Source: Clostridiaceae bacterium BRH_c20a (GTDB lineage: Bacteria; Bacillota; Peptococcia; Peptococcales; BICA1-8). Taken from it: a stretch of 64,000 bases of DNA. The notes beneath the pieces are model-generated. The model was not told the origin of the DNA. It made no database searches and saw only the letters and a list, made by a program, of their open reading frames with translations. Positions 1-64,000 of this stretch are shown one piece after another. Position numbers and translations under genes: made by a program. The first letter of the stretch is position 1. Every line of letters starts with the position of its first letter. The DNA is taken from positions 62,001-126,000 of the forward strand of contig LADT01000086.1 of NCBI GenBank assembly GCA_000961765.1. The letters run 5' to 3'.

Positions 1-442
1 GTAAAATCCTGGGTAAAGAAACGGCAAGTGAGCGCCTAAAAGTAATTTTTGAATCAGGCAAGAGAGCTTCAAGTCTTTCCCAGTCCGGCACGGGGTTTTC
101 TAAGCTCGGCTTGGGAACCTGAAGAACGTATTTTTTGATACTAGGTTCTAATATTATTTTCTTTATTTGATCTAAGCTGGTTTTGCGTTGGGAAACTTCC
201 TTTTTTTCATCCAGGAAAACAACGGTTTCTTCTTGTAAAAAATATTGGCATGCCAAAACCCATTGAGTAGTAGCATCCTTGGAGTTAGCAGATCTTTTTG
301 CTACTTTACACTTTCCACAGGTTCCTTTGCCACCGCAAGTACTTTCTATCTGTACCCCGGCAATTCTTGCTGCTTCTAATATACTTTTACCCCTAGGAAC
401 TTCCACCGTTTTATTTACAGGCAAAAATTGCACCTTGACCAA
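1..442 (-). CDS. RACo-like corrinoid activation protein, N-terminal part (gene continues past the window start)
   Basis: This partial gene is absent from the ORF track because it runs off the edge. About 147 codons are visible. The N-terminus is a plant-type [2Fe-2S] ferredoxin domain with CGGKGTCGKC and a later Cys in LACQ. In the RACo/RamA-like (DUF4445) family such proteins use ATP to reduce Co(II) back to Co(I) in corrinoid proteins. I chose the TTG start because AAAGGAGG sits 6-7 nt upstream; an in-frame ATG six codons earlier lies inside that ribosome site. It is the last visible gene of the corrinoid operon, which fits repair of the corrinoid protein encoded upstream. The ATPase part is outside the window, so the family call rests on the ferredoxin half plus context. 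Confidence 0.8.
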   Translation of the reverse strand, partial: MVKVQFLPVNKTVEVPRGKSILEAARIAGVQIESTCGGKGTCGKCKVAKRSANSKDATTQWVLACQYFLQEETVVFLDEKKEVSQRKTSLDQIKKIILEPSIKKYVLQVPKPSLENPVPDWERLEALLPDSKITFRRSLAVSLPRIL

Positions 443-497
443 TTGCCTGCCTCCTTTCATTTTTAAAAAAAATCAAGCCCTTTAATCTAACTAACCT

Positions 498-1184
498 TTA
501 AAATTGATTAGGACATTTTAACTCAAAATTATTTAATTTTACAGCTACTCCCGCAGGTACTTTAAGAAAACCTTCGTCCCATTCCCCATTTAAAGCTTTA
601 GCAATCAGGCATAGAGTTCCTGGGACAGTTTTTTGCTCAAGGTTTAAGCTTTGTGCCAAATCAGCGGTAATATCCATTGTTTTTTTGATATCATAGGTTC
701 CTGTATCAATAAAGTTAAGGGCGGAATAATTTTTAAGCATGACGTTAAAAATTCTTTTTGCCTTAACCGGTCCGTATTTTTTTATACATTGGTCATATTC
801 ATAATAAATATTATTTTCGTAACGCAGCCAACCTTCAGTCAAATAATAAGCGTGGGTCTTAGAGCTTAAATCAAGCCTAGACTGATCTCCTCCAATTAAA
901 AGGGAAATGCAATCCTCAACCTTTGGCACTACCAACTGAGCTTTCGGCGAACACAAACCGTCTATACAATTGCCACAGTAACCAAAAAGCAAGACAATAT
1001 TTTCTACATTAGACACTGTTTCAGTTATTTTGTCAATTTCTTCTTGAATTCTATCCTTTAACTTCAAAGGGTAGTTGTGGAGACCGGATTCGATCCAAAA
1101 GATGGAACTACATGTTGGCAATACCCTGACAACAGCATTTATTTCATCTTCAATTGTACGACAGCCAATAAATACTGTTTGCAA
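498..1184 (-). CDS. DUF1638 family protein
   Basis: The protein of about 228 residues matches the DUF1638 family in its Cys-rich LLFGYCGNCIDGL segment, the IGGDQSR motif and the YYLTEGW motif. DUF1638 genes recur beside corrinoid methyltransferase genes in anaerobic bacteria and methanogens; their biochemical role is not established to my knowledge. The ORF track starts at 1211, but AGAGGGGTGG lies just before an in-frame TTG (codon 10), which I take as the start. It sits between the MFS carrier and the RACo-like gene, so it is probably co-transcribed with the methyl-transfer system. Conserved cysteines suggest metal or corrinoid handling; this is inference. Confidence 0.75.
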   Translation of the reverse strand: MQTVFIGCRTIEDEINAVVRVLPTCSSIFWIESGLHNYPLKLKDRIQEEIDKITETVSNVENIVLLFGYCGNCIDGLCSPKAQLVVPKVEDCISLLIGGDQSRLDLSSKTHAYYLTEGWLRYENNIYYEYDQCIKKYGPVKAKRIFNVMLKNYSALNFIDTGTYDIKKTMDITADLAQSLNLEQKTVPGTLCLIAKALNGEWDEGFLKVPAGVAVKLNNFELKCPNQF

Positions 1185-1215
1185 AAAACCACCCCTCTCA
1201 TGAATATGCAATGTT

Positions 1216-2445
1216 TTAAGACTCCTTGACCATACTTACTGCATCCTTTGCCCTAGCTTTGGAACCAAGTTCAGGAAGAAATAAGGAAATAACACCCATA
1301 ATTAAAAAACACATACTGCATAACATAAATAACAAGGTATAATTTTGACCTGATAGAGGTGCGAGAATAAATGATGGAATAAAGACTGCTCCTAGTAATT
1401 GTAAAGTTGCAATAAGTCCACCGGCAGTTCCCGCATATACAGGACCTATTTCCGGCAAAAGCATAGGAAATGATAATAAAAGAGGCAGAATTCCTCCCAC
1501 AAGAATACCTACAAAAACTAAAAGAACCATATTAATTCCAAGAGGGGCTAACCAAGATAAATACATAGTAACTCCACCCAAAAATGCCACTGGGCCTAAA
1601 AAAGGTTTAATTATACCTATACGGTCCGATAAAAAAGGAAGAAAAATGCTCCCAAGAATTGTTCCAATAGAAAAAAGCGAGGCCATAAACCCTGCTGCAA
1701 CAGGGTCGATTCCTTTTGCCTCATGGAGAGCATTAGGAAGAAATCCCGAGAATGCCATATTTGTTGCCATAATAAACATCAAAGCCATACCCACCAACCA
1801 CAATCTTGAACTTCTAGCAGCAACACCAATATACTTAAGAACCGGCATTACAGGAAAGTCAGGTGCACCTTGAGGCTTGACCTTAATAAATGCCATCCAG
1901 ATTATCCAGACTGCAATCATAATATAACCAGCTGTTACATAAGCACTTTTAGTTGTAGGAAATAATGCAGAAGTAGATAAACTTACTGTTATGCCAACAC
2001 CGGCGGCAGTAAAATAAAGCCCCAAAGCCGTACCTATCTGTTCTTTAGGAAACCAAGACCCTATGAGTTTTGCTGCATTAGCATTTAAAAGGGTTATACT
2101 AATTCCAGTTAGAAACATTAATATAAATAATTCCAAAAAGCTATTTGCTGCATATCTAAAATATACACCAATAATAGAAAAAATAAAGCCAACGGCAACA
2201 ACTTTTTTTACACCAAATCTATCAGCTAGCGCCCCTGCTGCCAAGCTAAATATTACTGCTGGAAGCATAGGTGCTGTTAAAATTAAGGAAAATTGCCCTG
2301 CCGTCAGATTAAGCTCAGGGATAATTCTGTAGGCTAACGCTGAAATTTGAAACTGAGGCACTACTCCCACAAATGTTGTTAACCACATAATACTTAAAAT
2401 CACCCAACGATAAGGGGAACTCTCGGTTTTAATGCTATCATCCAT
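1216..2445 (-). CDS. MFS transporter, probably importing the methylated substrate
   Basis: A 409-residue hydrophobic protein with about 12 predicted membrane segments. The loop after TM2 reads GALADRFGVKK, the major facilitator signature, with a second copy SDRIGIIK in the C-terminal half. It resembles the CynX/NimT and aromatic-acid type carriers. Its position between the corrinoid protein and DUF1638 genes suggests import of the methyl donor (for instance a methoxylated aromatic) or export of the demethylated product. Substrate cannot be read from sequence. A hairpin in the gap before it may lower its expression relative to the upstream enzymes. Confidence 0.8.
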   Translation of the reverse strand: MDDSIKTESSPYRWVILSIMWLTTFVGVVPQFQISALAYRIIPELNLTAGQFSLILTAPMLPAVIFSLAAGALADRFGVKKVVAVGFIFSIIGVYFRYAANSFLELFILMFLTGISITLLNANAAKLIGSWFPKEQIGTALGLYFTAAGVGITVSLSTSALFPTTKSAYVTAGYIMIAVWIIWMAFIKVKPQGAPDFPVMPVLKYIGVAARSSRLWLVGMALMFIMATNMAFSGFLPNALHEAKGIDPVAAGFMASLFSIGTILGSIFLPFLSDRIGIIKPFLGPVAFLGGVTMYLSWLAPLGINMVLLVFVGILVGGILPLLLSFPMLLPEIGPVYAGTAGGLIATLQLLGAVFIPSFILAPLSGQNYTLLFMLCSMCFLIMGVISLFLPELGSKARAKDAVSMVKES

Positions 2446-2481
2446 CTCCTAAAACAGCTCCTTTAAATTTCTGCAATGGAT

Positions 2482-2508
2482 AAATAGAGGCCATGTTGGC
2501 CTCTATTT
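2482..2508 (-). terminator. Intercistronic hairpin between corrinoid protein and MFS genes
   Basis: Perfect 12-bp inverted repeat (AAATAGAGGCCA / TGGCCTCTATTT) with a 3-nt loop, 10 nt after the corrinoid gene stop. The T-tract on the minus strand is weak, so partial termination or 3'-end protection of the enzyme mRNA is more likely than full termination. Confidence 0.55.
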
Positions 2509-2517
2509 ATAATTAAA

Positions 2518-3138
2518 TTAACTAAATATTTGTTTGGCAACCTTTAACCCATCACTGGCATTGTTGGCAAAATAGTCGGCACCAACATATTCTCTAACAA
2601 GCTCGTCAATATAGTTTCCTCCGATAATGACCTTTGTATTAAGTCCCTCTGCTCTTATAGCATCGATTGTTTGCTTCATTGCTTCTTGACATCCGGTTAG
2701 AAGAACACTCATTCCAACGAGAGGGGCCTTAGACTCTTTTGCGGCCTCAACGAACTTCTCGATAGGTACATCAACTCCTAAATCAATAACATTGTAGCCG
2801 GCACCTTTTAAAAGCATAACAACAATATTCTTACCCAAATCATGGATATCCCCTTTAACAGTGCCAACTACAATATTTCCTTTATTTCCTGAATGAGAAT
2901 CTATTAGATGTGGTTCTAAAACATCCATAGCATCCTTCATAATTTCACCGCACATTACTAACTCACTTAAGAAAAACTCACCTGTTTCAAATAATTTACC
3001 AACCTCTGACATCCCCTTTTGTAAAGATTCAACGATATCAAGAGGAGAATCACCTTTTGCTAAACGTTCTTTAACCAGCACTATTACTTGCTCTTCTTCT
3101 AAATCCAAAATTGCTTTTGCTAAAGTATCTGTTAGCAT
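2518..3138 (-). CDS. Corrinoid (B12-binding) methyl carrier protein, MtvC/MttC-like
   Basis: This 206-residue protein has the two-domain layout of methyltransferase corrinoid proteins: an N-terminal helical cap (about 1-85) and a Rossmann B12 domain with the GTVKGDIHDLGKN motif, where the His of DxHxxG is the lower cobalt ligand (about residue 99). Later SVLLTG and GGNY motifs line the corrinoid tail pocket. It shuttles a methyl group from the methyltransferase I product to tetrahydrofolate. Start: the track begins at an upstream GTG, but GGAG with 9-nt spacing favours the ATG three codons in. Gene order methyltransferase II, I, small ORF, corrinoid carrier matches Mtv/O-demethylase operons. 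Confidence 0.9.
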   Translation of the reverse strand: MLTDTLAKAILDLEEEQVIVLVKERLAKGDSPLDIVESLQKGMSEVGKLFETGEFFLSELVMCGEIMKDAMDVLEPHLIDSHSGNKGNIVVGTVKGDIHDLGKNIVVMLLKGAGYNVIDLGVDVPIEKFVEAAKESKAPLVGMSVLLTGCQEAMKQTIDAIRAEGLNTKVIIGGNYIDELVREYVGADYFANNASDGLKVAKQIFS

Positions 3139-3170
3139 TATCTTCACTCCTTCTCAAAAATAGTTTTTAT

Positions 3171-3341
3171 CTACCGATGCACCCAAAACCAAAGAAAATT
3201 ATATGCCGCTTCATCTAATCTTTCCCAATCCTTTTTCACTATTTCCTCATTGCCGGGAATACCGCCTAATTCTTCCATTTTAACTTTCCATGGCGTACAA
3301 GTACCAGGTTCTGGAACGAATTTTTTTTCCTTTTCACTCAT
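3171..3341 (-). CDS. Small 56-aa acidic/aromatic protein inside the methyltransferase operon
   Basis: This ORF is too short for the ORF track. It starts with ATG 8 nt after GGGAGGG, ends at TAG, and fills the 211-nt gap between the methyltransferase I and corrinoid protein genes. It begins MSEKEKKFVPEPGTCTPW and ends in an aromatic run FLWFWVHR. No membrane segment or known motif. Strong ribosome site, same strand and snug placement argue that it is translated. I do not recognise a family; a role as an accessory subunit of the methyltransferase or corrinoid protein is a guess from position. Confidence 0.7.
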   Translation of the reverse strand: MSEKEKKFVPEPGTCTPWKVKMEELGGIPGNEEIVKKDWERLDEAAYNFLWFWVHR

Positions 3342-3358
3342 TATTTTTCCCTCCCTAT

Positions 3359-4534
3359 TTAGTAACTACCATATTCTCTAGCAGCTTCAAGCATAGCCAT
3401 AATATTTTCTTTTTTTGCATCACCCATTACCACTCCGCCTGCACCGAGGATAAAGCCACCATCACCGGCCAATTCATCAATTGACCTCTTAACTTGCTCT
3501 TTAACTTGTTCCGGTGTTCCATAGGTTAATAATGTAGTAGGCATTCCGCCGATGAGACAGAATCTGCCGCCGAGAATTTCTTTGGCTTTTTTCGCATCTG
3601 TCAAATCAATATCAAACACAATGCTTTTATCGGGTAGCTCAGCAATCTTCTCCAGATATGGAGTCCAATCCCCTTCTGCATAGAAATATGTTCTTTTTCC
3701 TTTAGCCCATAGTCCTTCAATAACAGCCTTTAGTGATGGCCAATAATAATTTTCCCATTGATAAGGATTAAGGAATGGGTATGAACCCCTATGCAGTGGT
3801 GCAAAACAAGGGAAGCGTGTATCTGCTCCTGCACCCGATAAAGCATAATTGATATTATGAGGAACAATAACTTCACAAGCGGCTGCGACCTTTTCCGGCC
3901 GGCGGCGGAGGTCAAGCAAGATACCTTTCATAGATCTTAATGCATCACCTAATGTATCAAAAGGAGCTTTTGTCATCCCGGTAAATTGTCCAACAACACC
4001 GTGCTCCACAGTCCATTTACCCCAAGATGCACCCATATAATTATTGTATTCCGAAAAAGCTACCGAACTCCGTATTAAAGCCGATATACCTCTAAGAGAA
4101 CTAGGGTTTTCAAATTCAGTACTAATTCTGGGTAAATAGGTAGTGGCAATCCATTCGGTAGGATTAGCAATAAAAGCATCGTAATCCTCTGCTTTCATAT
4201 ATTCCTCTTCTACAAACTGGAAGGTAGAGTTTTCATCTAAGCCCATACCAGGAAACTTGTAAAGCTTAGAGCCCATAGCATCCCACATTGGCGGCCACCA
4301 TAGTGTTGGACCACCACCGAAAACATCTACATCAAAATCTGGCAGTATGTCGTCTACTGCTTTGATACTTTTTTCCCAATCATAAAAAATCTCCTGGAAA
4401 TTATTATCGGTGTGTTTTACTATCCAGTCACCTATCCCAAAGCTAACAGGCACCTTATCCGGCTTACCACAATCTAAAGCAGTCATGTAACGATTTAGTC
4501 TTTCTCCATATAGTTTTGCTACCTTTTCATTCAT
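3359..4534 (-). CDS. Uroporphyrinogen-decarboxylase-fold methyltransferase (methyltransferase I, MtvB/MtaA-like)
   Basis: The 391-residue protein has the UroD superfamily layout also found in MtaA, MtbA and the O-demethylase methyltransferases of acetogens and Desulfitobacterium: an N-terminal RLNRYMTALDCGKPDKVPV segment, a central HGVVGQFTGM region, and a C-terminal (beta/alpha) barrel ending FILGAGGVVMGDAKKENI. Such enzymes move a methyl group between a substrate and the cobalt of the partner corrinoid protein. With a separate methyl-THF enzyme encoded immediately upstream, this one most likely demethylates the substrate. A good GGAGG precedes the ATG. The methyl donor (methoxylated aromatic or another methylated compound) is not readable from sequence. 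Confidence 0.85.
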   Translation of the reverse strand: MNEKVAKLYGERLNRYMTALDCGKPDKVPVSFGIGDWIVKHTDNNFQEIFYDWEKSIKAVDDILPDFDVDVFGGGPTLWWPPMWDAMGSKLYKFPGMGLDENSTFQFVEEEYMKAEDYDAFIANPTEWIATTYLPRISTEFENPSSLRGISALIRSSVAFSEYNNYMGASWGKWTVEHGVVGQFTGMTKAPFDTLGDALRSMKGILLDLRRRPEKVAAACEVIVPHNINYALSGAGADTRFPCFAPLHRGSYPFLNPYQWENYYWPSLKAVIEGLWAKGKRTYFYAEGDWTPYLEKIAELPDKSIVFDIDLTDAKKAKEILGGRFCLIGGMPTTLLTYGTPEQVKEQVKRSIDELAGDGGFILGAGGVVMGDAKKENIMAMLEAAREYGSY

Positions 4535-4589
4535 AGTTTTTCCTCCTTTTTTCCACTTTGTGGCTTATTCCCCTGAGTCTTACCCCAAA

Positions 4590-5387
4590 CTAGTCCTCTA
4601 AGGTTTCATTACGAAAGGCTTTTAAATAGTTTCTTCCAAACCTATCCTGACCGACAAGTAAGTTAGTAGCCGTAACTGAAGTCATGATTTTTCTATCGAT
4701 AGGATCAAGGATAGCAGCATCCATACCAAAAGCCATACAGATAGCTAAAAAGTGCCGATTAATAATTTTCCTTTTTGGCATGGTGTATGAAATGTTACTT
4801 AAACCAGATACTGTTTTAACATTAAATAATCTTTTGATATCAGTTAAGCATTGGAAAAACATTGTGGCATTATTATGGTCTACTGCAAGGGGTAGAACTA
4901 AGGGATCAATATAAAGTTTACCTAAGTCATAATTCTCCTTGGATAGAATTTCAATAAGACGTTGAGTAATTGCAATTCTTTCTTCAGCAGTTTTAGGAAT
5001 ACCATTATCATCTGTTGTTAAACCGATTACCGGACACTGGTGTTTAAGAACAAGGGGCAGGATACCCTCAATACGGTCTTTTTCTAAAGATATCGAATTT
5101 AGCATAACCTTGCTTTTATCACCCTTAATACAGGCAAGACCTCTCTCAACGGTCTGAGCGGAAATACTATCAATACATAAGGGTATATCTGTAACTTCTT
5201 GAACATTTTGAATGAGCCACTCCATATCAGTGACCTCATTACATTGGGCTGTATTTAAATCTAAATAATTAGCTCCTCCCTCCACTTGCTTTAGAGCCAG
5301 ATTCTGAACAGCGGCAACATCTTTATTATTAATTATTTGACGCACGCTGGGAATTGCGCTGTTTAGCTTTTCTCCGATAATCAACAT
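4590..5387 (-). CDS. Methyltetrahydrofolate:corrinoid methyltransferase (methyltransferase II, MtvA/AcsE-like)
   Basis: A 265-residue pterin-binding TIM barrel. It begins MLIIGEKLNSAIPSV and carries the family motifs GGANYLDLNTAQ, CIDSIS, SKVMLNSIS and DPLVLPL that hold the pterin ring. The enzyme takes the methyl group off the corrinoid protein and gives methyl-tetrahydrofolate for the Wood-Ljungdahl pathway. It is the first gene of the operon, with GGAGG 9 nt before ATG. Length agrees with AcsE and MtvA. The operon direction and the RACo-like activator downstream support methyl uptake for acetogenic growth or as electron donor. Confidence 0.88.
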   Translation of the reverse strand: MLIIGEKLNSAIPSVRQIINNKDVAAVQNLALKQVEGGANYLDLNTAQCNEVTDMEWLIQNVQEVTDIPLCIDSISAQTVERGLACIKGDKSKVMLNSISLEKDRIEGILPLVLKHQCPVIGLTTDDNGIPKTAEERIAITQRLIEILSKENYDLGKLYIDPLVLPLAVDHNNATMFFQCLTDIKRLFNVKTVSGLSNISYTMPKRKIINRHFLAICMAFGMDAAILDPIDRKIMTSVTATNLLVGQDRFGRNYLKAFRNETLED

Positions 5388-5694
5388 GCTGGCAAACCTC
5401 CAATTTTGTGGGGTTGAAAATTAAAATATTCTATGTTATGCACAACCAAGCTATTTTTTTAAATATTTACCTCCCTTCCTTCATTTTTTTCAACTTGATA
5501 AAGTATTACTGATTAGCAGTTGTTATGTTGTATATACAAATTTCTATTACATCTTACCACGTTTGAATTTTCTGAGTCAACTAATTATTGTTAATTTTCT
5601 GATATTTAACGAAATTTTTCTCCATGTGCAATTAAAAAATGCTCTATTATCAAGACCATTGAAAAAGTTAAGCAACAAGGCAAATAGCCAAGCT
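5388..5694. other. Intergenic region with the presumed methyltransferase operon promoter
   Basis: About 300 nt of AT-rich DNA upstream of the methyl-THF enzyme. I find no ORF with a ribosome site, no cobalamin riboswitch-like structure and no convincing -24/-12 element. It presumably holds the operon promoter and leader. Confidence 0.4.
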
Positions 5695-5808
5695 TGTCAT
5701 CCTGAGCGATAGCGAAGGATCTTATGTAGTGAAGAATCTTAAGATCCTTCGGTCGTTCCTCCCTCAGGATGACACAGCAACAATCAATAGCTTTCATAGC
5801 AATGACAC
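5695..5808. repeat. Interspersed repeat, dyad-symmetric copy 1
   Basis: TGTCATCCTGAG at the left edge is the inverse of CTCAGGATGACA about 70 nt further on, with AAGGATCTTA / TAAGATCCTT also paired, so the unit folds into a long hairpin. The right part (TAAGATCCTTCGGTCG through a GCTTTCATA tail) recurs at 48820-48888. The 63-aa ORF called across it (5606-5797) is an artefact of the repeat. Confidence 0.7.
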
Positions 5809-5859
5809 GGAACTGGACTTTTTCAGTGTTCTCTATTTATGAGCTTTTTTTAAAATTCA

Positions 5860-6369
5860 TTATATATTTGCCACACTTTTGTCTAAAGAAAACTCCACAA
5901 TATTCCCTTTTGCAAGGGAACTGGGTACATCAATAATCCTTTGATTACGGGAGCCCTTAAAAATAAGGGAAATATCCTTTTCCTCTAAATTAAAAGGACC
6001 GTCTACCAAAACATCAATTAAGCCCATAACGGGTAAGTCTTTTACTTCTTCAAAGGTATAACCGGAATATACCCAGATATTTACTTCCGGCCTCCGATTG
6101 CGGATAAAAGAAATAACTTTATATAAAGCTTCCGGCTGCATTAAAGGGTCCCCACCTGAGAAAGAAAGACCGGCATGTTTAGCGGTCAGCTTTTTCAAAA
6201 GCATTTTAGCTAGTTCCTTTTCTGTCACTTCTGTTCCACCTTCTACAGGAAGCAAAGAGGGGTTATGACACCCCTCACATCTTCTTGGACATCCCTGCAG
6301 GAAAGCCACAACCCTTATCCCTGATCCGTCTACTATAGAATCAGACATAACATCAGCATATCTAATCAT
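5860..6369 (-). CDS. nrdG: Anaerobic ribonucleotide reductase activase, radical SAM
   Basis: The 169-residue protein opens with the NrdG signature: MIRYADVMSDSIVDGSGIR, then CPRRCEGCHNP with the CX3CX2C cysteines (27, 31, 34) that bind the SAM-cleaving [4Fe-4S] cluster, followed by SFSGGDPL. It makes the glycyl radical on NrdD. It lies 20 nt downstream of nrdD on the same strand and ends the nrdR-nrdD-nrdG operon. Length is normal for the family. Confidence 0.95.
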   Translation of the reverse strand: MIRYADVMSDSIVDGSGIRVVAFLQGCPRRCEGCHNPSLLPVEGGTEVTEKELAKMLLKKLTAKHAGLSFSGGDPLMQPEALYKVISFIRNRRPEVNIWVYSGYTFEEVKDLPVMGLIDVLVDGPFNLEEKDISLIFKGSRNQRIIDVPSSLAKGNIVEFSLDKSVANI

Positions 6370-6389
6370 TGATTTTCACCGCCACTAGC

Positions 6390-8504
6390 CTAAATTTCCA
6401 TATGTTTGACACGGTTTTTCTCTTCTGCCTTTTTAGCATCATTAAACATCTCTAAGGTAGAAAGATAACCGGTAATCCGCCTAACTCTGCTTATTTTCCC
6501 ACTGGTACCACAGGCTGGGCAAACCTCGGTATCAATTACACCATTAAAACCGCACTCCTTACAGATATCTACCGGGAAGTTTACAGCTGCATAACCCATA
6601 TCTGCTTCATACATTGCCTGAACAATACTCTCAAACGCCTCTATGTTATTGGTAGGTGCAGAGGGTAATTCAACATAGGATATATGACCGGCATTGCAAA
6701 GCTTATGATATGCTCCCTCAATATTGATCTTTTGAATAGCACCTATTTTAAAGTCAACGGGAATATGAAAGGAATTAGTATACCATTCTTTATCGGTAAT
6801 TCCCGGAATCTCTCCAAATACTTCTCTATCCTTTGAGACAAACTTTCCACTTAAGCCTTCGGCAGGAGTTGCTAGTAAGCTAAAATTCAAGCTGTATTTC
6901 TTTGAGGCTTCATCGCATTTACGTCTTAAATGGTTTATGATGGAAAGACCCAGCCCTTGGGATTCTTGACTTTCCCCATGGTGTTTACCAGTTAAAGCAA
7001 TCAACGCTTCAGCTAGACCGATAAATCCGATGCTTAAAGTATCGTGTTTAATAGCTTTTTCAATTGGATCTTCAGGATCTAAATCCTCACTATCTAAATG
7101 AAGCTTCTGGCCCATTAAAAACGGAAAATCTTTTACCTTTAAACGTTTTTGAAAATCATATCTAGTTAACAGCTGTTTAATAGTTAATTCTACTATCTTA
7201 TCTAAGCTGCTCCAAAACACAGACAAATCACCTTTAGCTTTAATTCCCAGACGGGGTAGGTTAATTGTAGTGAAGGATAAATTTCCCCTTCCATCAGTAA
7301 CTTCAGGACCGTTTATATTAGCCATAACCCTAGTCCTGCAGCCCATATAAGCTACTTCATCCTCAAATATTGAGTTAAAGCTGGCGTCCTGGAAGGAAAA
7401 GTTGGGAAATAACCTTTTACAGGCGACCTGCATGCTTAATTTAAATAAATCATAATTAGGATCTTCCTGGTAATAATTTATACCCTCTTTTATTTTAAAA
7501 CAAATATTAGGGAAAATGGGGGCTTCCCCTTTACCCAATCCTTTTTCATAAGCCTTTAGAAGCTTTTCGGTAATCATTCGTCCACCTCGGGTTGTATCAG
7601 TTCCTAAGTTAATAGAGGAAAATGGCACCTGAGCCCCGGCTCTACTGTGCATAGTATTTAAATTATAAACAAACCCTTCCATAGCCTGGAACACTTCATC
7701 CTCTACCCGTTCTTGGACTAATTGAGAAAATTTCTCTTCTTCAACTTGAACTCCTAGTTTTTCTAATGATTCCCGCAATATTTTCTCTTGCCGTTCAAAT
7801 TCTTTCTCAACATACACTCCCATATCCCGGTCAAAAAAACCAAAAGACTGCCCACCATGATGGTCATTCTGATTACTCTGTAAGATTATAGCTGATAGAG
7901 CAGCAGCAGTTTTTATGCTCTTAGGTGATCTAATATAACCATGTCCGTTATTAAAGCCTTCTCCTAATAATTTATGTAAAGGGATTTGTAAACAAGTTGT
8001 TGTCTTTCCGTACCAGGCTAAGTCATGAATATAGAAATCACCGCTAATGTGGGCTTCCGTTTGTTCTTGTGGAATAACCCGCTTTAGATAGTATTCTTTT
8101 GAAGCTACTTCAGATATTTGCAGTATTTTAGCAGAGGGTGAGTTGCCGACATTAGCATTTTCTCTACTTGTCTCCCTTAAAATAACAGCAACAGCATCCA
8201 TCATTTCTGAGCGGGTTTCTCTAATCCTTGTTCGCTTATCGCGGTATAATATATAGGCTTTTGCTGTTTTGGCATGACCTTTTTCAATAAGAATTTTTTC
8301 TACAATATCCTGAACATCTTCAACTGTAAAGACATGACCATTAAAGCGATTTTTTAAATAACGCAACACATCAATAGTTAATTCCATGGCGGTCTGTTTA
8401 TCCTCACCACCGACCGATTGGGCAGCTTTAAAAATAGCCTCTGTAATTTTCCCTTCCTCAAAGACTACCTCTCGCCCGTCTCTCTTGCGAACACCTGTAA
8501 ACAT
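6390..8504 (-). CDS. nrdD: Anaerobic (class III) ribonucleoside-triphosphate reductase
   Basis: 704 residues. An ATP-cone domain at the N-terminus (about 3-95, RKRDGREVVFEEGKI) binds the allosteric effector. The C-terminal zinc site is CKECG...CPACG, and the glycyl radical site is RRITGYLS with Gly at about 679. It reduces ribonucleotides to deoxyribonucleotides under anoxia, using formate or a thiol system as reductant. It follows nrdR with almost no gap and precedes nrdG. No other reductase is visible in the window, which fits a strict or preferential anaerobe. Confidence 0.96.
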   Translation of the reverse strand: MFTGVRKRDGREVVFEEGKITEAIFKAAQSVGGEDKQTAMELTIDVLRYLKNRFNGHVFTVEDVQDIVEKILIEKGHAKTAKAYILYRDKRTRIRETRSEMMDAVAVILRETSRENANVGNSPSAKILQISEVASKEYYLKRVIPQEQTEAHISGDFYIHDLAWYGKTTTCLQIPLHKLLGEGFNNGHGYIRSPKSIKTAAALSAIILQSNQNDHHGGQSFGFFDRDMGVYVEKEFERQEKILRESLEKLGVQVEEEKFSQLVQERVEDEVFQAMEGFVYNLNTMHSRAGAQVPFSSINLGTDTTRGGRMITEKLLKAYEKGLGKGEAPIFPNICFKIKEGINYYQEDPNYDLFKLSMQVACKRLFPNFSFQDASFNSIFEDEVAYMGCRTRVMANINGPEVTDGRGNLSFTTINLPRLGIKAKGDLSVFWSSLDKIVELTIKQLLTRYDFQKRLKVKDFPFLMGQKLHLDSEDLDPEDPIEKAIKHDTLSIGFIGLAEALIALTGKHHGESQESQGLGLSIINHLRRKCDEASKKYSLNFSLLATPAEGLSGKFVSKDREVFGEIPGITDKEWYTNSFHIPVDFKIGAIQKINIEGAYHKLCNAGHISYVELPSAPTNNIEAFESIVQAMYEADMGYAAVNFPVDICKECGFNGVIDTEVCPACGTSGKISRVRRITGYLSTLEMFNDAKKAEEKNRVKHMEI

Positions 8505-8505
8505 C

Positions 8506-8973
8506 TTATTCCCTCCTATTACTAGTCCTCAGTAAACCTTCAATCTCTTTTAAAAAAGTGCTGATATCTTTAAATTCTCTGTAAACTGAGGCAAATCTAA
8601 CATAAGCTACCTCATCAAGATTTTTCAGCTTGTCCATAACCAGCTCACCGATTAAAGATGAGCTTATTTCCCGTTCCAACTTGTTTTTTAAATCCCGCTC
8701 AATTTCTTCCGTAACAGTTTCTAATTCCTTCAGTGCTACCGGTCTTTTTTCACAGGCTTTAATCAAACCATTTAATATTTTAGTAGAATCATACACCTGT
8801 CTTTTACCGTCTTTTTTTACAACAACTAGTGGTACATCTTCAATCTTTTCATAAGTAGTAAATCTTTTAGTGCAATCGGCACATTCCCTACGCCGACGAA
8901 TGTAGTTACCATCGTCAGCTGAACGGGTATCCAATACTTTGCTTTCATAAAATCCACAAAAAGGACAGCGCAT
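8506..8973 (-). CDS. nrdR: Transcriptional repressor NrdR
   Basis: 155 residues from the start I prefer, MRCPFCGFYESKVLDTR, which matches other NrdR proteins; the track's longer version adds 15 codons with no family support, and GGGAGTG precedes this ATG. It has an N-terminal zinc ribbon (CPFC...CADC) with RRRREC, then an ATP-cone (from about 46) that senses ATP/dATP. NrdR represses ribonucleotide reductase genes. Two boxes in its own upstream region indicate autoregulation of nrdR-nrdD-nrdG. Confidence 0.95.
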   Translation of the reverse strand: MRCPFCGFYESKVLDTRSADDGNYIRRRRECADCTKRFTTYEKIEDVPLVVVKKDGKRQVYDSTKILNGLIKACEKRPVALKELETVTEEIERDLKNKLEREISSSLIGELVMDKLKNLDEVAYVRFASVYREFKDISTFLKEIEGLLRTSNRRE

Positions 8974-9058
8974 CTTGTTCACTCCCGTCCATTTTTTAAA
9001 AGGGTTTTTTACGGACATATCGAATATAGTAGTTATAATTATTTTCCATCCCTATGAC

Positions 9059-9106
9059 CACTATATCTAGTACTAATTAATATTCTAACCAACTATATCT
9101 AGTATG
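9059..9106 (-). promoter_or_regulatory. Two tandem NrdR boxes upstream of nrdR
   Basis: CACTATATCTAGTACT (9059-9074) and AACTATATCTAGTATG (9091-9106) match the NrdR box consensus (acaCwAtATaTwGtgt) and lie 32 bp apart, about three helix turns, which is the usual paired arrangement. They lie about 85-135 bp upstream of the nrdR start. Confidence 0.85.
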
Positions 9107-9129
9107 TCAAACCATTTATTTCCAAAATA

Positions 9130-9153
9130 AAAAACGGGCTCAGCCCGTTTTTT
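9130..9153 (-). terminator. Intrinsic terminator after ymxH
   Basis: AAAAACGGGC / GCCCGTTTTT with a 3-nt loop followed on the minus strand by a T-rich tract. It separates the ymxH transcript from the nrdR promoter. Confidence 0.8.
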
Positions 9154-9175
9154 AAGTCGATAGACGCTAGTCGAT

Positions 9176-9460
9176 TCATCTAATCCATTCCTCCGTTCGC
9201 TCTTTGCGAGGCATTTCAGGAAACTGCTGTGCTTCCACCAAAATTACATCAACCCCAATTCGGACAATCTTTTCCCAGGGTACTACGTAATCTTCCCGTC
9301 GCCCAAAAATGTTAAAAAACCTGCCATTTCCAGGAAGGATTAATGCTGTAATTCTCCCTGTCTCGACATCAATATCAATATCCTTAATTGGACCAAGTCT
9401 TCTTCCATCAATAACATTAATTATTTCTCTTTCTTGTAAATCAGATACCTTGGCCAGCAT
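9176..9460 (-). CDS. ymxH: YlmC/YmxH family PRC-barrel sporulation protein
   Basis: A 94-residue PRC-barrel protein: MLAKVSDLQEREIINVIDGRRLG followed by the IDVETGRITALILPG beta-rich core. YlmC/YmxH proteins are conserved in endospore formers and usually lie next to sigG or dapG; their exact role is unclear. Here the gene follows spoIIR, in line with the normal sporulation neighbourhood. A GGAGGGG motif precedes the ATG. Confidence 0.85.
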   Translation of the reverse strand: MLAKVSDLQEREIINVIDGRRLGPIKDIDIDVETGRITALILPGNGRFFNIFGRREDYVVPWEKIVRIGVDVILVEAQQFPEMPRKERTEEWIR

Positions 9461-9520
9461 AAAAACCCCTCCTTACTGGTGGACAATATATTTATATTTA
9501 ATAAATGTCCCTTTCATGAC

Positions 9521-9549
9521 AAAAAAATAAAATCGCCTTAAGGCGATTT
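9521..9549 (-). terminator. Intrinsic terminator overlapping the end of spoIIR
   Basis: The perfect palindrome AAATCGCCTTAAGGCGATTT includes the spoIIR stop codon and is followed on the minus strand by TTTTATTTTTTT, a strong terminator that saves space by using the last codons of the gene as stem. Confidence 0.85.
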
Positions 9550-10137
9550 AGAAAAACTACATACTTTTAACAGAACCTCTCTGTATTCTAGCCAAAATTC
9601 TTTTAATATTATTTTTTCTGATTTCTTTATATTAGTTACTACAGGCACTGTCTTATTATCTTCCACTTTCTTGCTTCGTTGCTCTTGCACCCAGTCACCA
9701 TGACAGATAGGCGGAAATAAAACACACCACCAATTAGCACCTTTACCTTCGCCAATTATTACTTTTAGGGCTAAGTATTTTCCTGCCGGCAACACTATTT
9801 CTTTATATTTACGGGTTGGAAAATCGGACTCTACTAGCTCTAACCCTATGGGATAAGTAAATCCCATTTGGCATATATTTTTTTCGATTTTACTTTGTAA
9901 TGTGTTATGGTTCTGCTTTAGATATTTTTTTGTTTCTTCAATAGTACCTATCTTCTGCAATAGATTTAGTTCAGTTAATATTAAATCCCTAATTTCAAGC
10001 TTTAACTCCTGATCCTGATATTCATCGGAGTTAGCTATAACATGCAGTCGAATTATTGCATTTTCTTCAGCTTGAGCCATGGGTTGAAGAGCAAAACAAG
10101 ATATTAAAGCTACCAAAAATACTAGCCTCTTTAGCAC
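9538..10137 (-). CDS. spoIIR: Stage II sporulation protein R
   Basis: 199 residues with an N-terminal signal segment (about 1-22, ending AQA) and the SpoIIR core NAIIRLHVIANSDEYQDQELKLEIRD. SpoIIR is made in the forespore under sigma F, exported, and triggers SpoIIGA to process pro-sigma E in the mother cell. Its target pair spoIIGA-sigE lies about 11 kb away in this window. It sits 15 nt downstream of sigG. Confidence 0.93.
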   Translation of the reverse strand: MLKRLVFLVALISCFALQPMAQAEENAIIRLHVIANSDEYQDQELKLEIRDLILTELNLLQKIGTIEETKKYLKQNHNTLQSKIEKNICQMGFTYPIGLELVESDFPTRKYKEIVLPAGKYLALKVIIGEGKGANWWCVLFPPICHGDWVQEQRSKKVEDNKTVPVVTNIKKSEKIILKEFWLEYREVLLKVCSFSKSP

Positions 10138-10152
10138 TTATAACACCCCTCT

Positions 10153-10926
10153 TCACATATGTTTTTTCATATGGCTGAGGGCTGCCTTTTCTAAACGACT
10201 GACCTGAGCTTGAGATATACCTATTTCATCGGCCACTTCCATTTGTGTTTTCCCGTCAAAAAATCTTAAGGTTAAAATTAACCTTTCCCTTTCATTAAGC
10301 TTACGAAGGGCTTCTTTTACAGCAATACCTTCTAACCAGTTATAATCAGTATTTTTATCATCACCCACCTGGTCCATAACAAAAATAGGATCTCCACCGT
10401 CATGGTAAATTGGTTCAAATAATGATACAGGCTCTTGGATGGCATCTAATGCAAATACTATTTCTTCCCTGGGCAGCTTTAATTCATTAGCTATTTCGGT
10501 AATAGTAGGCTCTTTTGAGTGCCTATTTACGAGGGAATCCCGAACCTGAAGAGCTTTATAGGCAATATCCCGCAAAGAACGACTGACCCTTATCGGGTTA
10601 TTATCCCTTAAATATCTTCTGATTTCACCAATTATCATGGGTACCGCATAGGTAGAAAATTTTACATTTTGGCTTAAATCGAAATTGTCAATAGCTTTCA
10701 TTAAGCCTATACAGCCAACCTGAAACAGATCATCAACATATTCTCCCCTATTAGTAAACCTTTGGATAACACTTAATACCAAACGCAAGTTACCCTGAAT
10801 CAGTTTTTCCCTTGATTCTTCATCTCCCGCCTGCAGCTTTTTAAATAACTCTCGCATTTTAGTATTGTTTAAAACGGGTAATTTAGCAGTATCTACTCCA
10901 CAGATTTCAACTTTATTTATTATCAA
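10153..10926 (-). CDS. sigG: Forespore-specific RNA polymerase sigma-G factor
   Basis: 257 residues with near-identity to SigG across NKVEICGVDT, NLRLVLSVIQRF, GEYVDDLFQVGCIGLMKAIDNFDL and DNNPIRVSRSLRDIAYKA (regions 2 and 3) and a C-terminal region 4 HTH (TQMEVADEIGISQAQVSRLEK). It drives late forespore genes. Start is TTG behind a GGGGGG ribosome site, giving MIINKVEICG. In most spore formers sigG directly follows sigE; here it does not, so it must rely on its own upstream region (10927-11080). Confidence 0.96.
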   Translation of the reverse strand: MIINKVEICGVDTAKLPVLNNTKMRELFKKLQAGDEESREKLIQGNLRLVLSVIQRFTNRGEYVDDLFQVGCIGLMKAIDNFDLSQNVKFSTYAVPMIIGEIRRYLRDNNPIRVSRSLRDIAYKALQVRDSLVNRHSKEPTITEIANELKLPREEIVFALDAIQEPVSLFEPIYHDGGDPIFVMDQVGDDKNTDYNWLEGIAVKEALRKLNERERLILTLRFFDGKTQMEVADEIGISQAQVSRLEKAALSHMKKHM

Positions 10927-11083
10927 TCTAATTTACCCCCCTGACTTCAGAGCTTACTTTAGTTATTACCTTGGAGCAGGGGGTTTATTCTAAGAAAAGG
11001 ATAAAAATGGTTGGTATTCATAAAGTGTTTTCATTCTGAGATTTGTAAATTTCACTACAAAAAGATAAACCTTTTCAACATTT

Positions 11084-11110
11084 AAAAAACTGAGCTAGGC
11101 TCAGTTTTTT
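11084..11110 (-). terminator. Intrinsic terminator of the catabolic operon
   Basis: AAAAAACTGAGC / GCTCAGTTTTTT with a 3-nt loop, downstream of the last operon gene (small hydratase subunit) and upstream of the sigG promoter region. The 110 nt between it and the gene are oddly GC-rich with short direct repeats (GTCCATTGTC, GTCCATGGTC). Confidence 0.8.
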
Positions 11111-11223
11111 GCGTCTACTCGTGGGCGCGTGAGCAAGTGGGCGCGAAAAAACTATGGTCCATTGTCTAGAGTCCATGGTCTACGGAAGCGCACGGGCAGT
11201 TCTCTTACTTCTTTCCCATGCTT

Positions 11224-11712
11224 TTATTGTCTGGCTTTATTCTTAAGATACGCTTTGAGACTGCCATCTTCGATTATCTTAAGTACATGAGAGGGAATAC
11301 CAACTCCTTGGTACTCCTCCCCTTTAGTAAGGTTTTCCACTTTGCCGGTTAACACATCAACTACCAGTTCGTCCCCTTCATCGATGGAGGATGTGTCTAA
11401 CTCTACCACCGGGAGTCCAATGTTAATAGCGTTTCTATAAAATATACGGGCAAAACTTTTAGCAACAATAGCCTTAATATTATTAGCTTTTAACACCAAA
11501 GGAGCAGTTTCGCGACTGGAACCAGAACCGAAATTTTCACCAACTACCATAATGTCAAGGAACTTTACCTTAGTTGTAAAATCATCGTCAATTCCCTCCA
11601 TAGCATGTTCTGCCTGTTTTTCAATAGATAATTGCATATAGGCTCCTGGGGAAATAATATCGGTGTTTATATTGTCTCCATATTTTAGCGCTTTTCCACT
11701 TATCGGTTTCAT
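11224..11712 (-). CDS. LeuD-type small subunit of an aconitase-family hydro-lyase
   Basis: A 162-residue swivelling-domain protein with GKALKYGDNINTDIISPG, the GSGSSRE motif that contacts the substrate carboxylate, and AIVAKSFARIFYRNAINIGLP. It pairs with the large subunit encoded 11 nt upstream. The family includes isopropylmalate isomerase, homoaconitase, methylmalate and 2,3-dimethylmalate dehydratases. Because no leucine genes are adjacent and the neighbours are a CoA-transferase and a lyase, a catabolic hydratase of a methylated C4-C6 dicarboxylate is more likely than leucine synthesis. Confidence 0.85.
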   Translation of the reverse strand: MKPISGKALKYGDNINTDIISPGAYMQLSIEKQAEHAMEGIDDDFTTKVKFLDIMVVGENFGSGSSRETAPLVLKANNIKAIVAKSFARIFYRNAINIGLPVVELDTSSIDEGDELVVDVLTGKVENLTKGEEYQGVGIPSHVLKIIEDGSLKAYLKNKARQ

Positions 11713-11722
11713 TTGACACCTC

Positions 11723-12979
11723 CTATAAAAAATTCCTGGGATCGGTAATCATACCGGCAATGGCAGATGCCGCAACAGTCATGGGGGATGCAAGGAAAAC
11801 TTCCGCCTTTTTACTACCCATGCGGCCGATAAAGTTTCTATTTGAAGAAGAAATACATCTTTCACCATCACCTAAAACGCCATTGGTAAAACCGCCGCAG
11901 GCTCCGCAAGCTGGAGCAGAAATAACGCAACCTGCTTCTGCTAAAATATCAAGATAGCCCAATTTACTTGCCTCCCGCCAAACTTTCTCTGAAGCAGGTA
12001 CTATCAAGCAACGCACTTTTTTACTTACCTTTCTCCCCTTTAAAATCTTTGCTGCAGATGCGAAGTCCGTCAAACGGCCGCCGGTACAGCTGCCAATATA
12101 ACACTGATCAAGCACTTGCCCTTCATAGTCGGTTACCGGATATACGTTATCCACCTCATGGGGTGCTGCAAGGGTCGGCGTCAACTTAGTGGCGTCAAAT
12201 TCCAAGACTTCTCTATAAGCTGCGTTGTCATCACTTATAAAATACTCACCGTCATTTTTACCAATAGAATCTAAAAAGTCCCCCACTTTCTCATCAGGCT
12301 TTATTAAACCGGTCTTTGCTCCCATCTCTACTGCCATATTGGTAAAAACCAAGCGTTCATCAAGAGGTAAGTTTCTAATTAAGGAGCCGCCAAACTCCAC
12401 GGCCATATAAGTAGCGCCCCCATGACCAACCTTACCGATGGTTTTTAAGGCAGCGTCTTTAGCCATAACCCCAAGGGAAAATTCACCAACCCAGTTTACA
12501 AGAATGCTTTCCGGCACCCGAAGCCAAATTTCGCCGGTTAAGAGAACCCCTAGCATTTCTGTAGAACCAACATCGGTACCAAAAGCCCCTAGGGCACCGG
12601 CAGTACAGGTATGAGAATCCGTACCTACGACTAAATTCCCCGGGCTAATATGGCCGCCATCTACTAATAGCTGGTGACATGCTCCTTTAAACTGATAAAA
12701 TTCACCAACATTATTTCCCCATGCCCACTCCCTGGTTTTTTTTACCATATTTGCTTGTTCCACTGTAGCAGGCGGCGCTGAGTGATCAGCAATTACTACC
12801 ACCCTCTCAGGGTGTTTAATTTTACCGCCCAATTCTTTAAAATCGTCAGCAAAAATTACCGGTCCCAAAAGATCATGAATCATGGCGGTATCAGGTTTGC
12901 AAAAAACGATATCCCCTGCTTTAACAAAGCTTTTTCCGGAAGCTCGGGCAAGGATTTTTTCCGCTAATGTCATTTGCAT
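11723..12979 (-). CDS. LeuC-type large subunit of an aconitase-family hydro-lyase
   Basis: 418 residues, the short archaeal-type LeuC/HacA/DmdA form. Cluster cysteines are visible in CYIGSCTGGR and in CGACGG near the C-terminus; DSHT in LVVGTDSHTCTAGALG is the substrate-site motif. It would add or remove water across a double bond using a [4Fe-4S] Lewis acid. GGAGGAG precedes ATGCAAATG. Position downstream of the CoA-transferase and lyase genes suggests it makes the 3-hydroxy acid that is then activated and cleaved. Isopropylmalate isomerase remains possible. Confidence 0.88.
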   Translation of the reverse strand: MQMTLAEKILARASGKSFVKAGDIVFCKPDTAMIHDLLGPVIFADDFKELGGKIKHPERVVVIADHSAPPATVEQANMVKKTREWAWGNNVGEFYQFKGACHQLLVDGGHISPGNLVVGTDSHTCTAGALGAFGTDVGSTEMLGVLLTGEIWLRVPESILVNWVGEFSLGVMAKDAALKTIGKVGHGGATYMAVEFGGSLIRNLPLDERLVFTNMAVEMGAKTGLIKPDEKVGDFLDSIGKNDGEYFISDDNAAYREVLEFDATKLTPTLAAPHEVDNVYPVTDYEGQVLDQCYIGSCTGGRLTDFASAAKILKGRKVSKKVRCLIVPASEKVWREASKLGYLDILAEAGCVISAPACGACGGFTNGVLGDGERCISSSNRNFIGRMGSKKAEVFLASPMTVAASAIAGMITDPRNFL

Positions 12980-12981
12980 TC

Positions 12982-13386
12982 TTACTCCTCCTTCGTTTTC
13001 ACAAATTGACTAAATACCCCAAATACCCCTTCTCTTTTAAGCCAAGCCACATCCCAATCAACACCAGGAATAGGCTCATCATGCATCGGTTCAGCCCCGG
13101 CAGCCCTTGCCATCTTAAGATGTTTTTCAATACTGTCCACCTCAAAAGCGATGTGGAAAAAGCCCTCGCCATGCTCTTCTAAATAGTTATAGGCTCGGGT
13201 ACCTTTTTCTACCGGCATAATTAGTTCAAAAAGAACATCGCCTACATTAAAAAAAGCAACTTCAATTCCCCGGGGCGGGAATGCCTGTCTCCCGTAAACC
13301 TTGACCCCAAAAGCATTTTCATAGAGAACTGCTGCTTTATCCAAATCCCGAACCAAATAAGCAATATGATGTATTTTTTTAAACAT
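12982..13386 (-). CDS. VOC-family protein, methylmalonyl-CoA-epimerase-like
   Basis: A 134-residue vicinal-oxygen-chelate protein. It begins MFKKIHHIAYLVRDLDKAAVLYENAFG and has a matching second half (FFHIAFEVDSIEKHLKMA), with metal ligands His in HIAY and His in HIAF and Glu in LFELIMP. Its closest recognisable relatives are methylmalonyl-CoA epimerases. In this operon it may epimerise the acyl-CoA made by the CoA-transferase so that the lyase can accept it. It overlaps the MFS gene upstream by a few bases. Confidence 0.75.
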   Translation of the reverse strand: MFKKIHHIAYLVRDLDKAAVLYENAFGVKVYGRQAFPPRGIEVAFFNVGDVLFELIMPVEKGTRAYNYLEEHGEGFFHIAFEVDSIEKHLKMARAAGAEPMHDEPIPGVDWDVAWLKREGVFGVFSQFVKTKEE

Positions 13387-14551
13387 TTAATTCCTCTTTT
13401 CTTGGTAAATTTAGGATAGAAAAAACTAAAGAAAAAATAATACTCAAAGCCACCGATATTAATACAACCTCCTTTCCAAAAAGAAGGGCGGCCGGCGGCA
13501 GTAAAAGTGGTCCAAAAAAAGAACCCAAGTCCCGTTCAAAGCGCCAGTACCCAAGTACACTTCCCGATAATCCTTTGGGGGCCAAATCACCGGAAAATGC
13601 TTCAGCAGCAGGTGATAATATGCCAATTCCTGCACCCATTAAAAAAGAAGCAACAGTCATGAAACCTGGCCAAAGCAAAAATAAACCCAAAAGGGAAACT
13701 AGATTACCTGCAAGAATAATGTTCTTACGCCCCAACTTATCAGACATAATGCCGCCAAAGGGCTGAAAAATAGCAAAACTCAAAGTAAAAAAAGTTATAT
13801 AAAGGCCGGCGTCTAAAGCACTATCAGAAAAGAAAAGGGGCAGCATCACTACCACTATGCCATCCTCAACAATTTTTGCCAAAAATCCAGCAACACCAAG
13901 GGCCAAGAATTTAACATCAGTCATAGAGAGTTTAACCACTGTCAGCCAATCTTTAGCAAGAGCAAGGCTTTTTTTCACTTCCGTTTCCTCGGGCGTTCTT
14001 TTATCAAGAAATTTAAAAGAAATATACGCACTAAGAAGGCCAATACCTGCAAAAATTAGCATCTCCGCCTGAAAACCAATCAAATTATAAAGAAAAGTTG
14101 CAATCAAACCGGAAAGAGTAATTCCAACCCAGAAAAAACCTTTTTGAATACCAAACACCGTACCTCTGCTTGACACATCGGTATAATCAGAAAGAATAGT
14201 CATAGCAGCAGTTGTAGCCCAGGCAAGGCCCATGCCAATTAAGGCCCGAGATAAGGCAATGCCGAGACCGCTTTCTAAAAATGCCAGAAGACCATATCCC
14301 AAAAGAGCATAAAGAAGAGTACCTGCTACTAAGTTTGACCTCCGGGAAAAACGATCAGTAAAAAAACCTCCGGCAATATTCATTACTGCCCGGGGTAAAC
14401 CAAAAAAGGAAATAAAAAGGCCTACCGTGGCAGCGTCAATAGATAAAGTTTTTAAATGCCATGAAAGGACGGCCCGCTGGGCCCCGTATCCTAAAATCGA
14501 AAGAAACGAGACCCAGTAAACAACCTGAACATTCCGGTTGAACCGTTTCAT
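13379..14551 (-). CDS. MFS transporter of the sigma-54-controlled catabolic operon
   Basis: 390 residues, about 12 membrane segments, with GGFFTDRFSRRSN in loop 2-3 and GGIMSDKLGRKN in loop 8-9, the duplicated MFS signature. It overlaps the VOC gene and follows the CoA-transferase gene by 1 nt, so it is translationally tied to the pathway. Together with the SSS symporter it gives the operon two carriers, perhaps one for uptake and one for product or exchange. Confidence 0.82.
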   Translation of the reverse strand: MKRFNRNVQVVYWVSFLSILGYGAQRAVLSWHLKTLSIDAATVGLFISFFGLPRAVMNIAGGFFTDRFSRRSNLVAGTLLYALLGYGLLAFLESGLGIALSRALIGMGLAWATTAAMTILSDYTDVSSRGTVFGIQKGFFWVGITLSGLIATFLYNLIGFQAEMLIFAGIGLLSAYISFKFLDKRTPEETEVKKSLALAKDWLTVVKLSMTDVKFLALGVAGFLAKIVEDGIVVVMLPLFFSDSALDAGLYITFFTLSFAIFQPFGGIMSDKLGRKNIILAGNLVSLLGLFLLWPGFMTVASFLMGAGIGILSPAAEAFSGDLAPKGLSGSVLGYWRFERDLGSFFGPLLLPPAALLFGKEVVLISVALSIIFSLVFSILNLPRKEELNV

Positions 14552-15748
14552 CTAAATAATTCCTTTCACCTTAAAGTTTAAGTATTCCTCTTCGGTAAGA
14601 CCGGCCACTTTTAAATAAACTTCTTCGTTATGCTCACCTAGTGCCGGACCAACCCAATCTACAGAGCCCGGAGTTTCACTTAATTTAGGCACAATACCCG
14701 GTTGCTTAATCTCACCCCAAATTTTATCCACTACATCAAGAATCATATCCCGGGCCTGGTAATGGGGATCTTCTGAAATTTCTTTCATAGAATAAATGGG
14801 ACCGGCAGGAATAGAGCTTTTGTTAAGCATTTTATCAAGCTCTGATAAAGTAAAGCCTTTTGTCCAGTCATTTACTATTTCATCAAGTTCATCCTGTACT
14901 TCACCCCGGGCAAGATGGGTGGCATACCGAGTATTATCTGCCATTTCCGGCCTTCCCATCAGTTTGCAAAGCCGGCGGAAGATATTATCGTTATTTGCAC
15001 CAATAATAATATGCTTAGCATCTTTAGTATCATAGGCATTAGATGGAGCGATTTTTGGCAGTTTTGTACCGGTACGCTCCTTTATTGCTCCGGTTCTGTA
15101 AAATTCCGTAAGCTGCCCTTCCATTAATGCAAACACTGCCTCATAAAGAGCAATATCAATATACTGCCCACTGCCGCCGTTAATATCGCGATTATAAACC
15201 GCCATCATTGCACCCAAAGCGCCGAAAAGACTGGCTAAAGAATCGCCAATAGAGATACCCACCCGTGTAGGCGGCCGATCAGGATAGCCGGTAAGATAAC
15301 GCAAACCACCCATGGCTTCACCAATTGATCCAAAACCTACTTTATCTTTATATGGCCCGTCTTGGCCAAACCCGGAAATTCTCACCATAATAAGGCCGGG
15401 ATTAACTTTTTTAAGATCTTCATAACCAAGACCCCAGTCTTCCATCCGTCCGGGTCGAAAGTTTTCAACTAAGATGTCTGCTTCACCAATAAGTCTTTTG
15501 GCCAATTCCTGGCCCTCTTTCTCTCTTAAATTTAAGGTAACACATTTCTTATTTCTTGCTTGGGCAGTCCACCAAAGAGAGCGGTTTTCTTTTACTGCCT
15601 CACCCCAAACTCTTAAAGGATCACCATCTTTTGGTGGTTCAATTTTTATCACTTCTGCACCAAAATCCGCCAGCAGCCGACCGCAAAACGGCCCGGCAAT
15701 CAATGTTCCCATTTCTACGACCCTTAGGCCTTCTAATGGTTTATTCAT
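14552..15748 (-). CDS. Class III (CaiB/BaiF) CoA-transferase
   Basis: 398 residues with the family opening LEGLRVVEMGTLIAGPFCGRLLADFGAEVIKIE, the NFRPGRME motif and the catalytic aspartate in GISIGDSLASLFG. Such enzymes move CoA between carboxylic acids; the family includes succinate-hydroxymethylglutarate and citramalate/itaconate CoA-transferases. The neighbouring HMG-CoA-lyase-type gene makes a 3-hydroxy-3-methyl dicarboxylic acid the natural acceptor. A frameless 1-nt junction with the MFS gene indicates one transcript. Confidence 0.87.
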   Translation of the reverse strand: MNKPLEGLRVVEMGTLIAGPFCGRLLADFGAEVIKIEPPKDGDPLRVWGEAVKENRSLWWTAQARNKKCVTLNLREKEGQELAKRLIGEADILVENFRPGRMEDWGLGYEDLKKVNPGLIMVRISGFGQDGPYKDKVGFGSIGEAMGGLRYLTGYPDRPPTRVGISIGDSLASLFGALGAMMAVYNRDINGGSGQYIDIALYEAVFALMEGQLTEFYRTGAIKERTGTKLPKIAPSNAYDTKDAKHIIIGANNDNIFRRLCKLMGRPEMADNTRYATHLARGEVQDELDEIVNDWTKGFTLSELDKMLNKSSIPAGPIYSMKEISEDPHYQARDMILDVVDKIWGEIKQPGIVPKLSETPGSVDWVGPALGEHNEEVYLKVAGLTEEEYLNFKVKGII

Positions 15749-15766
15749 TTTATCAACTCCTCGTAT

Positions 15767-16678
15767 TTAACTGCAGGGATAAAGGTCCGTGGATTTCCCG
15801 GCCTTAAGTATTTGTCCGGGAAGGCTTCTGCCAATTAACTTTTCAAGATACTTACCAAGATCAATTAAACCACCAAGGTCAATGCCGGTTTCTACACCCA
15901 TTTCGTGAAGCATATGCACCACATCTTCTGTAGGGACATTTCCTGTAGCACCGGGGGCAAAGGGGCAACCGCCAAGACCGCCAAGAGAAGCGTCAAAACT
16001 AGCTACTCCCGCCTGCAAACCTGCAACAATGTTCGCCAGACCCATATTTCGGGTATTGTGAAAATGAAGCGTTACCGCTAAATCAAGGTGCTTTTCCACA
16101 AATGCTTTCATCATGCGGTAAACCTGGATAGGATTGGCCATCCCGGTAGTATCTGCAAAAGTAATACCTGAGGCGCCAAGAGAAAGCACTTTTTCCGCCA
16201 AAGAAATAACTTGACTTTCTGAAACCCGGCCTTCAAAAGGACAGCCAAAACTGGTGGCCACAGTGACATTTACCGAGATTTTTCCGGCCAGAGCAATGAT
16301 TTCCTCGGCATTTTTTAAAGAGTCCATAACACTCATGTGTAAATTCTTCATATTATGGGTTTCAGAAGCACTAAAGACGATATTTAATTCACCAACCCCG
16401 GCACTAAGGGCTCTTTCTGCCCCTTTTAAATTAGGTACTAATGCGGAAAAAACTACTCCGTCAATACCCTTCACTGCTTCTATCACCTCTTTTGAGTCCT
16501 GCATCTGGGGAACGGCCTTAGGGCTCACAAAAGAAGTGGCTTCTATTTTTTTAAAACCTAACCGGGCAAGCCCCTTTACAATAGAAATCTTATCTTCGGT
16601 GGGAATAAATTCTTTTTCTAATTGGAAACCATCACGACAGCCTACATCGATAACATCTGCCTTTTTCGGAATATTCAT
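15767..16678 (-). CDS. HMG-CoA-lyase-type enzyme (3-hydroxy-3-methylglutaryl- or citramalyl-CoA lyase)
   Basis: 303 residues, DRE-TIM fold. The N-terminal VGCRDGFQLEKEFIPTEDKI carries the Arg-Asp pair, LHFHNTRNMG supplies metal-binding histidines, and GGLGGCPFAPGATGN has the catalytic Cys of HMG-CoA lyases. It would cleave a 3-hydroxy-3-substituted acyl-CoA to acetyl-CoA and a ketone or ketoacid. With the hydratase and CoA-transferase, cleavage of citramalyl-CoA to pyruvate and acetyl-CoA, or of HMG-CoA to acetoacetate and acetyl-CoA, are both possible. Confidence 0.87.
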   Translation of the reverse strand: MNIPKKADVIDVGCRDGFQLEKEFIPTEDKISIVKGLARLGFKKIEATSFVSPKAVPQMQDSKEVIEAVKGIDGVVFSALVPNLKGAERALSAGVGELNIVFSASETHNMKNLHMSVMDSLKNAEEIIALAGKISVNVTVATSFGCPFEGRVSESQVISLAEKVLSLGASGITFADTTGMANPIQVYRMMKAFVEKHLDLAVTLHFHNTRNMGLANIVAGLQAGVASFDASLGGLGGCPFAPGATGNVPTEDVVHMLHEMGVETGIDLGGLIDLGKYLEKLIGRSLPGQILKAGKSTDLYPCS

Positions 16679-16729
16679 ATTATCACCCCAATTATGTATA
16701 ACAGGACAGGAAACCCTGTCCCTAGTTAC

Positions 16730-18238
16730 TTAAAGTGCGGTAGCCTTTTGGTTCTTTATTTGTTCCTCAGCACCCATGCTGACCAGATAGCTGCCGATAA
16801 CACAAATAGTAATGTTTAACACCAAACCAATTACGCCACCGTACCAGCCGGCAATGGTTTTATGGCCGGTCCAAGTCATAATACCTGCCAGGGCGCCACC
16901 GGAGAGCATACCGATAAAAACCGGCCATTTGGAAAGGCGCTTCCAGTAAAGGCCAAGCATAAATGCAGGCGCAATCTGAATTAGGATTTCAAACTTCAGT
17001 ACGAAAATCTCAAAGAGAGTTCCTGGGGGATTCCAAGCAATATAGATAAGAAAAGCTATAACGATAAGGCCGACTATCTTGCCAACTTTAATTTTCTTAG
17101 TGTCCGGTGCACCGGGATTAATGTACCGTCCGTAAATATCCTGAGACACCATACTCTGTAAGGATAAAAGCACAGAGTCAGCAGTAGATATAACAGCCGC
17201 CACGATACCACCGAAAAGCAGAAGCATCATAAAGTAATAAAACCCTCCAAGACCTGCAACCTTATTGGCAAAAAGACCAACAAGCTGCTCTGACCCCATC
17301 TTATCAAGGCCGGGGAAAATTTGTATAGAGATAATACCGATAGCAAAAACAACACCAGTAGTAACAAGCGGCATCCACGCCATACGGGAAAGAGACTTTT
17401 TCAAAATACGTTCACTTTTTGCTGAATAAATTCGCTGAATAGCATGAGGATAAACAGCAGCACCAACACCTACAAGAATAAGCATACTAAACCATTGATT
17501 ATTAACCTTCATTGGCGGTACGGCAATTTTTTCTGGAGCATTAGTGGCAATATAATTTGCAACTTCACCAAAATGACCACCAGTTAGTACAAAGCCTCCG
17601 ATAAGCATTACAGCAAGACCTACAAGAAGAGAAATACCCTGAATAACATCAGTAAAAGCCACAGCTTTCATGCCGCCCAACCATTCGTAAACAACCATGA
17701 CAATTACAAAGAATATTACGGCATACTGATAAGGAATGGTACCGGCCGTAAGGCCCTGAACGCCTTGACCAATAGCTACTAGCTGTTCCAATAGATAGTT
17801 TCCTAAACCCCAAACCATAAAAAAGGTAGCCAGTAAGGATACAGCCTTAGAATTAAAGCGATGCTCCAACCAATCAGTGGGGGTGAGAAACTCATGTCTC
17901 TTGGCCAAAGCATACAGTCGAGGTGCAAAAAGGAGATAACCGCCGATAATAATAATCATATAAGGTACGCTCATCCACCAAGCATAACCCATACGATAAC
18001 CCGAAGCAGCATAGCCAACAACAGTGTTACCGGAATACTGGGTAGCGTAGAGAGTGAAGAATAAAGCAACTAGGCCCAGATTCTTGCCCGCTAAATAATA
18101 ACCAGACATGGTTTCTTGAATATTGGTGCCGGATTTTTTATCGGAAAGATAAGACCAGACACCTACTCCAAGCATTAAAAGAGCATAAACTAGAAGAATA
18201 GTAACGCCACTCCAACCTGAAAAAGTAAGATCGTTCAT
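16730..18238 (-). CDS. Sodium:solute symporter (SSS family)
   Basis: 502 residues with about 13 membrane segments and SSS motifs: GYYLAGKNLGLVALFFTLYATQYSGNTVVGYAASGYRMG with the sodium-site region, and GGIVAAVISTADSVLLSLQSMVSQD in the conserved TM8-9 area. It resembles PanF/MctP monocarboxylate symporters. It starts right after a small DUF3311-like gene, a standard partner. As the first large gene behind the sigma-54 promoter it probably imports the operon's organic acid substrate with Na+. Confidence 0.9.
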   Translation of the reverse strand: MNDLTFSGWSGVTILLVYALLMLGVGVWSYLSDKKSGTNIQETMSGYYLAGKNLGLVALFFTLYATQYSGNTVVGYAASGYRMGYAWWMSVPYMIIIIGGYLLFAPRLYALAKRHEFLTPTDWLEHRFNSKAVSLLATFFMVWGLGNYLLEQLVAIGQGVQGLTAGTIPYQYAVIFFVIVMVVYEWLGGMKAVAFTDVIQGISLLVGLAVMLIGGFVLTGGHFGEVANYIATNAPEKIAVPPMKVNNQWFSMLILVGVGAAVYPHAIQRIYSAKSERILKKSLSRMAWMPLVTTGVVFAIGIISIQIFPGLDKMGSEQLVGLFANKVAGLGGFYYFMMLLLFGGIVAAVISTADSVLLSLQSMVSQDIYGRYINPGAPDTKKIKVGKIVGLIVIAFLIYIAWNPPGTLFEIFVLKFEILIQIAPAFMLGLYWKRLSKWPVFIGMLSGGALAGIMTWTGHKTIAGWYGGVIGLVLNITICVIGSYLVSMGAEEQIKNQKATAL

Positions 18239-18487
18239 CTACTGCACCTCCCCGTTCTGTCTTTCTTCTTCATCCTCGACAATGTTCCATTCATGCTTAC
18301 AAAGATAACTTAAATACCACGACAATACAACGGTCATAATTACAGAAACAAAAGCCCAGAGAGGAAAGCCAAAAATAATAGGATAAACAGCGCTCTCAGG
18401 AAAATACCAGGGTACTCCCAGTACCAAGATCACAATCATCACCATCCAGATCCAGGGTTTCTTGATAGGTTCTTTTACGTTTTTCAT
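18239..18487 (-). CDS. Small DUF3311-like membrane protein, symporter partner
   Basis: 82 residues from the start I chose: MKNVKEPIKKPW, preceded by GGAGGTG 7 nt upstream; the track's 22-codon extension lacks a ribosome site. Two hydrophobic helices, the second ending near a cytoplasmic acidic tail (EDEEER). Its small size, two helices and position directly before an SSS symporter match DUF3311 proteins, which are thought to be accessory subunits of such carriers. First gene of the operon. Confidence 0.75.
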   Translation of the reverse strand: MKNVKEPIKKPWIWMVMIVILVLGVPWYFPESAVYPIIFGFPLWAFVSVIMTVVLSWYLSYLCKHEWNIVEDEEERQNGEVQ

Positions 18488-18588
18488 TATCACACCTCCA
18501 AAATTGTTATAATTGGTTTGCAAAAGTTCTTTTGAATAGACACCCCCCATCAAAAATTATATATAATATTCACAATTATATATTTTAT

Positions 18589-18604
18589 TGCAAATATTGT
18601 GCCA
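18589..18604 (-). promoter_or_regulatory. Sigma-54 (-24/-12) promoter of the catabolic operon
   Basis: TGGCACAATATTTGCA on the minus strand matches TGGCAC-N5-TTGCA exactly, with GG and GC at the required spacing. It lies about 100 nt upstream of the DUF3311-like start and downstream of a sigma-54 activator gene. Confidence 0.9.
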
Positions 18605-18617
18605 ATTTTCTTTTCGA

Positions 18618-18644
18618 CAAAAAAACCCTTTATTACAAGGGTTT
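18618..18644 (-). terminator. Intrinsic terminator of the sigma-54 activator gene
   Basis: AAACCCTT / AAGGGTTT with a 6-nt loop and a TTTTTTT run on the minus strand, between the activator gene and the sigma-54 promoter. It insulates the operon from activator transcription. Confidence 0.78.
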
Positions 18645-18677
18645 AAATAATTCAAAAATAACATCGGAACATATACC

Positions 18678-18713
18678 GTTTCAACTGCGTTTCGTTTTGT
18701 TTCATTCTGTTCA
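18678..18713 (-). promoter_or_regulatory. Helically phased GTTTC repeats, candidate activator-binding site
   Basis: GTTTC at 18678, 18689 and 18699 and GTTC at 18709 repeat at 10-11 bp, i.e. on one face of the helix, about 75-110 bp upstream of the -24/-12 element. This is where a sigma-54 activator normally binds. No palindrome is obvious. Confidence 0.5.
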
Positions 18714-18728
18714 TCTTAATTTTAACCT

Positions 18729-20627
18729 TTATAGTTTAAGCTCTTTCATTCGCCTCCATAGAGTAGTCCTGCCAATTTTTAACAGTTCCGCAGCGCGTCG
18801 TCTATTTCCGCCAGTTTCCTGTAAGACTTCATATATAGTTTTTCGATCCAATTTATAGTCATAATTTGGCTTGTCCTCCAGCGGTAAATCATTAAGAGCA
18901 ATATTTAAGTTTAAATTATTAGCAAAAACTAAGCACAGTCTTTGAATAACATTTCGAAGTTCCCTAGCGTTACCCGGCCAATTATAACTTTCTAACAGGT
19001 TTAGCACATGTTTAAATTGATGTTGATGTGTTTCATACATATGTTCCTTGTCTTCCTGTTTTAAAATTGCATGTATTAGCTGGGGCAAATCTCCTTTCCT
19101 TTCGCGGAGGGGAGGGATAAAAATATTCATTACATTTAGTCGATAATAAAGGTCTTTTCTAAAGCTTCCTTTTGTAATTTCCTTATCCAAAGATACATTA
19201 GAGGCGGCAATAACACGGATATCTACGGGAATTACTTTATCGCTTCCAAGCCGCATAATCTCTTTTTCTTCAAGTACTCTTAATAAATGTGACTGAACTT
19301 TTAGTGAAACAGTACCTATTTCATCAAGAAATACAGTACCCTTATGTCCTAACTCTAAAAGACCGGTTTTACCGCCTTTACGGGCACCGGTAAAAGCTCC
19401 CTCCTCATAACCAAACAGTTCACTCACCAAAATTTCTTCTGAAAGAGCTGAACAATTAATAGCTACAAAAGGCTCTGTTTTACGACTGCTCCAGTTATGG
19501 ATACCCTGAGCAAACATTTCCTTACCTGTACCTGTTTCCCCGGTGAGAAGTACGGTGGTATCCTCTCTTGCATATATTTTAGCCAGTTCCCTAGCCTCTG
19601 ATATAACATCTGAGGAACCTACAATATCATGAATGTTTTTCTTCGCAACAAATCCTTTGTTATAAAGGTTTTGTCTGATTTTACGTTCAGCCTTTGAAAT
19701 TTCGTCTATATTGTTAAAAGTTGCTACAGCACCCCTCGCTTTCCCTTTCACCATAATAGGAGCACGATTGGTAAGAATAGTTATACCATTAGGCATTTTT
19801 TGAAGCTGGGCCATTTCCGCTTTGGCTGTGTTTAGTACTTCAGGCAGCCGTGTATTAGGCAAAACCTCGGTAATGTTCTTTCCAATAGCCTGGTTTAGGG
19901 GTATTCCAATAAGCCTAGCCGCCGCATCATTATATAATGTTACATGGTTATTCTTGTTGATAGAAATAATACCACTTGGAATAAGGTCTATAATTAAAGA
20001 TAACTGCTGATTTCTCTCCTGTTCCCTTTGGATAGACTCCTGGAGTTCTACTGCCCTTTGAAGGGCACTAGCTAAACTGTTTTTAGAGTAAATAAATACC
20101 GTACTCAAACCTGCTTCCTCCGCAATGTCACAAACTACACTAGAACCAATTACGCAACCACAACCTTCTTTTTTTAATCTCGTTAATATTGACCCGAGGT
20201 TTTCCTGTTTATTATAAGATATATAATCTACTTTTCTTATAAACAACTTCGAATAAGAAGCATCCCATGGCAGGTAGTCTTTATAACTTACTACAGCAAC
20301 GTAGTTACAGCTAGCCCATGCTTTCTTCAATGACTCAAGTAAGTCAAGACCCGATACTTTAATTGGTATTATAGGAACTGACGGAAAGCTGTCCTTTAAT
20401 AAAATATAATTACTACTTCCTGACACAATAACATCAACTAAATTATTAGCTATTTGCTCTTTTACTATTTCATGAATTGCTTCGCTTGTTTCATTATAAA
20501 CCTGAAACCTTTTCAATAGGTTTTTATCAATAACTCTGTTTACTTGGTCAGTAAGACGTTGATAACTAGCCAGTAAAATTCTCTTTTCCTCCACCTTAAC
20601 CCCCCGTCCATTTAACAGATATACCAT
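18729..20627 (-). CDS. Sigma-54-dependent transcriptional activator, PrpR type
   Basis: 632 residues. The N-terminal ~190 residues resemble the PrpR_N sensor domain. A PAS domain follows (about 215-310, SGIISINKNNHVTLYNDAAARLIG). The AAA+ domain has Walker A GETGTGKE and the GAFTGA loop (YEEGAFTGARKGG) that contacts sigma-54. A Fis-type HTH ends the protein (GGNRRRAAELLKIGRTTLWRRM). It most likely senses the operon substrate or its CoA ester and activates the promoter just downstream. Divergence from neighbours is not evident. Confidence 0.93.
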   Translation of the reverse strand: MVYLLNGRGVKVEEKRILLASYQRLTDQVNRVIDKNLLKRFQVYNETSEAIHEIVKEQIANNLVDVIVSGSSNYILLKDSFPSVPIIPIKVSGLDLLESLKKAWASCNYVAVVSYKDYLPWDASYSKLFIRKVDYISYNKQENLGSILTRLKKEGCGCVIGSSVVCDIAEEAGLSTVFIYSKNSLASALQRAVELQESIQREQERNQQLSLIIDLIPSGIISINKNNHVTLYNDAAARLIGIPLNQAIGKNITEVLPNTRLPEVLNTAKAEMAQLQKMPNGITILTNRAPIMVKGKARGAVATFNNIDEISKAERKIRQNLYNKGFVAKKNIHDIVGSSDVISEARELAKIYAREDTTVLLTGETGTGKEMFAQGIHNWSSRKTEPFVAINCSALSEEILVSELFGYEEGAFTGARKGGKTGLLELGHKGTVFLDEIGTVSLKVQSHLLRVLEEKEIMRLGSDKVIPVDIRVIAASNVSLDKEITKGSFRKDLYYRLNVMNIFIPPLRERKGDLPQLIHAILKQEDKEHMYETHQHQFKHVLNLLESYNWPGNARELRNVIQRLCLVFANNLNLNIALNDLPLEDKPNYDYKLDRKTIYEVLQETGGNRRRAAELLKIGRTTLWRRMKELKL

Positions 20628-20772
20628 ATGAAATTATTTTTATCCTAATAATAAAATTTCTTCAAATTTTGCTAAAAACCTTTAATTATAAATATTAGCA
20701 CAACTTCCGTCCGAACACTTTACAAACCGCCCCTATACTTCACCGGCTAAGGCTTCTAAATTAGGCAGAAAA

Positions 20773-20795
20773 ATGAACCGACAAGGCCGGTTCAT
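20773..20795 (-). terminator. Intrinsic terminator overlapping the sigE stop
   Basis: ATGAACCG / CGGTTCAT stem enclosing a 7-nt loop; the sigE TGA lies within the stem and a TTTTT run follows on the minus strand. It closes the spoIIGA-sigE transcript, so read-through to sigG is not expected here. Confidence 0.75.
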
Positions 20796-21526
20796 TCCAT
20801 TCGCTGTATTTCCTTCCTTAAGCGTTTGATTATCCTTTTTTCTAAACGTGAAATATAGGATTGGGATATACCTAAGAAGTCAGCTACTTCCTTTTGGGTT
20901 CTCTCTTGGCTGCCCTTTAAGCCAAATCTTAATTCCATAATCTTTTTTTCTCTGGAATTAAGCTTCTTCATTGCAGTATGCAAAAGCTTCTTATCTATAT
21001 CCTCTTCTAAGGATTTATAAATAATATCATTATCAGTGCCTAACACATCAGAGAGCAAAAGCTCATTACCATCCCAATCAATATTAAGAGGTTCGTCAAA
21101 ACTTACTTCAGATTTAGTTTTATTACTTCTGCGCAGATGCATTAGGATTTCATTTTCTATACATCTCGAGGCATAAGTAGCCAATTTTATTCGTTTAGTA
21201 GGGTCAAAGGTATTAACAGCCTTAATCAGGCCTATTGTTCCTATAGAAACTAAATCCTCGATACCTATTCCCGTGTTTTCAAATTTACGGGCAATATAAA
21301 CCACCAACCGAAGGTTTCTCTCAATAAGAATTGTCTTCACCTTGTTGTCGCCTGCCTCTAGTTTTTCCAGCAAAACTCCCTCTTCATCCTGACTTAGCGG
21401 TGGGGGTAATGCCTCACTACTGCCGACATAAAAAATTTCCTCAGAAAGCCCTAACTTTTCTAATAATCTGACTAATCCCAGCTTAAAGCTAAATTTAATT
21501 TTAATTAGTTGACCTTCCTGAATCAT
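20792..21526 (-). CDS. sigE: Mother-cell RNA polymerase sigma-E factor precursor
   Basis: 244 residues: an N-terminal pro-sequence of about 25 residues (hydrophobic/basic, [15 protein letters not shown]) removed by SpoIIGA, then [17 protein letters not shown], region 2 [41 protein letters not shown] and a region 4 HTH ([21 protein letters not shown]). It directs early mother-cell gene expression in sporulation. It follows spoIIGA by about 30 nt. Confidence 0.96.
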
Positions 21527-21557
21527 ATTTGTCCACCTCCTAAGATAGATTTAGCTA

Positions 21558-22478
21558 TTATTCTGCAAGCATATCAGGATGCACCAAGGCTTGATATGTA
21601 CCCTGTGGACACAATTTTCTATGATATAGTCCTAATATCACCTTGGTGTTGCAGTAAGTTTTATCACCATCTTGAATAAGAACCTTCTCTGGCTTTATGC
21701 CTAATAGCATACCATTTTGATTACCCAAAGAGGAAAATGGTATAAGTCTGACCCTAGTACTCCACTTAGAATCTGTTAAAGTCTCTATTTGTTCATTAAG
21801 AGAAGGAATGTCTTTTTTATTAAACATAGCTACTAATTGAGGCGGTAGTACTGAAGCCAGTATATTATGTTCTACTACCATAACGGGGTCCTTGCTGATA
21901 GGATCATTGAGTTGGTTCCCTGTATCTACCAGAGCATCTGCTTCGATTACTTGACCAAACAATTCCATGTAGGCTCTGACAATCCATGGACCCTGCTGTA
22001 AATTGCGACGAATATAACTAGCCCCCCATAAGCCTATTATCATGGCAATTATTAATCCTGCCAACAACCAGGCAGTTTTAAAATTAATAACATTTACCGC
22101 AATACCATTCCAGGTTTCAAGAATAAATAGACTATCATCAAAAAGATACATGGAACCTAAAACTGCTCCACCCATGACAAAGGAAACTAAATAAAAATAG
22201 GCGGCAGATTTTAAAAACCGCCTAAAATTATAAAATCCGAAAGCAGTAAAAACCATAATCAGGGAACAAAAAATCTTGACCAGAAATGTACTAATAAATG
22301 ATAAACTAGGTACAAATATAAGCACAGCATAAAGGGCACCAATAAAAGCACCCAACAACAGACGCTTGAAAGTTGTAGCTAACCTGCCTAATCTAGCCGC
22401 CGCCCATAAAATGAAGAAGTCCATAGTAAAATTTATAAGAAAAACCATATCAATAAACACATCAGTATTGGGCGACAC
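21558..22478 (-). CDS. spoIIGA: Sporulation sigma-E processing peptidase
   Basis: About 306 residues. Five hydrophobic helices (about 1-150) anchor it in the septum; the C-terminal half is an aspartic-protease-like domain with the catalytic DTGNQLNDPIS motif. It cleaves pro-sigma E after activation by SpoIIR. The track starts 19 codons earlier, but family members begin with the first helix (here DVFIDMVFLINF) and GGGGGTG precedes an in-frame GTG, which I use. Confidence 0.93.
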   Translation of the reverse strand: MSPNTDVFIDMVFLINFTMDFFILWAAARLGRLATTFKRLLLGAFIGALYAVLIFVPSLSFISTFLVKIFCSLIMVFTAFGFYNFRRFLKSAAYFYLVSFVMGGAVLGSMYLFDDSLFILETWNGIAVNVINFKTAWLLAGLIIAMIIGLWGASYIRRNLQQGPWIVRAYMELFGQVIEADALVDTGNQLNDPISKDPVMVVEHNILASVLPPQLVAMFNKKDIPSLNEQIETLTDSKWSTRVRLIPFSSLGNQNGMLLGIKPEKVLIQDGDKTYCNTKVILGLYHRKLCPQGTYQALVHPDMLAE

Positions 22479-22817
22479 CAGAACACCCCCACGAAGACCG
22501 ATAAAGACTAAACTTCTGGTTACATTATAACTCACATCTCTTCAGAAATATGTCATTTCTTGCGTATTTTAACATTAATTGATTTTATTGCCAATTTAAG
22601 CTAAGTTAGTTTTATCACTCTACCTATCCAAGAGGTAATTCCGAATAATAAAGCATGAGCAGCGGGGCTAACAATGGAGTTTGCTGGAGGAACAGGCAGG
22701 CTAATTGGACTATTTATAAAAAGCAGTAATTTAAACTTAATAGGCAGGATTAATGTATAATACAGAGAAATTAAATTGAATAGTGACAAATAACTAAATT
22801 TCTTGGAGGTTATCAGG
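22479..22817. other. Divergent intergenic region between spoIIGA and the zinc-ribbon gene
   Basis: Contains presumed promoters in both directions. TATAAT at 22756-22761 on the plus strand is a plausible -10 for the zinc-ribbon gene. An ORF on the minus strand (22601-22960) covers part of it but overlaps the zinc-ribbon gene and lacks a ribosome site; I found no supported gene here. Confidence 0.4.
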
Positions 22818-23201
22818 ATGCCAACATGCAATAAATGTGGAGAAATAGTGGACAAAGAAGATATGTACCAGGTTAATGGACAGGACGTCTGCGAAGACTG
22901 TGCAATTGCAAGCCATAAAGGCCCACAAGCTTGTGATGTTTGGGCAGTGAGAATTGCCACTAATACCCGGAAACAACGGGGACAACAAGGTACCGATGGA
23001 CTATCTGAAAGGCAAAAAGCAATTTATAACTTTTTAGATACCAAGAAGGGTGCATCTTTACAGGAAATATTGCAGGAATTCCAGATTCCAGAACCAGATT
23101 TACGAAGAGAATTTGCCGTCTTACGCCATTGTGAATTAGCACGGGCCCATAAAAAAGAAAATAAGGTTATTTACGTAACCTGGGATTATAAGGAAGAATA
23201 G
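22818..23201 (+). CDS. Zinc-ribbon plus winged-helix protein of unknown function
   Basis: 127 residues from ATG at 22818, 8 nt after GGAGG; the track's start five codons earlier lies in the ribosome site. The N-terminus has CNKCGE...CEDC, a LIM-like or treble-clef zinc site (about 4-34). The C-terminal half (about 62-120, LSERQKAIYNFLDTKKGASLQEILQEF) looks like a winged helix. A DNA-binding regulator is plausible. I do not recognise a named family. Divergent from spoIIGA. Confidence 0.72.
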   Translation: MPTCNKCGEIVDKEDMYQVNGQDVCEDCAIASHKGPQACDVWAVRIATNTRKQRGQQGTDGLSERQKAIYNFLDTKKGASLQEILQEFQIPEPDLRREFAVLRHCELARAHKKENKVIYVTWDYKEE

Positions 23202-23202
23202 A

Positions 23203-23248
23203 TTAAGATTAAGATTAAGGGCCGATAATAATAATAATAATAATAATA
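23203..23248. repeat. Simple sequence repeats: GATTAA x3 and ATA x8
   Basis: Three GATTAA hexamers (23203-23220) then eight ATA trinucleotides (23225-23248) directly upstream of the flavoprotein gene, about 30 nt from its ATG. Slippage here could alter promoter or leader spacing. Confidence 0.85.
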
Positions 23249-23278
23249 TATTTATTAAACAATGTTGAGGTAAAAGAA

Positions 23279-24517
23279 ATGGGTAGAACAAAAAACCATG
23301 TAATTATTGTGGGTGGCGGGGCCTCCGGTATGTTAGCTGCCCTTTCGGCAAGAAAAAAAGGGGCCCGCGTGACAATTTTAGAGAGAAACCCTCGAATAGG
23401 CAAAAAACTGTTAGTGACCGGAAACGGCCGGTGTAATTTCACTAATATAAATGCAGATATCTCCTGCTTTAATGGTAAAAATCCTAAATTTGCCAACAGT
23501 GCATTAACAAGCTTTAGCCCCCGGGAGACAGTCAGCTTTTTTGAAAAGCTTGGAATTGCCCATAAAGTAGAGGATTTTGGTAAAGCTTTTCCCATGTCAG
23601 ATCAAGCCTCCAGCTTTTTGGATGTTTTTTTGTACGAACTTGAGGAAGCAGGCATTAATATAATTTGCCAGGCTTTTGTCCAAGAAATTGTTAAAAAGAA
23701 CGATGTTTTCATCGTTCAATTAGATAATGGCCATTACCTGGAAGGGGATAGAGTCATCCTAGCTGCCGGGGGGAAAGCAATGCCCTCTACTGGTTCTGAT
23801 GGAAACGGATTTGAACTAGCCAAAAACCTCGGGCATAGTATTATTGATATATTTCCCGGGCTTGTTCAGCTTAAGCTTGAAGGACACTTTTTCAAGCAGA
23901 TTGAGGGAGTTAAGATTGTTGGAACTGCGGAAATTTTACATAATAATAAGACTGTAAGCCATGACCGAGGAGATATCCTTTTTGCAAATTATGGTGTCTC
24001 AGGTCCCCCCATCCTACAAATCAGCCGGAAAGCAGGGGAATTGCTGCAAAAAAATCAGGAAGTAATTCTAAAAATATCTGTCATAGATACAATGACTAAA
24101 GAAGACCTGAAAAAATTATTAACGACACGTTTGCAAAATGGGCCTAGTAAAACCATTGAGTTTAGCTTGGTCGGCTTGGTTAACAAACGATTAATACCTG
24201 TTCTATTAAAAGAAGCAGGAATCAAGGATTTAAAATCCCCTGCAGTAAATCTTTCGAGCAGAGAGCTCGGGGATATTGTTAATATCCTAACAGATTGGAG
24301 ATTTATAATCCGCGGAACAAAAAGCTGGCCTAGTGCCCAGGTGACTGCCGGCGGCGTTAATACTAATGAAATAAATCAGAATACCATGGAATCAAAGATA
24401 ATCAAGGGTCTATTTTTTGCCGGTGAAATTATAGATATTGATGGGCAGTGTGGTGGTTTTAATCTTCAATGGGCATGGTCCTCCGGTTTTATTGCCGGCG
24501 AAAATGCAGCACTCTAA
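23279..24517 (+). CDS. BaiN/HI0933-family flavoprotein (FAD-dependent oxidoreductase)
   Basis: 412 residues. The N-terminal FAD motif GGGASGMLAALSARKKGARVTILERN and the family signature GKKLLVTGNGRCNFTN are clear, and the C-terminus has GLFFAGEIIDIDGQCGGFNLQWAWSSG. The family is widespread; a few members act on bile acids (BaiN), but most have no known substrate. GAGG lies 8 nt before ATG. Length is typical. Confidence 0.87.
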   Translation: MGRTKNHVIIVGGGASGMLAALSARKKGARVTILERNPRIGKKLLVTGNGRCNFTNINADISCFNGKNPKFANSALTSFSPRETVSFFEKLGIAHKVEDFGKAFPMSDQASSFLDVFLYELEEAGINIICQAFVQEIVKKNDVFIVQLDNGHYLEGDRVILAAGGKAMPSTGSDGNGFELAKNLGHSIIDIFPGLVQLKLEGHFFKQIEGVKIVGTAEILHNNKTVSHDRGDILFANYGVSGPPILQISRKAGELLQKNQEVILKISVIDTMTKEDLKKLLTTRLQNGPSKTIEFSLVGLVNKRLIPVLLKEAGIKDLKSPAVNLSSRELGDIVNILTDWRFIIRGTKSWPSAQVTAGGVNTNEINQNTMESKIIKGLFFAGEIIDIDGQCGGFNLQWAWSSGFIAGENAAL

Positions 24518-24528
24518 GATTACATAAT

Positions 24529-25125
24529 TTATATGTGTTCAAAAATCCCATTCAACTTGCTAATTATTATGTCCTTTGGGCTATAATTGTTACTTTGATA
24601 TTTAAAATTCTTAAGATTGCCTCTATAGATAATCTTACTCTCTAAACTAAAAAAGCTTTGAGGTCTAACAAGATTTCTTGATATCTTAAAGTCGGCAATT
24701 CCGCTTTCATTTAAAATGTAATATACAAACTCCGAGCATAAGAATCTATCATCACGACATGCTGTCTTATTAATTACACCGTGCAATAGTCCCTGATAAT
24801 TATATTTGTAAAGGTTACTATTGGAAATGAAATGTTCTATCATAGCTTTTGCCTTTTCGTACTGCTTCTTTGACACCTCTACCTGCATTATTACACCAGG
24901 TAAATTTTTATGAAATTTATATAATCCTTCATTGATTTCCTCTTGTCTAAACCTGCCAAGAAAAGGGTTGTAAACATGTTTTCTTCCAAAACTATACATA
25001 GAATTTAGCTCTTTGTCTAATGAAATAGACGCATGAGTATATTCATCATTTTTAACGAATTGAACAAGTTTTGAGACTATAGTATTCGTTCTTGTAAGAA
25101 CTATATATAAATAACATTTTCCCAT
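24529..25125 (-). CDS. Permuted papain-like (YiiX/NlpC-P60 superfamily) protein
   Basis: 198 residues. His in YTHASISLDKEL and a Cys-containing helix start FLCSEFVYYIL are arranged as in the circularly permuted papain-like YiiX/YycO hydrolases: His first, Cys later. No signal peptide is visible, so it may act in the cytoplasm or spore. Substrate unknown. It is convergent with the flavoprotein gene. Confidence 0.65.
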   Translation of the reverse strand: MGKCYLYIVLTRTNTIVSKLVQFVKNDEYTHASISLDKELNSMYSFGRKHVYNPFLGRFRQEEINEGLYKFHKNLPGVIMQVEVSKKQYEKAKAMIEHFISNSNLYKYNYQGLLHGVINKTACRDDRFLCSEFVYYILNESGIADFKISRNLVRPQSFFSLESKIIYRGNLKNFKYQSNNYSPKDIIISKLNGIFEHI

Positions 25126-25271
25126 TATGAATTACCGCCTTTTTAGTTAATACCTCATTATGACATATTTAATTTAATATTAAAGAAGAATTTTTATGAA
25201 AATCCTATGAAAACCCTATTTTATGTAAATAATAGTTTCAAATGTTTTTTTAAATGGTGGTGATGATTGAC

Positions 25272-25748
25272 ATGAAATACAAGATTAAACCTAAGCTTAA
25301 AGATAGGATAACAAAAGATAGATTTACACTGGGATTAGTATCAGGAGTAATTGCAGCTATTGGAATGACCCTGCTTAACTTTATTTTTATTTTTACAACT
25401 TCAGCCAATAATCTATTTGCTGACTTTGTAGGAATAATGCTTTTTGGTTCTAAACCTAATAGTCTGGGCGAAACAATTATTGCACTAATTGCTCATATTT
25501 TTTTAGGGGGAATATTAGGGGTCGTTTTTGTTTATCTATTATTATTTATTAATGAAAAGAATTTAATAATTAAAGGAATTTCTTACGGGACATTAATCTT
25601 TTTCTCTATGTTTTCTTTAGGAGTTATTTTTGAGATTTCAGGTTTAGACCATTCAGTGGCACGTACTGTTCTAACAAAGGGTATTGGTTCCGCATTTTAT
25701 GGATTTGTATTAGCTTATATATTACTCTTATTAAGAGTTAAAAACTAA
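25272..25748 (+). CDS. Four-helix membrane protein, paralogue A
   Basis: 158 residues with four predicted membrane helices. I start at the ATG before KYKIKPKLKDR because GGTGGTGAT sits just upstream. It is clearly related to the product of 37378-37821: both open with a KDR..LGLV-GGxIA-type helix, have a middle PN-(S/T)-hydrophobic-GE motif and end with a YG-LVL segment. The pattern resembles YqhR-type membrane proteins of spore formers, but I cannot assign function. A strong terminator follows. Confidence 0.72.
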   Translation: MKYKIKPKLKDRITKDRFTLGLVSGVIAAIGMTLLNFIFIFTTSANNLFADFVGIMLFGSKPNSLGETIIALIAHIFLGGILGVVFVYLLLFINEKNLIIKGISYGTLIFFSMFSLGVIFEISGLDHSVARTVLTKGIGSAFYGFVLAYILLLLRVKN

Positions 25749-25780
25749 GACGGTAGAATTTACAGACTGTGCATCATAGA

Positions 25781-25816
25781 AGCCCAGAGGTATTCCTCTG
25801 GGCTAGATTTGTTTTA
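25781..25816 (+). terminator. Intrinsic terminator after membrane protein A
   Basis: AGCCCAGAGG / CCTCTGGGCT with a 4-nt loop, followed by AGATTTGTTTTAATT. Confidence 0.85.
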
Positions 25817-25979
25817 ATTCCCTCATATACCTAGTAAATATGTGACCCCATAGTAATAGATCTATGGACAATATATCCAGTAACTCCAGTTAGATGAAGG
25901 TGAGAAACTTATATAGATACAAATTTTCTTAATTAAAACCAGTATTCAGTGGAATATTATTTATTAGGGGGGTATCTTA

Positions 25980-26669
25980 ATGACTCTTTGCCATTTAACA
26001 AGGGATATGAAAGCATCAATACGAAGTAAAATGTTAGAGATAAATAAAATGATTGAAATGATTATGGAAACAATAGATCGTGGACAAAGCTGCATGCTTT
26101 GTAAAATAAAAGATATCCGAGAGTCGGCTTATGAGCTTGAAGTATTAGCTTCATATCTTCACTTTCAGTCATCATTACTTCCTTATATTGAAGGAATGGA
26201 TGAGATTGCACAAGCATTGGCAGTTTTTTCAAAAAACCGTCATGGTGCATTAATTGTAGTGGAAAAGGATAAAGTAAATGACCCTGTTCTAAGTGCTTAT
26301 AGTTGCACCGGTGTTCCTATCGATGCAAAAGTATCCTTCGAGCTCTTGCATTCCATATTCTACCCTGGCGGTCCTTTGCATGATGGGGCTGTAATAATAA
26401 AGGAAGGTAAAATTGTGTCAGCGGGCTGCATTCTTCCGCTTTCTAAAAAAAAATATACAAAGAAGGAAAAAAGAATTGGTACCCGCCATAAGGCAGCTCT
26501 TGGAATGAGTGAAATAACTAACGATTCCTTAGTTATAGTGGTCTCTGAAGAGACAGGCCATGTTTCCCTAGCCATTAACGGTGTCATCCATCCAATTGAA
26601 GTTCAATTATGCGATAATTTAAAGGAATATGGAGAAAACAGTTTTCCTCTAATAAAAAATAAAGAATAA
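25980..26669 (+). CDS. Diadenylate cyclase, CdaS-like
   Basis: 229 residues. An N-terminal ~85-residue helical region precedes the DAC (DisA_N) domain, which shows LHDGAVIIKEG (DGA motif) and GTRHKAALGMSE (RHR-type motif, with Lys in the third position). It makes cyclic di-AMP from ATP. A soluble helical N-terminus without membrane helices matches Bacillus CdaS, the sporulation cyclase whose N-terminal helices restrain activity, rather than CdaA or DisA. GGGGGG precedes the ATG. Monocistronic. Confidence 0.85.
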   Translation: MTLCHLTRDMKASIRSKMLEINKMIEMIMETIDRGQSCMLCKIKDIRESAYELEVLASYLHFQSSLLPYIEGMDEIAQALAVFSKNRHGALIVVEKDKVNDPVLSAYSCTGVPIDAKVSFELLHSIFYPGGPLHDGAVIIKEGKIVSAGCILPLSKKKYTKKEKRIGTRHKAALGMSEITNDSLVIVVSEETGHVSLAINGVIHPIEVQLCDNLKEYGENSFPLIKNKE

Positions 26670-26724
26670 GTAGTTTTGTTTCAAGTATTATAGAATCATA
26701 TTTAGTCCTTATTAAATAAAAAAG

Positions 26725-26760
26725 ATTGTTGCGTAAAGTTGCAACAACCCCTTTTAATCA
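26725..26760. terminator. Bidirectional terminator between two convergent genes
   Basis: TTGTTGC / GCAACAA stem with AAAAAAG on one side and CCCCTTTT on the other, between the convergent cyclase and hypothetical genes. Confidence 0.6.
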
Positions 26761-26765
26761 TAATC

Positions 26766-27518
26766 TTAACGAACCTGTGACTCACCCTTTAAGGAGATAA
26801 TTCCCTCAAACGCTTTTTTGACTTCGTTTTCCTCACCATCGATAACCAGAACTACGGCTCCTTCAGAGCCGTCTACTCCACCTGATGCGATACACTTTGC
26901 TTTGACCTTATAAAGAGTCTCCAAGGCTGTAATTTCTGTGACAACTGTTGCCCCCAACATCGGCATAAGACCAACCTTATCACCTATTGCTTCATCAATT
27001 GGGTGACCTGCCATAAATTCAACAGCCCCACGTACATCAGGTACAAGCTTTTCCAGGCCAATAGGAACCACCAGCTCAATTCCCCGTTGTAAGAGCGGAC
27101 CCCAGGCAGCACCTATCGTACCTCCCATGTTGTTCGAAGCTAACACGGCCGCTAATCCAGTATGATCGACTGCATTTCCCCCTTTGATAAACACATCACC
27201 TGGTTCAATTTGAGGAAGATACGTTTTCCAATGAAAATCCCTTTCCATTGCTTTTCCCTTAGTAATAAGATAGGGATGAATTCGATCCTCTTCATTGCTG
27301 AGTCCAGTCTTCCCTTCGGTCACAATACCAACCGTATATGTACTCTTTTTTTGAATGGTTTCGCCGAGAAATTCCTCTACAAGGAATCCATTCGTCGTTC
27401 CACCGGCTAGAATAATGGTGTGATTGTTAAGGGCCCTTTGAATACTTGGTAAGGCTTTAACTCCCTTCGCAATCAGTCGCTTCGATTCACTTGATGTAAG
27501 TGTGATTTGTGCTCGCAT
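26766..27518 (-). CDS. Conserved hypothetical protein, possible carbohydrate/nucleotide-binding fold
   Basis: 250 residues starting MRAQITLTSSESKRLIAKGV behind GAGGAGG; the track's 13-codon extension lacks a ribosome site. Glycine-rich stretches IILAGGTTNGFLVEEFLG, DVFIKGGNAVDH and NMGGTIGAAWGPLLQRGIELVVPIGLEKLVP suggest a nucleotide- or phosphate-binding Rossmann-like fold. No membrane segment. I do not recognise the family. The gene stands alone. Confidence 0.7.
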   Translation of the reverse strand: MRAQITLTSSESKRLIAKGVKALPSIQRALNNHTIILAGGTTNGFLVEEFLGETIQKKSTYTVGIVTEGKTGLSNEEDRIHPYLITKGKAMERDFHWKTYLPQIEPGDVFIKGGNAVDHTGLAAVLASNNMGGTIGAAWGPLLQRGIELVVPIGLEKLVPDVRGAVEFMAGHPIDEAIGDKVGLMPMLGATVVTEITALETLYKVKAKCIASGGVDGSEGAVVLVIDGEENEVKKAFEGIISLKGESQVR

Positions 27519-27628
27519 TCTAATTTCCTCCTCATCATAATGTACATTTAAGATCATTAAAACTTTCTCAATTGTAGACTGCTGTTAATTCAAACCCACC
27601 TGCCCTGATGTTTAATTAATTGCCATAG

Positions 27629-27796
27629 TCACTGTTCTGTTAGAAAGTTCTCATTTTTTTCTTCCATGATTCCTAAGTGTTTTTTTATAAGAGCTAGTTC
27701 TTCAAGAATAATTTTGGTATTTATCCAGGCTGCAATGGAACCAATAATTGCAAGAAATAAAATAATTCCAATTATTATATTAAAGAAATCAGTCAC
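27629..27796 (-). CDS. Small single-helix membrane protein (55 aa)
   Basis: Not in the ORF track. One hydrophobic helix (FFNIIIGIILFLAIIGSIAAW) followed by a charged tail (KKHLGIMEEKNENF). Codon pattern is coherent, but the start is uncertain: GTG overlaps the GGAGG it would need, and TTG two codons upstream has only a weak site. The rest of 27519-28016 holds no supported gene; a short stop-limited plus-strand reading frame ending at 27955 has no start. Confidence 0.4.
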   Translation of the reverse strand: MTDFFNIIIGIILFLAIIGSIAAWINTKIILEELALIKKHLGIMEEKNENFLTEQ

Positions 27797-28016
27797 CTCC
27801 AAATTCTTTTGATATTAAAACTACTATCTAATCTTAATTATAACTTATTCTTCAATTATTGTCGTAAAATTAGCCCTAAGGGTTTCAATCTGCTTGACCG
27901 AATGCTCATAACAAGAGGATGGTTGGCTTATTATCCAATGTGCGAAATCCAATGAGAAGCACGCCAGCCATTGTTTACCCTCATTATTACAATTTTTTAC
28001 TAATATTCATTATTAA

Positions 28017-28051
28017 AGCCTAGGGGTACCCCTAGGCTAAACTTTTTTACT
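28017..28051. terminator. Hairpin downstream of the MORN gene
   Basis: AGCCTAGGGG / CCCCTAGGCT with a 2-nt loop; the T-rich tract is better on the plus strand than on the minus strand, where the MORN gene lies. Confidence 0.6.
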
Positions 28052-28060
28052 TTATAATAA

Positions 28061-28465
28061 TTATTCTACTTTAATTCCTTTTTTCCACACCCCGTTCTCT
28101 ACATTTCCATCTGCTTGAATTATTCTCCCCTTTCCGTTGGGCAAATCGTTTTTCCATTCTCCTTCATATTTTTCTCCATTTGTGAAAAACATGGTTCCAC
28201 GGCCTTGTCTGCTTCCATTCACATATTCACCCACATACTTGCGCCCATCAGGGAAAGTTAATACACTTTTTTGACCGTGAGGCCTTCCTTGCTTCCAATG
28301 GCCAAAATACTTCCGCCCATCGGTAAAAGTCAAGGTTCCCTCTCCTTCTGCTATACCTTCCTTAAGCTCGCCAACGTACTTAGATCCATCAGCTAAATCC
28401 AGAGTCCCCCTGCCATTCTTGTCTCCACTAATGAACTTAGCTCCTTTTTTCTTTCTCCAAAACAT
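28061..28465 (-). CDS. MORN-repeat protein
   Basis: 134 residues made of about five MORN repeats of the G-x-G-x-(L/M)-x-(F/L)-x-D/N-G-x-x-Y-x-G-x-(W/Y) type, for instance DGRKYFGHWKQGRPHG and NGEKYEGEWKNDLPNGKG. The first ~12 residues (MFWRKKKGAKF) are basic. MORN sheets bind lipids or proteins in other systems; the role in bacteria is mostly unknown. No signal peptide. Alone between terminators. Confidence 0.88.
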   Translation of the reverse strand: MFWRKKKGAKFISGDKNGRGTLDLADGSKYVGELKEGIAEGEGTLTFTDGRKYFGHWKQGRPHGQKSVLTFPDGRKYVGEYVNGSRQGRGTMFFTNGEKYEGEWKNDLPNGKGRIIQADGNVENGVWKKGIKVE

Positions 28466-28701
28466 TTAGACACTCCCCGTTGCTTAATAGGTTTTATATC
28501 ATTCCGAAACAATAGCAATATACTCTTACTATATTTTTTCTACAATCGAAAAGAAATTCCTGCAAAAATAAAAAGCAGTATATCTATACTTAACCCAAAT
28601 TGTTCTTTCTAAACCTATTTATATAGGTTTAACTGCTACCATATCGAAATAATCTATACCATTATAAACATGGAGTCCTGCCATGGCAATTTATGCTCCC
28701 T

Positions 28702-30222
28702 TTAACGTAAGGGTTTTGCTTTCCGTATTTGCTTGTTTTTACCTGCTAAGCCAAGGGTCTGCGCTGTTGAAATATTTACCTGATGCAGAAGCTCCGGGTT
28801 TTCCATTAGTTTCAAGCCATATGAAGGAATCATTTCTTTTATTTTCGGTTCCCATCCTTTTATATGTTGGGGGAAACATTTTGTTAATACTTCAAGCATT
28901 GTGGAAACGACGGTGGAAGCACCCGGAGAAGCGCCGAGCAATGCTGCTATCGAACCATTAGCGGCAGTAACAACTTGCGTACCAAATTGAAGCATTCCTT
29001 TGCCGCCATCTGCAGTATCTTTGATAACCTGTACACGTTGGCCCGCTACTACTAAATCCCAATCCTCACTTTTGGAGTTCGGGACAAAATCCCGTAAAGC
29101 TTCCATGCGCTGTTCTTTTGATAACATAACTTCCTTGATCAAGTATTTTGTCAATGAAGCGTTTTTTATGCCTGACGCCAACAAAGTTACAAAATTATCT
29201 GGTTTTACGGAAGTTAACAAATCAAACATTGAACCGAATTTTAAAAACTTTGGTGAGAAGCCGGCAAACGGTCCAAAGAACAATGATTCTTTATTATCGA
29301 TAAATCTTGTGTCAAGATGCGGAACAGACATTGGAGGAGCACCAACGGGAGCTTGTCCATATACTTTTGCATAATGCTGTGCTACAATATCCGGTTTCTG
29401 ACACACCATAAATATTCCGCTTACCGGAAATCCTCCAATACCTTTTCCTTCAGGAATACCGGATTTTTGCAGCAAATGCAGGCTTCCTCCCCCGCTGCCG
29501 ATAAAGACGAATTTTGCAGTATGGCGTTCGACGGTACCGCTATCGACATTTCGCACTTTCAATTCCCACAAGCCATCGCTAGTACGTTTTAGATCATCAA
29601 CATTACGTTTGAATTTTATATCGACGTTTTTACTCTTTAAGTGGGCAAACAATATGCGCGTTAAAGCTCCAAAGTTGACATCAGTTCCTGATTCGATTCT
29701 TGTTGCAGCCATAGGCTTATTCAATATCCGGTCTTTCATCATAAGCGGAATCCATTCCATCAGTTTTCCCGGATCATCGGAAAATTCCATCCCTTGAAAC
29801 AGGGGGTTATTAGACAGCACTCCAAAACGTTTTTTTAAAAAGGCTATATTTTTTTCCCCTTGTACCCAACTCATATGAGGTAATCGCACGATAAAGTCCT
29901 GCGGATTACTTATCAGATTGCCCTTTACAAGATAAGACCAAAACTGCTTGGAAACCTGATACTCTTCATTAACTTTTATAGCTTTGCGATTATCTATGGA
30001 CCCGTCCGGTTGTTCGACGGTATAGTTAAGCTCACACAGTGACGCATGCCCCGTTCCCGCATTATTCCATTCGTTTGAACTTTCCTCTCCTGCGTTTGCC
30101 AGCCTCTCAAACACTGTAATTTCCCAGTCCGGTACTAATTCTTTCAGAAGTGTCCCCAGAGTCGCACTCATGATTCCTGCACCAATTAAGATAATGTCTG
30201 TTTTATTTTGTCTGTTATTCAT
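28702..30222 (-). CDS. mqo: Malate:quinone oxidoreductase
   Basis: 506 residues. FAD motif [21 protein letters not shown] followed by the Mqo signature [20 protein letters not shown], then [15 protein letters not shown] and the C-terminal [11 protein letters not shown]. It oxidises malate to oxaloacetate and passes electrons to the quinone pool, peripherally on the membrane. The sequence is closest in feel to Bacillus/Staphylococcus Mqo. Mqo is uncommon in Clostridia; with the Nap and haem genes here it implies menaquinone-based respiration. Acquisition from Bacilli is possible but not tested. Confidence 0.93.
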
Positions 30223-30377
30223 TTTTACCTCTACTTACCCCCTTAAATTGTCAGCCTACATCTTTTCTATATCAATTATAACCTTGATATTAATGTATTA
30301 AGATTTTTTTGAAAATTAAAATATTTACCATTGCTATTATATGAAAGTTATAAGTTATAAGTTATAACATTTATGCA

Positions 30378-30641
30378 TCATAGCATTAGATCAAGAAAGA
30401 TGTCTACAACCTCAGGGTCAAATATTATGCCTGATTTTTCTTTAATTATCTGTAAAGCTTCTTCTTTGCCAATAGAATTTACTTTCAAACTATTTGTCAT
30501 TGCATCGAAAGTCTCGGCCACCCTAATAATTCTGGCTAGTTTAGGAATTTCTTCACCCTTCAGCCCTTTAGGATAACCGGATCCATCCCAATTTTCGTGA
30601 TGATTAAGAACACCTTCCGCCAAATCCATTGTCTCATCAAA
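30378..30641 (-). pseudogene. HD-GYP domain C-terminal fragment
   Basis: About 83 codons encode only the last part of an HD-GYP phosphodiesterase: HHENWDGSGYPKGLKGEEIPKLARIIRVAETFDAMT. The catalytic HD dyad and everything before it are missing, and the reading frame runs directly into the end of the neighbouring membrane-protein gene. It is a deletion remnant of a cyclic-di-GMP hydrolase gene. Confidence 0.8.
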
Positions 30642-31083
30642 TAAAAGTGTAAACTAGTATTAATATCATCCAATTAACCGCCCATAATTTTAATGAGTTT
30701 ACACCGTTAATTGCAAAATCACTAAGTGGATATAAAAAAGGTGTACGAAAATATCCCTGGGTATGTACAGGAATATCCATTATTATATGTAAAATCCAAG
30801 CACCGGCTGCAATACCAACCCTCGTATTAATATAAAATAGAATAGATACTATTACTCCAGCAATAATTAAACTATGGGTCAAACTATACATAGTATGAAC
30901 CCAAGAAGGTATAGTATTTAAACCCGGGGCGCCTCTTACCGGGACCCTTTCTACTAGCCTTATGATCACTAAGGGAGCAAAAGGCAGACCATCTGGTATA
31001 GCTCCAAAGGTCAAGGCTAGCCAATAAGAACTATGCCTTCCAAAGATAATTCCTCCCCATAAACCATGGGATAAAATATCGAA
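30637..31083 (-). CDS. Membrane-bound metal-dependent hydrolase-like protein without a canonical start
   Basis: About 148 codons with several hydrophobic helices and HIIMDIPVH and SLTHSLIIAG motifs typical of the YdjM/DUF457-like membrane hydrolases. Family homology begins at DILSHGLWGG, well before the track's internal TTG (31014). In frame before that Asp there is only TTC, ATC, ATT after a GGGGGG ribosome site, then a stop. Either a non-standard ATC/ATT start is used or the start codon has been lost and the gene is dying. The downstream HD-GYP fragment shows this locus is degrading. Confidence 0.55.
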   Translation of the reverse strand, partial: FDILSHGLWGGIIFGRHSSYWLALTFGAIPDGLPFAPLVIIRLVERVPVRGAPGLNTIPSWVHTMYSLTHSLIIAGVIVSILFYINTRVGIAAGAWILHIIMDIPVHTQGYFRTPFLYPLSDFAINGVNSLKLWAVNWMILILVYTFI

Positions 31084-31176
31084 GATAATCCCCCCACTTT
31101 CATATTCATAATTATTTTACTGTTACCCCATATCCTTATAGTTTTTCCCTTCTAAGAGGCTTTTATGACATTAATG

Positions 31177-31224
31177 AAAAAACGCCAGGTACAAGATTTC
31201 ATTTCTCTTGCCAGGCGTTTTTTT
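31177..31224. terminator. Long imperfect hairpin, bidirectional terminator
   Basis: GAAAAAACGCC pairs with GGCGTTTTTTT, with an inner CAAGA / TCTTG stem. Confidence 0.65.
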
Positions 31225-31251
31225 GTTTAACTTAATTATTTATCCCATTTT

Positions 31252-31455
31252 TACCGATCACATCCGATGATACCAGTTCTAGTAGGCTATATTGGTGGCT
31301 TTAGTGAAGGCTCAAAAACTAGAGGTTTTTTTATGTAATTATCATTTGTGATTGGATTAGCCACCACTTTTGCTATCCTAGGACTTATAGCTTCATAATT
31401 TGGTCTTATTTTTGTTTTGCTATTATAATGGGAGTACATCGCCTTGGATGTTTAA
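31252..31455 (+). pseudogene. Decayed ccdA-like (thiol:disulfide transmembrane) gene
   Basis: In one frame the plus strand reads MIPVLVGYIGGFSEGSK, then an in-frame TAA, then LSFVIGLATTFAILGLIAS, another TAA, and two more stops by 31455. This is the first and second membrane segment of a CcdA/DsbD-type protein, including the conserved P-V-L-V-G-Y-I-G-G turn, but the preceding Cys is now His and no open frame survives. CcdA normally supplies reductant to ResB/CcsA haem ligation, whose genes are intact 18 kb away. Confidence 0.7.
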
Positions 31456-31513
31456 ATTGAATCTGCTAATCTGAAAAAAAAAGGATGATAATTAAAATCC
31501 ATTATTTTTCCTC

Positions 31514-32245
31514 TTATTCATCATTATTTTCAACAACCTTTTCTAACTCCTGCTCCCGTAATTGATTAGTCTGATGTTCTTCGTTATTAGTTTCTTTGAG
31601 TATTTTATCCTCTTCGATATTTTTGTCTTTTATATTTTGCAGGTGTGGTGGCTTAATTACTATTAAACGATTAGATAGAAATGTTCTTTTTACATAAATT
31701 CTATTAGAAGGTGGTCTAAAGCCTTGTTTTGGTCTAAAGCCTTGTCTTGGTCTAAAGCCTTGTCTCGGTCTAAAGCCTTGTCTCGGTCTAAAAGATTTAC
31801 CTAATCCAAAGGGTGAAACATCTAAACCAAAGGATTTAAATAAAGAACCGATTTTTAGGGATCTTAGCTTTGTAATTATTCCATTTATAAGATTATCAAG
31901 TTTTATAGGTTGGAGTTTAAATTTTGGTCTTATAGGTTTCTTGTTTTTGTTAAGAGTTCTAGGTCTAAAATTCAATAATTGCAAAAGAGAACTAAAATCA
32001 GGCTTTGGTGCAGAAGGTCTACGCATTTGTTTACTGATTGGTTTTTTTCTTGGCTTTCTTGGTTGTTTTTCAATATTCTGCACATTATTTCGCAAACTTT
32101 CTCTAATTCTTGAAAAGGATTGGCTGATGTTGTTTATCGATTGTACTAAGTTATAAATTGAATTAGAATCTAAATTATTTTTATTTTTTGTCGTGAGATC
32201 ATTATCTAACTTGGTTTGTTCTTGTATATTATCCTTTGTAGTCAA
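31514..32245 (-). CDS. Basic low-complexity protein with FRPRQG tandem repeats
   Basis: 243 residues, no recognisable domain. The N-terminal 60 residues are Asn/Ser-rich; the centre is very basic (PRKPRKKPISKQMRRP); residues about 152-178 contain five hexapeptides FRPRQG/FRPKQG; the C-terminus is strongly acidic (EEHQTNQLREQELEKVVENNDE). This charge segregation with short repeats recalls spore coat or nucleic-acid-binding proteins such as CotG, but that is analogy only. A ribosome site AAAGGAG precedes the ATG region. Neighbouring genes are decayed. Confidence 0.6.
   Translation of the reverse strand: MTTKDNIQEQTKLDNDLTTKNKNNLDSNSIYNLVQSINNISQSFSRIRESLRNNVQNIEKQPRKPRKKPISKQMRRPSAPKPDFSSLLQLLNFRPRTLNKNKKPIRPKFKLQPIKLDNLINGIITKLRSLKIGSLFKSFGLDVSPFGLGKSFRPRQGFRPRQGFRPRQGFRPKQGFRPPSNRIYVKRTFLSNRLIVIKPPHLQNIKDKNIEEDKILKETNNEEHQTNQLREQELEKVVENNDE
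31713..31793. repeat. 18-bp tandem repeat inside the FRPRQG gene
   Basis: GGTCTAAAGCCTTGTCTC-type units begin at 31713, 31731, 31749, 31767 and 31785, four full copies plus a partial. Copies differ at one to three bases, so the array can expand or shrink in steps of six amino acids. Confidence 0.9.
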
Positions 32246-32330
32246 TTCATTTAATCTCCTTTCTAGTTATTATACTCTTCTAATAGACTATGTAAAATAG
32301 CTTAGGAAAGGTGATTAATTTATTAATAAT

Positions 32331-32441
32331 ATTAATATTTTTGTCTTGTTTGCAGGTACTTCTACAGGTTCATTAATAGCTTTAGGGTTAGCTTATGGTT
32401 TAGATATTGATGAGATTGCTTATTTAATTATTTATATTATA
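32331..32441 (+). pseudogene. Patatin-like phospholipase N-terminal remnant
   Basis: The plus strand encodes FAGTSTGSLIALGLAYGLDIDEI, the nucleophile elbow (GTSTG) of patatin-type lipases, with no start before it. After about 35 codons the frame passes into the antisense of the next gene. The rest of the lipase is missing. ORF 32346-32621 is this chimera, not a gene. Confidence 0.7.
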
Positions 32442-32444
32442 GAT

Positions 32445-33293
32445 TTATATTGGTATACAACTTTCACAGGGTACACTTACTTGGCACTTTCCACAACCAT
32501 AACGAGGTTTATATTTAATTTTTGTTTCATCTACAAATTCACAACATATGTGATGGTTTTTACCATTTTCAAAAGAAATGGCATTGACTGGGCACTGTGT
32601 GATACAAACACCACATTCTGAGCAATATTCATAAATATCCTCATACTCTCTCGCATTTGGAGTTAACTGTAACTCAGTAACTATACTTCCAAATCTACCT
32701 GCCAAACCTTTTTTAGTAATAAGTCCTTTAGATAGACCAAATGTACCAAGTCCGCACACAAAAGCAACATGCCTTTCAGACCAATTACTTGTAAATGAGA
32801 GTAGATTGGGCTCGTAGTAATCTTCATTTATTAAACCTTCAACTGGTTTTCTTTTGCTCCAAAATCCCTCATCTTGAGAGGGAGCAATACTTTGATACCC
32901 AGCATTAATTAACTCTCTTTGTAAATATAGGGATAACTTATTCAACAACATTTGTCCTTCATAACGCCCATGTAACCATTCTTGGGAAGGCCATATAACT
33001 TCAAGGCTGTTACCCCTTTTTACAGTTTCTGTAAACGGCAAGAAATAAGAGATAACAGTTTTTCCTTGGGGTAACCATTCTTTAGGAAGTTTAAAGTGAC
33101 TTCCTATTGCCACTGGGTCCTTTAGCCGTGTAAAGTATTCGTCTTCGGCATCACCAAAGGCAAGGATAGGGGCTTCGAATATCTTCATTCCCACAGTTAT
33201 ATCGGAAATAGCATTTTCCTTTTTTATATAATTATCTTCAGAAGTTTCTATAAATTCCGATGCCATTTTAATTAATTCTTGTTTAATCATCAT
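32445..33293 (-). CDS. QueG-like double [4Fe-4S] protein
   Basis: 282 residues. The C-terminal third has CSECGVCITQCPVNAI and a second cluster set around CGKCQVSVPCESC, the arrangement in epoxyqueuosine reductase (QueG) and related corrinoid/Fe-S reductases. The upstream half (SFTSNWSERHVAFVCGLGTFGLSKGLIT) matches the QueG-like core AGLGxxGxxGLL. It is shorter than true QueG and lacks the HEAT tail, so it is probably a QueG-family homologue with another substrate rather than the tRNA enzyme. Confidence 0.75.
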   Translation of the reverse strand: MMIKQELIKMASEFIETSEDNYIKKENAISDITVGMKIFEAPILAFGDAEDEYFTRLKDPVAIGSHFKLPKEWLPQGKTVISYFLPFTETVKRGNSLEVIWPSQEWLHGRYEGQMLLNKLSLYLQRELINAGYQSIAPSQDEGFWSKRKPVEGLINEDYYEPNLLSFTSNWSERHVAFVCGLGTFGLSKGLITKKGLAGRFGSIVTELQLTPNAREYEDIYEYCSECGVCITQCPVNAISFENGKNHHICCEFVDETKIKYKPRYGCGKCQVSVPCESCIPI

Positions 33294-33373
33294 TTCAACC
33301 TCCCTTAATTAGAGATTTGGTACTTTTATTTCAAATTTCTATATACATTATTAAGATTTTAAAGCGTTCTTAA

Positions 33374-33454
33374 TTAGTTCAGCAGCTTTAAAACTTCTTC
33401 CAAAGTCCTATCTTGTTCGTTAAAATTTGAGAAAGAAGCTCTTGGGACAATTCT
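33374..33454 (-). pseudogene. Short C-terminal gene remnant next to the REP/RAYT element
   Basis: A 26-codon frame RIVPRASFSNFNEQDRTLEE...N ending in TAA, with no upstream start, cut where the REP repeats begin. It reads like a protein tail; the family is not recognised. Confidence 0.35.
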
Positions 33455-33467
33455 CGAAGCAAGGGGA

Positions 33468-33498
33468 AGCAAGGGGACGGTTCTACCGCTTCCTTGCT
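33468..33498. repeat. REP-like hairpin, left of RAYT
   Basis: AGCAAGG...CCTTGCT outer stem with an inner CGGT-TCT-ACCG hairpin. It contains the RAYT stop codon. A second partial unit (GAAGCAAGGGG) lies just to the left at 33456-33466. Confidence 0.75.
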
Positions 33499-34276
33499 AA
33501 GCTTTAAATATAAGGTTAGGGGAAACCCCTAAAATTCTCGCTGCCTGTCTTTGTGTTATTTTTTCTATTCCTTTTACCTTTTGTAATATTTGGTCCCTTT
33601 CTTTCTTTGGAAGACTTTTTACTTGTGCTATTTCAATTCCATCAATTACTTTCAAAACTTCCAGTCTTGCCTCTTCATCGGACAACTTTACTTTTTCATT
33701 AATAATATCATCTAGACAACTATCATTAGTTTCTTGTTCATTAAATTGCTTGAATTTTTCCATTGCTTTGCTTTCATCTTCAAAAAACATTTTTAGTACT
33801 AATTCATTATCTAAAAGGCTCCTCGGATAAACCTTATCACCATAATACCCACGACAACTGCTCCATCGCCACTGTTCGACCCTCTTTACTAATTGCACTT
33901 TTACCGGGTTCTGGTGTATATATCTTATTACTGTTAGTAAATATTTGTCTGATTCTACATTTTCACTTTTAAACCTATCCTGAAAAAGATGTCCTGTTGT
34001 CTTATACTTTTGATTATAGTACCATACAAAGCTTACACCTAAACGTTTCATAGATATTGAAATTTCTTCGCTACCCTCTTCTAATAGTAAATGAACATGG
34101 TTATTCATAAGGCACCAACCATAAACTTGCATTTTAGAAGTTGTTTTGACCTTATTAAGAGTATCCAAAAATCTCAGCCTATCTTTGTCATCATGGAAAA
34201 TTTCCTGTCTATTGGCACCTCTTATCATTATGTGGTATATTCCAGTTTCACTTTTTTCCCTGGCACGGCGGGGCAT
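33497..34276 (-). CDS. REP-associated tyrosine transposase (RAYT, Y1/IS200-like)
   Basis: 259 residues. It opens MPRRAREKSETGIYHIMIRGANRQ and contains the HUH metal site MNNHVHLLLEE, then FQDRFKSENVESDKYLLTVIRYIHQNPVK with the conserved tyrosine region. The C-terminal ~80 residues add a helix-turn-helix-like tail (QRQAARILGVSPNLIF). It is flanked by two related hairpins carrying GGGGACGG and ACCGTCCC, so the enzyme and its REP substrates form one mobile or domesticated unit. Appears intact. Confidence 0.9.
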   Translation of the reverse strand: MPRRAREKSETGIYHIMIRGANRQEIFHDDKDRLRFLDTLNKVKTTSKMQVYGWCLMNNHVHLLLEEGSEEISISMKRLGVSFVWYYNQKYKTTGHLFQDRFKSENVESDKYLLTVIRYIHQNPVKVQLVKRVEQWRWSSCRGYYGDKVYPRSLLDNELVLKMFFEDESKAMEKFKQFNEQETNDSCLDDIINEKVKLSDEEARLEVLKVIDGIEIAQVKSLPKKERDQILQKVKGIEKITQRQAARILGVSPNLIFKA

Positions 34277-34329
34277 ATTATCACCACCTATAATTCATTT
34301 TTTCTATATTTTAGCAAATAAAAAAAAAG

Positions 34330-34361
34330 AAAGCAAGGGAACCGTCCCTACGCTTCCTTGT
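34330..34361. repeat. REP-like hairpin, right of RAYT
   Basis: CAAGG...CCTTG outer stem with inner GGGA-ACCG-TCCC. It shares AAGCAAGGG and CGCTTCCTTG with the left copy. The BCCT transporter stop codon (TAG at 34348) lies inside it. Confidence 0.75.
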
Positions 34362-35853
34362 CAACTTCTTCCTTTAACGCTCTATACAAGGAGACGCCCA
34401 TGCCTACCATGATTGCAGCAAAAGGTAGAGCAGTAACAATAGATGCTGTTTGCAAACCGGTAAGTCCTCCACTAAGTAACAGTACCCCGGCAATTGCTGA
34501 CTGAGTTAAACCCCAGATTATCTTTAGCCAGCTTGCTGGGTGCAAAGTGCCCTTACCTGTCAACATGCCTAGGACAAAAGTAGCTGAATCTGCAGAAGTG
34601 ATAAAAAAAGTCAAAATTAATATAGTAGCAATCCCAACTAAAATATTACCTAGGGGCAATTGGGTTAGAGTAATAAATAATGCTGCGGTAATATCCTCTT
34701 GTACCGCCTGTGCTAAAGGTACATCTTTAAAAAGCTGTAGATAAAGACCTGTTCCCCCAAAGGTTGCAAACCAGATAAAACTAAATAAACTAGGAATTAA
34801 AAGAACGCCGATAACAAATTCTCTTATGGTCCTGCCCCTTGAAACTCTGGCAATAAACGTTCCCACAAAAGGAGCCCAAGCAATCCACCAGGCCCAGTAA
34901 AACAACGTCCAGTTGGCTACCCATTTGCTCTCGGTAAAGGGGGTTAAGCGTAAACTCATACTAACTATGTTCTGAAGATATGTACCTAATGTGGCTGTTA
35001 GAGAATCAAAGATAAAAGAAGTAGGTCCAGTAAAAAGTGTAAAAAGCAAAAGTAAGGAGGCTACCAATAAATTTAAATTACTAAGTAATTTAATTCCCTT
35101 TTCTAATCCCGTAGTGGCTGAAAGAAGAAATAATGCTGTTAATACCATAATAATAATGATCTGGCTGGTAATTGTAACGGGTATGTTTATTAGGTGATTT
35201 AAACCTCCGTTTATCTGTAATGTACCCAATCCTAAAGATGTTGCTACACCAAAAACTGTTGCTATCACAGCTAAAATATCAATGGTTTTCCCAATATTAC
35301 CCTTCACTTTATCACCAATTAGAGGATAAAAAGTTGAGCTAATCAAACCTGAAAACCCTTTTCGGAAATTAAAATATGCTATGGCCAGAGCAATCAAGGT
35401 GTATATAGCCCAAGGATGTAGCCCCCAATGGAAAAAGGAATATCGTAATGCTAGAGCAGCAGCCTCAGGTGTCCCACCTGTTAACCCTTGAGGAGGATTA
35501 ATATAATGATTTAATGGTTCTGCTACTCCCCAAAAGACTAGCCCTATGCCCATTCCAGCACTAAATAACATGCTTATCCAAGTAAAGTCTGAAAACTCGG
35601 GTTTTTCCTCATCTCTGCCTAATTTAATCTTGCCAAATGGACTAAAGGCTAAATAGATTACGAAAATGAGGAAACCAAAGGACGTAGATAAGTAGAACCA
35701 ACCAAATTTTTCAATAGTAAATTCCAATGCTCTGCTTGCTTGGGTACCTAAATCATCTGGCTTCATACTACCCCAAAGAACAAAAGCTGCTATTATTGCT
35801 ATGGATATAAAGAAAACTGCACCAACCGATGTTTTTTCTCGCTTTTCAGTCAT
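34348..35853 (-). CDS. BCCT-family betaine/carnitine/choline transporter
   Basis: 501 residues, 12 membrane segments. The signature FHWGLHPWAIYTLIALAIAYF and the aromatic substrate box (WTLFYWAWWIAWAPFVGTFIARVSRGRTIREF) are intact. It imports trimethylammonium compounds driven by Na+ or H+. Glycine betaine is the default guess, as osmoprotectant or as methyl donor. Its last codons and TAG stop come from the REP element, so the native C-terminus may have been changed. Confidence 0.9.
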   Translation of the reverse strand: MTEKREKTSVGAVFFISIAIIAAFVLWGSMKPDDLGTQASRALEFTIEKFGWFYLSTSFGFLIFVIYLAFSPFGKIKLGRDEEKPEFSDFTWISMLFSAGMGIGLVFWGVAEPLNHYINPPQGLTGGTPEAAALALRYSFFHWGLHPWAIYTLIALAIAYFNFRKGFSGLISSTFYPLIGDKVKGNIGKTIDILAVIATVFGVATSLGLGTLQINGGLNHLINIPVTITSQIIIIMVLTALFLLSATTGLEKGIKLLSNLNLLVASLLLLFTLFTGPTSFIFDSLTATLGTYLQNIVSMSLRLTPFTESKWVANWTLFYWAWWIAWAPFVGTFIARVSRGRTIREFVIGVLLIPSLFSFIWFATFGGTGLYLQLFKDVPLAQAVQEDITAALFITLTQLPLGNILVGIATILILTFFITSADSATFVLGMLTGKGTLHPASWLKIIWGLTQSAIAGVLLLSGGLTGLQTASIVTALPFAAIMVGMGVSLYRALKEEVDKEA

Positions 35854-35958
35854 TTTATCAAGCTCCCTCTAGGGTTAATAAAAGTATTATAGGCAAAAGC
35901 TTGATATTTTATTATTTTTTTAACAAATACGGGGACGTTTCACTTATCTTGTTAGACC

Positions 35959-36303
35959 TTACCTTAAAATAACCACAGTAACACCTTCATTATTAGAGAT
36001 GCTCTTCTCATAAGTCTCTAAGGATTTGCACATAGCCTGTATTTCTCTTTTTCTATTAGACCACTCTTCGCCACCTGCATATGCCTTAACAATACCCCTC
36101 ATGCTATTTTCACCGAGGCATTTTTTTACTGCGTTTTTAATGCTTCCACCAACACCGGATGCACCATAACCATGAATGAGAATAACGGCTTTACCGCCCT
36201 GACCCTTGTGGGTGGTTAAAGAGTTTTTCATTCTTTGCAATGCAACATCTACTGTAGGCATACCATACTCTAAATTAACTTCAGTAACCTTTTTATTGCG
36301 CAT
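35959..36303 (-). CDS. Smr-domain protein
   Basis: 114 residues, a stand-alone Smr (small MutS-related) domain: VTEVNLEYGMPTVDVALQRM and the KAVILIHGYGASGVGGSIKNAV motif, which is a variant of the usual HGxGxG. Smr domains nick DNA or RNA. A short gap separates it from the YdbC-like gene upstream; the two may be co-transcribed. Confidence 0.78.
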   Translation of the reverse strand: MRNKKVTEVNLEYGMPTVDVALQRMKNSLTTHKGQGGKAVILIHGYGASGVGGSIKNAVKKCLGENSMRGIVKAYAGGEEWSNRKREIQAMCKSLETYEKSISNNEGVTVVILR

Positions 36304-36330
36304 GGTTTATTCACCTATCTTTACTCATTC

Positions 36331-36552
36331 TTATAAATCCAGCTCATTTAAAATATCTCTTAGTTTCTTTAACTCTGAAGCACTTAAGGTGATGCCCTTG
36401 CCCATCTTTGCATGATCGGGAGACCAATCTCTTAAATCATACTTTGGTTCCTTTTCATTCCAGCTGACCAGGTTTAGTTCTTTGCTCCATCCTTTTGTTG
36501 ATTCTGAGATAATGCCCAAAGATTCTTTGATTTCAAATTTAATTTCCGCCAT
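36331..36552 (-). CDS. YdbC/PC4-like ssDNA-binding protein
   Basis: 73 residues starting MAEIKFEIKESLGIISES behind AAAGGAG; the track's 13-codon extension has no ribosome site. The sequence WSKELNLVSWNEKEPKYDLRDWSPDHAKMGKGITLSASEL is typical of YdbC proteins, which have a PC4 fold and bind single-stranded DNA or RNA. Together with Smr it makes a nucleic-acid-handling pair. Confidence 0.85.
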   Translation of the reverse strand: MAEIKFEIKESLGIISESTKGWSKELNLVSWNEKEPKYDLRDWSPDHAKMGKGITLSASELKKLRDILNELDL

Positions 36553-36624
36553 ATTACTAACTCCTTTAAATTGATTTACTTGAATTATCACCTAACTGGT
36601 AAGAATTATTGATTATGATTATTC

Positions 36625-37251
36625 TCATGCTTTTGACTTTACCATATACCTCAGAACAGTTTTTAATTTAGCTGGTTCAACTTTCCTTGTATCAGAAAGA
36701 TATATTTCTCTATGTTGTAAAGATGCTCTTTCTAGATTATTATTTATTGTAAATTCTTTCATGGCTTCAAAACTTTGTGGTTCATTATCATATGGGCCTA
36801 CATGAAGCATTTGCACAGACAAGCCATCTTCAATTGTTCCAAAGGTCACATCATTTAGTAATGGATGGGGTTTCTTGACACTTACTCTTTCAAATGCTTT
36901 ATCTACTACTTCCTTTGTTGCAAAATCTGGTTGTCTAATCATGATATTATATAACAACTCATCTTTATTAAAGGTTTCTAACTTTTTCCCTTCTTCGCTT
37001 AAATCCCATATTCCTTCTAATGGATATACCGTATATTCAAAATATCCTTCAGGAGTATATCCTTGCTTTGGCATCATTCTAATAGCATAAGCCAATGAAT
37101 AAAGGACACCTATCTTTTCTGAAAATTCTTCTCCATTTGGATTTCCTTTTCCCTTTATCATAAAAAACTTTTGTTCCGGAACTGTTATAATTTCAGGTTT
37201 TTGTTCTGGCAAATATAAATTCTTTTCTTTCTTTTTCCATTCATGCTTCAT
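36625..37251 (-). CDS. GyrI-like small-molecule-binding domain protein
   Basis: 208 residues, beginning MKHEWKKKEKNLYLPEQKPEIITVPEQKFFMIKGKGNPNGEEF and ending with LQHREIYLSDTRKVEPAKLKTVLRYMV, the pattern of the GyrI-like family. These fold like the effector domain of BmrR-type regulators but lack a DNA-binding part; some hydrolyse or bind toxic small molecules. GGAGG precedes the ATG. Confidence 0.82.
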   Translation of the reverse strand: MKHEWKKKEKNLYLPEQKPEIITVPEQKFFMIKGKGNPNGEEFSEKIGVLYSLAYAIRMMPKQGYTPEGYFEYTVYPLEGIWDLSEEGKKLETFNKDELLYNIMIRQPDFATKEVVDKAFERVSVKKPHPLLNDVTFGTIEDGLSVQMLHVGPYDNEPQSFEAMKEFTINNNLERASLQHREIYLSDTRKVEPAKLKTVLRYMVKSKA

Positions 37252-37377
37252 TTACTTTCCTCCTCATATTATCTTTTTTTAATAACTTTTACGCTATTTT
37301 GTTGTACTGTGCAATTTGAATATTTACCTCAAGATTAAAAAATACTATATATATTAATTATCCAAGAAGGTGTTATC

Positions 37378-37821
37378 TTGAAGGATAGAGTTTTGGCTGG
37401 ATTAGTGGGTGGGATTATTGCTGGTATAGCGATGAATATAGTCGATTATATTTCATATTATATAGGTTTTGATAGGGAACGCCTATATAATTGGGCAGCA
37501 ATAGCTATTTTTGGTAAATTACCTAATACTATTGGTGAAGTTATTAGCGCCCAAATATCTCAATTATTTTTTTCAGGTCTTCTTGGAATCATTTTTTCCT
37601 ATTACCTGTTGAAGCTAACTAGCAGCAATTATCTACTAAAAGGTTGGATATATGGTTTAACTTCATGGTTTTTTATTTATTCTGTAGCAATTGCTTTTCG
37701 GTTACCCAGTTTAGAAACTCATTCATTAAATAGTGTAGTAAATCATGCTTTTAGTGCTACAATCTATGGATTGGTTTTAGGCGAAACTTTACATCGTATA
37801 AATAAAAACGTTAAATCATGA
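37378..37821 (+). CDS. Four-helix membrane protein, paralogue B
   Basis: 147 residues with four helices, starting at TTG behind AAGAAGGTG. Related to the product of 25272-25748: same length, KDR..LAGLVGGIIAGIAMN first helix, PNTIGEVISAQ middle motif and IYGLVLGE end. No conserved catalytic residues. Function unknown. Confidence 0.7.
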   Translation: MKDRVLAGLVGGIIAGIAMNIVDYISYYIGFDRERLYNWAAIAIFGKLPNTIGEVISAQISQLFFSGLLGIIFSYYLLKLTSSNYLLKGWIYGLTSWFFIYSVAIAFRLPSLETHSLNSVVNHAFSATIYGLVLGETLHRINKNVKS

Positions 37822-37907
37822 CCCTATTTCCTAAAAAAGTGATGTTCTAATTACAATTACCCCTCTGGTTTGTTATTGAAATTTTTTAAAATTCTTTTAA
37901 ATCCTCC

Positions 37908-38591
37908 TTATTCCTGCGTCCTTTCATAACGGATTTCCTGCCATCTGTTTTTTGCAATTTTAACAATTTTAGGGTCCAGAGCTTTATCGTTTAATAAAAT
38001 ACTAAACCACCTTCTTGCCCTCTCGTAGCCACCTAATCTATTTTCCAGCTCACCAATTATATATAATAATGATGCCTTATTAAGGGCAGCTATATCTCCT
38101 TGTTCATAGGTTTTTATGTAGTTATCTAAGGCGTTCTTTAAAAAGCGGGTTTCTTCATTATTACTATCATATCTATATAACCAGGCTAATTTTAAACATA
38201 GCCCTGCCAAAACATAGCTGCTTTCTCCCGCCAAAGCAGCACACAAAAGAGCTAATTTAAAAGCTTTTATAGCTTGTTCAAGACTGCGTTCCCCATTAAG
38301 ATTAGTGAAAGCGGCATTATCAATATATTGCTCTTTAATAATTCCCTTGCGAGTGTTTTTAATAGGCTGAAATTTTTCTGTAAAAGCAAAGTTACAGTGG
38401 GAACACACAAAAACTTCATAAGAGTAAGGATTAACACTTTCATAATGGTTACAAAAGTCACTATCCCTTTTTTTAATGATAATAAACTTACTTCGTACCT
38501 TTTTAGTAATAAAAGTCTTATTACAATACAAACATTCCATTTCCTTATCATATAAAGGTAACACCGGCTGAACACTTCCGGATGTAATCAT
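37908..38591 (-). CDS. DUF2225 family protein
   Basis: 227 residues. The N-terminus has two CxxC pairs (MECLYCNKTF and VFVCSHCNFAF) that would hold one zinc, with the ESVNPYSYEVFVC stretch of the DUF2225 family. The rest is helical and TPR-like (AIKAFKLALLCAALAGE, LYIIGELENRLGGYERARRWFS). The family is common in Firmicutes with unknown role. Confidence 0.85.
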   Translation of the reverse strand: MITSGSVQPVLPLYDKEMECLYCNKTFITKKVRSKFIIIKKRDSDFCNHYESVNPYSYEVFVCSHCNFAFTEKFQPIKNTRKGIIKEQYIDNAAFTNLNGERSLEQAIKAFKLALLCAALAGESSYVLAGLCLKLAWLYRYDSNNEETRFLKNALDNYIKTYEQGDIAALNKASLLYIIGELENRLGGYERARRWFSILLNDKALDPKIVKIAKNRWQEIRYERTQE

Positions 38592-38659
38592 AAATAAATG
38601 TCTCCTTTATCCTTTTATAATTTCTAGCAACCTATATGCAATTCTACTTATGACATACA

Positions 38660-38684
38660 AAACCCTGCAGTAACTGCAGGGTTT
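38660..38684 (-). terminator. Hairpin downstream of the methyltransferase gene
   Basis: AAACCCTGCAG / CTGCAGGGTTT with a 3-nt loop, followed by TTGTATGTCAT on the minus strand; a moderate terminator. Confidence 0.6.
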
Positions 38685-38715
38685 AAGTATTTTTTAACCT
38701 TGAATATTTAATGGG

Positions 38716-39573
38716 TTAGAAAATCTCGGGCTTCCAAAGTACCATCCCGATGACCTGTCGAATAGATTGACCATAACTCCCCGCCTCACTTTGTGCCTGG
38801 GCAGCTAAAAACCTTTCAATTTCTTCATCGAAATCCTCTAACTGTAATTCCTCGGATACTGAGATTTCTTTTAGGCTTTTTTTAATTTCTTCTACTGGGT
38901 ACTTTTCTGTTCTGCTTAGATTGAGAAATTCTACTGTTGGTCTGTGTCCCGATGAATATAGCAGGTTGATTAAAAAGATAATATCATGGGAGTTTTTAAT
39001 ATAGGGTCGATCAAAATACTTTTGAAAGAAAGCATCATAGAGGGACATTTGCCTTTTCCCGTCAAAACCGGTGGCAAAGCAATATTGAGAGGAGCAGTCA
39101 TTCATTTTTTCTATAGTTTCCATATCTCGTAAACCAGGACTCTGGGAGGCAAAGACCAAGTCGAATTTCTTATACCAGCCCATTTCCCTAATGTCAAGCT
39201 CTTCCCACAGGCCCTGTACTACCTCAATGTTTTTAATATTTTTTGTTGCAATCTGTTCTTTTAATGCTTCCAGCATATTGGGCGCAGGGTCCATTGCTGT
39301 TACCTGAGCTCCCAGTTGGGCAAAAGGAAGGGCAAAATTCCCTGGTCCACAGCCTATATCTAAGATTTTCATATTATCCCAAAGCACGTTTTGCTTTTTT
39401 AAGAAATTTATTACACCATTAATCCTTTTATTGCCTTCCCCGGATTCAACCATTTTTGTGAAAGACTTAGCCTTTTTATTCCAGTGCTCTACCGGGTCGC
39501 CTCCCATATGCTTACCCAGATTTTGCTGCCACAATTGGTTCCAATACTGCGGATTACGAATATCCTTTAACAT
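38716..39573 (-). CDS. SAM-dependent methyltransferase (class I)
   Basis: 285 residues from the ATG three codons inside the track ORF, placed 8 nt from GAGGTG. SAM site: KILDIGCGPGNFALPFAQLGAQVTAMDPAPNML. The N-terminus (NPQYWNQLWQQNLG) and the C-terminal extension resemble methyltransferases found with corrinoid or cobalamin genes in anaerobes. Substrate unknown; no operon partner. Confidence 0.8.
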   Translation of the reverse strand: MLKDIRNPQYWNQLWQQNLGKHMGGDPVEHWNKKAKSFTKMVESGEGNKRINGVINFLKKQNVLWDNMKILDIGCGPGNFALPFAQLGAQVTAMDPAPNMLEALKEQIATKNIKNIEVVQGLWEELDIREMGWYKKFDLVFASQSPGLRDMETIEKMNDCSSQYCFATGFDGKRQMSLYDAFFQKYFDRPYIKNSHDIIFLINLLYSSGHRPTVEFLNLSRTEKYPVEEIKKSLKEISVSEELQLEDFDEEIERFLAAQAQSEAGSYGQSIRQVIGMVLWKPEIF

Positions 39574-39649
39574 TACAATCACCTCATAGATAATTTACCC
39601 TAGTATTAGTAAAGTAAATCAGTAGTTATAATTTAAGGTTAGGTTAGAA

Positions 39650-40426
39650 TTATTTCCCTTTAAATTCAGCCTTTCTTTTTTCCAAGAAAGCTGCCATACC
39701 TTCTTTTTGGTCCTCGGTTGCAAAACACAAGCCAAATACTTCTGCTTCATAATTGTAGGCTGATTCATCATCCATATTCATACCGTTATTTATTGCTGAT
39801 TTTGCCAAGGTAACGGCACTGGGACCACGGCTAGCAATTTTAGCAGCCATTTCCCGGGCTTTATCCATTAATATCTCAGGGTCATACACTTTATTAACCA
39901 GACCGATGCGGTAGGCTTCTGCAGCATCAATCATATCGCCGGTATAAATCAATTCTTTTGCAAGTCCTTTTCCGATCAATCTAGGCAGCCTTTGGGTCCC
40001 AGCAAAGCCGGGCACAATACCGAGGGTTACCTCCGGTTGACCAAATTTGCCTTTAGTAGAAGCTAGGCGAATATCACAAGCCATCGCAAGCTCACAGCCA
40101 CCACCCAAGGCAAAGCCATTGACGGCAGCAATAACAACCTGGGGCATATTTTCAATAGCAGAAAAAACCTTTTGACCTAGACGGGCAAAAGTTCTTCCTT
40201 CTAAAGGTTTTTTTCCCTGCATTTCTGAAATATCAGCACCTGCCACAAAAGCTTTTTCGCCAGAACCAGTTATAATAACACACCTTATATCCTGGTTTTC
40301 TGCCAGATCATTAATTACTTTTCCTAATTCTTTTAGTGTAAGGCTGTTTAAAGCATTTAAAGCCTTGGGTCGATTAATTGTAACCTCTGCAATAGCCCCT
40401 TCTAAGTTTAAAGTTATGTTTTCCAT
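39650..40426 (-). CDS. Enoyl-CoA hydratase/crotonase
   Basis: 258 residues, crotonase fold: oxyanion-hole segments EKAFVAGADISEMQG and NGFALGGGCELAMACDIRLAS, with both catalytic glutamates expected in the active 3-hydroxybutyryl-CoA dehydratases (GGCELA and QPEVTLGIVPG). It hydrates crotonyl-CoA to 3-hydroxybutyryl-CoA. No other beta-oxidation gene is adjacent. GGGGAGG precedes the ATG. Confidence 0.9.
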   Translation of the reverse strand: MENITLNLEGAIAEVTINRPKALNALNSLTLKELGKVINDLAENQDIRCVIITGSGEKAFVAGADISEMQGKKPLEGRTFARLGQKVFSAIENMPQVVIAAVNGFALGGGCELAMACDIRLASTKGKFGQPEVTLGIVPGFAGTQRLPRLIGKGLAKELIYTGDMIDAAEAYRIGLVNKVYDPEILMDKAREMAAKIASRGPSAVTLAKSAINNGMNMDDESAYNYEAEVFGLCFATEDQKEGMAAFLEKRKAEFKGK

Positions 40427-40542
40427 TATGTACCTCCCCTTTATCTTATATGTGTAATTTTATAACACCTGCTAGCCATAGTCGAGAAGATATTTAACGG
40501 TATATTCCCTAGACTTAACCTTAGGAATAAAGACAAGGTTAC

Positions 40543-41934
40543 TTAATTTCTAAAGATAATTTTTATTGCAGGCTCATCTAAAACACAAGCATATTCACAT
40601 ATTCCGCAGCCCACACATTTATCGGGGTTTACAACCGGAAGTTGGAAATCTTCCATAAATAGAGCTTCATCTATTAGAGGACAATTCAGCCAGCATGAAC
40701 GACAAACATCACCTTGGTAAGCATAACAAAGTTCCTTATCGATTTCTGCCACACCAATTTTTACTTCTCGTATATCAAGGGGGGCTAATGCTCCTGTAGG
40801 ACAAACATCAGGACATTTCATACAGAGATAACAAGGCATTTCCCTAGGATTAAAATAAGGTGTTCCAATTCCCATACCTTGATCTCCATGGGCACTTAAT
40901 AATGTCTTATATTCACAAACCTCAATGCATTTGCCACAGCGAATGCACTTAGATAAGAATTCCAACTCTATTCCCGCACCAGGAGGCCTTAGGACAACAG
41001 GCGCCCCCTTCTTAGTCCAATTAAAGGATGTTGTTAATAACCCTGTTACAGCTAGGGCTCCACCTGCTTGAAGGAGCATCCGTCTTGAATATATAGATTC
41101 TGAGGTGGTAGCAGCCACTTCTTTAACTCTATAGGAAGTTAAAACTGGCTTTCCCCAAGAAAATTTGAGTGACCCAGTGGGACAAACATCAATACACTGA
41201 CCACATTTTGTACATAACGGCATTCTCCAGCTTTCTAGGGGTTCATTAATTAGCTGCTGCAAGGAATCTTTTGTATAGCTGCAGTTCCTCACACATTTAT
41301 TGCATTTTATACATTTATCGGCATCACACTGTACCTTGAGAACACTGAGGTGACTAATTAGTGCATATAAGGCTCCCACAGGACAGAAGATGCGACACCA
41401 GCCTCTTTTAACTCCTATGAATTCATAAATAATGATAAATACTAAAATAATAACCTCTATACCAAAACCAAACAGGATACTTCTAAAAAAAATGCCTAGT
41501 GGAGATATTGTTTGAAAAATAGGAACCCCAATTAGTAAACTTACTATTAGAAAAATTGGTAATGCCCAATAGTATTGAGTTTGTTTTTCTTTTAGGTTCT
41601 TTTGTTTACTTTTGACAACTTTATTTTTTAATTCATCTATTAACTCCACCATAAGACCAATGGGACAGGCCCAGCTACAAAAAGCTTTACCTAGTACCAT
41701 ATAAGCCGCTGTTATTAATAAAGAGCTGCTTAATAAAGTAAAGGTAACAGTTTTTGACGCTACTATTACTTCTAACAGAGCTAGCGGATCTGTCAAGGTA
41801 ATACCCAGTACTTCACTTGAAATCAGTGTTCCTATTACTACCAGACTGCCAAGAATTGGTGCCATAAAGATGAGGATAATACCGATTTGGGTTAATCGGC
41901 GATATCCCTTCCAGCTCATCTTCACCTTCGTCAT
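40543..41934 (-). CDS. NapH-NapG fusion: membrane Fe-S quinol dehydrogenase of nitrate reductase
   Basis: 463 residues. The first ~260 are NapH: four membrane helices, CSWACP and CRIFCP loop motifs, then two [4Fe-4S] sites (CIKCNKCVRNC, CTKCGQCIDVCP). At about 282-300 a twin-arginine-like segment YSRRMLLQAGGALAVTG follows, and from there the protein is NapG-like with four more cluster motifs (CIRCGKCIEVC, CYLCMKCPDVCP, CRSCWLNCP, CVGCGICEYAC). NapGH normally are two proteins that oxidise menaquinol and feed NapA. Here they are one chain with an internal Tat-like signal. Last gene of the nap/hao operon. Confidence 0.82.
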   Translation of the reverse strand: MTKVKMSWKGYRRLTQIGIILIFMAPILGSLVVIGTLISSEVLGITLTDPLALLEVIVASKTVTFTLLSSSLLITAAYMVLGKAFCSWACPIGLMVELIDELKNKVVKSKQKNLKEKQTQYYWALPIFLIVSLLIGVPIFQTISPLGIFFRSILFGFGIEVIILVFIIIYEFIGVKRGWCRIFCPVGALYALISHLSVLKVQCDADKCIKCNKCVRNCSYTKDSLQQLINEPLESWRMPLCTKCGQCIDVCPTGSLKFSWGKPVLTSYRVKEVAATTSESIYSRRMLLQAGGALAVTGLLTTSFNWTKKGAPVVLRPPGAGIELEFLSKCIRCGKCIEVCEYKTLLSAHGDQGMGIGTPYFNPREMPCYLCMKCPDVCPTGALAPLDIREVKIGVAEIDKELCYAYQGDVCRSCWLNCPLIDEALFMEDFQLPVVNPDKCVGCGICEYACVLDEPAIKIIFRN

Positions 41935-41997
41935 CTCCTACATGAAAATAAACTCAGCAAGGATAGCCCTTACTAGGGGCTACCCTCACAATATTAA

Positions 41998-44262
41998 TTA
42001 AACCTTTTCAACACGAACCGCACAAATCTTAAACTCGGGTTCCTTGGAGGCAGCGTCAACTGCATCAGTTGTCACAGCATTAACCAATCTTTCTGCCTCA
42101 AACCAAGTTGCAAATATCAATCCCCGCCTGGGAATACCGGGTCGCTCAATTTTTACCGGCAGTTCTACTGTACCCCGTCTGGATACTAGGCGCACTATAT
42201 CGCCTTCCTTTATGCCCAATTGAGTGGCATCCTTGGAATTAAACTCAGCAAAGGATGTAGGTACAGCTTTCATAATTGCCGGACACTTTCCGGTCATAGT
42301 ATCGGTATGCCAATGTTCTAAAACACGTCCGGTTGTCAGGCAGAATGGATATTCTTTATCCGGCATCTCGGCCGGTTCTGTATAAGGTCTAGCAAAGACT
42401 TGGGCTCGATGGTTAGGTCTGGCATAAAAATCCACACCTTCTTTAACATATGGATCATCCGGAGCAACAAAACGCATTCCTGTACCTTCTGTCCCTATAT
42501 GATCTTTAACAGGCCATCTGATACCATGGGCTTCTTTTAAAGCGGCATAGCTGGCCAGCTCCATGTCTGTACCTGTTGTGCATTTCAGGTATTCATTCCA
42601 GACATCCTCAAAGGATTTATAGGGGAATACCTCCCCATAACCCATACGGTGCGCAAAATCTATTAGTGCGTCCACATCAGGCCGAGCTTCACCGGGTGGC
42701 TCAATAGCCTTAGCCATATGCTGAGTTCTTCTTTCGGTGTTACCATAAACACCCTCTTTTTCGCACCATAAAGCAGCAGGAAGTACAACATCAGCGTATT
42801 TACTTGTTAGAGTCGGATGATACGTCTCCGAAACTACCAAAAAGGTTTGTTCCAGACCTGGGTGATAGAAAGTAGCATTAGGTAAAGAATGGGCCGGATT
42901 TGTACACATTACCCATAAGCATTTCAGATCACCGGTAACAGTCCTGCGGAACAATTCCATAGTATGCCACCCCGGTGCCGGTGCCATTTTAGCCGGGTCT
43001 GTTCCCCAGATTTTAGCAATTTGTTCCCGGTGTGCAGCATTAGCAACCAGTCTGTGGCCAGGTAATAAGTGGGATAATCCACCTACTTCTCGGACACTAC
43101 CACAAGCACTGGGCTGTCCGGTTAAGGAAAAGGTGGTACTGCCCGGCTTACAGATTTTACCCGTAATCAGGTGCAGGTTATGAATCATATTGTTGGCAAA
43201 TACACCGGCAACCCTTTGATTAATACCCATACACCACAAGGTCATAGTATTTTTGCCCGGTTCTGCGAAATCTCTGGCTAACTTTCTTATTTCCTGCACG
43301 GGAATACTACTTTTAGCTGAGGCAAATTCCGGTGTGTAGCTTTCTTTAATATGCTGCTTATAATCCTCCCAAGTAATTGGATTAGCGCCATCGGAGAAAC
43401 AAACATGATTTTTAATAAATTCTTCATCTGTAAAGCCTTCTTCAATGATGACATAAGCCATAGCCCCCAAAATTGCTAGGTCTGTCCCCGCTATAAAAGG
43501 AATAGCACTATCAGCAATTTCATGGGACCGGTGACGTCTGGGGTCAGCAATAATGATTTTCGTACCAGGATTTTTCCTTTTGTGGTCAACAATTCTTGAG
43601 AATAAAACCGGATGGGCCTCAGCAGTATTTGAACCGATGATGAAAAAAACGTCACAGTGTTCAAAATCATCATATGTACCCATAGGTTCATCAGCACCAA
43701 AAGTAGTCATATAACCGGCTACTGCACTTGCCATACAAAGCCTAGGATTACCCTCAACGTTATTGCTGCCAAAGCAGCCCTTCCAAAGCTTGTTGGCCAC
43801 ATAGGTTTCATCGACCGAGGTCTGCCCTGAACCATAGAAACCCACTGAAGCAGGTCCATATTGGTCAAGGGATTCTTTAAACCTTTGAGTGATAAGCTCC
43901 ATTGCTTCATCCCAACTGGCTTCCACGAACTTACCATCTTTTTTAATTAAAGGTTTGGTTATACGGTCTTTAGCAGTCATTATCTGGGGCAGATAATAGC
44001 CTTTTGCACATAAAAGACCCTTATTTACCGGATTATCAGGGTCACCTTTGACTGCTACTACTTTACCGTTTTTTACACCTATCATAACTCCACAACCTGT
44101 TCCACAATAGCGACAAACGGATTTAACCCATTTATCAGCTTCGGTTTTGGTTGGGTCGATAGGTTTACTCTGCACAGGCTGTCTGCCACTTGAACATCCA
44201 GCACTTACCAGGGCAGTCGAAACAGCACATGCTTTAATGAAATCTCTCCTTGAAAATTTCAT
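41998..44262 (-). CDS. napA: Periplasmic-type nitrate reductase, molybdopterin catalytic subunit
   Basis: 754 residues from MKFSRRDFIKA, with a twin-arginine signal; the track's 16-codon extension lacks a ribosome site. The [4Fe-4S] ligands are CRYCGTGC...C (50, 53, 57, 85). GNPRLCMASAVAGYM supplies the Mo-binding cysteine that distinguishes NapA from formate dehydrogenase (Sec/Cys elsewhere). C-terminal bis-MGD domain: LTTGRVLEHWHTDTMTG. A Cys after the signal (VSAGCSS) could also be a lipobox. It reduces nitrate to nitrite outside the cell membrane, fed by the Fe-S and haem proteins of the same operon. Confidence 0.92.
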   Translation of the reverse strand: MKFSRRDFIKACAVSTALVSAGCSSGRQPVQSKPIDPTKTEADKWVKSVCRYCGTGCGVMIGVKNGKVVAVKGDPDNPVNKGLLCAKGYYLPQIMTAKDRITKPLIKKDGKFVEASWDEAMELITQRFKESLDQYGPASVGFYGSGQTSVDETYVANKLWKGCFGSNNVEGNPRLCMASAVAGYMTTFGADEPMGTYDDFEHCDVFFIIGSNTAEAHPVLFSRIVDHKRKNPGTKIIIADPRRHRSHEIADSAIPFIAGTDLAILGAMAYVIIEEGFTDEEFIKNHVCFSDGANPITWEDYKQHIKESYTPEFASAKSSIPVQEIRKLARDFAEPGKNTMTLWCMGINQRVAGVFANNMIHNLHLITGKICKPGSTTFSLTGQPSACGSVREVGGLSHLLPGHRLVANAAHREQIAKIWGTDPAKMAPAPGWHTMELFRRTVTGDLKCLWVMCTNPAHSLPNATFYHPGLEQTFLVVSETYHPTLTSKYADVVLPAALWCEKEGVYGNTERRTQHMAKAIEPPGEARPDVDALIDFAHRMGYGEVFPYKSFEDVWNEYLKCTTGTDMELASYAALKEAHGIRWPVKDHIGTEGTGMRFVAPDDPYVKEGVDFYARPNHRAQVFARPYTEPAEMPDKEYPFCLTTGRVLEHWHTDTMTGKCPAIMKAVPTSFAEFNSKDATQLGIKEGDIVRLVSRRGTVELPVKIERPGIPRRGLIFATWFEAERLVNAVTTDAVDAASKEPEFKICAVRVEKV

Positions 44263-44279
44263 TTGCAACCCTCCCAAAA

Positions 44280-44576
44280 TTAATTTAACGCATCTGTTAA
44301 AACGTGACATTGACGACAGGTAGTAAATTCAGGGTGAGGGGTTTTTGGTACTCCACCTATTTCGCCATCACGGTGGCAGACTAAACAGTCACCCCTTCCC
44401 TCTAATTCATGGGGAACTTCTGGAGGAAAGCCATCAATATCAATTAGTTTTAAATCAGTTTCTGAGATTTCCCCTTGAGGAACAGGAGGCCCACTACTAC
44501 ATGCACTAACGATGAGAGAACTAAACAAAAGCAGAATGAGAATAGTGATTATACTTTTCTTTCTCTCCTGAGTCAC
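44280..44576 (-). CDS. Dihaem c-type lipoprotein, NapB-like electron carrier
   Basis: 98 residues: lipoprotein signal with lipobox (SSLIVSACSS), then two haem c sites CLVCH and CRQCH. Small size, two haems and the position directly before napA point to the NapB role of handing electrons to NapA, although it is shorter than proteobacterial NapB. Start GTG behind GGAGG. Lipid anchoring fits a Gram-positive cell without periplasm. Confidence 0.8.
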   Translation of the reverse strand: MTQERKKSIITILILLLFSSLIVSACSSGPPVPQGEISETDLKLIDIDGFPPEVPHELEGRGDCLVCHRDGEIGGVPKTPHPEFTTCRQCHVLTDALN

Positions 44577-44629
44577 TTCTTTTTTACCTCCTTATAAAGT
44601 AAAACTAGGTACTATTCCACTTTTCTTTT

Positions 44630-45184
44630 TCAAAGTGGTTCAATGGTAATAGCTGGGATAGGTGCTAAACAAACGTCAACACATAAGCCACAGCCGTTGC
44701 ACTTGGCAACATCAATTACAGGGTCTAAATAAGAATTCATCTTTATTGCTGATATATCTACCGGACAAGCATTTTTGCAGGTACCGCATAGCTGTCCATT
44801 ACGAGCTAAACAGTAATTATTGTCAATTCTAGCCTTACCAATAACATACTCCTGTGCTAACACTTTTTTTCTTAAAGCACCCGAAGAGCAAACGCCTATA
44901 CATTCCAGACAAAAAGTACAAGGCTCTTTCCCCGGTTCAAGGTAAGGGGTACCCAAAGACGGTCCTTTGTCGGGGCCCGCTATTTTTATTGCCTTTTTTG
45001 GACAAGCTTGAGCGCACTTTCCACACCTATGACAGGTACTCAAAAATGAAAGTTGGTCTAACGCACCTGGTGGTCTAATCAGTTTTATTTCATCACTAAT
45101 GGCGGGCACTCTATATCCCAGCAAATGTTTTAGATCTTTCCATATAAGCGAAAAAACCTCCCTGCGCTCAACCCGTTCATCCAT
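44630..45184 (-). CDS. NapF/NapG-type ferredoxin with four [4Fe-4S] clusters
   Basis: 184 residues from MDERVERREVF, preceded by GGGGTG; the longer track start would overlap napD. Four cysteine motifs: CHRCGKCAQACP, CTFCLECIGVC, CGTCKNACP (with an upstream Cys) and CNGCGLCVDVC. The IRPPGALDQLSFL stretch is shared with NapG and with the second half of the NapGH fusion. No signal peptide is evident, suggesting a cytoplasmic NapF-like role in NapA maturation or electron transfer. Confidence 0.8.
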   Translation of the reverse strand: MDERVERREVFSLIWKDLKHLLGYRVPAISDEIKLIRPPGALDQLSFLSTCHRCGKCAQACPKKAIKIAGPDKGPSLGTPYLEPGKEPCTFCLECIGVCSSGALRKKVLAQEYVIGKARIDNNYCLARNGQLCGTCKNACPVDISAIKMNSYLDPVIDVAKCNGCGLCVDVCLAPIPAITIEPL

Positions 45185-45200
45185 TAAATTACACCCCATT

Positions 45201-45434
45201 TTATGCTGTTTCGTAATGAATATAGACTGGATAGACCCCAATAACTCCCTGTAACTTTAAGATTTGTTCATCCATTATCTGTAACACACTTTCTACTGAG
45301 GGACTTTCTAAAACTAAAATTAATTGTCCTTCTAAAACCGTTTCAATAGAAAGACCTTTAATATTTGCCAAAGGCCCTCTTATTTGTTCCTCAAACCCAA
45401 CTAAGCATTTAAGAATAAGGCTGGAGATAATCAT
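45201..45434 (-). CDS. napD: NapD-type chaperone for NapA
   Basis: 77 residues: MIISSLILKCLVGFEEQIRGPLANIKGLSIETVLEGQLILVLES, the short alpha-beta fold of NapD, which binds the Tat signal of NapA and delays export until the cofactor is in place. It precedes the NapF/G gene by 16 nt. A small hairpin lies between it and the hao-like gene upstream. Confidence 0.8.
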   Translation of the reverse strand: MIISSLILKCLVGFEEQIRGPLANIKGLSIETVLEGQLILVLESPSVESVLQIMDEQILKLQGVIGVYPVYIHYETA

Positions 45435-45491
45435 AATTCACCTCAAAGATATTAAAATGCTGAGGGGAAGAGACTCCCCTCCTTTTTGAAA

Positions 45492-46709
45492 TTACTTTCT
45501 AAGACTATCCAATTCATGCCCGGTTGCATTTGGGTACGTATACATCGGTAACTCAATAGCTTCTATTTGTAATTTATCCTTGACACCTGCTTCAAGATAT
45601 AATCGTTCTGCCTCACCCTTAATGGCAAGGTACTTAGCCCATAATTCTGCAAACCCATGCCAATGAGTATAGTCAGGTGAGAAGTGCTGTGCACCTTTAA
45701 TGGTGGTAGCTTCTGCATATTTATGCAACTCAAACATCAGGCTTTCGATATCACTCTCATGACTGTAACCGAAAAACTTCGCGGTTAATGGAGGAAGTCC
45801 ATCCTTGTCTAACAATGAACCTTCTGAAGGCTTAAGTACTCCATCTTTATACAAGTCCCTGATAATTGTACGGGCTGCGCCTACAATACGTAATGTTTCT
45901 TTCTTAATTGCTTCTACATTGTTTCGGGAATCTTGGACATATTCTTCACTGTGGCACTGTAGACAGTTACTCCACAGTTCATTTTTGCCGGCTTCGCCAT
46001 CTTCATTTTTCAGTTGGATAATATAATGGTTATTATCCTGCGAAGTATGACAGGTGTTACAGGTCGGCTCTCCGGTAGCTTGAGCTACTTGGAAGTGAAC
46101 ACTTGATTCATAAGCTTCACGCTGGGGATGGTCAGGACCCATATGACAATTTTCACAGCCGTTGGTGAAATTGCCTGTTACTGCTTGACCAGGAAGAGCT
46201 TGTAATACGGGCTTAGGTAGAGCAGTAGGATGTCCTTGATGACAACTGGTACAGGTTTCTTCAACTTTAGTATGACAGTCATCACACCCTTGCTGCTGCA
46301 TTTCCGGGAAAGCATCTAACAACTTAAACCGAACATTATTTTGTGAGAAGGAGACGGCTTGCACGTGTCTGGTTTTATTAAAGCCATCTAATGCTTCAGT
46401 ATGACATTCTCCACAGGTTTCCGGACTAACCTTGGCAAAATTTGCATATTTTAGGTCTTTTTCATCTATCAACTCAGTTCCGTGACAATTTATACATGTT
46501 ACTCCATTTTCCCCGTGGGCACTGGTTTTCCATATTTCATATTTTAGGGGCATTTTATCTTTATAATAACTTTCGAATTCTATTGCCTGTTGAGCGGTGG
46601 CACCCGCCGGAACAACAGTTGGTTGGCTAGACATAGCATATAAGGCTATTCCGCCGATAATAAAAACTCCAACTACTATCCATAAGACATTCTTATTTTT
46701 TAGATTCAC
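45492..46709 (-). CDS. HAO-family multihaem cytochrome c with seven CXXCH motifs
   Basis: 405 residues, one N-terminal membrane anchor (about 9-27). Haem motifs: CINCH (72-76), CGECH, CDDCH, CTSCH, CENCH, CNTCH, CLQCH; the spacing and the helical C-terminal region (FSPDYTHWHGFAELWAKYL) match hydroxylamine oxidoreductase/epsilon-Hao-like cytochromes, not NrfA (no CXXCK). The usual first haem before the W-x-x-S-x-H segment (here WKTSAHG) is missing, so it is a seven-haem form. In epsilon-proteobacteria such proteins are proposed to reduce nitrite to hydroxylamine or ammonium. Here it sits in the nap operon after a NapC-family partner. Confidence 0.8.
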   Translation of the reverse strand: MNLKNKNVLWIVVGVFIIGGIALYAMSSQPTVVPAGATAQQAIEFESYYKDKMPLKYEIWKTSAHGENGVTCINCHGTELIDEKDLKYANFAKVSPETCGECHTEALDGFNKTRHVQAVSFSQNNVRFKLLDAFPEMQQQGCDDCHTKVEETCTSCHQGHPTALPKPVLQALPGQAVTGNFTNGCENCHMGPDHPQREAYESSVHFQVAQATGEPTCNTCHTSQDNNHYIIQLKNEDGEAGKNELWSNCLQCHSEEYVQDSRNNVEAIKKETLRIVGAARTIIRDLYKDGVLKPSEGSLLDKDGLPPLTAKFFGYSHESDIESLMFELHKYAEATTIKGAQHFSPDYTHWHGFAELWAKYLAIKGEAERLYLEAGVKDKLQIEAIELPMYTYPNATGHELDSLRK

Positions 46710-47248
46710 TTAAGTTCTCCCTCCCTTTCAGTATTTTTCCCATGTCCTACAGTTTGGTGGCAGGATACACATGATGTTTGATTTGCTGCTGTTGAATGAG
46801 CAATTTGTTGAGTCTGATTTTGTGGTACTAAATTATCTAAGACATGACATTCTTCACAATTCTCATTTAGTATTTTAGCCCTGGCTCTTCGTGCTAGTTC
46901 AGGACTCATCCGTTTAAATTCGAATGGCGTAGGCTTCTCAACTAAATGCACATATAACTCGGAGAGCTTGCCTGCTTTAGTAACCAGCATCTGCAGCGTA
47001 TTCCCGGGAATGTGACAGGACTGGCAGTCAGCTGTTATGCCTAAATTATTCATACCATGGGTTGACTGCTGCCAACTACTAACCGCGGTATTCATCTCGT
47101 GACAACTCATGCAGTATTCAGTTTGGGAAGTATAATGACTTGCACCCAAGGTAAAAAATAACCCGGCAATTATTAAACAGATTGGTAAAAGCCAGCCTAC
47201 CTGTTTAATTTTCAAACTTCGCTCATCTTTAACCACCTTTGTGTCCAA
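46706..47248 (-). CDS. NapC/NrfH/HaoC-family tetrahaem quinol dehydrogenase
   Basis: 180 residues: one N-terminal membrane helix then four haem sites, CMSCH, CQSCH, CEECH and CVSCH, as in NrfH. It would take electrons from menaquinol and pass them to the multihaem cytochrome encoded next, whose start it overlaps by 4 nt. Starts at TTG behind AAAGGAGG. First gene of the operon, about 116 nt downstream of the predicted transcription start. Confidence 0.88.
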   Translation of the reverse strand: MDTKVVKDERSLKIKQVGWLLPICLIIAGLFFTLGASHYTSQTEYCMSCHEMNTAVSSWQQSTHGMNNLGITADCQSCHIPGNTLQMLVTKAGKLSELYVHLVEKPTPFEFKRMSPELARRARAKILNENCEECHVLDNLVPQNQTQQIAHSTAANQTSCVSCHQTVGHGKNTEREGELK

Positions 47249-47303
47249 TACTTAAACCTCCTTTCGTGAAAATTAGAACCTTTTCCCACATGCCTATATG
47301 CAT
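47229..47303 (-). CDS. Possible 24-codon upstream ORF overlapping the NapC/HaoC-family start
   Basis: ATG at 47303 gives MHIGMWEKVLIFTKGGLSIGHKGG and a TAA inside the next gene. GGAGGTG lies immediately before the ATG, which is too close for a standard site; an internal ATG at codon 5 has the opposite problem. It may be a coupling leader peptide or chance. Confidence 0.2.
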   Translation of the reverse strand: MHIGMWEKVLIFTKGGLSIGHKGG

Positions 47304-47351
47304 CACCTCCATAAAATAATTTTTCAGTAGTGATACCGAATTTTCAAAAAA

Positions 47352-47392
47352 AAGATATGCCTTGCTACTCTAAATAGTAACAGGCATATCTT
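47352..47392 (-). terminator. Intrinsic terminator of the haem operon, overlapping the next promoter
   Basis: AAGATATGCC / GGCATATCTT stem followed on the minus strand by TTTTTTTT. It ends the ahbC-resB-ccsA-hemA transcript, but its DNA also contains the -10 and nearest activator repeat of the hao/nap promoter. Confidence 0.8.
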
Positions 47393-47449
47393 AATAGCTA
47401 CTTAGTACGTGCTTAATAAATACTTAAATAAAACTTAATAAATTATTAA
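47371..47449 (-). promoter_or_regulatory. Promoter of the hao/nap operon with six 11-bp-spaced TTAAG repeats
   Basis: Plus-strand pentamers CTTAA/CTTAG/CTTAA/CTTAA/CTTAA/ATTAA begin at 47390, 47401, 47412, 47423, 47434 and 47445, exactly 11 bp apart. On the minus strand the nearest TTAAG is followed by 13 bp and TATTTA (47376-47371) as -10. The repeats are like OmpR/PhoB-family operators and the nearest one takes the -35 position. Confidence 0.8.
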
Positions 47450-47471
47450 CGTTTAATCTATGAATATTTTT

Positions 47472-48749
47472 TTAGTTATTTTTCTTTTTTTCAAGGTCAA
47501 ATAACTCATGGATTACTTCAGCGTAAACTGGACCTTTTTTAACATGAGCATACTTCTTTAGATTGGTAATGGGTTGGTGTAATATTTGATTTACAATTGA
47601 ATTAGTGAGGGAAATTATGACATGTTTTTCTTTCTCGGAAAGATTTGGTAGTTTTCGTATAGCCTTAGCCAATTCCCTATCTTTTATAGCTACTGCCCTT
47701 TGTTTTAAACCCATTATAGTAGGTATCACAAATAAGGAGTCTAGCCATTTGAAAAAGATATCAATTTCTTCTATAATAATTGCTTCCGCTTTAACGGCTT
47801 CTTTTTTCCTATGATTAATGTTCTTTACAACTACATTTTGCAAGTCATCAACATCGTAAAGAGAGATATTACCTAGTTTTTGAACATCGGGGTTTATATC
47901 ACGGGGTACAGCAATATCAATAAATAATAGTGGCTTATTAGCCCTTTCTCCTAAAATAGGCAATAGATCTTCTACCTCAACAATATACTTTGGCGCAGCC
48001 GTACAACTGATTATAATATCGGCTTCTTTTATATACTTGGGGAAATCATCCAGCCGTATTGCTTCTCCACTAAATTCTTCTGCTAGTTTTTGCGCTCGTT
48101 CAAAGGTTCTATTGGCTACAATAACAGTAGATACACCATTTGCAACAAGATGTCTTGCAGTTAGTTCGCTTGTCTCTCCGGCGCCCAATATTAAGACAGT
48201 GTGGTCTGTTAGGTTACCAAATAACTGCTTAGCCAGTTCCACTGCCGCAGAACTTATAGATACTGCTTGCCGGTCTATCAATGTTTCTGTTCGTACCCTT
48301 TTACCGATAGAAATAGCATGCTGAAAAAGAGTGTTTAATACATTATTTGAAATCTGTAACTCTAAGGCATTTTCATAGGCATCCTGTACCTGTCCAAGAA
48401 TTTGAGTTTCTCCCAAAATCATCGAATCAAGACCTGCCACAACCCGGAACAAATGTTGTACCGCAGCTCGACAATCTTTAAAATAATAAAACTGTTCTAG
48501 CACATCTAGGGAACAATGACTAACTTGTGTTATAAACTCGCCTAAGGTTTTTCGCCCTAATTCTAAATTTTTGGTGGCAATATATATTTCCATTCGATTA
48601 CATGTAGACAGAACTATAGTTCCCTCTACACCCGGCAGTTTTTTTATCTGAGGAACTAGGGCTTTTATTTGGGCTTTATTTAGCGCTATTTTTTCTCTAA
48701 TCTCTACGGGCGCCGTTTTGTGATTAGCTCCCAGTAGTAGAATATACAT
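47472..48749 (-). CDS. hemA: Glutamyl-tRNA reductase
   Basis: 425 residues from MYILLLGANHKTAPVEIREKIAL, behind AAGGAGCG; the track's 23-codon extension is unsupported. Motifs: catalytic Cys in VLSTCNRMEIY, NADPH site VLILGAGETSELTARHL, and dimerisation helix end. It makes glutamate-1-semialdehyde, the first committed step to haem, sirohaem and corrinoids. It is the last gene of the ahbC-resB-ccsA operon, linking tetrapyrrole supply to cytochrome assembly. Confidence 0.94.
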   Translation of the reverse strand: MYILLLGANHKTAPVEIREKIALNKAQIKALVPQIKKLPGVEGTIVLSTCNRMEIYIATKNLELGRKTLGEFITQVSHCSLDVLEQFYYFKDCRAAVQHLFRVVAGLDSMILGETQILGQVQDAYENALELQISNNVLNTLFQHAISIGKRVRTETLIDRQAVSISSAAVELAKQLFGNLTDHTVLILGAGETSELTARHLVANGVSTVIVANRTFERAQKLAEEFSGEAIRLDDFPKYIKEADIIISCTAAPKYIVEVEDLLPILGERANKPLLFIDIAVPRDINPDVQKLGNISLYDVDDLQNVVVKNINHRKKEAVKAEAIIIEEIDIFFKWLDSLFVIPTIMGLKQRAVAIKDRELAKAIRKLPNLSEKEKHVIISLTNSIVNQILHQPITNLKKYAHVKKGPVYAEVIHELFDLEKKKNN

Positions 48750-48819
48750 ACCTATTCGCTCCTTAAAAGAAAGTTGGTGACTTGCACGCACCACGATAAT
48801 CAAGAGCATTCCCGTCACC

Positions 48820-48888
48820 TTAAGATCCTTCGGTCGTTCCTCCCTCAGGAAGACACATCAATCATCAGTAGCTTTCATAACAATGACA
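48820..48888. repeat. Interspersed repeat, copy 2 (half unit)
   Basis: TAAGATCCTTCGGTCGTTCC, CCTCAGGA and GCTTTCATA match 5740-5808 with few differences. The left half of the dyad is absent. It lies in the gap between ccsA and hemA. Confidence 0.7.
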
Positions 48889-48893
48889 AGCTA

Positions 48894-49739
48894 TTAGGCA
48901 TAGCTGTGCAAACCGGGGAGCAATAAATTAACTCCTGCAAAAGTAAACATTACTGCAGCGAAGCCTAAAACTACTAAGATTATGGATTTTTTGCCTCTCC
49001 AATTTTTCATTAACCTTGTATGGAGATAGCCGGCATATATAAACCAGGTAATCAAGGACCAAGTTTCCTTAGGATCCCATGACCAATAAGAGCTCCAGGC
49101 TATTTCAGCCCAGATTGCACCGGTAATAATAACCAATGTTAAAAAGGGCATACCCACTAATATAAGCCTATAAGTTAAATCCTCCAATATTTCTAATTTA
49201 GGAAGTTCAAAAAGAAAACCTCTCTGCTTCTTTAGGCCTATAGACCCTTCTTTGATAAGATATAATATCCCGATAACAAAAGATACAGCAAAGGCCCCAT
49301 AAGATATTACTGCGGTAAAAACATGAAAATACAGCCAGTTACTTCTCAATGCCGGCATTAACGGACGTAAAGTCTTATCCATAAAAATCACCCATACCAT
49401 CAAGCCTGCAACAAGGGGTAGAGCCAATACCCCAACATAAGAAACATTATATTTAGTTTCAACTATTAAATACATTAAGACAATTCCCCAGACAAAGAAG
49501 AGAAGGAATTCATACATATTGCCCAATGGAGGATACCCAGAGTGAATATAACGAATTAATAAGGTGCTTGAGTTTAAAATTAAACCTGAAGCAGTAAAAA
49601 CTGCAGCTAATTTACTTATAAATTTAGAATCTATTTTATTTCCCACTGCAGGTACTATTAGTTGGGCGGAATATAATAGTGACGCTATCAAATAAATTAC
49701 TAGAGCTGCTACCAATGTATAAAATTCTAAATTTTCCAT
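48894..49739 (-). CDS. ccsA: Cytochrome c assembly protein CcsA/ResC (system II haem channel)
   Basis: 281 residues, about eight membrane helices, with the tryptophan-rich haem-handling motif WSSYWSWDPKETWSLITWFIYAGYLH and conserved histidines either side. With ResB it carries haem out and ligates it to CXXCH motifs. The stop/start junction with resB is tight (1 nt). Needed for the 13 or more haem-c sites encoded in this window. Confidence 0.93.
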   Translation of the reverse strand: MENLEFYTLVAALVIYLIASLLYSAQLIVPAVGNKIDSKFISKLAAVFTASGLILNSSTLLIRYIHSGYPPLGNMYEFLLFFVWGIVLMYLIVETKYNVSYVGVLALPLVAGLMVWVIFMDKTLRPLMPALRSNWLYFHVFTAVISYGAFAVSFVIGILYLIKEGSIGLKKQRGFLFELPKLEILEDLTYRLILVGMPFLTLVIITGAIWAEIAWSSYWSWDPKETWSLITWFIYAGYLHTRLMKNWRGKKSIILVVLGFAAVMFTFAGVNLLLPGLHSYA

Positions 49740-50902
49740 TATGATAGTCCTCCTATAATTTTTTCCAAATCCTTTTGGAGCTTTTCCTTATTCCATTTAT
49801 CCTTAGTATTTACAGAGTAACCAATTGCACTTTTATCATGTTCTAGTTCAATTTTTATTTCCTGATATTTGCCAAACCAGGAAAGGAAAAAACCTACCGA
49901 CATTAGCAAAAATCCCGACATAACCACAGGTAGACCGGGGTCTGTCTTAACTTTAAGAACAGAATAAGGTTTGACCTTGTGATCATTTAGAGTAAATCCA
50001 TCTATTAAAGGAATATCCTGCTCGGAGTTTAATTCAAATATTTCTTTCAAATGATTGTTTTCATACTTTTGCAAAATATACCCATCTTCACTTTGGGCAA
50101 AAACGATAACTACATTCTCGTTCAATTGAACTCCTCGGTTTGAGGGAAATTCCATAATTTCCTCAGCTGTCCCCATTTTTATCTTGACTTCATGATTGTA
50201 ACCATAAGCACTTTGATAAAACTTCATTCCTTTAAACTTAAATGGATCGTTGACTTGGGTAATACCCTCTTTTACCGGTTCGACATCTCTAAATAAAGTA
50301 AAAGCTGACCGCCAGTTGGCTATATCACCCCTATCATCAAAGATTGTTTGAAAGTCATTTAACTTAATTTGATATTCCGCGGATACTCTTTCTGGGAGGG
50401 GAACAATTTGTCCGAGATTACACTGCACGCTCTCGCTTCCCCCAAAGTTACCTATAATCGCACCAATAACAATTATTAAAATGGAAATGTGAATAATATG
50501 GGGTGCTGCTAAATCCAACTTTTTTTTAGTGGCTAATACATAAGTATATTGGGGGTCGGTTTTTTCAAATACTCTAAATTTATGATCCTTAAAATATTTC
50601 CGGATCTGTTGAATACTTTCTTCAGGCTTTTTTATATTTTTATAGTTATTTAACTTTTCCTTATTAAAGCTGCTAAACAAATCCTTTCTGGAAAACTTTT
50701 GCACAAGATGAGGCAGCCTCTTTGATGTGCAAAACAAAATATTTAAACATAGTAAGAGCAGTAACCCTCGATAACTAAAGGAGGAATAGATTAAACTACC
50801 TGGCTGGAAGGTAGCGATAATTGATAAGATGGCAATTAGGCCAATTAAGCCCAATCCCAAACCCATTGATGAAAAATACTTAAACATTAGCTTTATCCAC
50901 AT
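49739..50902 (-). CDS. resB: Cytochrome c biogenesis protein ResB (Ccs1)
   Basis: 387 residues. Three N-terminal helices (FSSMGLGLGLIGLIAILSII, RGLLLLLCLNILFC, and HIIHISILIIVIGAIIGNFGG), a large extracytoplasmic domain (YQSAYGYNHEVKI), and a final helix (PVVMSGFLLMSVGFFLSWFGK). This is the standard ResB topology. It overlaps ccsA by one base. Together they form the system II haem lyase. Confidence 0.9.
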   Translation of the reverse strand: MWIKLMFKYFSSMGLGLGLIGLIAILSIIATFQPGSLIYSSFSYRGLLLLLCLNILFCTSKRLPHLVQKFSRKDLFSSFNKEKLNNYKNIKKPEESIQQIRKYFKDHKFRVFEKTDPQYTYVLATKKKLDLAAPHIIHISILIIVIGAIIGNFGGSESVQCNLGQIVPLPERVSAEYQIKLNDFQTIFDDRGDIANWRSAFTLFRDVEPVKEGITQVNDPFKFKGMKFYQSAYGYNHEVKIKMGTAEEIMEFPSNRGVQLNENVVIVFAQSEDGYILQKYENNHLKEIFELNSEQDIPLIDGFTLNDHKVKPYSVLKVKTDPGLPVVMSGFLLMSVGFFLSWFGKYQEIKIELEHDKSAIGYSVNTKDKWNKEKLQKDLEKIIGGLS

Positions 50903-50952
50903 CCTTTATGTCGAAATTATTTTGGATTAACTTTAAAAGCTTCGTATCTATG

Positions 50953-52149
50953 CTATCCATTACAAACCACCTTTTCTGTTATTCCTATTTCCTCGTCAGT
51001 TAAATAACAGGCTGGGTCTTCCTGCCAGAAATCGCCAGATACTGCTTCTGCTCGAGATCGGAAATTTCCGTTACACATATCAAGCCATTTGCACTGAACA
51101 CAACGGCCTTTTAATAGCTTTTTGCGGTCTTTTAAGCCAGATAATATAGGGTGGCTTGTGTCAGTCCAGATATCGCCAAAGGATCTTTCCCGTACATTAC
51201 CAAAAGTATAATTTTGGGTGAACTGATCTGGATGCACATTACCAAACCAATCAACAGCACCAATAGCTATCCCCGTTCTGTTGCCGCCATTTATTTTTAA
51301 TAAATTAAAAGCATGCTGCGCCATGGGGTTATTTTCCTTTAATAGTTTTAAATATATATAAATTCCATCAGCATGGTTATCCACAGTAAGAATCTCTTTC
51401 TCAATTTTTTTATTTTTAAAGTATTTAACTTTTTCATATATTAGATCTAAGGCTGCCCTAGTCTCCCCATGGGTAATATCCTGGTTAACCATGGAATTAC
51501 CTCTTCCGGAATAAGCCAAATGATAGAAACAGACTCGCGGGATTCTTTCTTCTTCAATTAAATTGAAAATACTCTCCAGTTCTCGGTGATTATGTCTATT
51601 AATTGTGAAACGAAGGCCTACCTTTTGCTCTACTGCAAGGCAGTTCCTTATACCTCGTAAAGCTAAATCAAAAGCACCTTTTTTTCCACGGAATTTGTCA
51701 TTGTTCTCACCTAACCCATCTAGGCTTATCCCAACATAACCGACCCCAATTTCTTTTAGCTTTTGGGCGGTATGTTGATTTATTAGGGTCCCGTTGGTTG
51801 AAAATGTGGTGCGAATACCTTTATTAGTAGCATATTGAGCTAAGTAGAGGATGTCTTCCCTCAACAGTGGTTCTCCGCCAGAGAAAAGAATTACAGGAAC
51901 TCGAAAACGGTGAAGATCATCAATAAATTTTACCGCTTCGGTTGTTGTTAATTCATTTTCATACTTTTGAGCATCTGACCCTGCATAACAATGAATACAC
52001 TTTAGATTACATGTCTTGGTACAGTTCCACACAACTACAGGGCCCCTATTTAGTGTTGTACCACACTTAGCTCCTTGAACATCTGAGCTATATCTTAGGG
52101 AGTCGCCATAATTTTTTGTGTCAACCATTAGTTTACTAACACCTATCAA
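50953..52149 (-). CDS. Radical SAM haem-pathway enzyme, AhbC/NirJ1-like
   Basis: 398 residues. Radical SAM site CTKTCNLKCIHCYAG, then FSGGEPLLREDI; the C-terminal SPASM-like Cys-rich part has CVQCKWLDMCNGNFRSRAEAVSGDFWQEDPACYLTDEEIGI, characteristic of AhbC/NirJ1. AhbC removes acetate side chains from didecarboxysirohaem on the route from sirohaem to haem used by anaerobes. Start TTG behind AGGAGG. It leads the operon with resB, ccsA and hemA, so it supplies haem for cytochromes c. Confidence 0.87.
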   Translation of the reverse strand: MIGVSKLMVDTKNYGDSLRYSSDVQGAKCGTTLNRGPVVVWNCTKTCNLKCIHCYAGSDAQKYENELTTTEAVKFIDDLHRFRVPVILFSGGEPLLREDILYLAQYATNKGIRTTFSTNGTLINQHTAQKLKEIGVGYVGISLDGLGENNDKFRGKKGAFDLALRGIRNCLAVEQKVGLRFTINRHNHRELESIFNLIEEERIPRVCFYHLAYSGRGNSMVNQDITHGETRAALDLIYEKVKYFKNKKIEKEILTVDNHADGIYIYLKLLKENNPMAQHAFNLLKINGGNRTGIAIGAVDWFGNVHPDQFTQNYTFGNVRERSFGDIWTDTSHPILSGLKDRKKLLKGRCVQCKWLDMCNGNFRSRAEAVSGDFWQEDPACYLTDEEIGITEKVVCNG

Positions 52150-52205
52150 TGCACTTCCTCCTAACGTTTGTCATTTAAATATCCCAATAAAATAATATAG
52201 CCGCT

Positions 52206-52287
52206 ATTATAATAATAGCGGCTATATCTTAATACACACTTAGTTAATACTAAATAAATTATTAAACAATTATTAATAATTTATTAA
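52206..52287 (-). promoter_or_regulatory. Promoter of the haem operon with six 11-bp-spaced TTAAG repeats
   Basis: Plus-strand pentamers CTTAA, CTTAG, CTAAA, ATTAA, ATTAA, ATTAA begin at 52228, 52239, 52250, 52261, 52272 and 52283. After the nearest TTAAG come 13 bp and TATTAT (or TATAAT 3 bp further). The -10 lies in the centre of a 33-bp near-perfect inverted repeat (52195-52227) that can act as a terminator for upstream transcripts. The radical SAM gene starts about 55 nt downstream. Confidence 0.8.
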
Positions 52288-52334
52288 ATTTTTCCAGCTA
52301 ATATTGATAATTAAAACTTTAAGCTTTGCTTTTT

Positions 52335-52411
52335 GACAATAAAATACAGGCACTGCTGCCTGTATTTAAGAGGAGGTGTATGAAAAAGGGGCATTTGATA
52401 ATAAAAATCCT
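52335..52411 (-). ncRNA. Candidate C-rich small regulatory RNA, about 75 nt
   Basis: A promoter of the same type as the two respiratory operons (array at 52437-52485, 13 bp, TATAAT) points at a stretch with no ORF that ends after about 75 nt in an intrinsic terminator (AAATACAGGCA / TGCCTGTATTT plus TTTTATTGT). The predicted RNA has two C-rich single-stranded runs, GCCCC and CACCUCCUC, the latter complementary to Shine-Dalgarno sites. Established analogy: RoxS/RsaE of Bacillus and Staphylococcus, C-rich sRNAs under ResD/SrrA control. No sequence identity is claimed. Confidence 0.6.
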
Positions 52412-52417
52412 GCTTTT

Positions 52418-52485
52418 ATTATAATAGCGCACATATCTTAACCAATACTTATGAAATATTTAATAATTTATTAAATATTTGTTAC
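52418..52485 (-). promoter_or_regulatory. Third 11-bp repeat array with -10 box, driving the candidate sRNA
   Basis: Plus-strand pentamers CTTAA, CTTAT, TTTAA, ATTAA, GTTAC begin at 52437, 52448, 52459, 52470 and 52481, exactly 11 bp apart; 13 bp then TATAAT (52423-52418) follow on the minus strand. The array abuts the response regulator stop codon. Confidence 0.75.
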
Positions 52486-52488
52486 AAA

Positions 52489-53193
52489 TCACATATTACA
52501 AAATTTATACCCTACTCCCCATACAGTTTGCAAGTATTTCGGCTTAGCCGGATCCTTTTCTATCTTTTCTCTGATTCTCCTCACAAACACGGTAATTGTT
52601 CCAGTATCACCGATAAGGTCCTCATCCCACAGTTGATTATACAATTGCTCCCTAGTAAAAACCTGACCTGGGTTTCTCACCAGGAAGCAAAGTAAATCAA
52701 ATTCTTTAGGGGTAAAATTAATAATTTTCCCCTGCAGCTTTACCTCGTAATTTGCACAGTTTATTTCTAAACCTCCCATACATAAGTACCAATCTTTTTT
52801 TTCACATTTGTTGAGAGGCCTGTTTACTACCCGCCTTATTAAGGCTTTAACCCTTAGTGATAATTCAATAGGGCTAAAAGGTTTAGTTAAGTAATCATCG
52901 GCTCCCATGTTGAAACCTACACTTTTATCGACTATATCACTCTTGGCAGATAACATAATAATTGGAACATTACTACTTTGCCTAATAGTTTTACACACTT
53001 CAAAACCATCAATTTCCGGAAGCATAACGTCAAGAATAATTAAGGCAGGATCTTCATTACTGAAAACATCAAGTGCCCTTTCCCCATTAGCAGCATAAAG
53101 AAAATTATAACCTTCTTTTATCAAAATTTGCTGTACTATTTTCTTAATACCTTCTTCATCATCCACTAGCAAAATCTTTAAAGGTTTACCCAT
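52489..53193 (-). CDS. OmpR-family response regulator (ResD-like)
   Basis: 234 residues from MGKPLKILLVDDEEG, with GGTGGTGGGAG upstream; it overlaps the kinase stop by 8 bases. Receiver: DD near the start, phospho-acceptor in ALIILDVMLPEIDG, Lys in YLTKPFSPIEL. The C-terminal OmpR winged helix runs FTPKEFDLLCFLVRNPGQVFTREQLYNQLWDE to YLQTVWGVGYKF. OmpR-family dimers bind direct repeats spaced 10-11 bp, matching the three nearby arrays. It is the likely activator of the hao/nap operon, the haem operon and the small RNA. Confidence 0.93.
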   Translation of the reverse strand: MGKPLKILLVDDEEGIKKIVQQILIKEGYNFLYAANGERALDVFSNEDPALIILDVMLPEIDGFEVCKTIRQSSNVPIIMLSAKSDIVDKSVGFNMGADDYLTKPFSPIELSLRVKALIRRVVNRPLNKCEKKDWYLCMGGLEINCANYEVKLQGKIINFTPKEFDLLCFLVRNPGQVFTREQLYNQLWDEDLIGDTGTITVFVRRIREKIEKDPAKPKYLQTVWGVGYKFCNM

Positions 53194-54862
53194 TTCTCCC
53201 ACCACCATTTTTTATTTTGGGCAATTCAGGAATACCCACTTTAAATACACTGCCTCTGTCGATCCTGCTTTCTACCGTAATCCACCCACCATGCATCTCT
53301 ACCAATTCTTTTGCTAAAGCAAGCCCCAATCCAGTTCCACTGTATTTTCTCGAATTTGAACTGTCTGATTGGGTAAAGCGTTCAAAAATTATTTTTTGTT
53401 CATCCTCCCGAATGCCAATACCTGTATCGCTGATGGTAATAATTACTTCTTTATCATTCTTTTCATAAGCTACAGAAATTATAATCCTGCCGCCCTTATC
53501 AGTAAATTTGACGGCATTACTCGCTAAATTTTCTACTACCCTGCGTATTTTTTCCGGATCTGCTTTAATCAGAGGAACATCCGGTAAAAAACATGTATGA
53601 AATATAATTCCCTTTTGCTTAGCAAGTGGCAAAATAACTCCTTCGACCGAACCAATGACATCAGTCAAATCTACAGTATCTATTTTAATTTCATTTCTTC
53701 CAGCCTCAATTTTTGCCAGATCTAAGATATTATTTATTAGTCTTAATAAATTTTCACTATTCTTTCTTATTTCCTCCAAGTTTTGTATTTCTATTGTTCT
53801 TTCTTCGGGCATATCTGTTAATAGCAGCTCTGTAAAAGCCATTATTGAGGTTAGGGGGGTCCGAAGTTCGTGACTCATTATAGCTAGAAACTCAGATTTA
53901 TAACGGTTAGCCTCTTTTAATTGGAAGTTGACATTTTCTAATTCCTGCTGTTTATTTTTTAATACTTCATTGGCCTTTTCTAATTCATATGTGCGCTTAT
54001 CAACTTTTAATTCTAAATTGTAATATAAGTCCCGCAGCTGGCTAGCCATAACCTGAAAGTGGGTGGCTAACTGCTCAATTTCCCCTTCTGCTCTAATATT
54101 AGTAAAATCAACATTAAGATTGCCTGCACCTACTTGCCCCATAGCCTTTTCAAGATCGCTTAGTGGCTGCACAACTAACCGGTTAACCAATATGTAGATG
54201 CTGCCAATACTTGCTCCAATTAAAAGCAGAAAAAACCCTGAGTATCTAAGAACATTAGCTGATAAATTTGCCACAAAAAGGTCCATGGGCATAATCAAGC
54301 TTATTGCACCTCCAAGGCTACCTTCCAGATAACCTTCTTTGGGATAGCCAGCAACATCTAGTTCTCCTACTGGGCCCCCATGACAAGGAAGACAAGATTC
54401 TTCAACTTTTAATGGTATTATATATCTAAAAACCCTCTTATCATCTATCTCACTTTCAGCCCAATATTCCTGGAGATTGGGATTTGCTTTAAACTTTTGT
54501 AATACTTCAATCTCAAAATCATCCGGTGCATTTTGCATATCCCGGTATATAAGGCGAGTTTGCTTGATACTATAATTGGTCATTTCAGCAAAAATTTTAC
54601 TTATACCCATACCAACAGCCGCAGGATTAAGATGTTTAAACTCAAAGCCCCCTTGGGAATCACAATTGATTTTGTTTTGATTTTGGGCTATAAATTCTCT
54701 AGTGGCAATCAATTCCTTAGTTATAACCTGGGCCTTCTCCCTCATCTCCATCATAGCCTGACGCTTTTGCTGGTTAATATCCCACATAAAATTTATCGAA
54801 ACAATTAATATCATAACAACTGTAATCGCCCACATAAACCTATACGTTAAGCTTCTAACCAA
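53186..54862 (-). CDS. Sensor histidine kinase with a haem-c-binding (DUF3365-like) sensor domain
   Basis: About 558 residues; I start at TTG after GGGGGTTTC. Order: TM1; extracytoplasmic domain of ~165 residues with a single haem site ESCLPCHGG and the RYIIPLKV strand typical of DUF3365/Tll0287-like sensors; TM2 (SGFFLLLIGASIGSIYILVNRL); HAMP; coiled coil; HisKA (FLAIMSHELRTPLTSI); HATPase with NAVKFTD, DTGIGI and GTGLGLALAKELV. The covalent haem could sense redox state, NO or O2. Encoded upstream of its response regulator and beside the genes for haem supply and haem-c proteins. Confidence 0.9.
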   Translation of the reverse strand: MVRSLTYRFMWAITVVMILIVSINFMWDINQQKRQAMMEMREKAQVITKELIATREFIAQNQNKINCDSQGGFEFKHLNPAAVGMGISKIFAEMTNYSIKQTRLIYRDMQNAPDDFEIEVLQKFKANPNLQEYWAESEIDDKRVFRYIIPLKVEESCLPCHGGPVGELDVAGYPKEGYLEGSLGGAISLIMPMDLFVANLSANVLRYSGFFLLLIGASIGSIYILVNRLVVQPLSDLEKAMGQVGAGNLNVDFTNIRAEGEIEQLATHFQVMASQLRDLYYNLELKVDKRTYELEKANEVLKNKQQELENVNFQLKEANRYKSEFLAIMSHELRTPLTSIMAFTELLLTDMPEERTIEIQNLEEIRKNSENLLRLINNILDLAKIEAGRNEIKIDTVDLTDVIGSVEGVILPLAKQKGIIFHTCFLPDVPLIKADPEKIRRVVENLASNAVKFTDKGGRIIISVAYEKNDKEVIITISDTGIGIREDEQKIIFERFTQSDSSNSRKYSGTGLGLALAKELVEMHGGWITVESRIDRGSVFKVGIPELPKIKNGGGRNG

Positions 54863-55047
54863 GGAGAAACCCCCATTTAACATATATTTGTTTATTTATA
54901 TAATAACAAATTTTTATTAACTTTAGCAATTAATGTAATTATATTAATAAATTGTTAACATTTAAGAAATAACTGCCCCATTCCCTAATATTTATAATGT
55001 TATCAGAAAATAAAGTGTACTGATTGTTTGTGTTTGTAGCTCCACGC

Positions 55048-55072
55048 AAAAAGCCGGCCTTAGGCCGACTTA
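55048..55072 (-). terminator. Intrinsic terminator after the Fe-S membrane protein pair
   Basis: AAGTCGGCC / GGCCGGCTT stem with a 3-nt loop, then TTTTTG on the minus strand, overlapping the gene end at 55070. Confidence 0.75.
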
Positions 55073-55816
55073 TGGTGTGATCTTTTCCTGAAGAGCATTT
55101 TTAATTGCAGAAAATTCAATTCCTTCCTTCAGACAAAAGTCTTTGATATTTGTAAGAGGGTGCGGCATTTTTCCACCTAAAGCTTGTTCAATTTCGTCTT
55201 TACTAACACCCCAGTCTAAGACCTCCTGAAAAGTGGTGTTCCCCTTAACAACCTTCTCATCATTTTCTTTTGCATGTTCTACAGGTGTTCCGGTATTTTT
55301 TGTTAAATCTGAGTTTATATTTTCTCCATTAAACTCAATGGTGTGCTCCTCAAGGAATTTTAGCTGGTCTTCTGTTAAATTACCTTGAGCTTTTAAAATA
55401 TCAACTGCCGGAGCTAGTAAGTATGTATCATCTTCTAAAATATAAGGCGCTCCGGTGTAAAGAGCTACAAACATCTTGACGGACCCATTACCTACTTCAA
55501 AGCCCTGCTCTTTAAGGTTTTCATAACGGGCTTCCAGGTCCTTATTTTTAAAGAGTGCTAAATTTTCTACATCGTTCAAGCCAAATCCTATTCCCAATTC
55601 CTCTAAAGGTACATTAAAGAGGTTGCTTACCTCACCTAAGGTATATGAGCCACGAATATCAGCCGGGTTGTAACTGCCGGCATACTCTCCGCTAGTAAAC
55701 TTAACAGGAGTTTTTGAAGATGTAGTATTCCAAAGATTAAGGGCTATGGTTGAGCCTATTCCAGCAAAAAAGAAAACTAAAATTATAATTCCCATTGTCC
55801 AGGGTTTTATCTTCAT
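55070..55816 (-). CDS. Membrane-anchored companion protein of the NapH-like Fe-S protein
   Basis: 248 residues: one N-terminal helix (about 8-27), then extracytoplasmic helical modules. Two segments, ADIRGSYTLGEVSNLFNVPLEELGIGFGL and KGNTTFQEVLDWGVSKDEIEQALGG, share a G-x-(Y/T)-T-(L/F)-x-E-V pattern, as in modules found with NapH-like and DUF4405 membrane proteins. It overlaps the Fe-S gene by 4 nt, so the two are probably a complex. Function unknown. Confidence 0.6.
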   Translation of the reverse strand: MKIKPWTMGIIILVFFFAGIGSTIALNLWNTTSSKTPVKFTSGEYAGSYNPADIRGSYTLGEVSNLFNVPLEELGIGFGLNDVENLALFKNKDLEARYENLKEQGFEVGNGSVKMFVALYTGAPYILEDDTYLLAPAVDILKAQGNLTEDQLKFLEEHTIEFNGENINSDLTKNTGTPVEHAKENDEKVVKGNTTFQEVLDWGVSKDEIEQALGGKMPHPLTNIKDFCLKEGIEFSAIKNALQEKITP

Positions 55817-56649
55817 ATACTAACCCCTCCTTTAGTAGTAGTCATTTCTACAGTATTTGCCACAGGGCATACTTGATCTGAGGTACAGCTCATACAGCTA
55901 ATACACTGGTGATTTTTTACTACGCCACTTGCTGAAACACTTATATTCATAGGACAAGCCCGGTCACAGGCACTACAAGAAATACAAGTTGAGGTCTCCC
56001 TTTTAATTTTAAACACTCTAAACAGGTTAGTAAGACCTAAAACAGCACCATAAGGGCAGGCATATTTACACCAAGGTCTTTCTACAAATATAGAAGCCAC
56101 AATAGTCAAAGCAAGAATAAATAATGAGGTAACCGCAACTTCACTGGTCCAAAAATTAAATAAGGCAAAGTAAGGATCATACTCCTGGAAAACCAGCTTT
56201 CCGGAAATCCCGATTACATATAAGACCCACACCAAAATTATGTAGCGTAAATATCTCAAATATTTATCAGCCATTTCGGGAATAAACTTATTAAATCTTT
56301 TACCAAATAGCTTTTGGCCAATCTTGCCTAACCACTCCTGGAATGTGCCTAAAGGACAGACCCAACCGCAAAAAACCGGCCCAAACAATACCGCCATTGC
56401 AAAAACTATAAACATTAAAACAAAGGATGATTGATGTATTTTCTGAACGAATGTTCCAACAGTGGTAAACTGATAAATAGATACTATCCCGCCAAAAGGA
56501 CATAAGGCATGCAAAGATGCAGACGAAAGGAATCCGATACCCCCTTTACCCATTTCAACCAAGTTTTTGTTTACTGAGATCATAAGTATTAAGGCAAAGA
56601 AAAACAGTTGGGTAAAGAAACGGGGCAAATTAAATCTTTTTTTGCTCAT
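55813..56649 (-). CDS. NapH/NosR-like membrane Fe-S protein
   Basis: 278 residues. Five or six membrane helices, two CxxxCP loops (CGWVCPLG and CKYACPYG) and two [4Fe-4S] sites (CISCSACDRACP and CISCMSCTSDQVCP). Such proteins move electrons from quinol to extracytoplasmic enzymes. Unlike the NapGH fusion it has no NapG part. Its partner is the anchored protein downstream. The terminal electron acceptor is not encoded nearby. Confidence 0.8.
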   Translation of the reverse strand: MSKKRFNLPRFFTQLFFFALILMISVNKNLVEMGKGGIGFLSSASLHALCPFGGIVSIYQFTTVGTFVQKIHQSSFVLMFIVFAMAVLFGPVFCGWVCPLGTFQEWLGKIGQKLFGKRFNKFIPEMADKYLRYLRYIILVWVLYVIGISGKLVFQEYDPYFALFNFWTSEVAVTSLFILALTIVASIFVERPWCKYACPYGAVLGLTNLFRVFKIKRETSTCISCSACDRACPMNISVSASGVVKNHQCISCMSCTSDQVCPVANTVEMTTTKGGVSI

Positions 56650-56810
56650 TAATATTCCACTCCTATTCTCTATTAATATGTCAAAAAACCCTTCACTCTT
56701 TTCTTAGATTTATTATAGAGAATTACTTTGAAGGAAATTTCAGGGGAAAGTCAAGAAATTATCAAGAAATCCATGCTTATTAATTTTCCTCAAGGCATGA
56801 ATTACAGTAC

Positions 56811-56839
56811 AAAAAAAAACTAAGCTATTAAGCTCAGTT
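56811..56839 (-). terminator. Intrinsic terminator after the ferredoxin gene
   Basis: AACTGAGCT / AGCTTAGTT (one G-T pair) with a 4-nt loop and a TTTTTTTTT run on the minus strand. Confidence 0.8.
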
Positions 56840-56878
56840 AAGGTATAAAGCTGCCTCCAAATTTGAGACTGCCCAATC

Positions 56879-57079
56879 TTAATATATTAAAAAAGGAAAA
56901 TGCATTTTCAGACAGGATACCGGGCATTCAATTTCACAACAACCACAATACCAGCATTCCTCATATTGCAAATAAGGTTTATTATCTTCTCCCATCCGCA
57001 GGCAATTCAATGGACATAAATCTACACAAATTCCACAACCTATACACTCATCTGATACCTCTATTATATAAGAGCTCAT
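56879..57079 (-). CDS. 2[4Fe-4S] ferredoxin, AprB-like partner
   Basis: 66 residues with CIGCGICVDLCP and CWYCGCCEIECP, the second motif with an extra Cys typical of AprB-type ferredoxins. It overlaps the flavoprotein gene by 4 nt and so is almost certainly its electron-transfer subunit. Confidence 0.87.
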   Translation of the reverse strand: MSSYIIEVSDECIGCGICVDLCPLNCLRMGEDNKPYLQYEECWYCGCCEIECPVSCLKMHFPFLIY

Positions 57080-58752
57080 TCGCCATCACCCCTTTGAATT
57101 TCCCTTAGATAAATATCAGTTTCGGGGTAGGTTTGACCAACTTGTAAATCGATATGCTTTAACCAATTAACATCATCAGTATCCGGGTAATCACTCCGCC
57201 TGTGAATACATCCCCATCTGCTCTCTTTTCTTGTTAAAGAAGAAATTGCAGACATCTGAGCACAATCAAGTATATATCCTATTTCTAATACCTTACTAAG
57301 TTCATGAAAATTTTTTGCCAATACTTGATAAGGCAACTGTTCACGCAATTCATAAATTAAACTTAAGCCTTTTTTCAAGGAAGACGAATTTTTGGGTGAA
57401 AGTAAGTATTCGTTTATTATTCTTCGCAACTTATATTCAAAGGTCGTGGGTTGAATAGTATTATTTTTAGTTAAATTGAGCAGGCTGCCAAGGTGGCTAA
57501 GCTCAGCATCAAACTCCCAATGGATGTCTTTATGATTTTCGGGGAAATTTCCATTATTACAGTACTCTATAGCACTTTCTCCTGCTATTTTCCCATAAAC
57601 AAAGGCTCCTGTTAAGTGCTGCATGGGTACTGAGCTGACATCACCTGCTGCAAAAAGACCTTTAATATTTGTATGTGATTGTTCATTTATTACTATTCCT
57701 GATATACCGTGTCCACCACACAGTTGGGCTTCAGTAAGATTAAGCTCAATGAGATCACGTCCAAATTTAATGTCTTTTAATTCCCAGTATCTGCGCTGCA
57801 TAGGTCTTTCTGTACTAAATAAAATATTCTCAATTTCCATAATTTTTTCTTTAGATAGATGATCAGTTTTTAAAAACAAAGGCCCTTTTCTATTTTCTAA
57901 TGCTTCGACAATTAAAAAAATTGATAAGTTATTTTTATCAACGATTACCTCACCACTACCATTAACTACCTCTCCGCCTCTGGTAAGGACAATATAAATC
58001 AAAGGTATGTTTAAATCCTTAACAAGGGCATATTTTAGAGTAAATTCCATGCCTGTGATTTTTGCTCCTGCTCTATAGGCTAGAGCAAAACCATCCCCTG
58101 CATTACCAGGAAAATCAAAGGTGCCATATAAATAACCGGTATTTGGCAATCCAAATCTTGATGCTGAACCATTAGCGAGAATAACACATTTGGCCTTACA
58201 ACAAACGACTTGGCCATTATTAATATTTAAGCCAACCGCACCTAGAATTTTACCATTTTTTACAATTAACTTGGTTCCCATTGTTTTGTTCAGAACATCT
58301 ATCTTGGCTTCTCTAATTTTCTTTTCCATAATTGGTTTTAAATCCGGTTCATCCATTCCCACACAAAACTTCCCACTGGTATCAACTTGCATAATATTAT
58401 AATTACCGTCTTCATTTTTTGGAAAGAATACACCCCAGCTTTCCAGCGTTTTTAGAAGTTCAAAACTTTTAATCGCTAGAGTATAATTTGGAAAATAGTC
58501 CATTATACCCCAGCACTTTTTCTTCACCGTTTCCAGATATTCTTCGGGTGTTGAAATACCAGGAATCACAGCAACATTGAGCGCATCCATACCCATGGTT
58601 ACAGAGCCACTTCTCTTAATATGTCCTTTTTCCATTATACAGACATTCAAATTAGGAGCAGCGTCTTTAATACAAATAGCAGCCATCGAACCGGCACAAC
58701 CGCCTCCGATGATCAATACATCTGTATTAATTATTACTTGCTGTAGTTTCAA
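57076..58752 (-). CDS. AprA/FrdA-like FAD-dependent oxidoreductase
   Basis: 558 residues. FAD site TDVLIIGGGCAGSMAAICIK followed by HIKRSGSVTMGMDALN, the AprA-like variant of the fumarate reductase family; capping domain and a C-terminal LSHLGSLLNLTKNN helical part end with WGCIHRRSDYPDTDD. True APS reductase is longer and co-located with sat; neither sat nor dsr genes are seen here. Position beside a dicarboxylate-type TRAP transporter suggests oxidation or reduction of an organic acid. It follows the YesN-type regulator by 0-1 nt. Confidence 0.75.
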   Translation of the reverse strand: MKLQQVIINTDVLIIGGGCAGSMAAICIKDAAPNLNVCIMEKGHIKRSGSVTMGMDALNVAVIPGISTPEEYLETVKKKCWGIMDYFPNYTLAIKSFELLKTLESWGVFFPKNEDGNYNIMQVDTSGKFCVGMDEPDLKPIMEKKIREAKIDVLNKTMGTKLIVKNGKILGAVGLNINNGQVVCCKAKCVILANGSASRFGLPNTGYLYGTFDFPGNAGDGFALAYRAGAKITGMEFTLKYALVKDLNIPLIYIVLTRGGEVVNGSGEVIVDKNNLSIFLIVEALENRKGPLFLKTDHLSKEKIMEIENILFSTERPMQRRYWELKDIKFGRDLIELNLTEAQLCGGHGISGIVINEQSHTNIKGLFAAGDVSSVPMQHLTGAFVYGKIAGESAIEYCNNGNFPENHKDIHWEFDAELSHLGSLLNLTKNNTIQPTTFEYKLRRIINEYLLSPKNSSSLKKGLSLIYELREQLPYQVLAKNFHELSKVLEIGYILDCAQMSAISSLTRKESRWGCIHRRSDYPDTDDVNWLKHIDLQVGQTYPETDIYLREIQRGDGE

Positions 58753-59547
58753 CTAGACCGCCCCTTTCCCCATTGAACGGTAATTTGTTGGTGTAATGCC
58801 TTCAAGCTTTTTAAAGGTATTGGAAAAATGATGAATATTAGTAAAGCCAACTTCCTCTGCAATAATTTTCAATGGTTTTTTTTGTTGATTTATTAGAAGA
58901 AATTTTGCTTTTTCAATTCTAGCTTCAAGAATAAAATTACTTAAAGCTACACCTGTAGTAGATTTAAATAAGCGACTTAAATAGCTGGTATTTATATGAA
59001 CTAGGGAAGCTAATATTTCTAATGTAAGGTCCTTTTCTAAATTATCCATGATATAGTTAACAATCTTGGAAATACGATTATCTTTAAATAGCTCATCATT
59101 CTTTTTATATTCTAATGTGTCTTCATTTAAGTCAAATAGTTTTGCCCTTTGATTAACCTGCAGCGGTTTTACTTTTAATCTAATATGTCTTTTAACCTTT
59201 TCAATTGCACTTATTAATTCTTTCTCCTCAACAGGTTTTAATAAATAATCAAAAACTCTATTTTTAATTGCTTGCTGTGAATATTCAAATAACCCAAAAG
59301 CGGTTAAAATTATTATTTCCACCTGTGGGTTATCCCTTTTAATACATTCTGTAGCTTTTAGACCATCTAATATTCCCATACGAATATCCATAGTGATAAT
59401 ATTAGGCTGTAAAGCTTGATTTAACTCTACCGCCTGCAGGCCATTGGAAGCTTCCCCCACTACTTCTATTCCTAAATCATTACTTTTAAAAAAATGTTTA
59501 AGGGCTTCTCTTTCAATTATTTCATCATCAACAATCAAAAGCTTCAT
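58753..59547 (-). CDS. YesN/AraC-type response regulator
   Basis: 264 residues: receiver (LLIVDDEIIERE, phospho-Asp in NIITMDIRMG, FDYLLKPVEE) and a C-terminal AraC pair of HTHs (LEILASLVHINTSYLSRLFKSTTG and KIIAEEVGFTNIHHFSNTFKKLEGITP). It lies between its kinase and the AprA-like gene and probably controls the TRAP/oxidoreductase genes in response to an organic acid. Confidence 0.92.
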   Translation of the reverse strand: MKLLIVDDEIIEREALKHFFKSNDLGIEVVGEASNGLQAVELNQALQPNIITMDIRMGILDGLKATECIKRDNPQVEIIILTAFGLFEYSQQAIKNRVFDYLLKPVEEKELISAIEKVKRHIRLKVKPLQVNQRAKLFDLNEDTLEYKKNDELFKDNRISKIVNYIMDNLEKDLTLEILASLVHINTSYLSRLFKSTTGVALSNFILEARIEKAKFLLINQQKKPLKIIAEEVGFTNIHHFSNTFKKLEGITPTNYRSMGKGAV

Positions 59548-59558
59548 AATTAATCACC

Positions 59559-60272
59559 CTATTTATTAAACCAGAATGAGGGAATAAATTTATCTTCCCC
59601 ATCAGATTTAAATGGTAAAATAATTGTAACCTCTGTACCAACTTTAAATTGGGATATAATGTTCAACTCAAAGTTATCTCCATAATAAAAGTGGAGTCGC
59701 TTTTTTATATTTTTTATTCCTGTTCCCATCGAAGCAGATTTTTCAGCATAATGTTTTAAGCTATTATTTTCAACTTCAATTCCTATTCCATCATCAATAA
59801 CCTTCAGAACTACATTATTATCCTCTAGCCTGCCGTAAATAGTAATAGCCCCGCCACCTTTAGGTTCTAATCCATGTTTTATCGCATTATCAACTAAAGG
59901 CTGCAAGGCTAATGTGGGAACTAGACAGCTTAATATATTTTGAGAAATGTCCAGCTTGTATTTTAACTGTTCTCCATAGCGGCTTTGTTGGATGAAGAGG
60001 TAGTTTTTGGTATACTGTACTTCATCCCGAAGTCTGACTAATTCCTTCTTTTCCATAGCATAGCGCAAGAGTTTTGATAGAGCATAAACAACTTCCAAGG
60101 ATTCCTGGCTTTTACCTAAGTAAATCAGACGGGCAACTAAATTTAAGGTATTAAAGAGGAAATGGGGTTTGATTTGGTTTTCTAGGCTTTTAATTTCTGT
60201 CTGCGCTAATAAAAATTCCAGATTTTCAATTTTTTCTTGAAGTCTTTCTATTTCAGTTCCTCTTGTCTGCAT
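59559..60272 (-). CDS. LytS/YesM-type soluble histidine kinase
   Basis: About 237 residues from MQTRGTEIERLQ; the longer track start lacks a ribosome site. A short coiled coil leads to the HisK domain IKPHFLFNTLNLV (His in PHF) and HATPase (LQPLVDNAIKHGLEPKG, VIDDGIGIE, GTGIKNIKKRL). There is no membrane segment or sensor domain, so the signal must come from a partner, perhaps the TRAP binding protein or a cytoplasmic ligand. Twelve nt upstream of its regulator. Confidence 0.87.
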   Translation of the reverse strand: MQTRGTEIERLQEKIENLEFLLAQTEIKSLENQIKPHFLFNTLNLVARLIYLGKSQESLEVVYALSKLLRYAMEKKELVRLRDEVQYTKNYLFIQQSRYGEQLKYKLDISQNILSCLVPTLALQPLVDNAIKHGLEPKGGGAITIYGRLEDNNVVLKVIDDGIGIEVENNSLKHYAEKSASMGTGIKNIKKRLHFYYGDNFELNIISQFKVGTEVTIILPFKSDGEDKFIPSFWFNK

Positions 60273-60358
60273 AGTACACCGTCCTAATGCTACTGTGCTA
60301 AAAAGCACATATTATTTTATTCTATAAACAATAAAGAAATCCTTTATTGTTAGTAACA

Positions 60359-60384
60359 GGCCCTGCAGATTAATCTGCAGGGCC
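60359..60384 (-). terminator. Hairpin after dctP
   Basis: Perfect palindrome GGCCCTGCAGAT / ATCTGCAGGGCC with almost no loop. The T-tract after it is poor, so it may attenuate rather than fully stop transcription into the two-component genes. Confidence 0.65.
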
Positions 60385-60394
60385 CTGCTTAGTA

Positions 60395-61459
60395 TTATTT
60401 TGTATTTACTACAGCTTCAACTAAGTCTTTACCAACACTATTTTGGAATTCAGTCCAAACAGCTTTCATTTTCTCCTGGAATTTAGCTTTTTCTTCAGGT
60501 GTAAGCTCTGTTACTTCCAACCCTGCTTTCTTCATGGTTTCCAGGAATTCACCTTCTTTAGCATTTATTTCCTTTCTTTGCCATACCTCAGCCTCTTTTG
60601 CTGCTTCAGATATTATTTTCTGGAAATCTGCAGGTACTTTATTCCAAAGTTTATCATTAATCATTAACATAATCCCCGCCCATTGATGTCCGGTTAGAGT
60701 AATATACTTTTGTACTTCATAATAACGGTACGAGTAGACGTTTCCTATTGGGTTATCTTGCCCATCCACTGTTCCTTGCTGTAATGCTGTAAATACCTCA
60801 CTTATTGCCATAGGGCTGCCATTTGCACCTAATGCTTTAAAAGTAGCTAAATTGATAGGGCTATCTACTATTCTCATCTTAATACCTGCAAAATCTTCTG
60901 GAGTACGAATAGGCTTTTTAGAGTTGGTAATTGTTCTGAAGCCACTTTCAAACATAGCTAGGGTTCTAATACCCTTTTCCTTTAATAATCCAGCATTGAG
61001 CTGTTGCCCAACAGGACCATCAGCTACCTTATAAGCATGCTCCTTATCGCGGAATATAAATGGGAAATAGTAAATATCTATTGGTTTATAAAAGGATGCC
61101 ACATTTGTCGTAGGTACTAAACCCATATCTATTGTCCCCAATTCCAATCCTTCAACCAAATCTCTGGAACTTCCCAGGGTACTATTAGGGAAAATTTTTA
61201 CTTCTATATTACCATTTGTTTTTTGAGCAACTATCTCCGCAAATTTTACTGTCCCTTGGTGTAAAGGCTGTTTTTCATCATAGGGATGACCCAGTTTTAT
61301 TGTTAACTTTTCCACAGGTTTCTTTTCAGTCGGTTTTTGCTCAGCTGTTGTATCTGTTTTAGGCTCTTCCTTTTTTTCAGTACTGCATCCGGTGATTCCT
61401 AAAGACATAGTAACAAGCAACCCCAAAATCAGAATGAAGCTAATTAACCGTTTTTTCAT
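60395..61459 (-). CDS. dctP: TRAP transporter substrate-binding lipoprotein DctP
   Basis: 354 residues with a lipoprotein signal (lipobox GITGC), a Lys/Glu/Thr-rich linker, then the DctP fold: IKLGHPYDEKQPLHQGTVKFAEIV, PNSTLGSSRDLVEGLELGTIDMG, and the carboxylate-binding arginine in FAGIKMRIVDSP. The family mostly binds C4-dicarboxylates and related acids. The small membrane subunit DctQ is not in the window; DctM lies two genes upstream. Confidence 0.92.
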   Translation of the reverse strand: MKKRLISFILILGLLVTMSLGITGCSTEKKEEPKTDTTAEQKPTEKKPVEKLTIKLGHPYDEKQPLHQGTVKFAEIVAQKTNGNIEVKIFPNSTLGSSRDLVEGLELGTIDMGLVPTTNVASFYKPIDIYYFPFIFRDKEHAYKVADGPVGQQLNAGLLKEKGIRTLAMFESGFRTITNSKKPIRTPEDFAGIKMRIVDSPINLATFKALGANGSPMAISEVFTALQQGTVDGQDNPIGNVYSYRYYEVQKYITLTGHQWAGIMLMINDKLWNKVPADFQKIISEAAKEAEVWQRKEINAKEGEFLETMKKAGLEVTELTPEEKAKFQEKMKAVWTEFQNSVGKDLVEAVVNTK

Positions 61460-61569
61460 AGTAAACCTCCCGTTTTTCGATTATGTTTATTTCGAGACAA
61501 AGTCTAAGACCTACAACCACCCCCTCTTAAAATACTTTATCGTCCGATTAGATTAATATTTTTTTGCTC

Positions 61570-62991
61570 TCATTTAAAAAGCTCTATTATTTCACATACA
61601 TCTGTTGAAATTACTATGTTACTTAATGCCTGCAATATCTGTTGCCTTTCTTCTAGGATATATTCCTTTTTAGAATTATCCACGCAGTCATTAAATTTAA
61701 AAACGAGCTCTTCGTGGGTAAGAGGGTTGTCACTGCTTCCTTTTGGCCTTTCAACTACAACAGATAACTTCTTACCGTTTTTCAGCTTTAAATTCAACCT
61801 CACCGGAGTAATTCCTGATTTGTCTTTTTCAAATTCTATTATTTTAAACCTAGCCGCTAAGGCAGTAATATCTTTTCTGTCAATTATATTTTCCTTTTTA
61901 AAGTCCTCAATTCTCGGTCTCCCTTTTATAAACACTAAGGCTGCGGTATACTGAGCACTAAATTGAGCATCAACAGTAGGGTTATCACGGATAGTAAACT
62001 CATTGCCTATTTGCCCCATTGAAGTTGGAGGCAGGTATATAGACCCTTCTTCTATATCTTCCCATCTTACATTATGATTTTCTTTTGCCTTCAAGGCAGC
62101 ATCTATCACAGGATGGCTGCATCTACAGCAGGGATAGGGTTTAATACTTACATTGCTTGTTTCATAGAGCTTTCCAATATCTTTTGAAAGATAATCACTG
62201 TCAATTTTCCCTTGAGTGTAAAGTGTTGGTATACCAAAACTACCATCTATAATGTTTTCGGCTCCCGTTATACCCATTGCTGCATAGAACGCGGACCTTA
62301 CCCCTATAGCAGCACTGAAGCCTGGCTGTATCCGTTTTGCTAGCTTTCCATCAACTAATGCCTGCCTGTTTCCATGTATCTGGGAATAGGCAAGACCAAA
62401 AGCATTTAGCATTTTTTCAGTATCAAGATTTAAAATCCTTCCGCAAGCTGCTGCACAACCAAATGGTCCCCATAATGTTGTAGGCAACCAACCGGTGTGT
62501 AAAAATGGAATAAAAGCCATGCCCAACCTGTTTGAAACATCAAGTCCTACAGCAAGGGCTGCAATAAACTCCTTGCCACTAATTATCCGTGATGGAAAGG
62601 ACTTATTATCTCCATAATTTTTTTTAGGGTATATTGCTTCACACGTAGCAATAAGAGCCGGAACAATAGTTACGCAGCCGTGATTTACTGCTCTATCATG
62701 GGTATCATCAAAATCATTTGCATGACACATAACAGAGTTTAATAATGCAGCCTCTGGAGCACTTGTTCTTACATCATGGCAAAATACGGTAGATTGTTTG
62801 TTTCCACCCCAATAATCCATTATCTCTTTTAGTTCAGATACACCTTCTGCACTACTTCCAGCAAGTATACAGCCTATGGTGTCCAGAAGAAGGGTTTCAG
62901 TTTTTTTTAAAACATCCTCCGGTATATCTTTCATAGAAGTGTTTGCTGCATGCTCGGCAAGTTTATATATACCATCAACTTTGCTCTTCAT
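61570..62991 (-). CDS. MmgE/PrpD family protein
   Basis: 473 residues with the MmgE/PrpD layout: ETLLLDTIGCILAGSSAEGV, ALLNSVMCHANDFDDTHDRAVNHG, and KPYPCCRCSHPVIDAAL. The family holds 2-methylcitrate dehydratase, cis-aconitate decarboxylase and iminodisuccinate epimerase. Lying between dctM and dctP, it presumably converts the imported dicarboxylate or tricarboxylate. No methylcitrate synthase or lyase is adjacent, so the PrpD reaction is not assured. Confidence 0.87.
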   Translation of the reverse strand: MKSKVDGIYKLAEHAANTSMKDIPEDVLKKTETLLLDTIGCILAGSSAEGVSELKEIMDYWGGNKQSTVFCHDVRTSAPEAALLNSVMCHANDFDDTHDRAVNHGCVTIVPALIATCEAIYPKKNYGDNKSFPSRIISGKEFIAALAVGLDVSNRLGMAFIPFLHTGWLPTTLWGPFGCAAACGRILNLDTEKMLNAFGLAYSQIHGNRQALVDGKLAKRIQPGFSAAIGVRSAFYAAMGITGAENIIDGSFGIPTLYTQGKIDSDYLSKDIGKLYETSNVSIKPYPCCRCSHPVIDAALKAKENHNVRWEDIEEGSIYLPPTSMGQIGNEFTIRDNPTVDAQFSAQYTAALVFIKGRPRIEDFKKENIIDRKDITALAARFKIIEFEKDKSGITPVRLNLKLKNGKKLSVVVERPKGSSDNPLTHEELVFKFNDCVDNSKKEYILEERQQILQALSNIVISTDVCEIIELFK

Positions 62992-63019
62992 TTTTCACCC
63001 CCGTATAAAATAATATTTC

Positions 63020-64000
63020 TTAGGAGAGTAACCTAACCAGAAACATACTTATAGGCGGATAGTAAGTTATCAGCATTAAATCAATAATTACAATAATAAT
63101 ATAGGGCCAAATTTTCCCAATTATTTCTTCTAGAGAAACCTTACTAATGGTTGATGCCACAAAAAGGTCTACACCTAATGGCGGGGTTATAGTGCCAATA
63201 CTTAAATTGACGACCATAATAATGCCAAATAATAAGGGATCAATTCCGAAATTCGCAGCAGCTGGAAGTAAAATTGAAGCAAAAATCGGAATAGCCGCAG
63301 CAGCGTTCATAAAACAACCGACTACGATTAACATTAAGTTGACTAATAATAGAAAAACTATATGACTGCCTGAAACTGCTGACATTTTGACCGCTAATGC
63401 TTGAGGTAATTGATTAGCTGTAATTACCCAGCCAAATAATCCGGCAGTATTCATGACCAGCATTACTACGGCAGTTGATAATGCAGATTTCAAAATAATT
63501 TCTGGCAATTTCTTTAGAGTTAACTCTTTGTAGATAAAAAATCCGATGATAAACCCATAGAGAGCAGCTATGGCCGCAGCCTCAGTAGGGGTAAATATAC
63601 CTCCATAGATACCACCCAAGATAATAACGGGCATTAATAAGGCCCAGATGGCATCTTTAAAACTGCTCAAAATTTCGGAACCACCATGCCATTTTTCAAC
63701 ATTAAAATTCTGTTTTCTGCAGATAAACCAATTCACAAACATCATACTGATACAGATTAATATTCCAGGTCCAAAACCTGCAATAAATAAATCTCCAATA
63801 GATATACCGGCAACAACACCGTAAAGAATCATTAGGATACTAGGTGGAATAATCATTCCCGTTACACCGGCAGCTGCTATCGTGGCTGCGGTATAACCCT
63901 CGGGGTACCCTTTTTCTTTCATGGAAGGAATCATAACTGCACCAATAGCCGCTACTGTTGCGGCATTAGAACCGGAAAGTGCAGCAAAAAAAGCTGATGC
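63020..64000 (-). CDS. dctM: TRAP transporter large permease DctM (5' end outside the window)
   Basis: At least 327 residues; the frame is open to the window edge and the track's Met is internal. Multiple hydrophobic helices with family motifs ALSGSNAATVAAIGAVMIPSM and ATIAAAGVTGMIIPPSI (first half) and FTPTEAAAIAALYGF and PLLFGIIMVVNLSIGTITPPLGVDLFVAS (second half). It forms the transport core with DctP and DctQ. dctQ is probably just beyond the edge. Confidence 0.92.
   Translation of the reverse strand, partial: ASAFFAALSGSNAATVAAIGAVMIPSMKEKGYPEGYTAATIAAAGVTGMIIPPSILMILYGVVAGISIGDLFIAGFGPGILICISMMFVNWFICRKQNFNVEKWHGGSEILSSFKDAIWALLMPVIILGGIYGGIFTPTEAAAIAALYGFIIGFFIYKELTLKKLPEIILKSALSTAVVMLVMNTAGLFGWVITANQLPQALAVKMSAVSGSHIVFLLLVNLMLIVVGCFMNAAAAIPIFASILLPAAANFGIDPLLFGIIMVVNLSIGTITPPLGVDLFVASTISKVSLEEIIGKIWPYIIIVIIDLMLITYYPPISMFLVRLLS

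Follow-up and report, generated by a model that had tools for sequence, protein, structure and literature searches.

Behind the gene for an OmpR/PhoB-type response regulator of Clostridiaceae bacterium BRH_c20a, tandem 11-nt repeats and a -10 region lead into about 80 nt that end in a predicted terminator, and the question raised by this locus is whether a small RNA is made there under the control of the neighbouring regulator, as had been proposed in a first-pass annotation. The locus was analysed in a window of 64,000 nucleotides that is part of contig C19 of the 4.5-Mb genome, and its features are collected in Table 1. The analysis strengthened the promoter reading and left the small-RNA reading plausible but unproven, a functional, lineage-specific small-RNA gene in the 3' untranslated region of the regulator being a real possibility that falls a little short of an even chance.

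The genes follow each other on the minus strand in the order histidine kinase, regulator, candidate RNA stretch, array 2, nirJ1, ResB-like, ccsB and hemA, with nirJ1 as the first gene of a haem and c-type cytochrome maturation operon. Past hemA, after array 1, NCBIfam models identified a NapC/NrfH-like cytochrome, a multihaem cytochrome, a NapG-like ferredoxin and a NapA-like reductase. The putative ResB-like protein was assigned by reading its sequence and had no NCBIfam match. The best NCBIfam matches of the regulator were the YycF, RpaB and PhoB models, all below cut-off, and no ResD model was present among the 25 matches listed. The sensor of the kinase is a Tll0287-like (DUF3365/sCache_heme) extracytoplasmic c-haem domain (PF11845, E 9e-30), and the fusion of this CXXCH-bearing domain to HAMP and HisKA places the protein among the sCache_heme sensor kinases. 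This assignment is new relative to the first-pass annotation, and with it the haem/redox context claimed there for the regulator was supported. The DUF3365/Tll0287 family has recently been redefined as sCache_heme, with covalently bound c-haem, and a HAMP-fused signalling member was found to bind NO tightly and to form no stable oxygen complex (PMC12889525, preprint). By analogy, the kinase described here would probably respond, in the course of nitrate respiration, to NO or to a nitrogen-oxide/redox signal related to it.

Table 1. Features of the kinase-regulator locus and its surroundings; positions are those of the window.
Feature	Position	Strand	Basis
Sensor histidine kinase	53186..54883	minus	Pfam: Tll0287-like, HAMP, HisKA, HATPase_c; CLPCH read in translation
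OmpR/PhoB-type response regulator, cognate of the kinase	52489..53208	minus	NCBIfam; overlaps adjoining kinase gene
Array 3, four tandem 11-nt repeats (NNNNTATTAAG type), predicted regulator binding site	52437..52480	minus	PWM
-10 region TATTATAAT	52418..52426	minus	sequence
Predicted small RNA, ~78-81 nt	52334..52414	minus	inferred from promoter and terminator
GCCCC, predicted unpaired	52388..52392	minus	sequence, fold
CACCTCCTC, anti-Shine-Dalgarno run, predicted unpaired	52370..52378	minus	sequence, fold
Terminator hairpin, 11-bp stem, GCAG loop, short U-tract	52342..52367	minus	fold, terminator score
14-codon frame MKKGHLIIKILLLL, AGGAGG (52371-52376) 3 nt before ATG	52380..52424	plus	sequence, ORF list
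Array 2, six 11-nt units, before nirJ1	52228..52293	minus	sequence comparison, matrix
nirJ1 promoter -10 (TATTAT 52217-52212) within perfect 16-bp inverted repeat	52195..52227	minus	fold -22.0 kcal/mol
NirJ1-type radical SAM protein	50953..52149	minus	TIGR04054 above cut-off
Array 1, five 11-nt units, before nap-type operon	47390..47444	minus	matrix
nap promoter -10 (TACTAT 47379-47374) within hemA terminator hairpin	47352..47392	minus	d = +25 to +33; fold -19.1 kcal/mol

Read along the minus strand from 52480 to 52437, array 3 consists of the units AAATATTTAAT, AAATTATTAAA, TATTTCATAAG and TATTGGTTAAG, followed by ATATGTGCGC and then by TATTATAAT, in which the -10 box can be either TATTAT (52426-52421) or TATAAT (52423-52418). 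Matches to a loose TTAA-repeat pattern did not consistently outnumber those to its reversed control, and the pattern was replaced by a weight matrix trained only on the units of the nap and nirJ1 arrays. When 1.18 Mb of the genome were scanned with this matrix on both strands, the four units of array 3 reached a score of 25.0, compared to 16.4 for the best site outside the cluster. A pattern built from all three arrays had three exact matches in 4.5 Mb, all of them in the cluster, but this count is circular, unlike the matrix test. The first T of the -10 lies exactly 10 nt past the last repeat, and the identical offset was found at the nap and nirJ1 promoters and in four contexts from relatives (L278, L280, L281 and L285). 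On these sequence features, the assignment of the array 3 promoter to the same family as the nap and nirJ1 promoters is well supported. From proximity and co-occurrence we infer that the neighbouring regulator binds array 3; cross-recognition by other PhoB-type regulators may also occur, because TTAAG repeats are found near other such regulators in the same family of genomes. In PhoB/PhoP-type promoters, tandem 11-nt half sites overlap the -35 region and the -10 follows just downstream. The promoters described here likewise have tandem 11-nt direct repeats with the -10 close downstream, but their arrays are longer (4-6 units) and in most members the -10 lies inside a terminator hairpin.

A close relative of the kinase was detected in 26 of the 399 phylum genomes, the own genome included, and in none of the rest of the class genomes searched; the regulators were 61-67% identical in four genomes. 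In the four contexts named above, an array follows closely upon the stop codon of the regulator, its end lying exactly 10 nt ahead of a -10 box. TGN precedes this box, which sits in a hairpin followed by a T run, and cytochrome or cytochrome-maturation genes lie downstream wherever the downstream gene was readable. In the window, nap and nirJ1 are preceded by promoters of this same layout. Both the position behind the regulator and the spacing are thus conserved at array 3, but its promoter hairpin has decayed (-3.0 kcal/mol vs. -12 to -22 kcal/mol at the six other such promoters). As the array behind the regulator in the relatives is placed as a promoter for cytochrome or cytochrome-maturation genes, the promoter at array 3 would be expected to work. 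The claim of a regulon promoter is thus strongly supported by the top rank of array 3 under a matrix made from the other two arrays and by the position and spacing that the relatives share. No array was found directly ahead of the nirJ1 orthologues in L172 and L173.

With transcription starting about 7 nt past the -10 (about 52414-52411), the predicted RNA folds into an unstructured 5' part and one hairpin. This hairpin (AAATACAGGCA-GCAG-TGCCTGTATTT at 52367-52342, followed by TATTGTC) has a predicted fold of -14.9 kcal/mol and a z of -4.1, with none of 200 shuffles equally good. By the d'Aubenton-Carafa terminator score it reaches d = +25 when read on the minus strand; for the plus strand d is -1.5, and a terminator in that direction was rejected. 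As to the U-tract, UUUUAUUGUC, it is both short and broken, and the site was absent from the list of a consensus scanner. The first-pass description of an ORF-less stretch of about 75 nt with a clear terminator can therefore be kept for the most part, as array, -10 and hairpin are all real and the RNA would be only a few nucleotides longer, but "clear" was slightly generous for a broken U-tract. "ORF-less" was nearly right, no credible gene being present: a 27-codon frame (ATG, 52394-52311) continues across the terminator and, like every other frame in the RNA, lacks a ribosome site in range, and the 14-codon frame on the plus strand had gone unmentioned. By prediction, then, the stretch has its own promoter and terminator and no credible coding frame, as is expected of a small-RNA gene. 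The two C-rich motifs CACCUCCUC and GCCCC lie outside the terminator stem, as had been claimed, and both are unpaired in the predicted fold.

Between the regulator gene and array 2 there is no other plausible terminator than this hairpin, which places the candidate RNA within the 3' untranslated region of the regulator. Probably the hairpin also serves as the terminator of the regulator gene, and for this reason the RNA could be a by-product. An ungapped alignment of 90 nt shows 72% identity between the array 3 block and that of the nirJ1 array and promoter; to judge from this alignment, the two are probably duplicates, in which case their likeness is partly inherited and not independently selected. 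It is quite possible, although on the doubtful side, that the array/promoter block behind the regulator was simply duplicated: the copy on the nirJ1 side would have kept the promoter embedded in a hairpin, whereas the upstream copy would have lost its hairpin and the next hairpin would have become the terminator of the regulator, leaving an RNA without a target. A short terminated transcript may then still form, or read-through may add to the expression of nirJ1. Such a history agrees with the single array behind the regulator in the relatives, with the degenerate promoter hairpin at array 3 and with the outcome of the conservation and target searches described below. Against it, the four repeats, the 10-nt offset and the -10 are all intact, a terminator right after a strong activated promoter is wasteful unless a short RNA or attenuation is useful, and two unpaired C-rich motifs per 80 nt are somewhat unusual at 37% GC.

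The hairpin also stands between two co-oriented promoters that are 200 nt apart and face nirJ1, an arrangement that would suit a leader in which the hairpin either halts transcripts from array 3 or lets them through before they reach array 2 and nirJ1, so that the element tunes nirJ1 instead of acting in trans. Nevertheless, no antiterminator fold was evident, no leader peptide was present in range, and array 2 has a complete promoter plus a terminator-like hairpin that would also halt read-through; such attenuation is therefore very unlikely.

When the body of the RNA was searched for at the DNA level, no homologue was found in the 46 class genomes or in the 399 phylum genomes, and it was absent behind the regulator in the relatives (contexts L032-L035 and L278-L296, all from other genera). 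Two phylum matches were discarded as chance (one in a Clp-type ATPase gene and one upstream of dnaG), as were several class matches whose common part was just TATAAT...AGCAGGA and all those found in the own genome. Absence of the stretch from relatives that keep the kinase-regulator pair had been named beforehand as a finding that would refute the small RNA, and this is what was found in the relatives from other genera. Small RNAs show a fast evolutionary turnover. Given this turnover, and as the relatives all belong to other genera, the lack of conservation weakens the case for the RNA rather than closing it. Rfam gave no family at the gathering threshold and none in a permissive search up to E = 10, the covariance model of the RsaE/RoxS family (RF01820) included. 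When pairing was predicted with 1,027 start regions, from about a quarter of the genome, the RNA did no better than shuffled RNAs that kept the anti-Shine-Dalgarno run (mean -16.6 vs. -16.4 kcal/mol, best -34.3 vs. -34.0 kcal/mol). The RNA thus has a generic complementarity to Shine-Dalgarno sequences and no visible specific target, and the proposal that it acts on oxidative or iron-costly enzymes found no support.

Taken alone, the anti-Shine-Dalgarno run is only mildly unusual; an 8-mer such as CACCTCCT falls in about 1% of the 75-nt intergenic stretches of this genome, as estimated from counts. Besides, CACCUCCUC is the reverse complement of GAGGAGGTG, and 39 of the 49 intergenic copies of AGGAGGTG in this genome (about 80%) serve as ribosome sites for frames of 20 codons or more, which raises the alternative that the plus strand is the meaningful one and that AGGAGG-TGT-ATG starts the 14-codon hydrophobic peptide of Table 1, which resembles a signal sequence or an Ibs-like hydrophobic peptide. 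If the minus-strand RNA were its antisense, the two would resemble a type I toxin-antitoxin pair. The plus-strand reading is improbable, as a 3-nt spacing between Shine-Dalgarno and start is rare (7 of 389 GGAGG sites, with a peak at 6-9), no good plus-strand promoter lies directly upstream, the terminator score of that strand is negative and the sequence is present as a single copy in the genome. With just 14 codons and this unusual spacing in the plus-strand frame, the motif itself does not clearly favour either strand.

The reading as a functional small RNA is favoured by the top score of array 3 under an independently trained matrix, by its 72% identity with the nirJ1 block, by the promoter position that the arrays of other genera lead one to expect, by the direction of the terminator towards the minus strand, by the lack of a plausible coding frame in the RNA and by unpaired C-rich motifs of the kind that Firmicute small RNAs use on Shine-Dalgarno sequences (PMC9410917, PMC4409812), and also by an NO-binding member in the sensor family together with the induction of RoxS by NO through ResDE. 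It is disfavoured by the lack of a homologue, of an Rfam match and of a target signal, by a hairpin that the regulator needs anyway and by a motif that may be the Shine-Dalgarno sequence of the other strand. Under this small-RNA reading, the haem-sensing kinase would be stimulated during nitrate respiration by the probable signal named above, and the phosphorylated regulator would bind array 3 and switch on the short RNA in parallel with the nap and nirJ1-ccs-hemA operons. Transcription of the RNA would end at the terminator that also closes the kinase-regulator message, and the unpaired GCCCC and CACCUCCUC of the RNA could pair with the Shine-Dalgarno and start regions of messages to block their translation, as RoxS and IsrR do. 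Possible targets would be messages of its own regulon or those for exported proteins that start with GGAGG...AUGAAAAAG.

Three known small RNAs offer precedents. In Bacillus subtilis NO acts through ResDE to induce RoxS, and in Staphylococcus aureus through SrrAB to induce RsaE (PMC4409812). The candidate shares with them, by prediction, its short length, unpaired C-rich regions and intrinsic terminator, as well as a promoter that would be bound by an OmpR-family regulator, with a kinase that would respond to redox/NO, and a link to nitrate respiration (PMC4409812, PMC8139620). It differs in that its kinase is of the Tll0287/sCache_heme type, in its place at the 3' end of the operon of its own regulator, and in having neither an Rfam RsaE match nor conservation across species in the genomes searched. 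The parallel to RoxS/RsaE drawn in the first-pass annotation was thus made closer by a sensor family with an NO-binding member, but the candidate is not a member of RoxS/RsaE; by analogy, a RoxS-like NO circuit is plausible here. The C-rich segments of IsrR pair with Shine-Dalgarno sequences and thereby repress nitrate-respiration messages in S. aureus (PMC9410917), a kind of pairing that is also predicted for the candidate, but IsrR is controlled by Fur and iron, has three stem-loops plus a terminator and is conserved in Staphylococcus, whereas the proposed trigger of the candidate is a nitrate/haem regulator. NarS is encoded at the 3' end of narK, a nitrate-respiration message (PMC8139620), and like this and other small RNAs from 3' untranslated regions the candidate lies at the 3' end of a host gene, whose terminator it would share; the host gene is in this case a response regulator, and an activated promoter of its own is predicted for the RNA. 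The broader proposal, that an NO-sensing c-haem Cache kinase outside the Bacilli controls a C-rich anti-Shine-Dalgarno RNA at the 3' end of its regulator, as a convergent equivalent of ResDE-RoxS in an anaerobic nitrate respirer, is unlikely. If true, it would mean that nitrogen-oxide-sensing two-component systems were coupled to a C-rich translational repressor more than once in the Firmicutes, and it would provide a defined regulon (nap, nirJ1-ccs-hemA and the small RNA) for testing that coupling. Apart from the RNA, the conserved promoter layout makes regulons predictable for the poorly studied Tll0287/sCache_heme kinase-regulator pairs.

Some further observations concern these promoters. 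An activated -10 embedded in a terminator-like hairpin was seen at nap (47352-47392), at nirJ1 (52195-52227) and in L278, L280, L281 and L285, so that this promoter-in-terminator layout recurs across genera for this type of kinase and regulator. For such promoters we propose that a transcript reading through from the gene upstream would fold into the hairpin and terminate, while one begun inside it would lack the 5' arm and escape. The -10 of array 3 (TATTATAATA) is palindromic and there is a plus-strand TTGATA-16-TATTAT match at 52395-52422, making transcription antisense to the 3' end of the regulator possible. Separately, TATAATnnnAGCAGGA (52405-52426) is more frequent than its reversed control in several genomes of the class (for example, 33 vs. 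4 in G003 and 26 vs. 5 in G007). In the nap leader, a small frame on the minus strand (47228-47300, ATG at about 47300, with GGAGGTG ahead) begins MHIGMWEKVLIFTKGG... and overlaps the start of the NapC-like gene, a possible leader peptide or case of translational coupling. Finally, 11-nt TATTAAT repeats lie upstream of the orthologous kinase genes in L033 (1560-1600) and L034 (2080-2115); their score under the nap/nirJ1 matrix was not outstanding, and their position suggests that the kinase genes are autoregulated in both.
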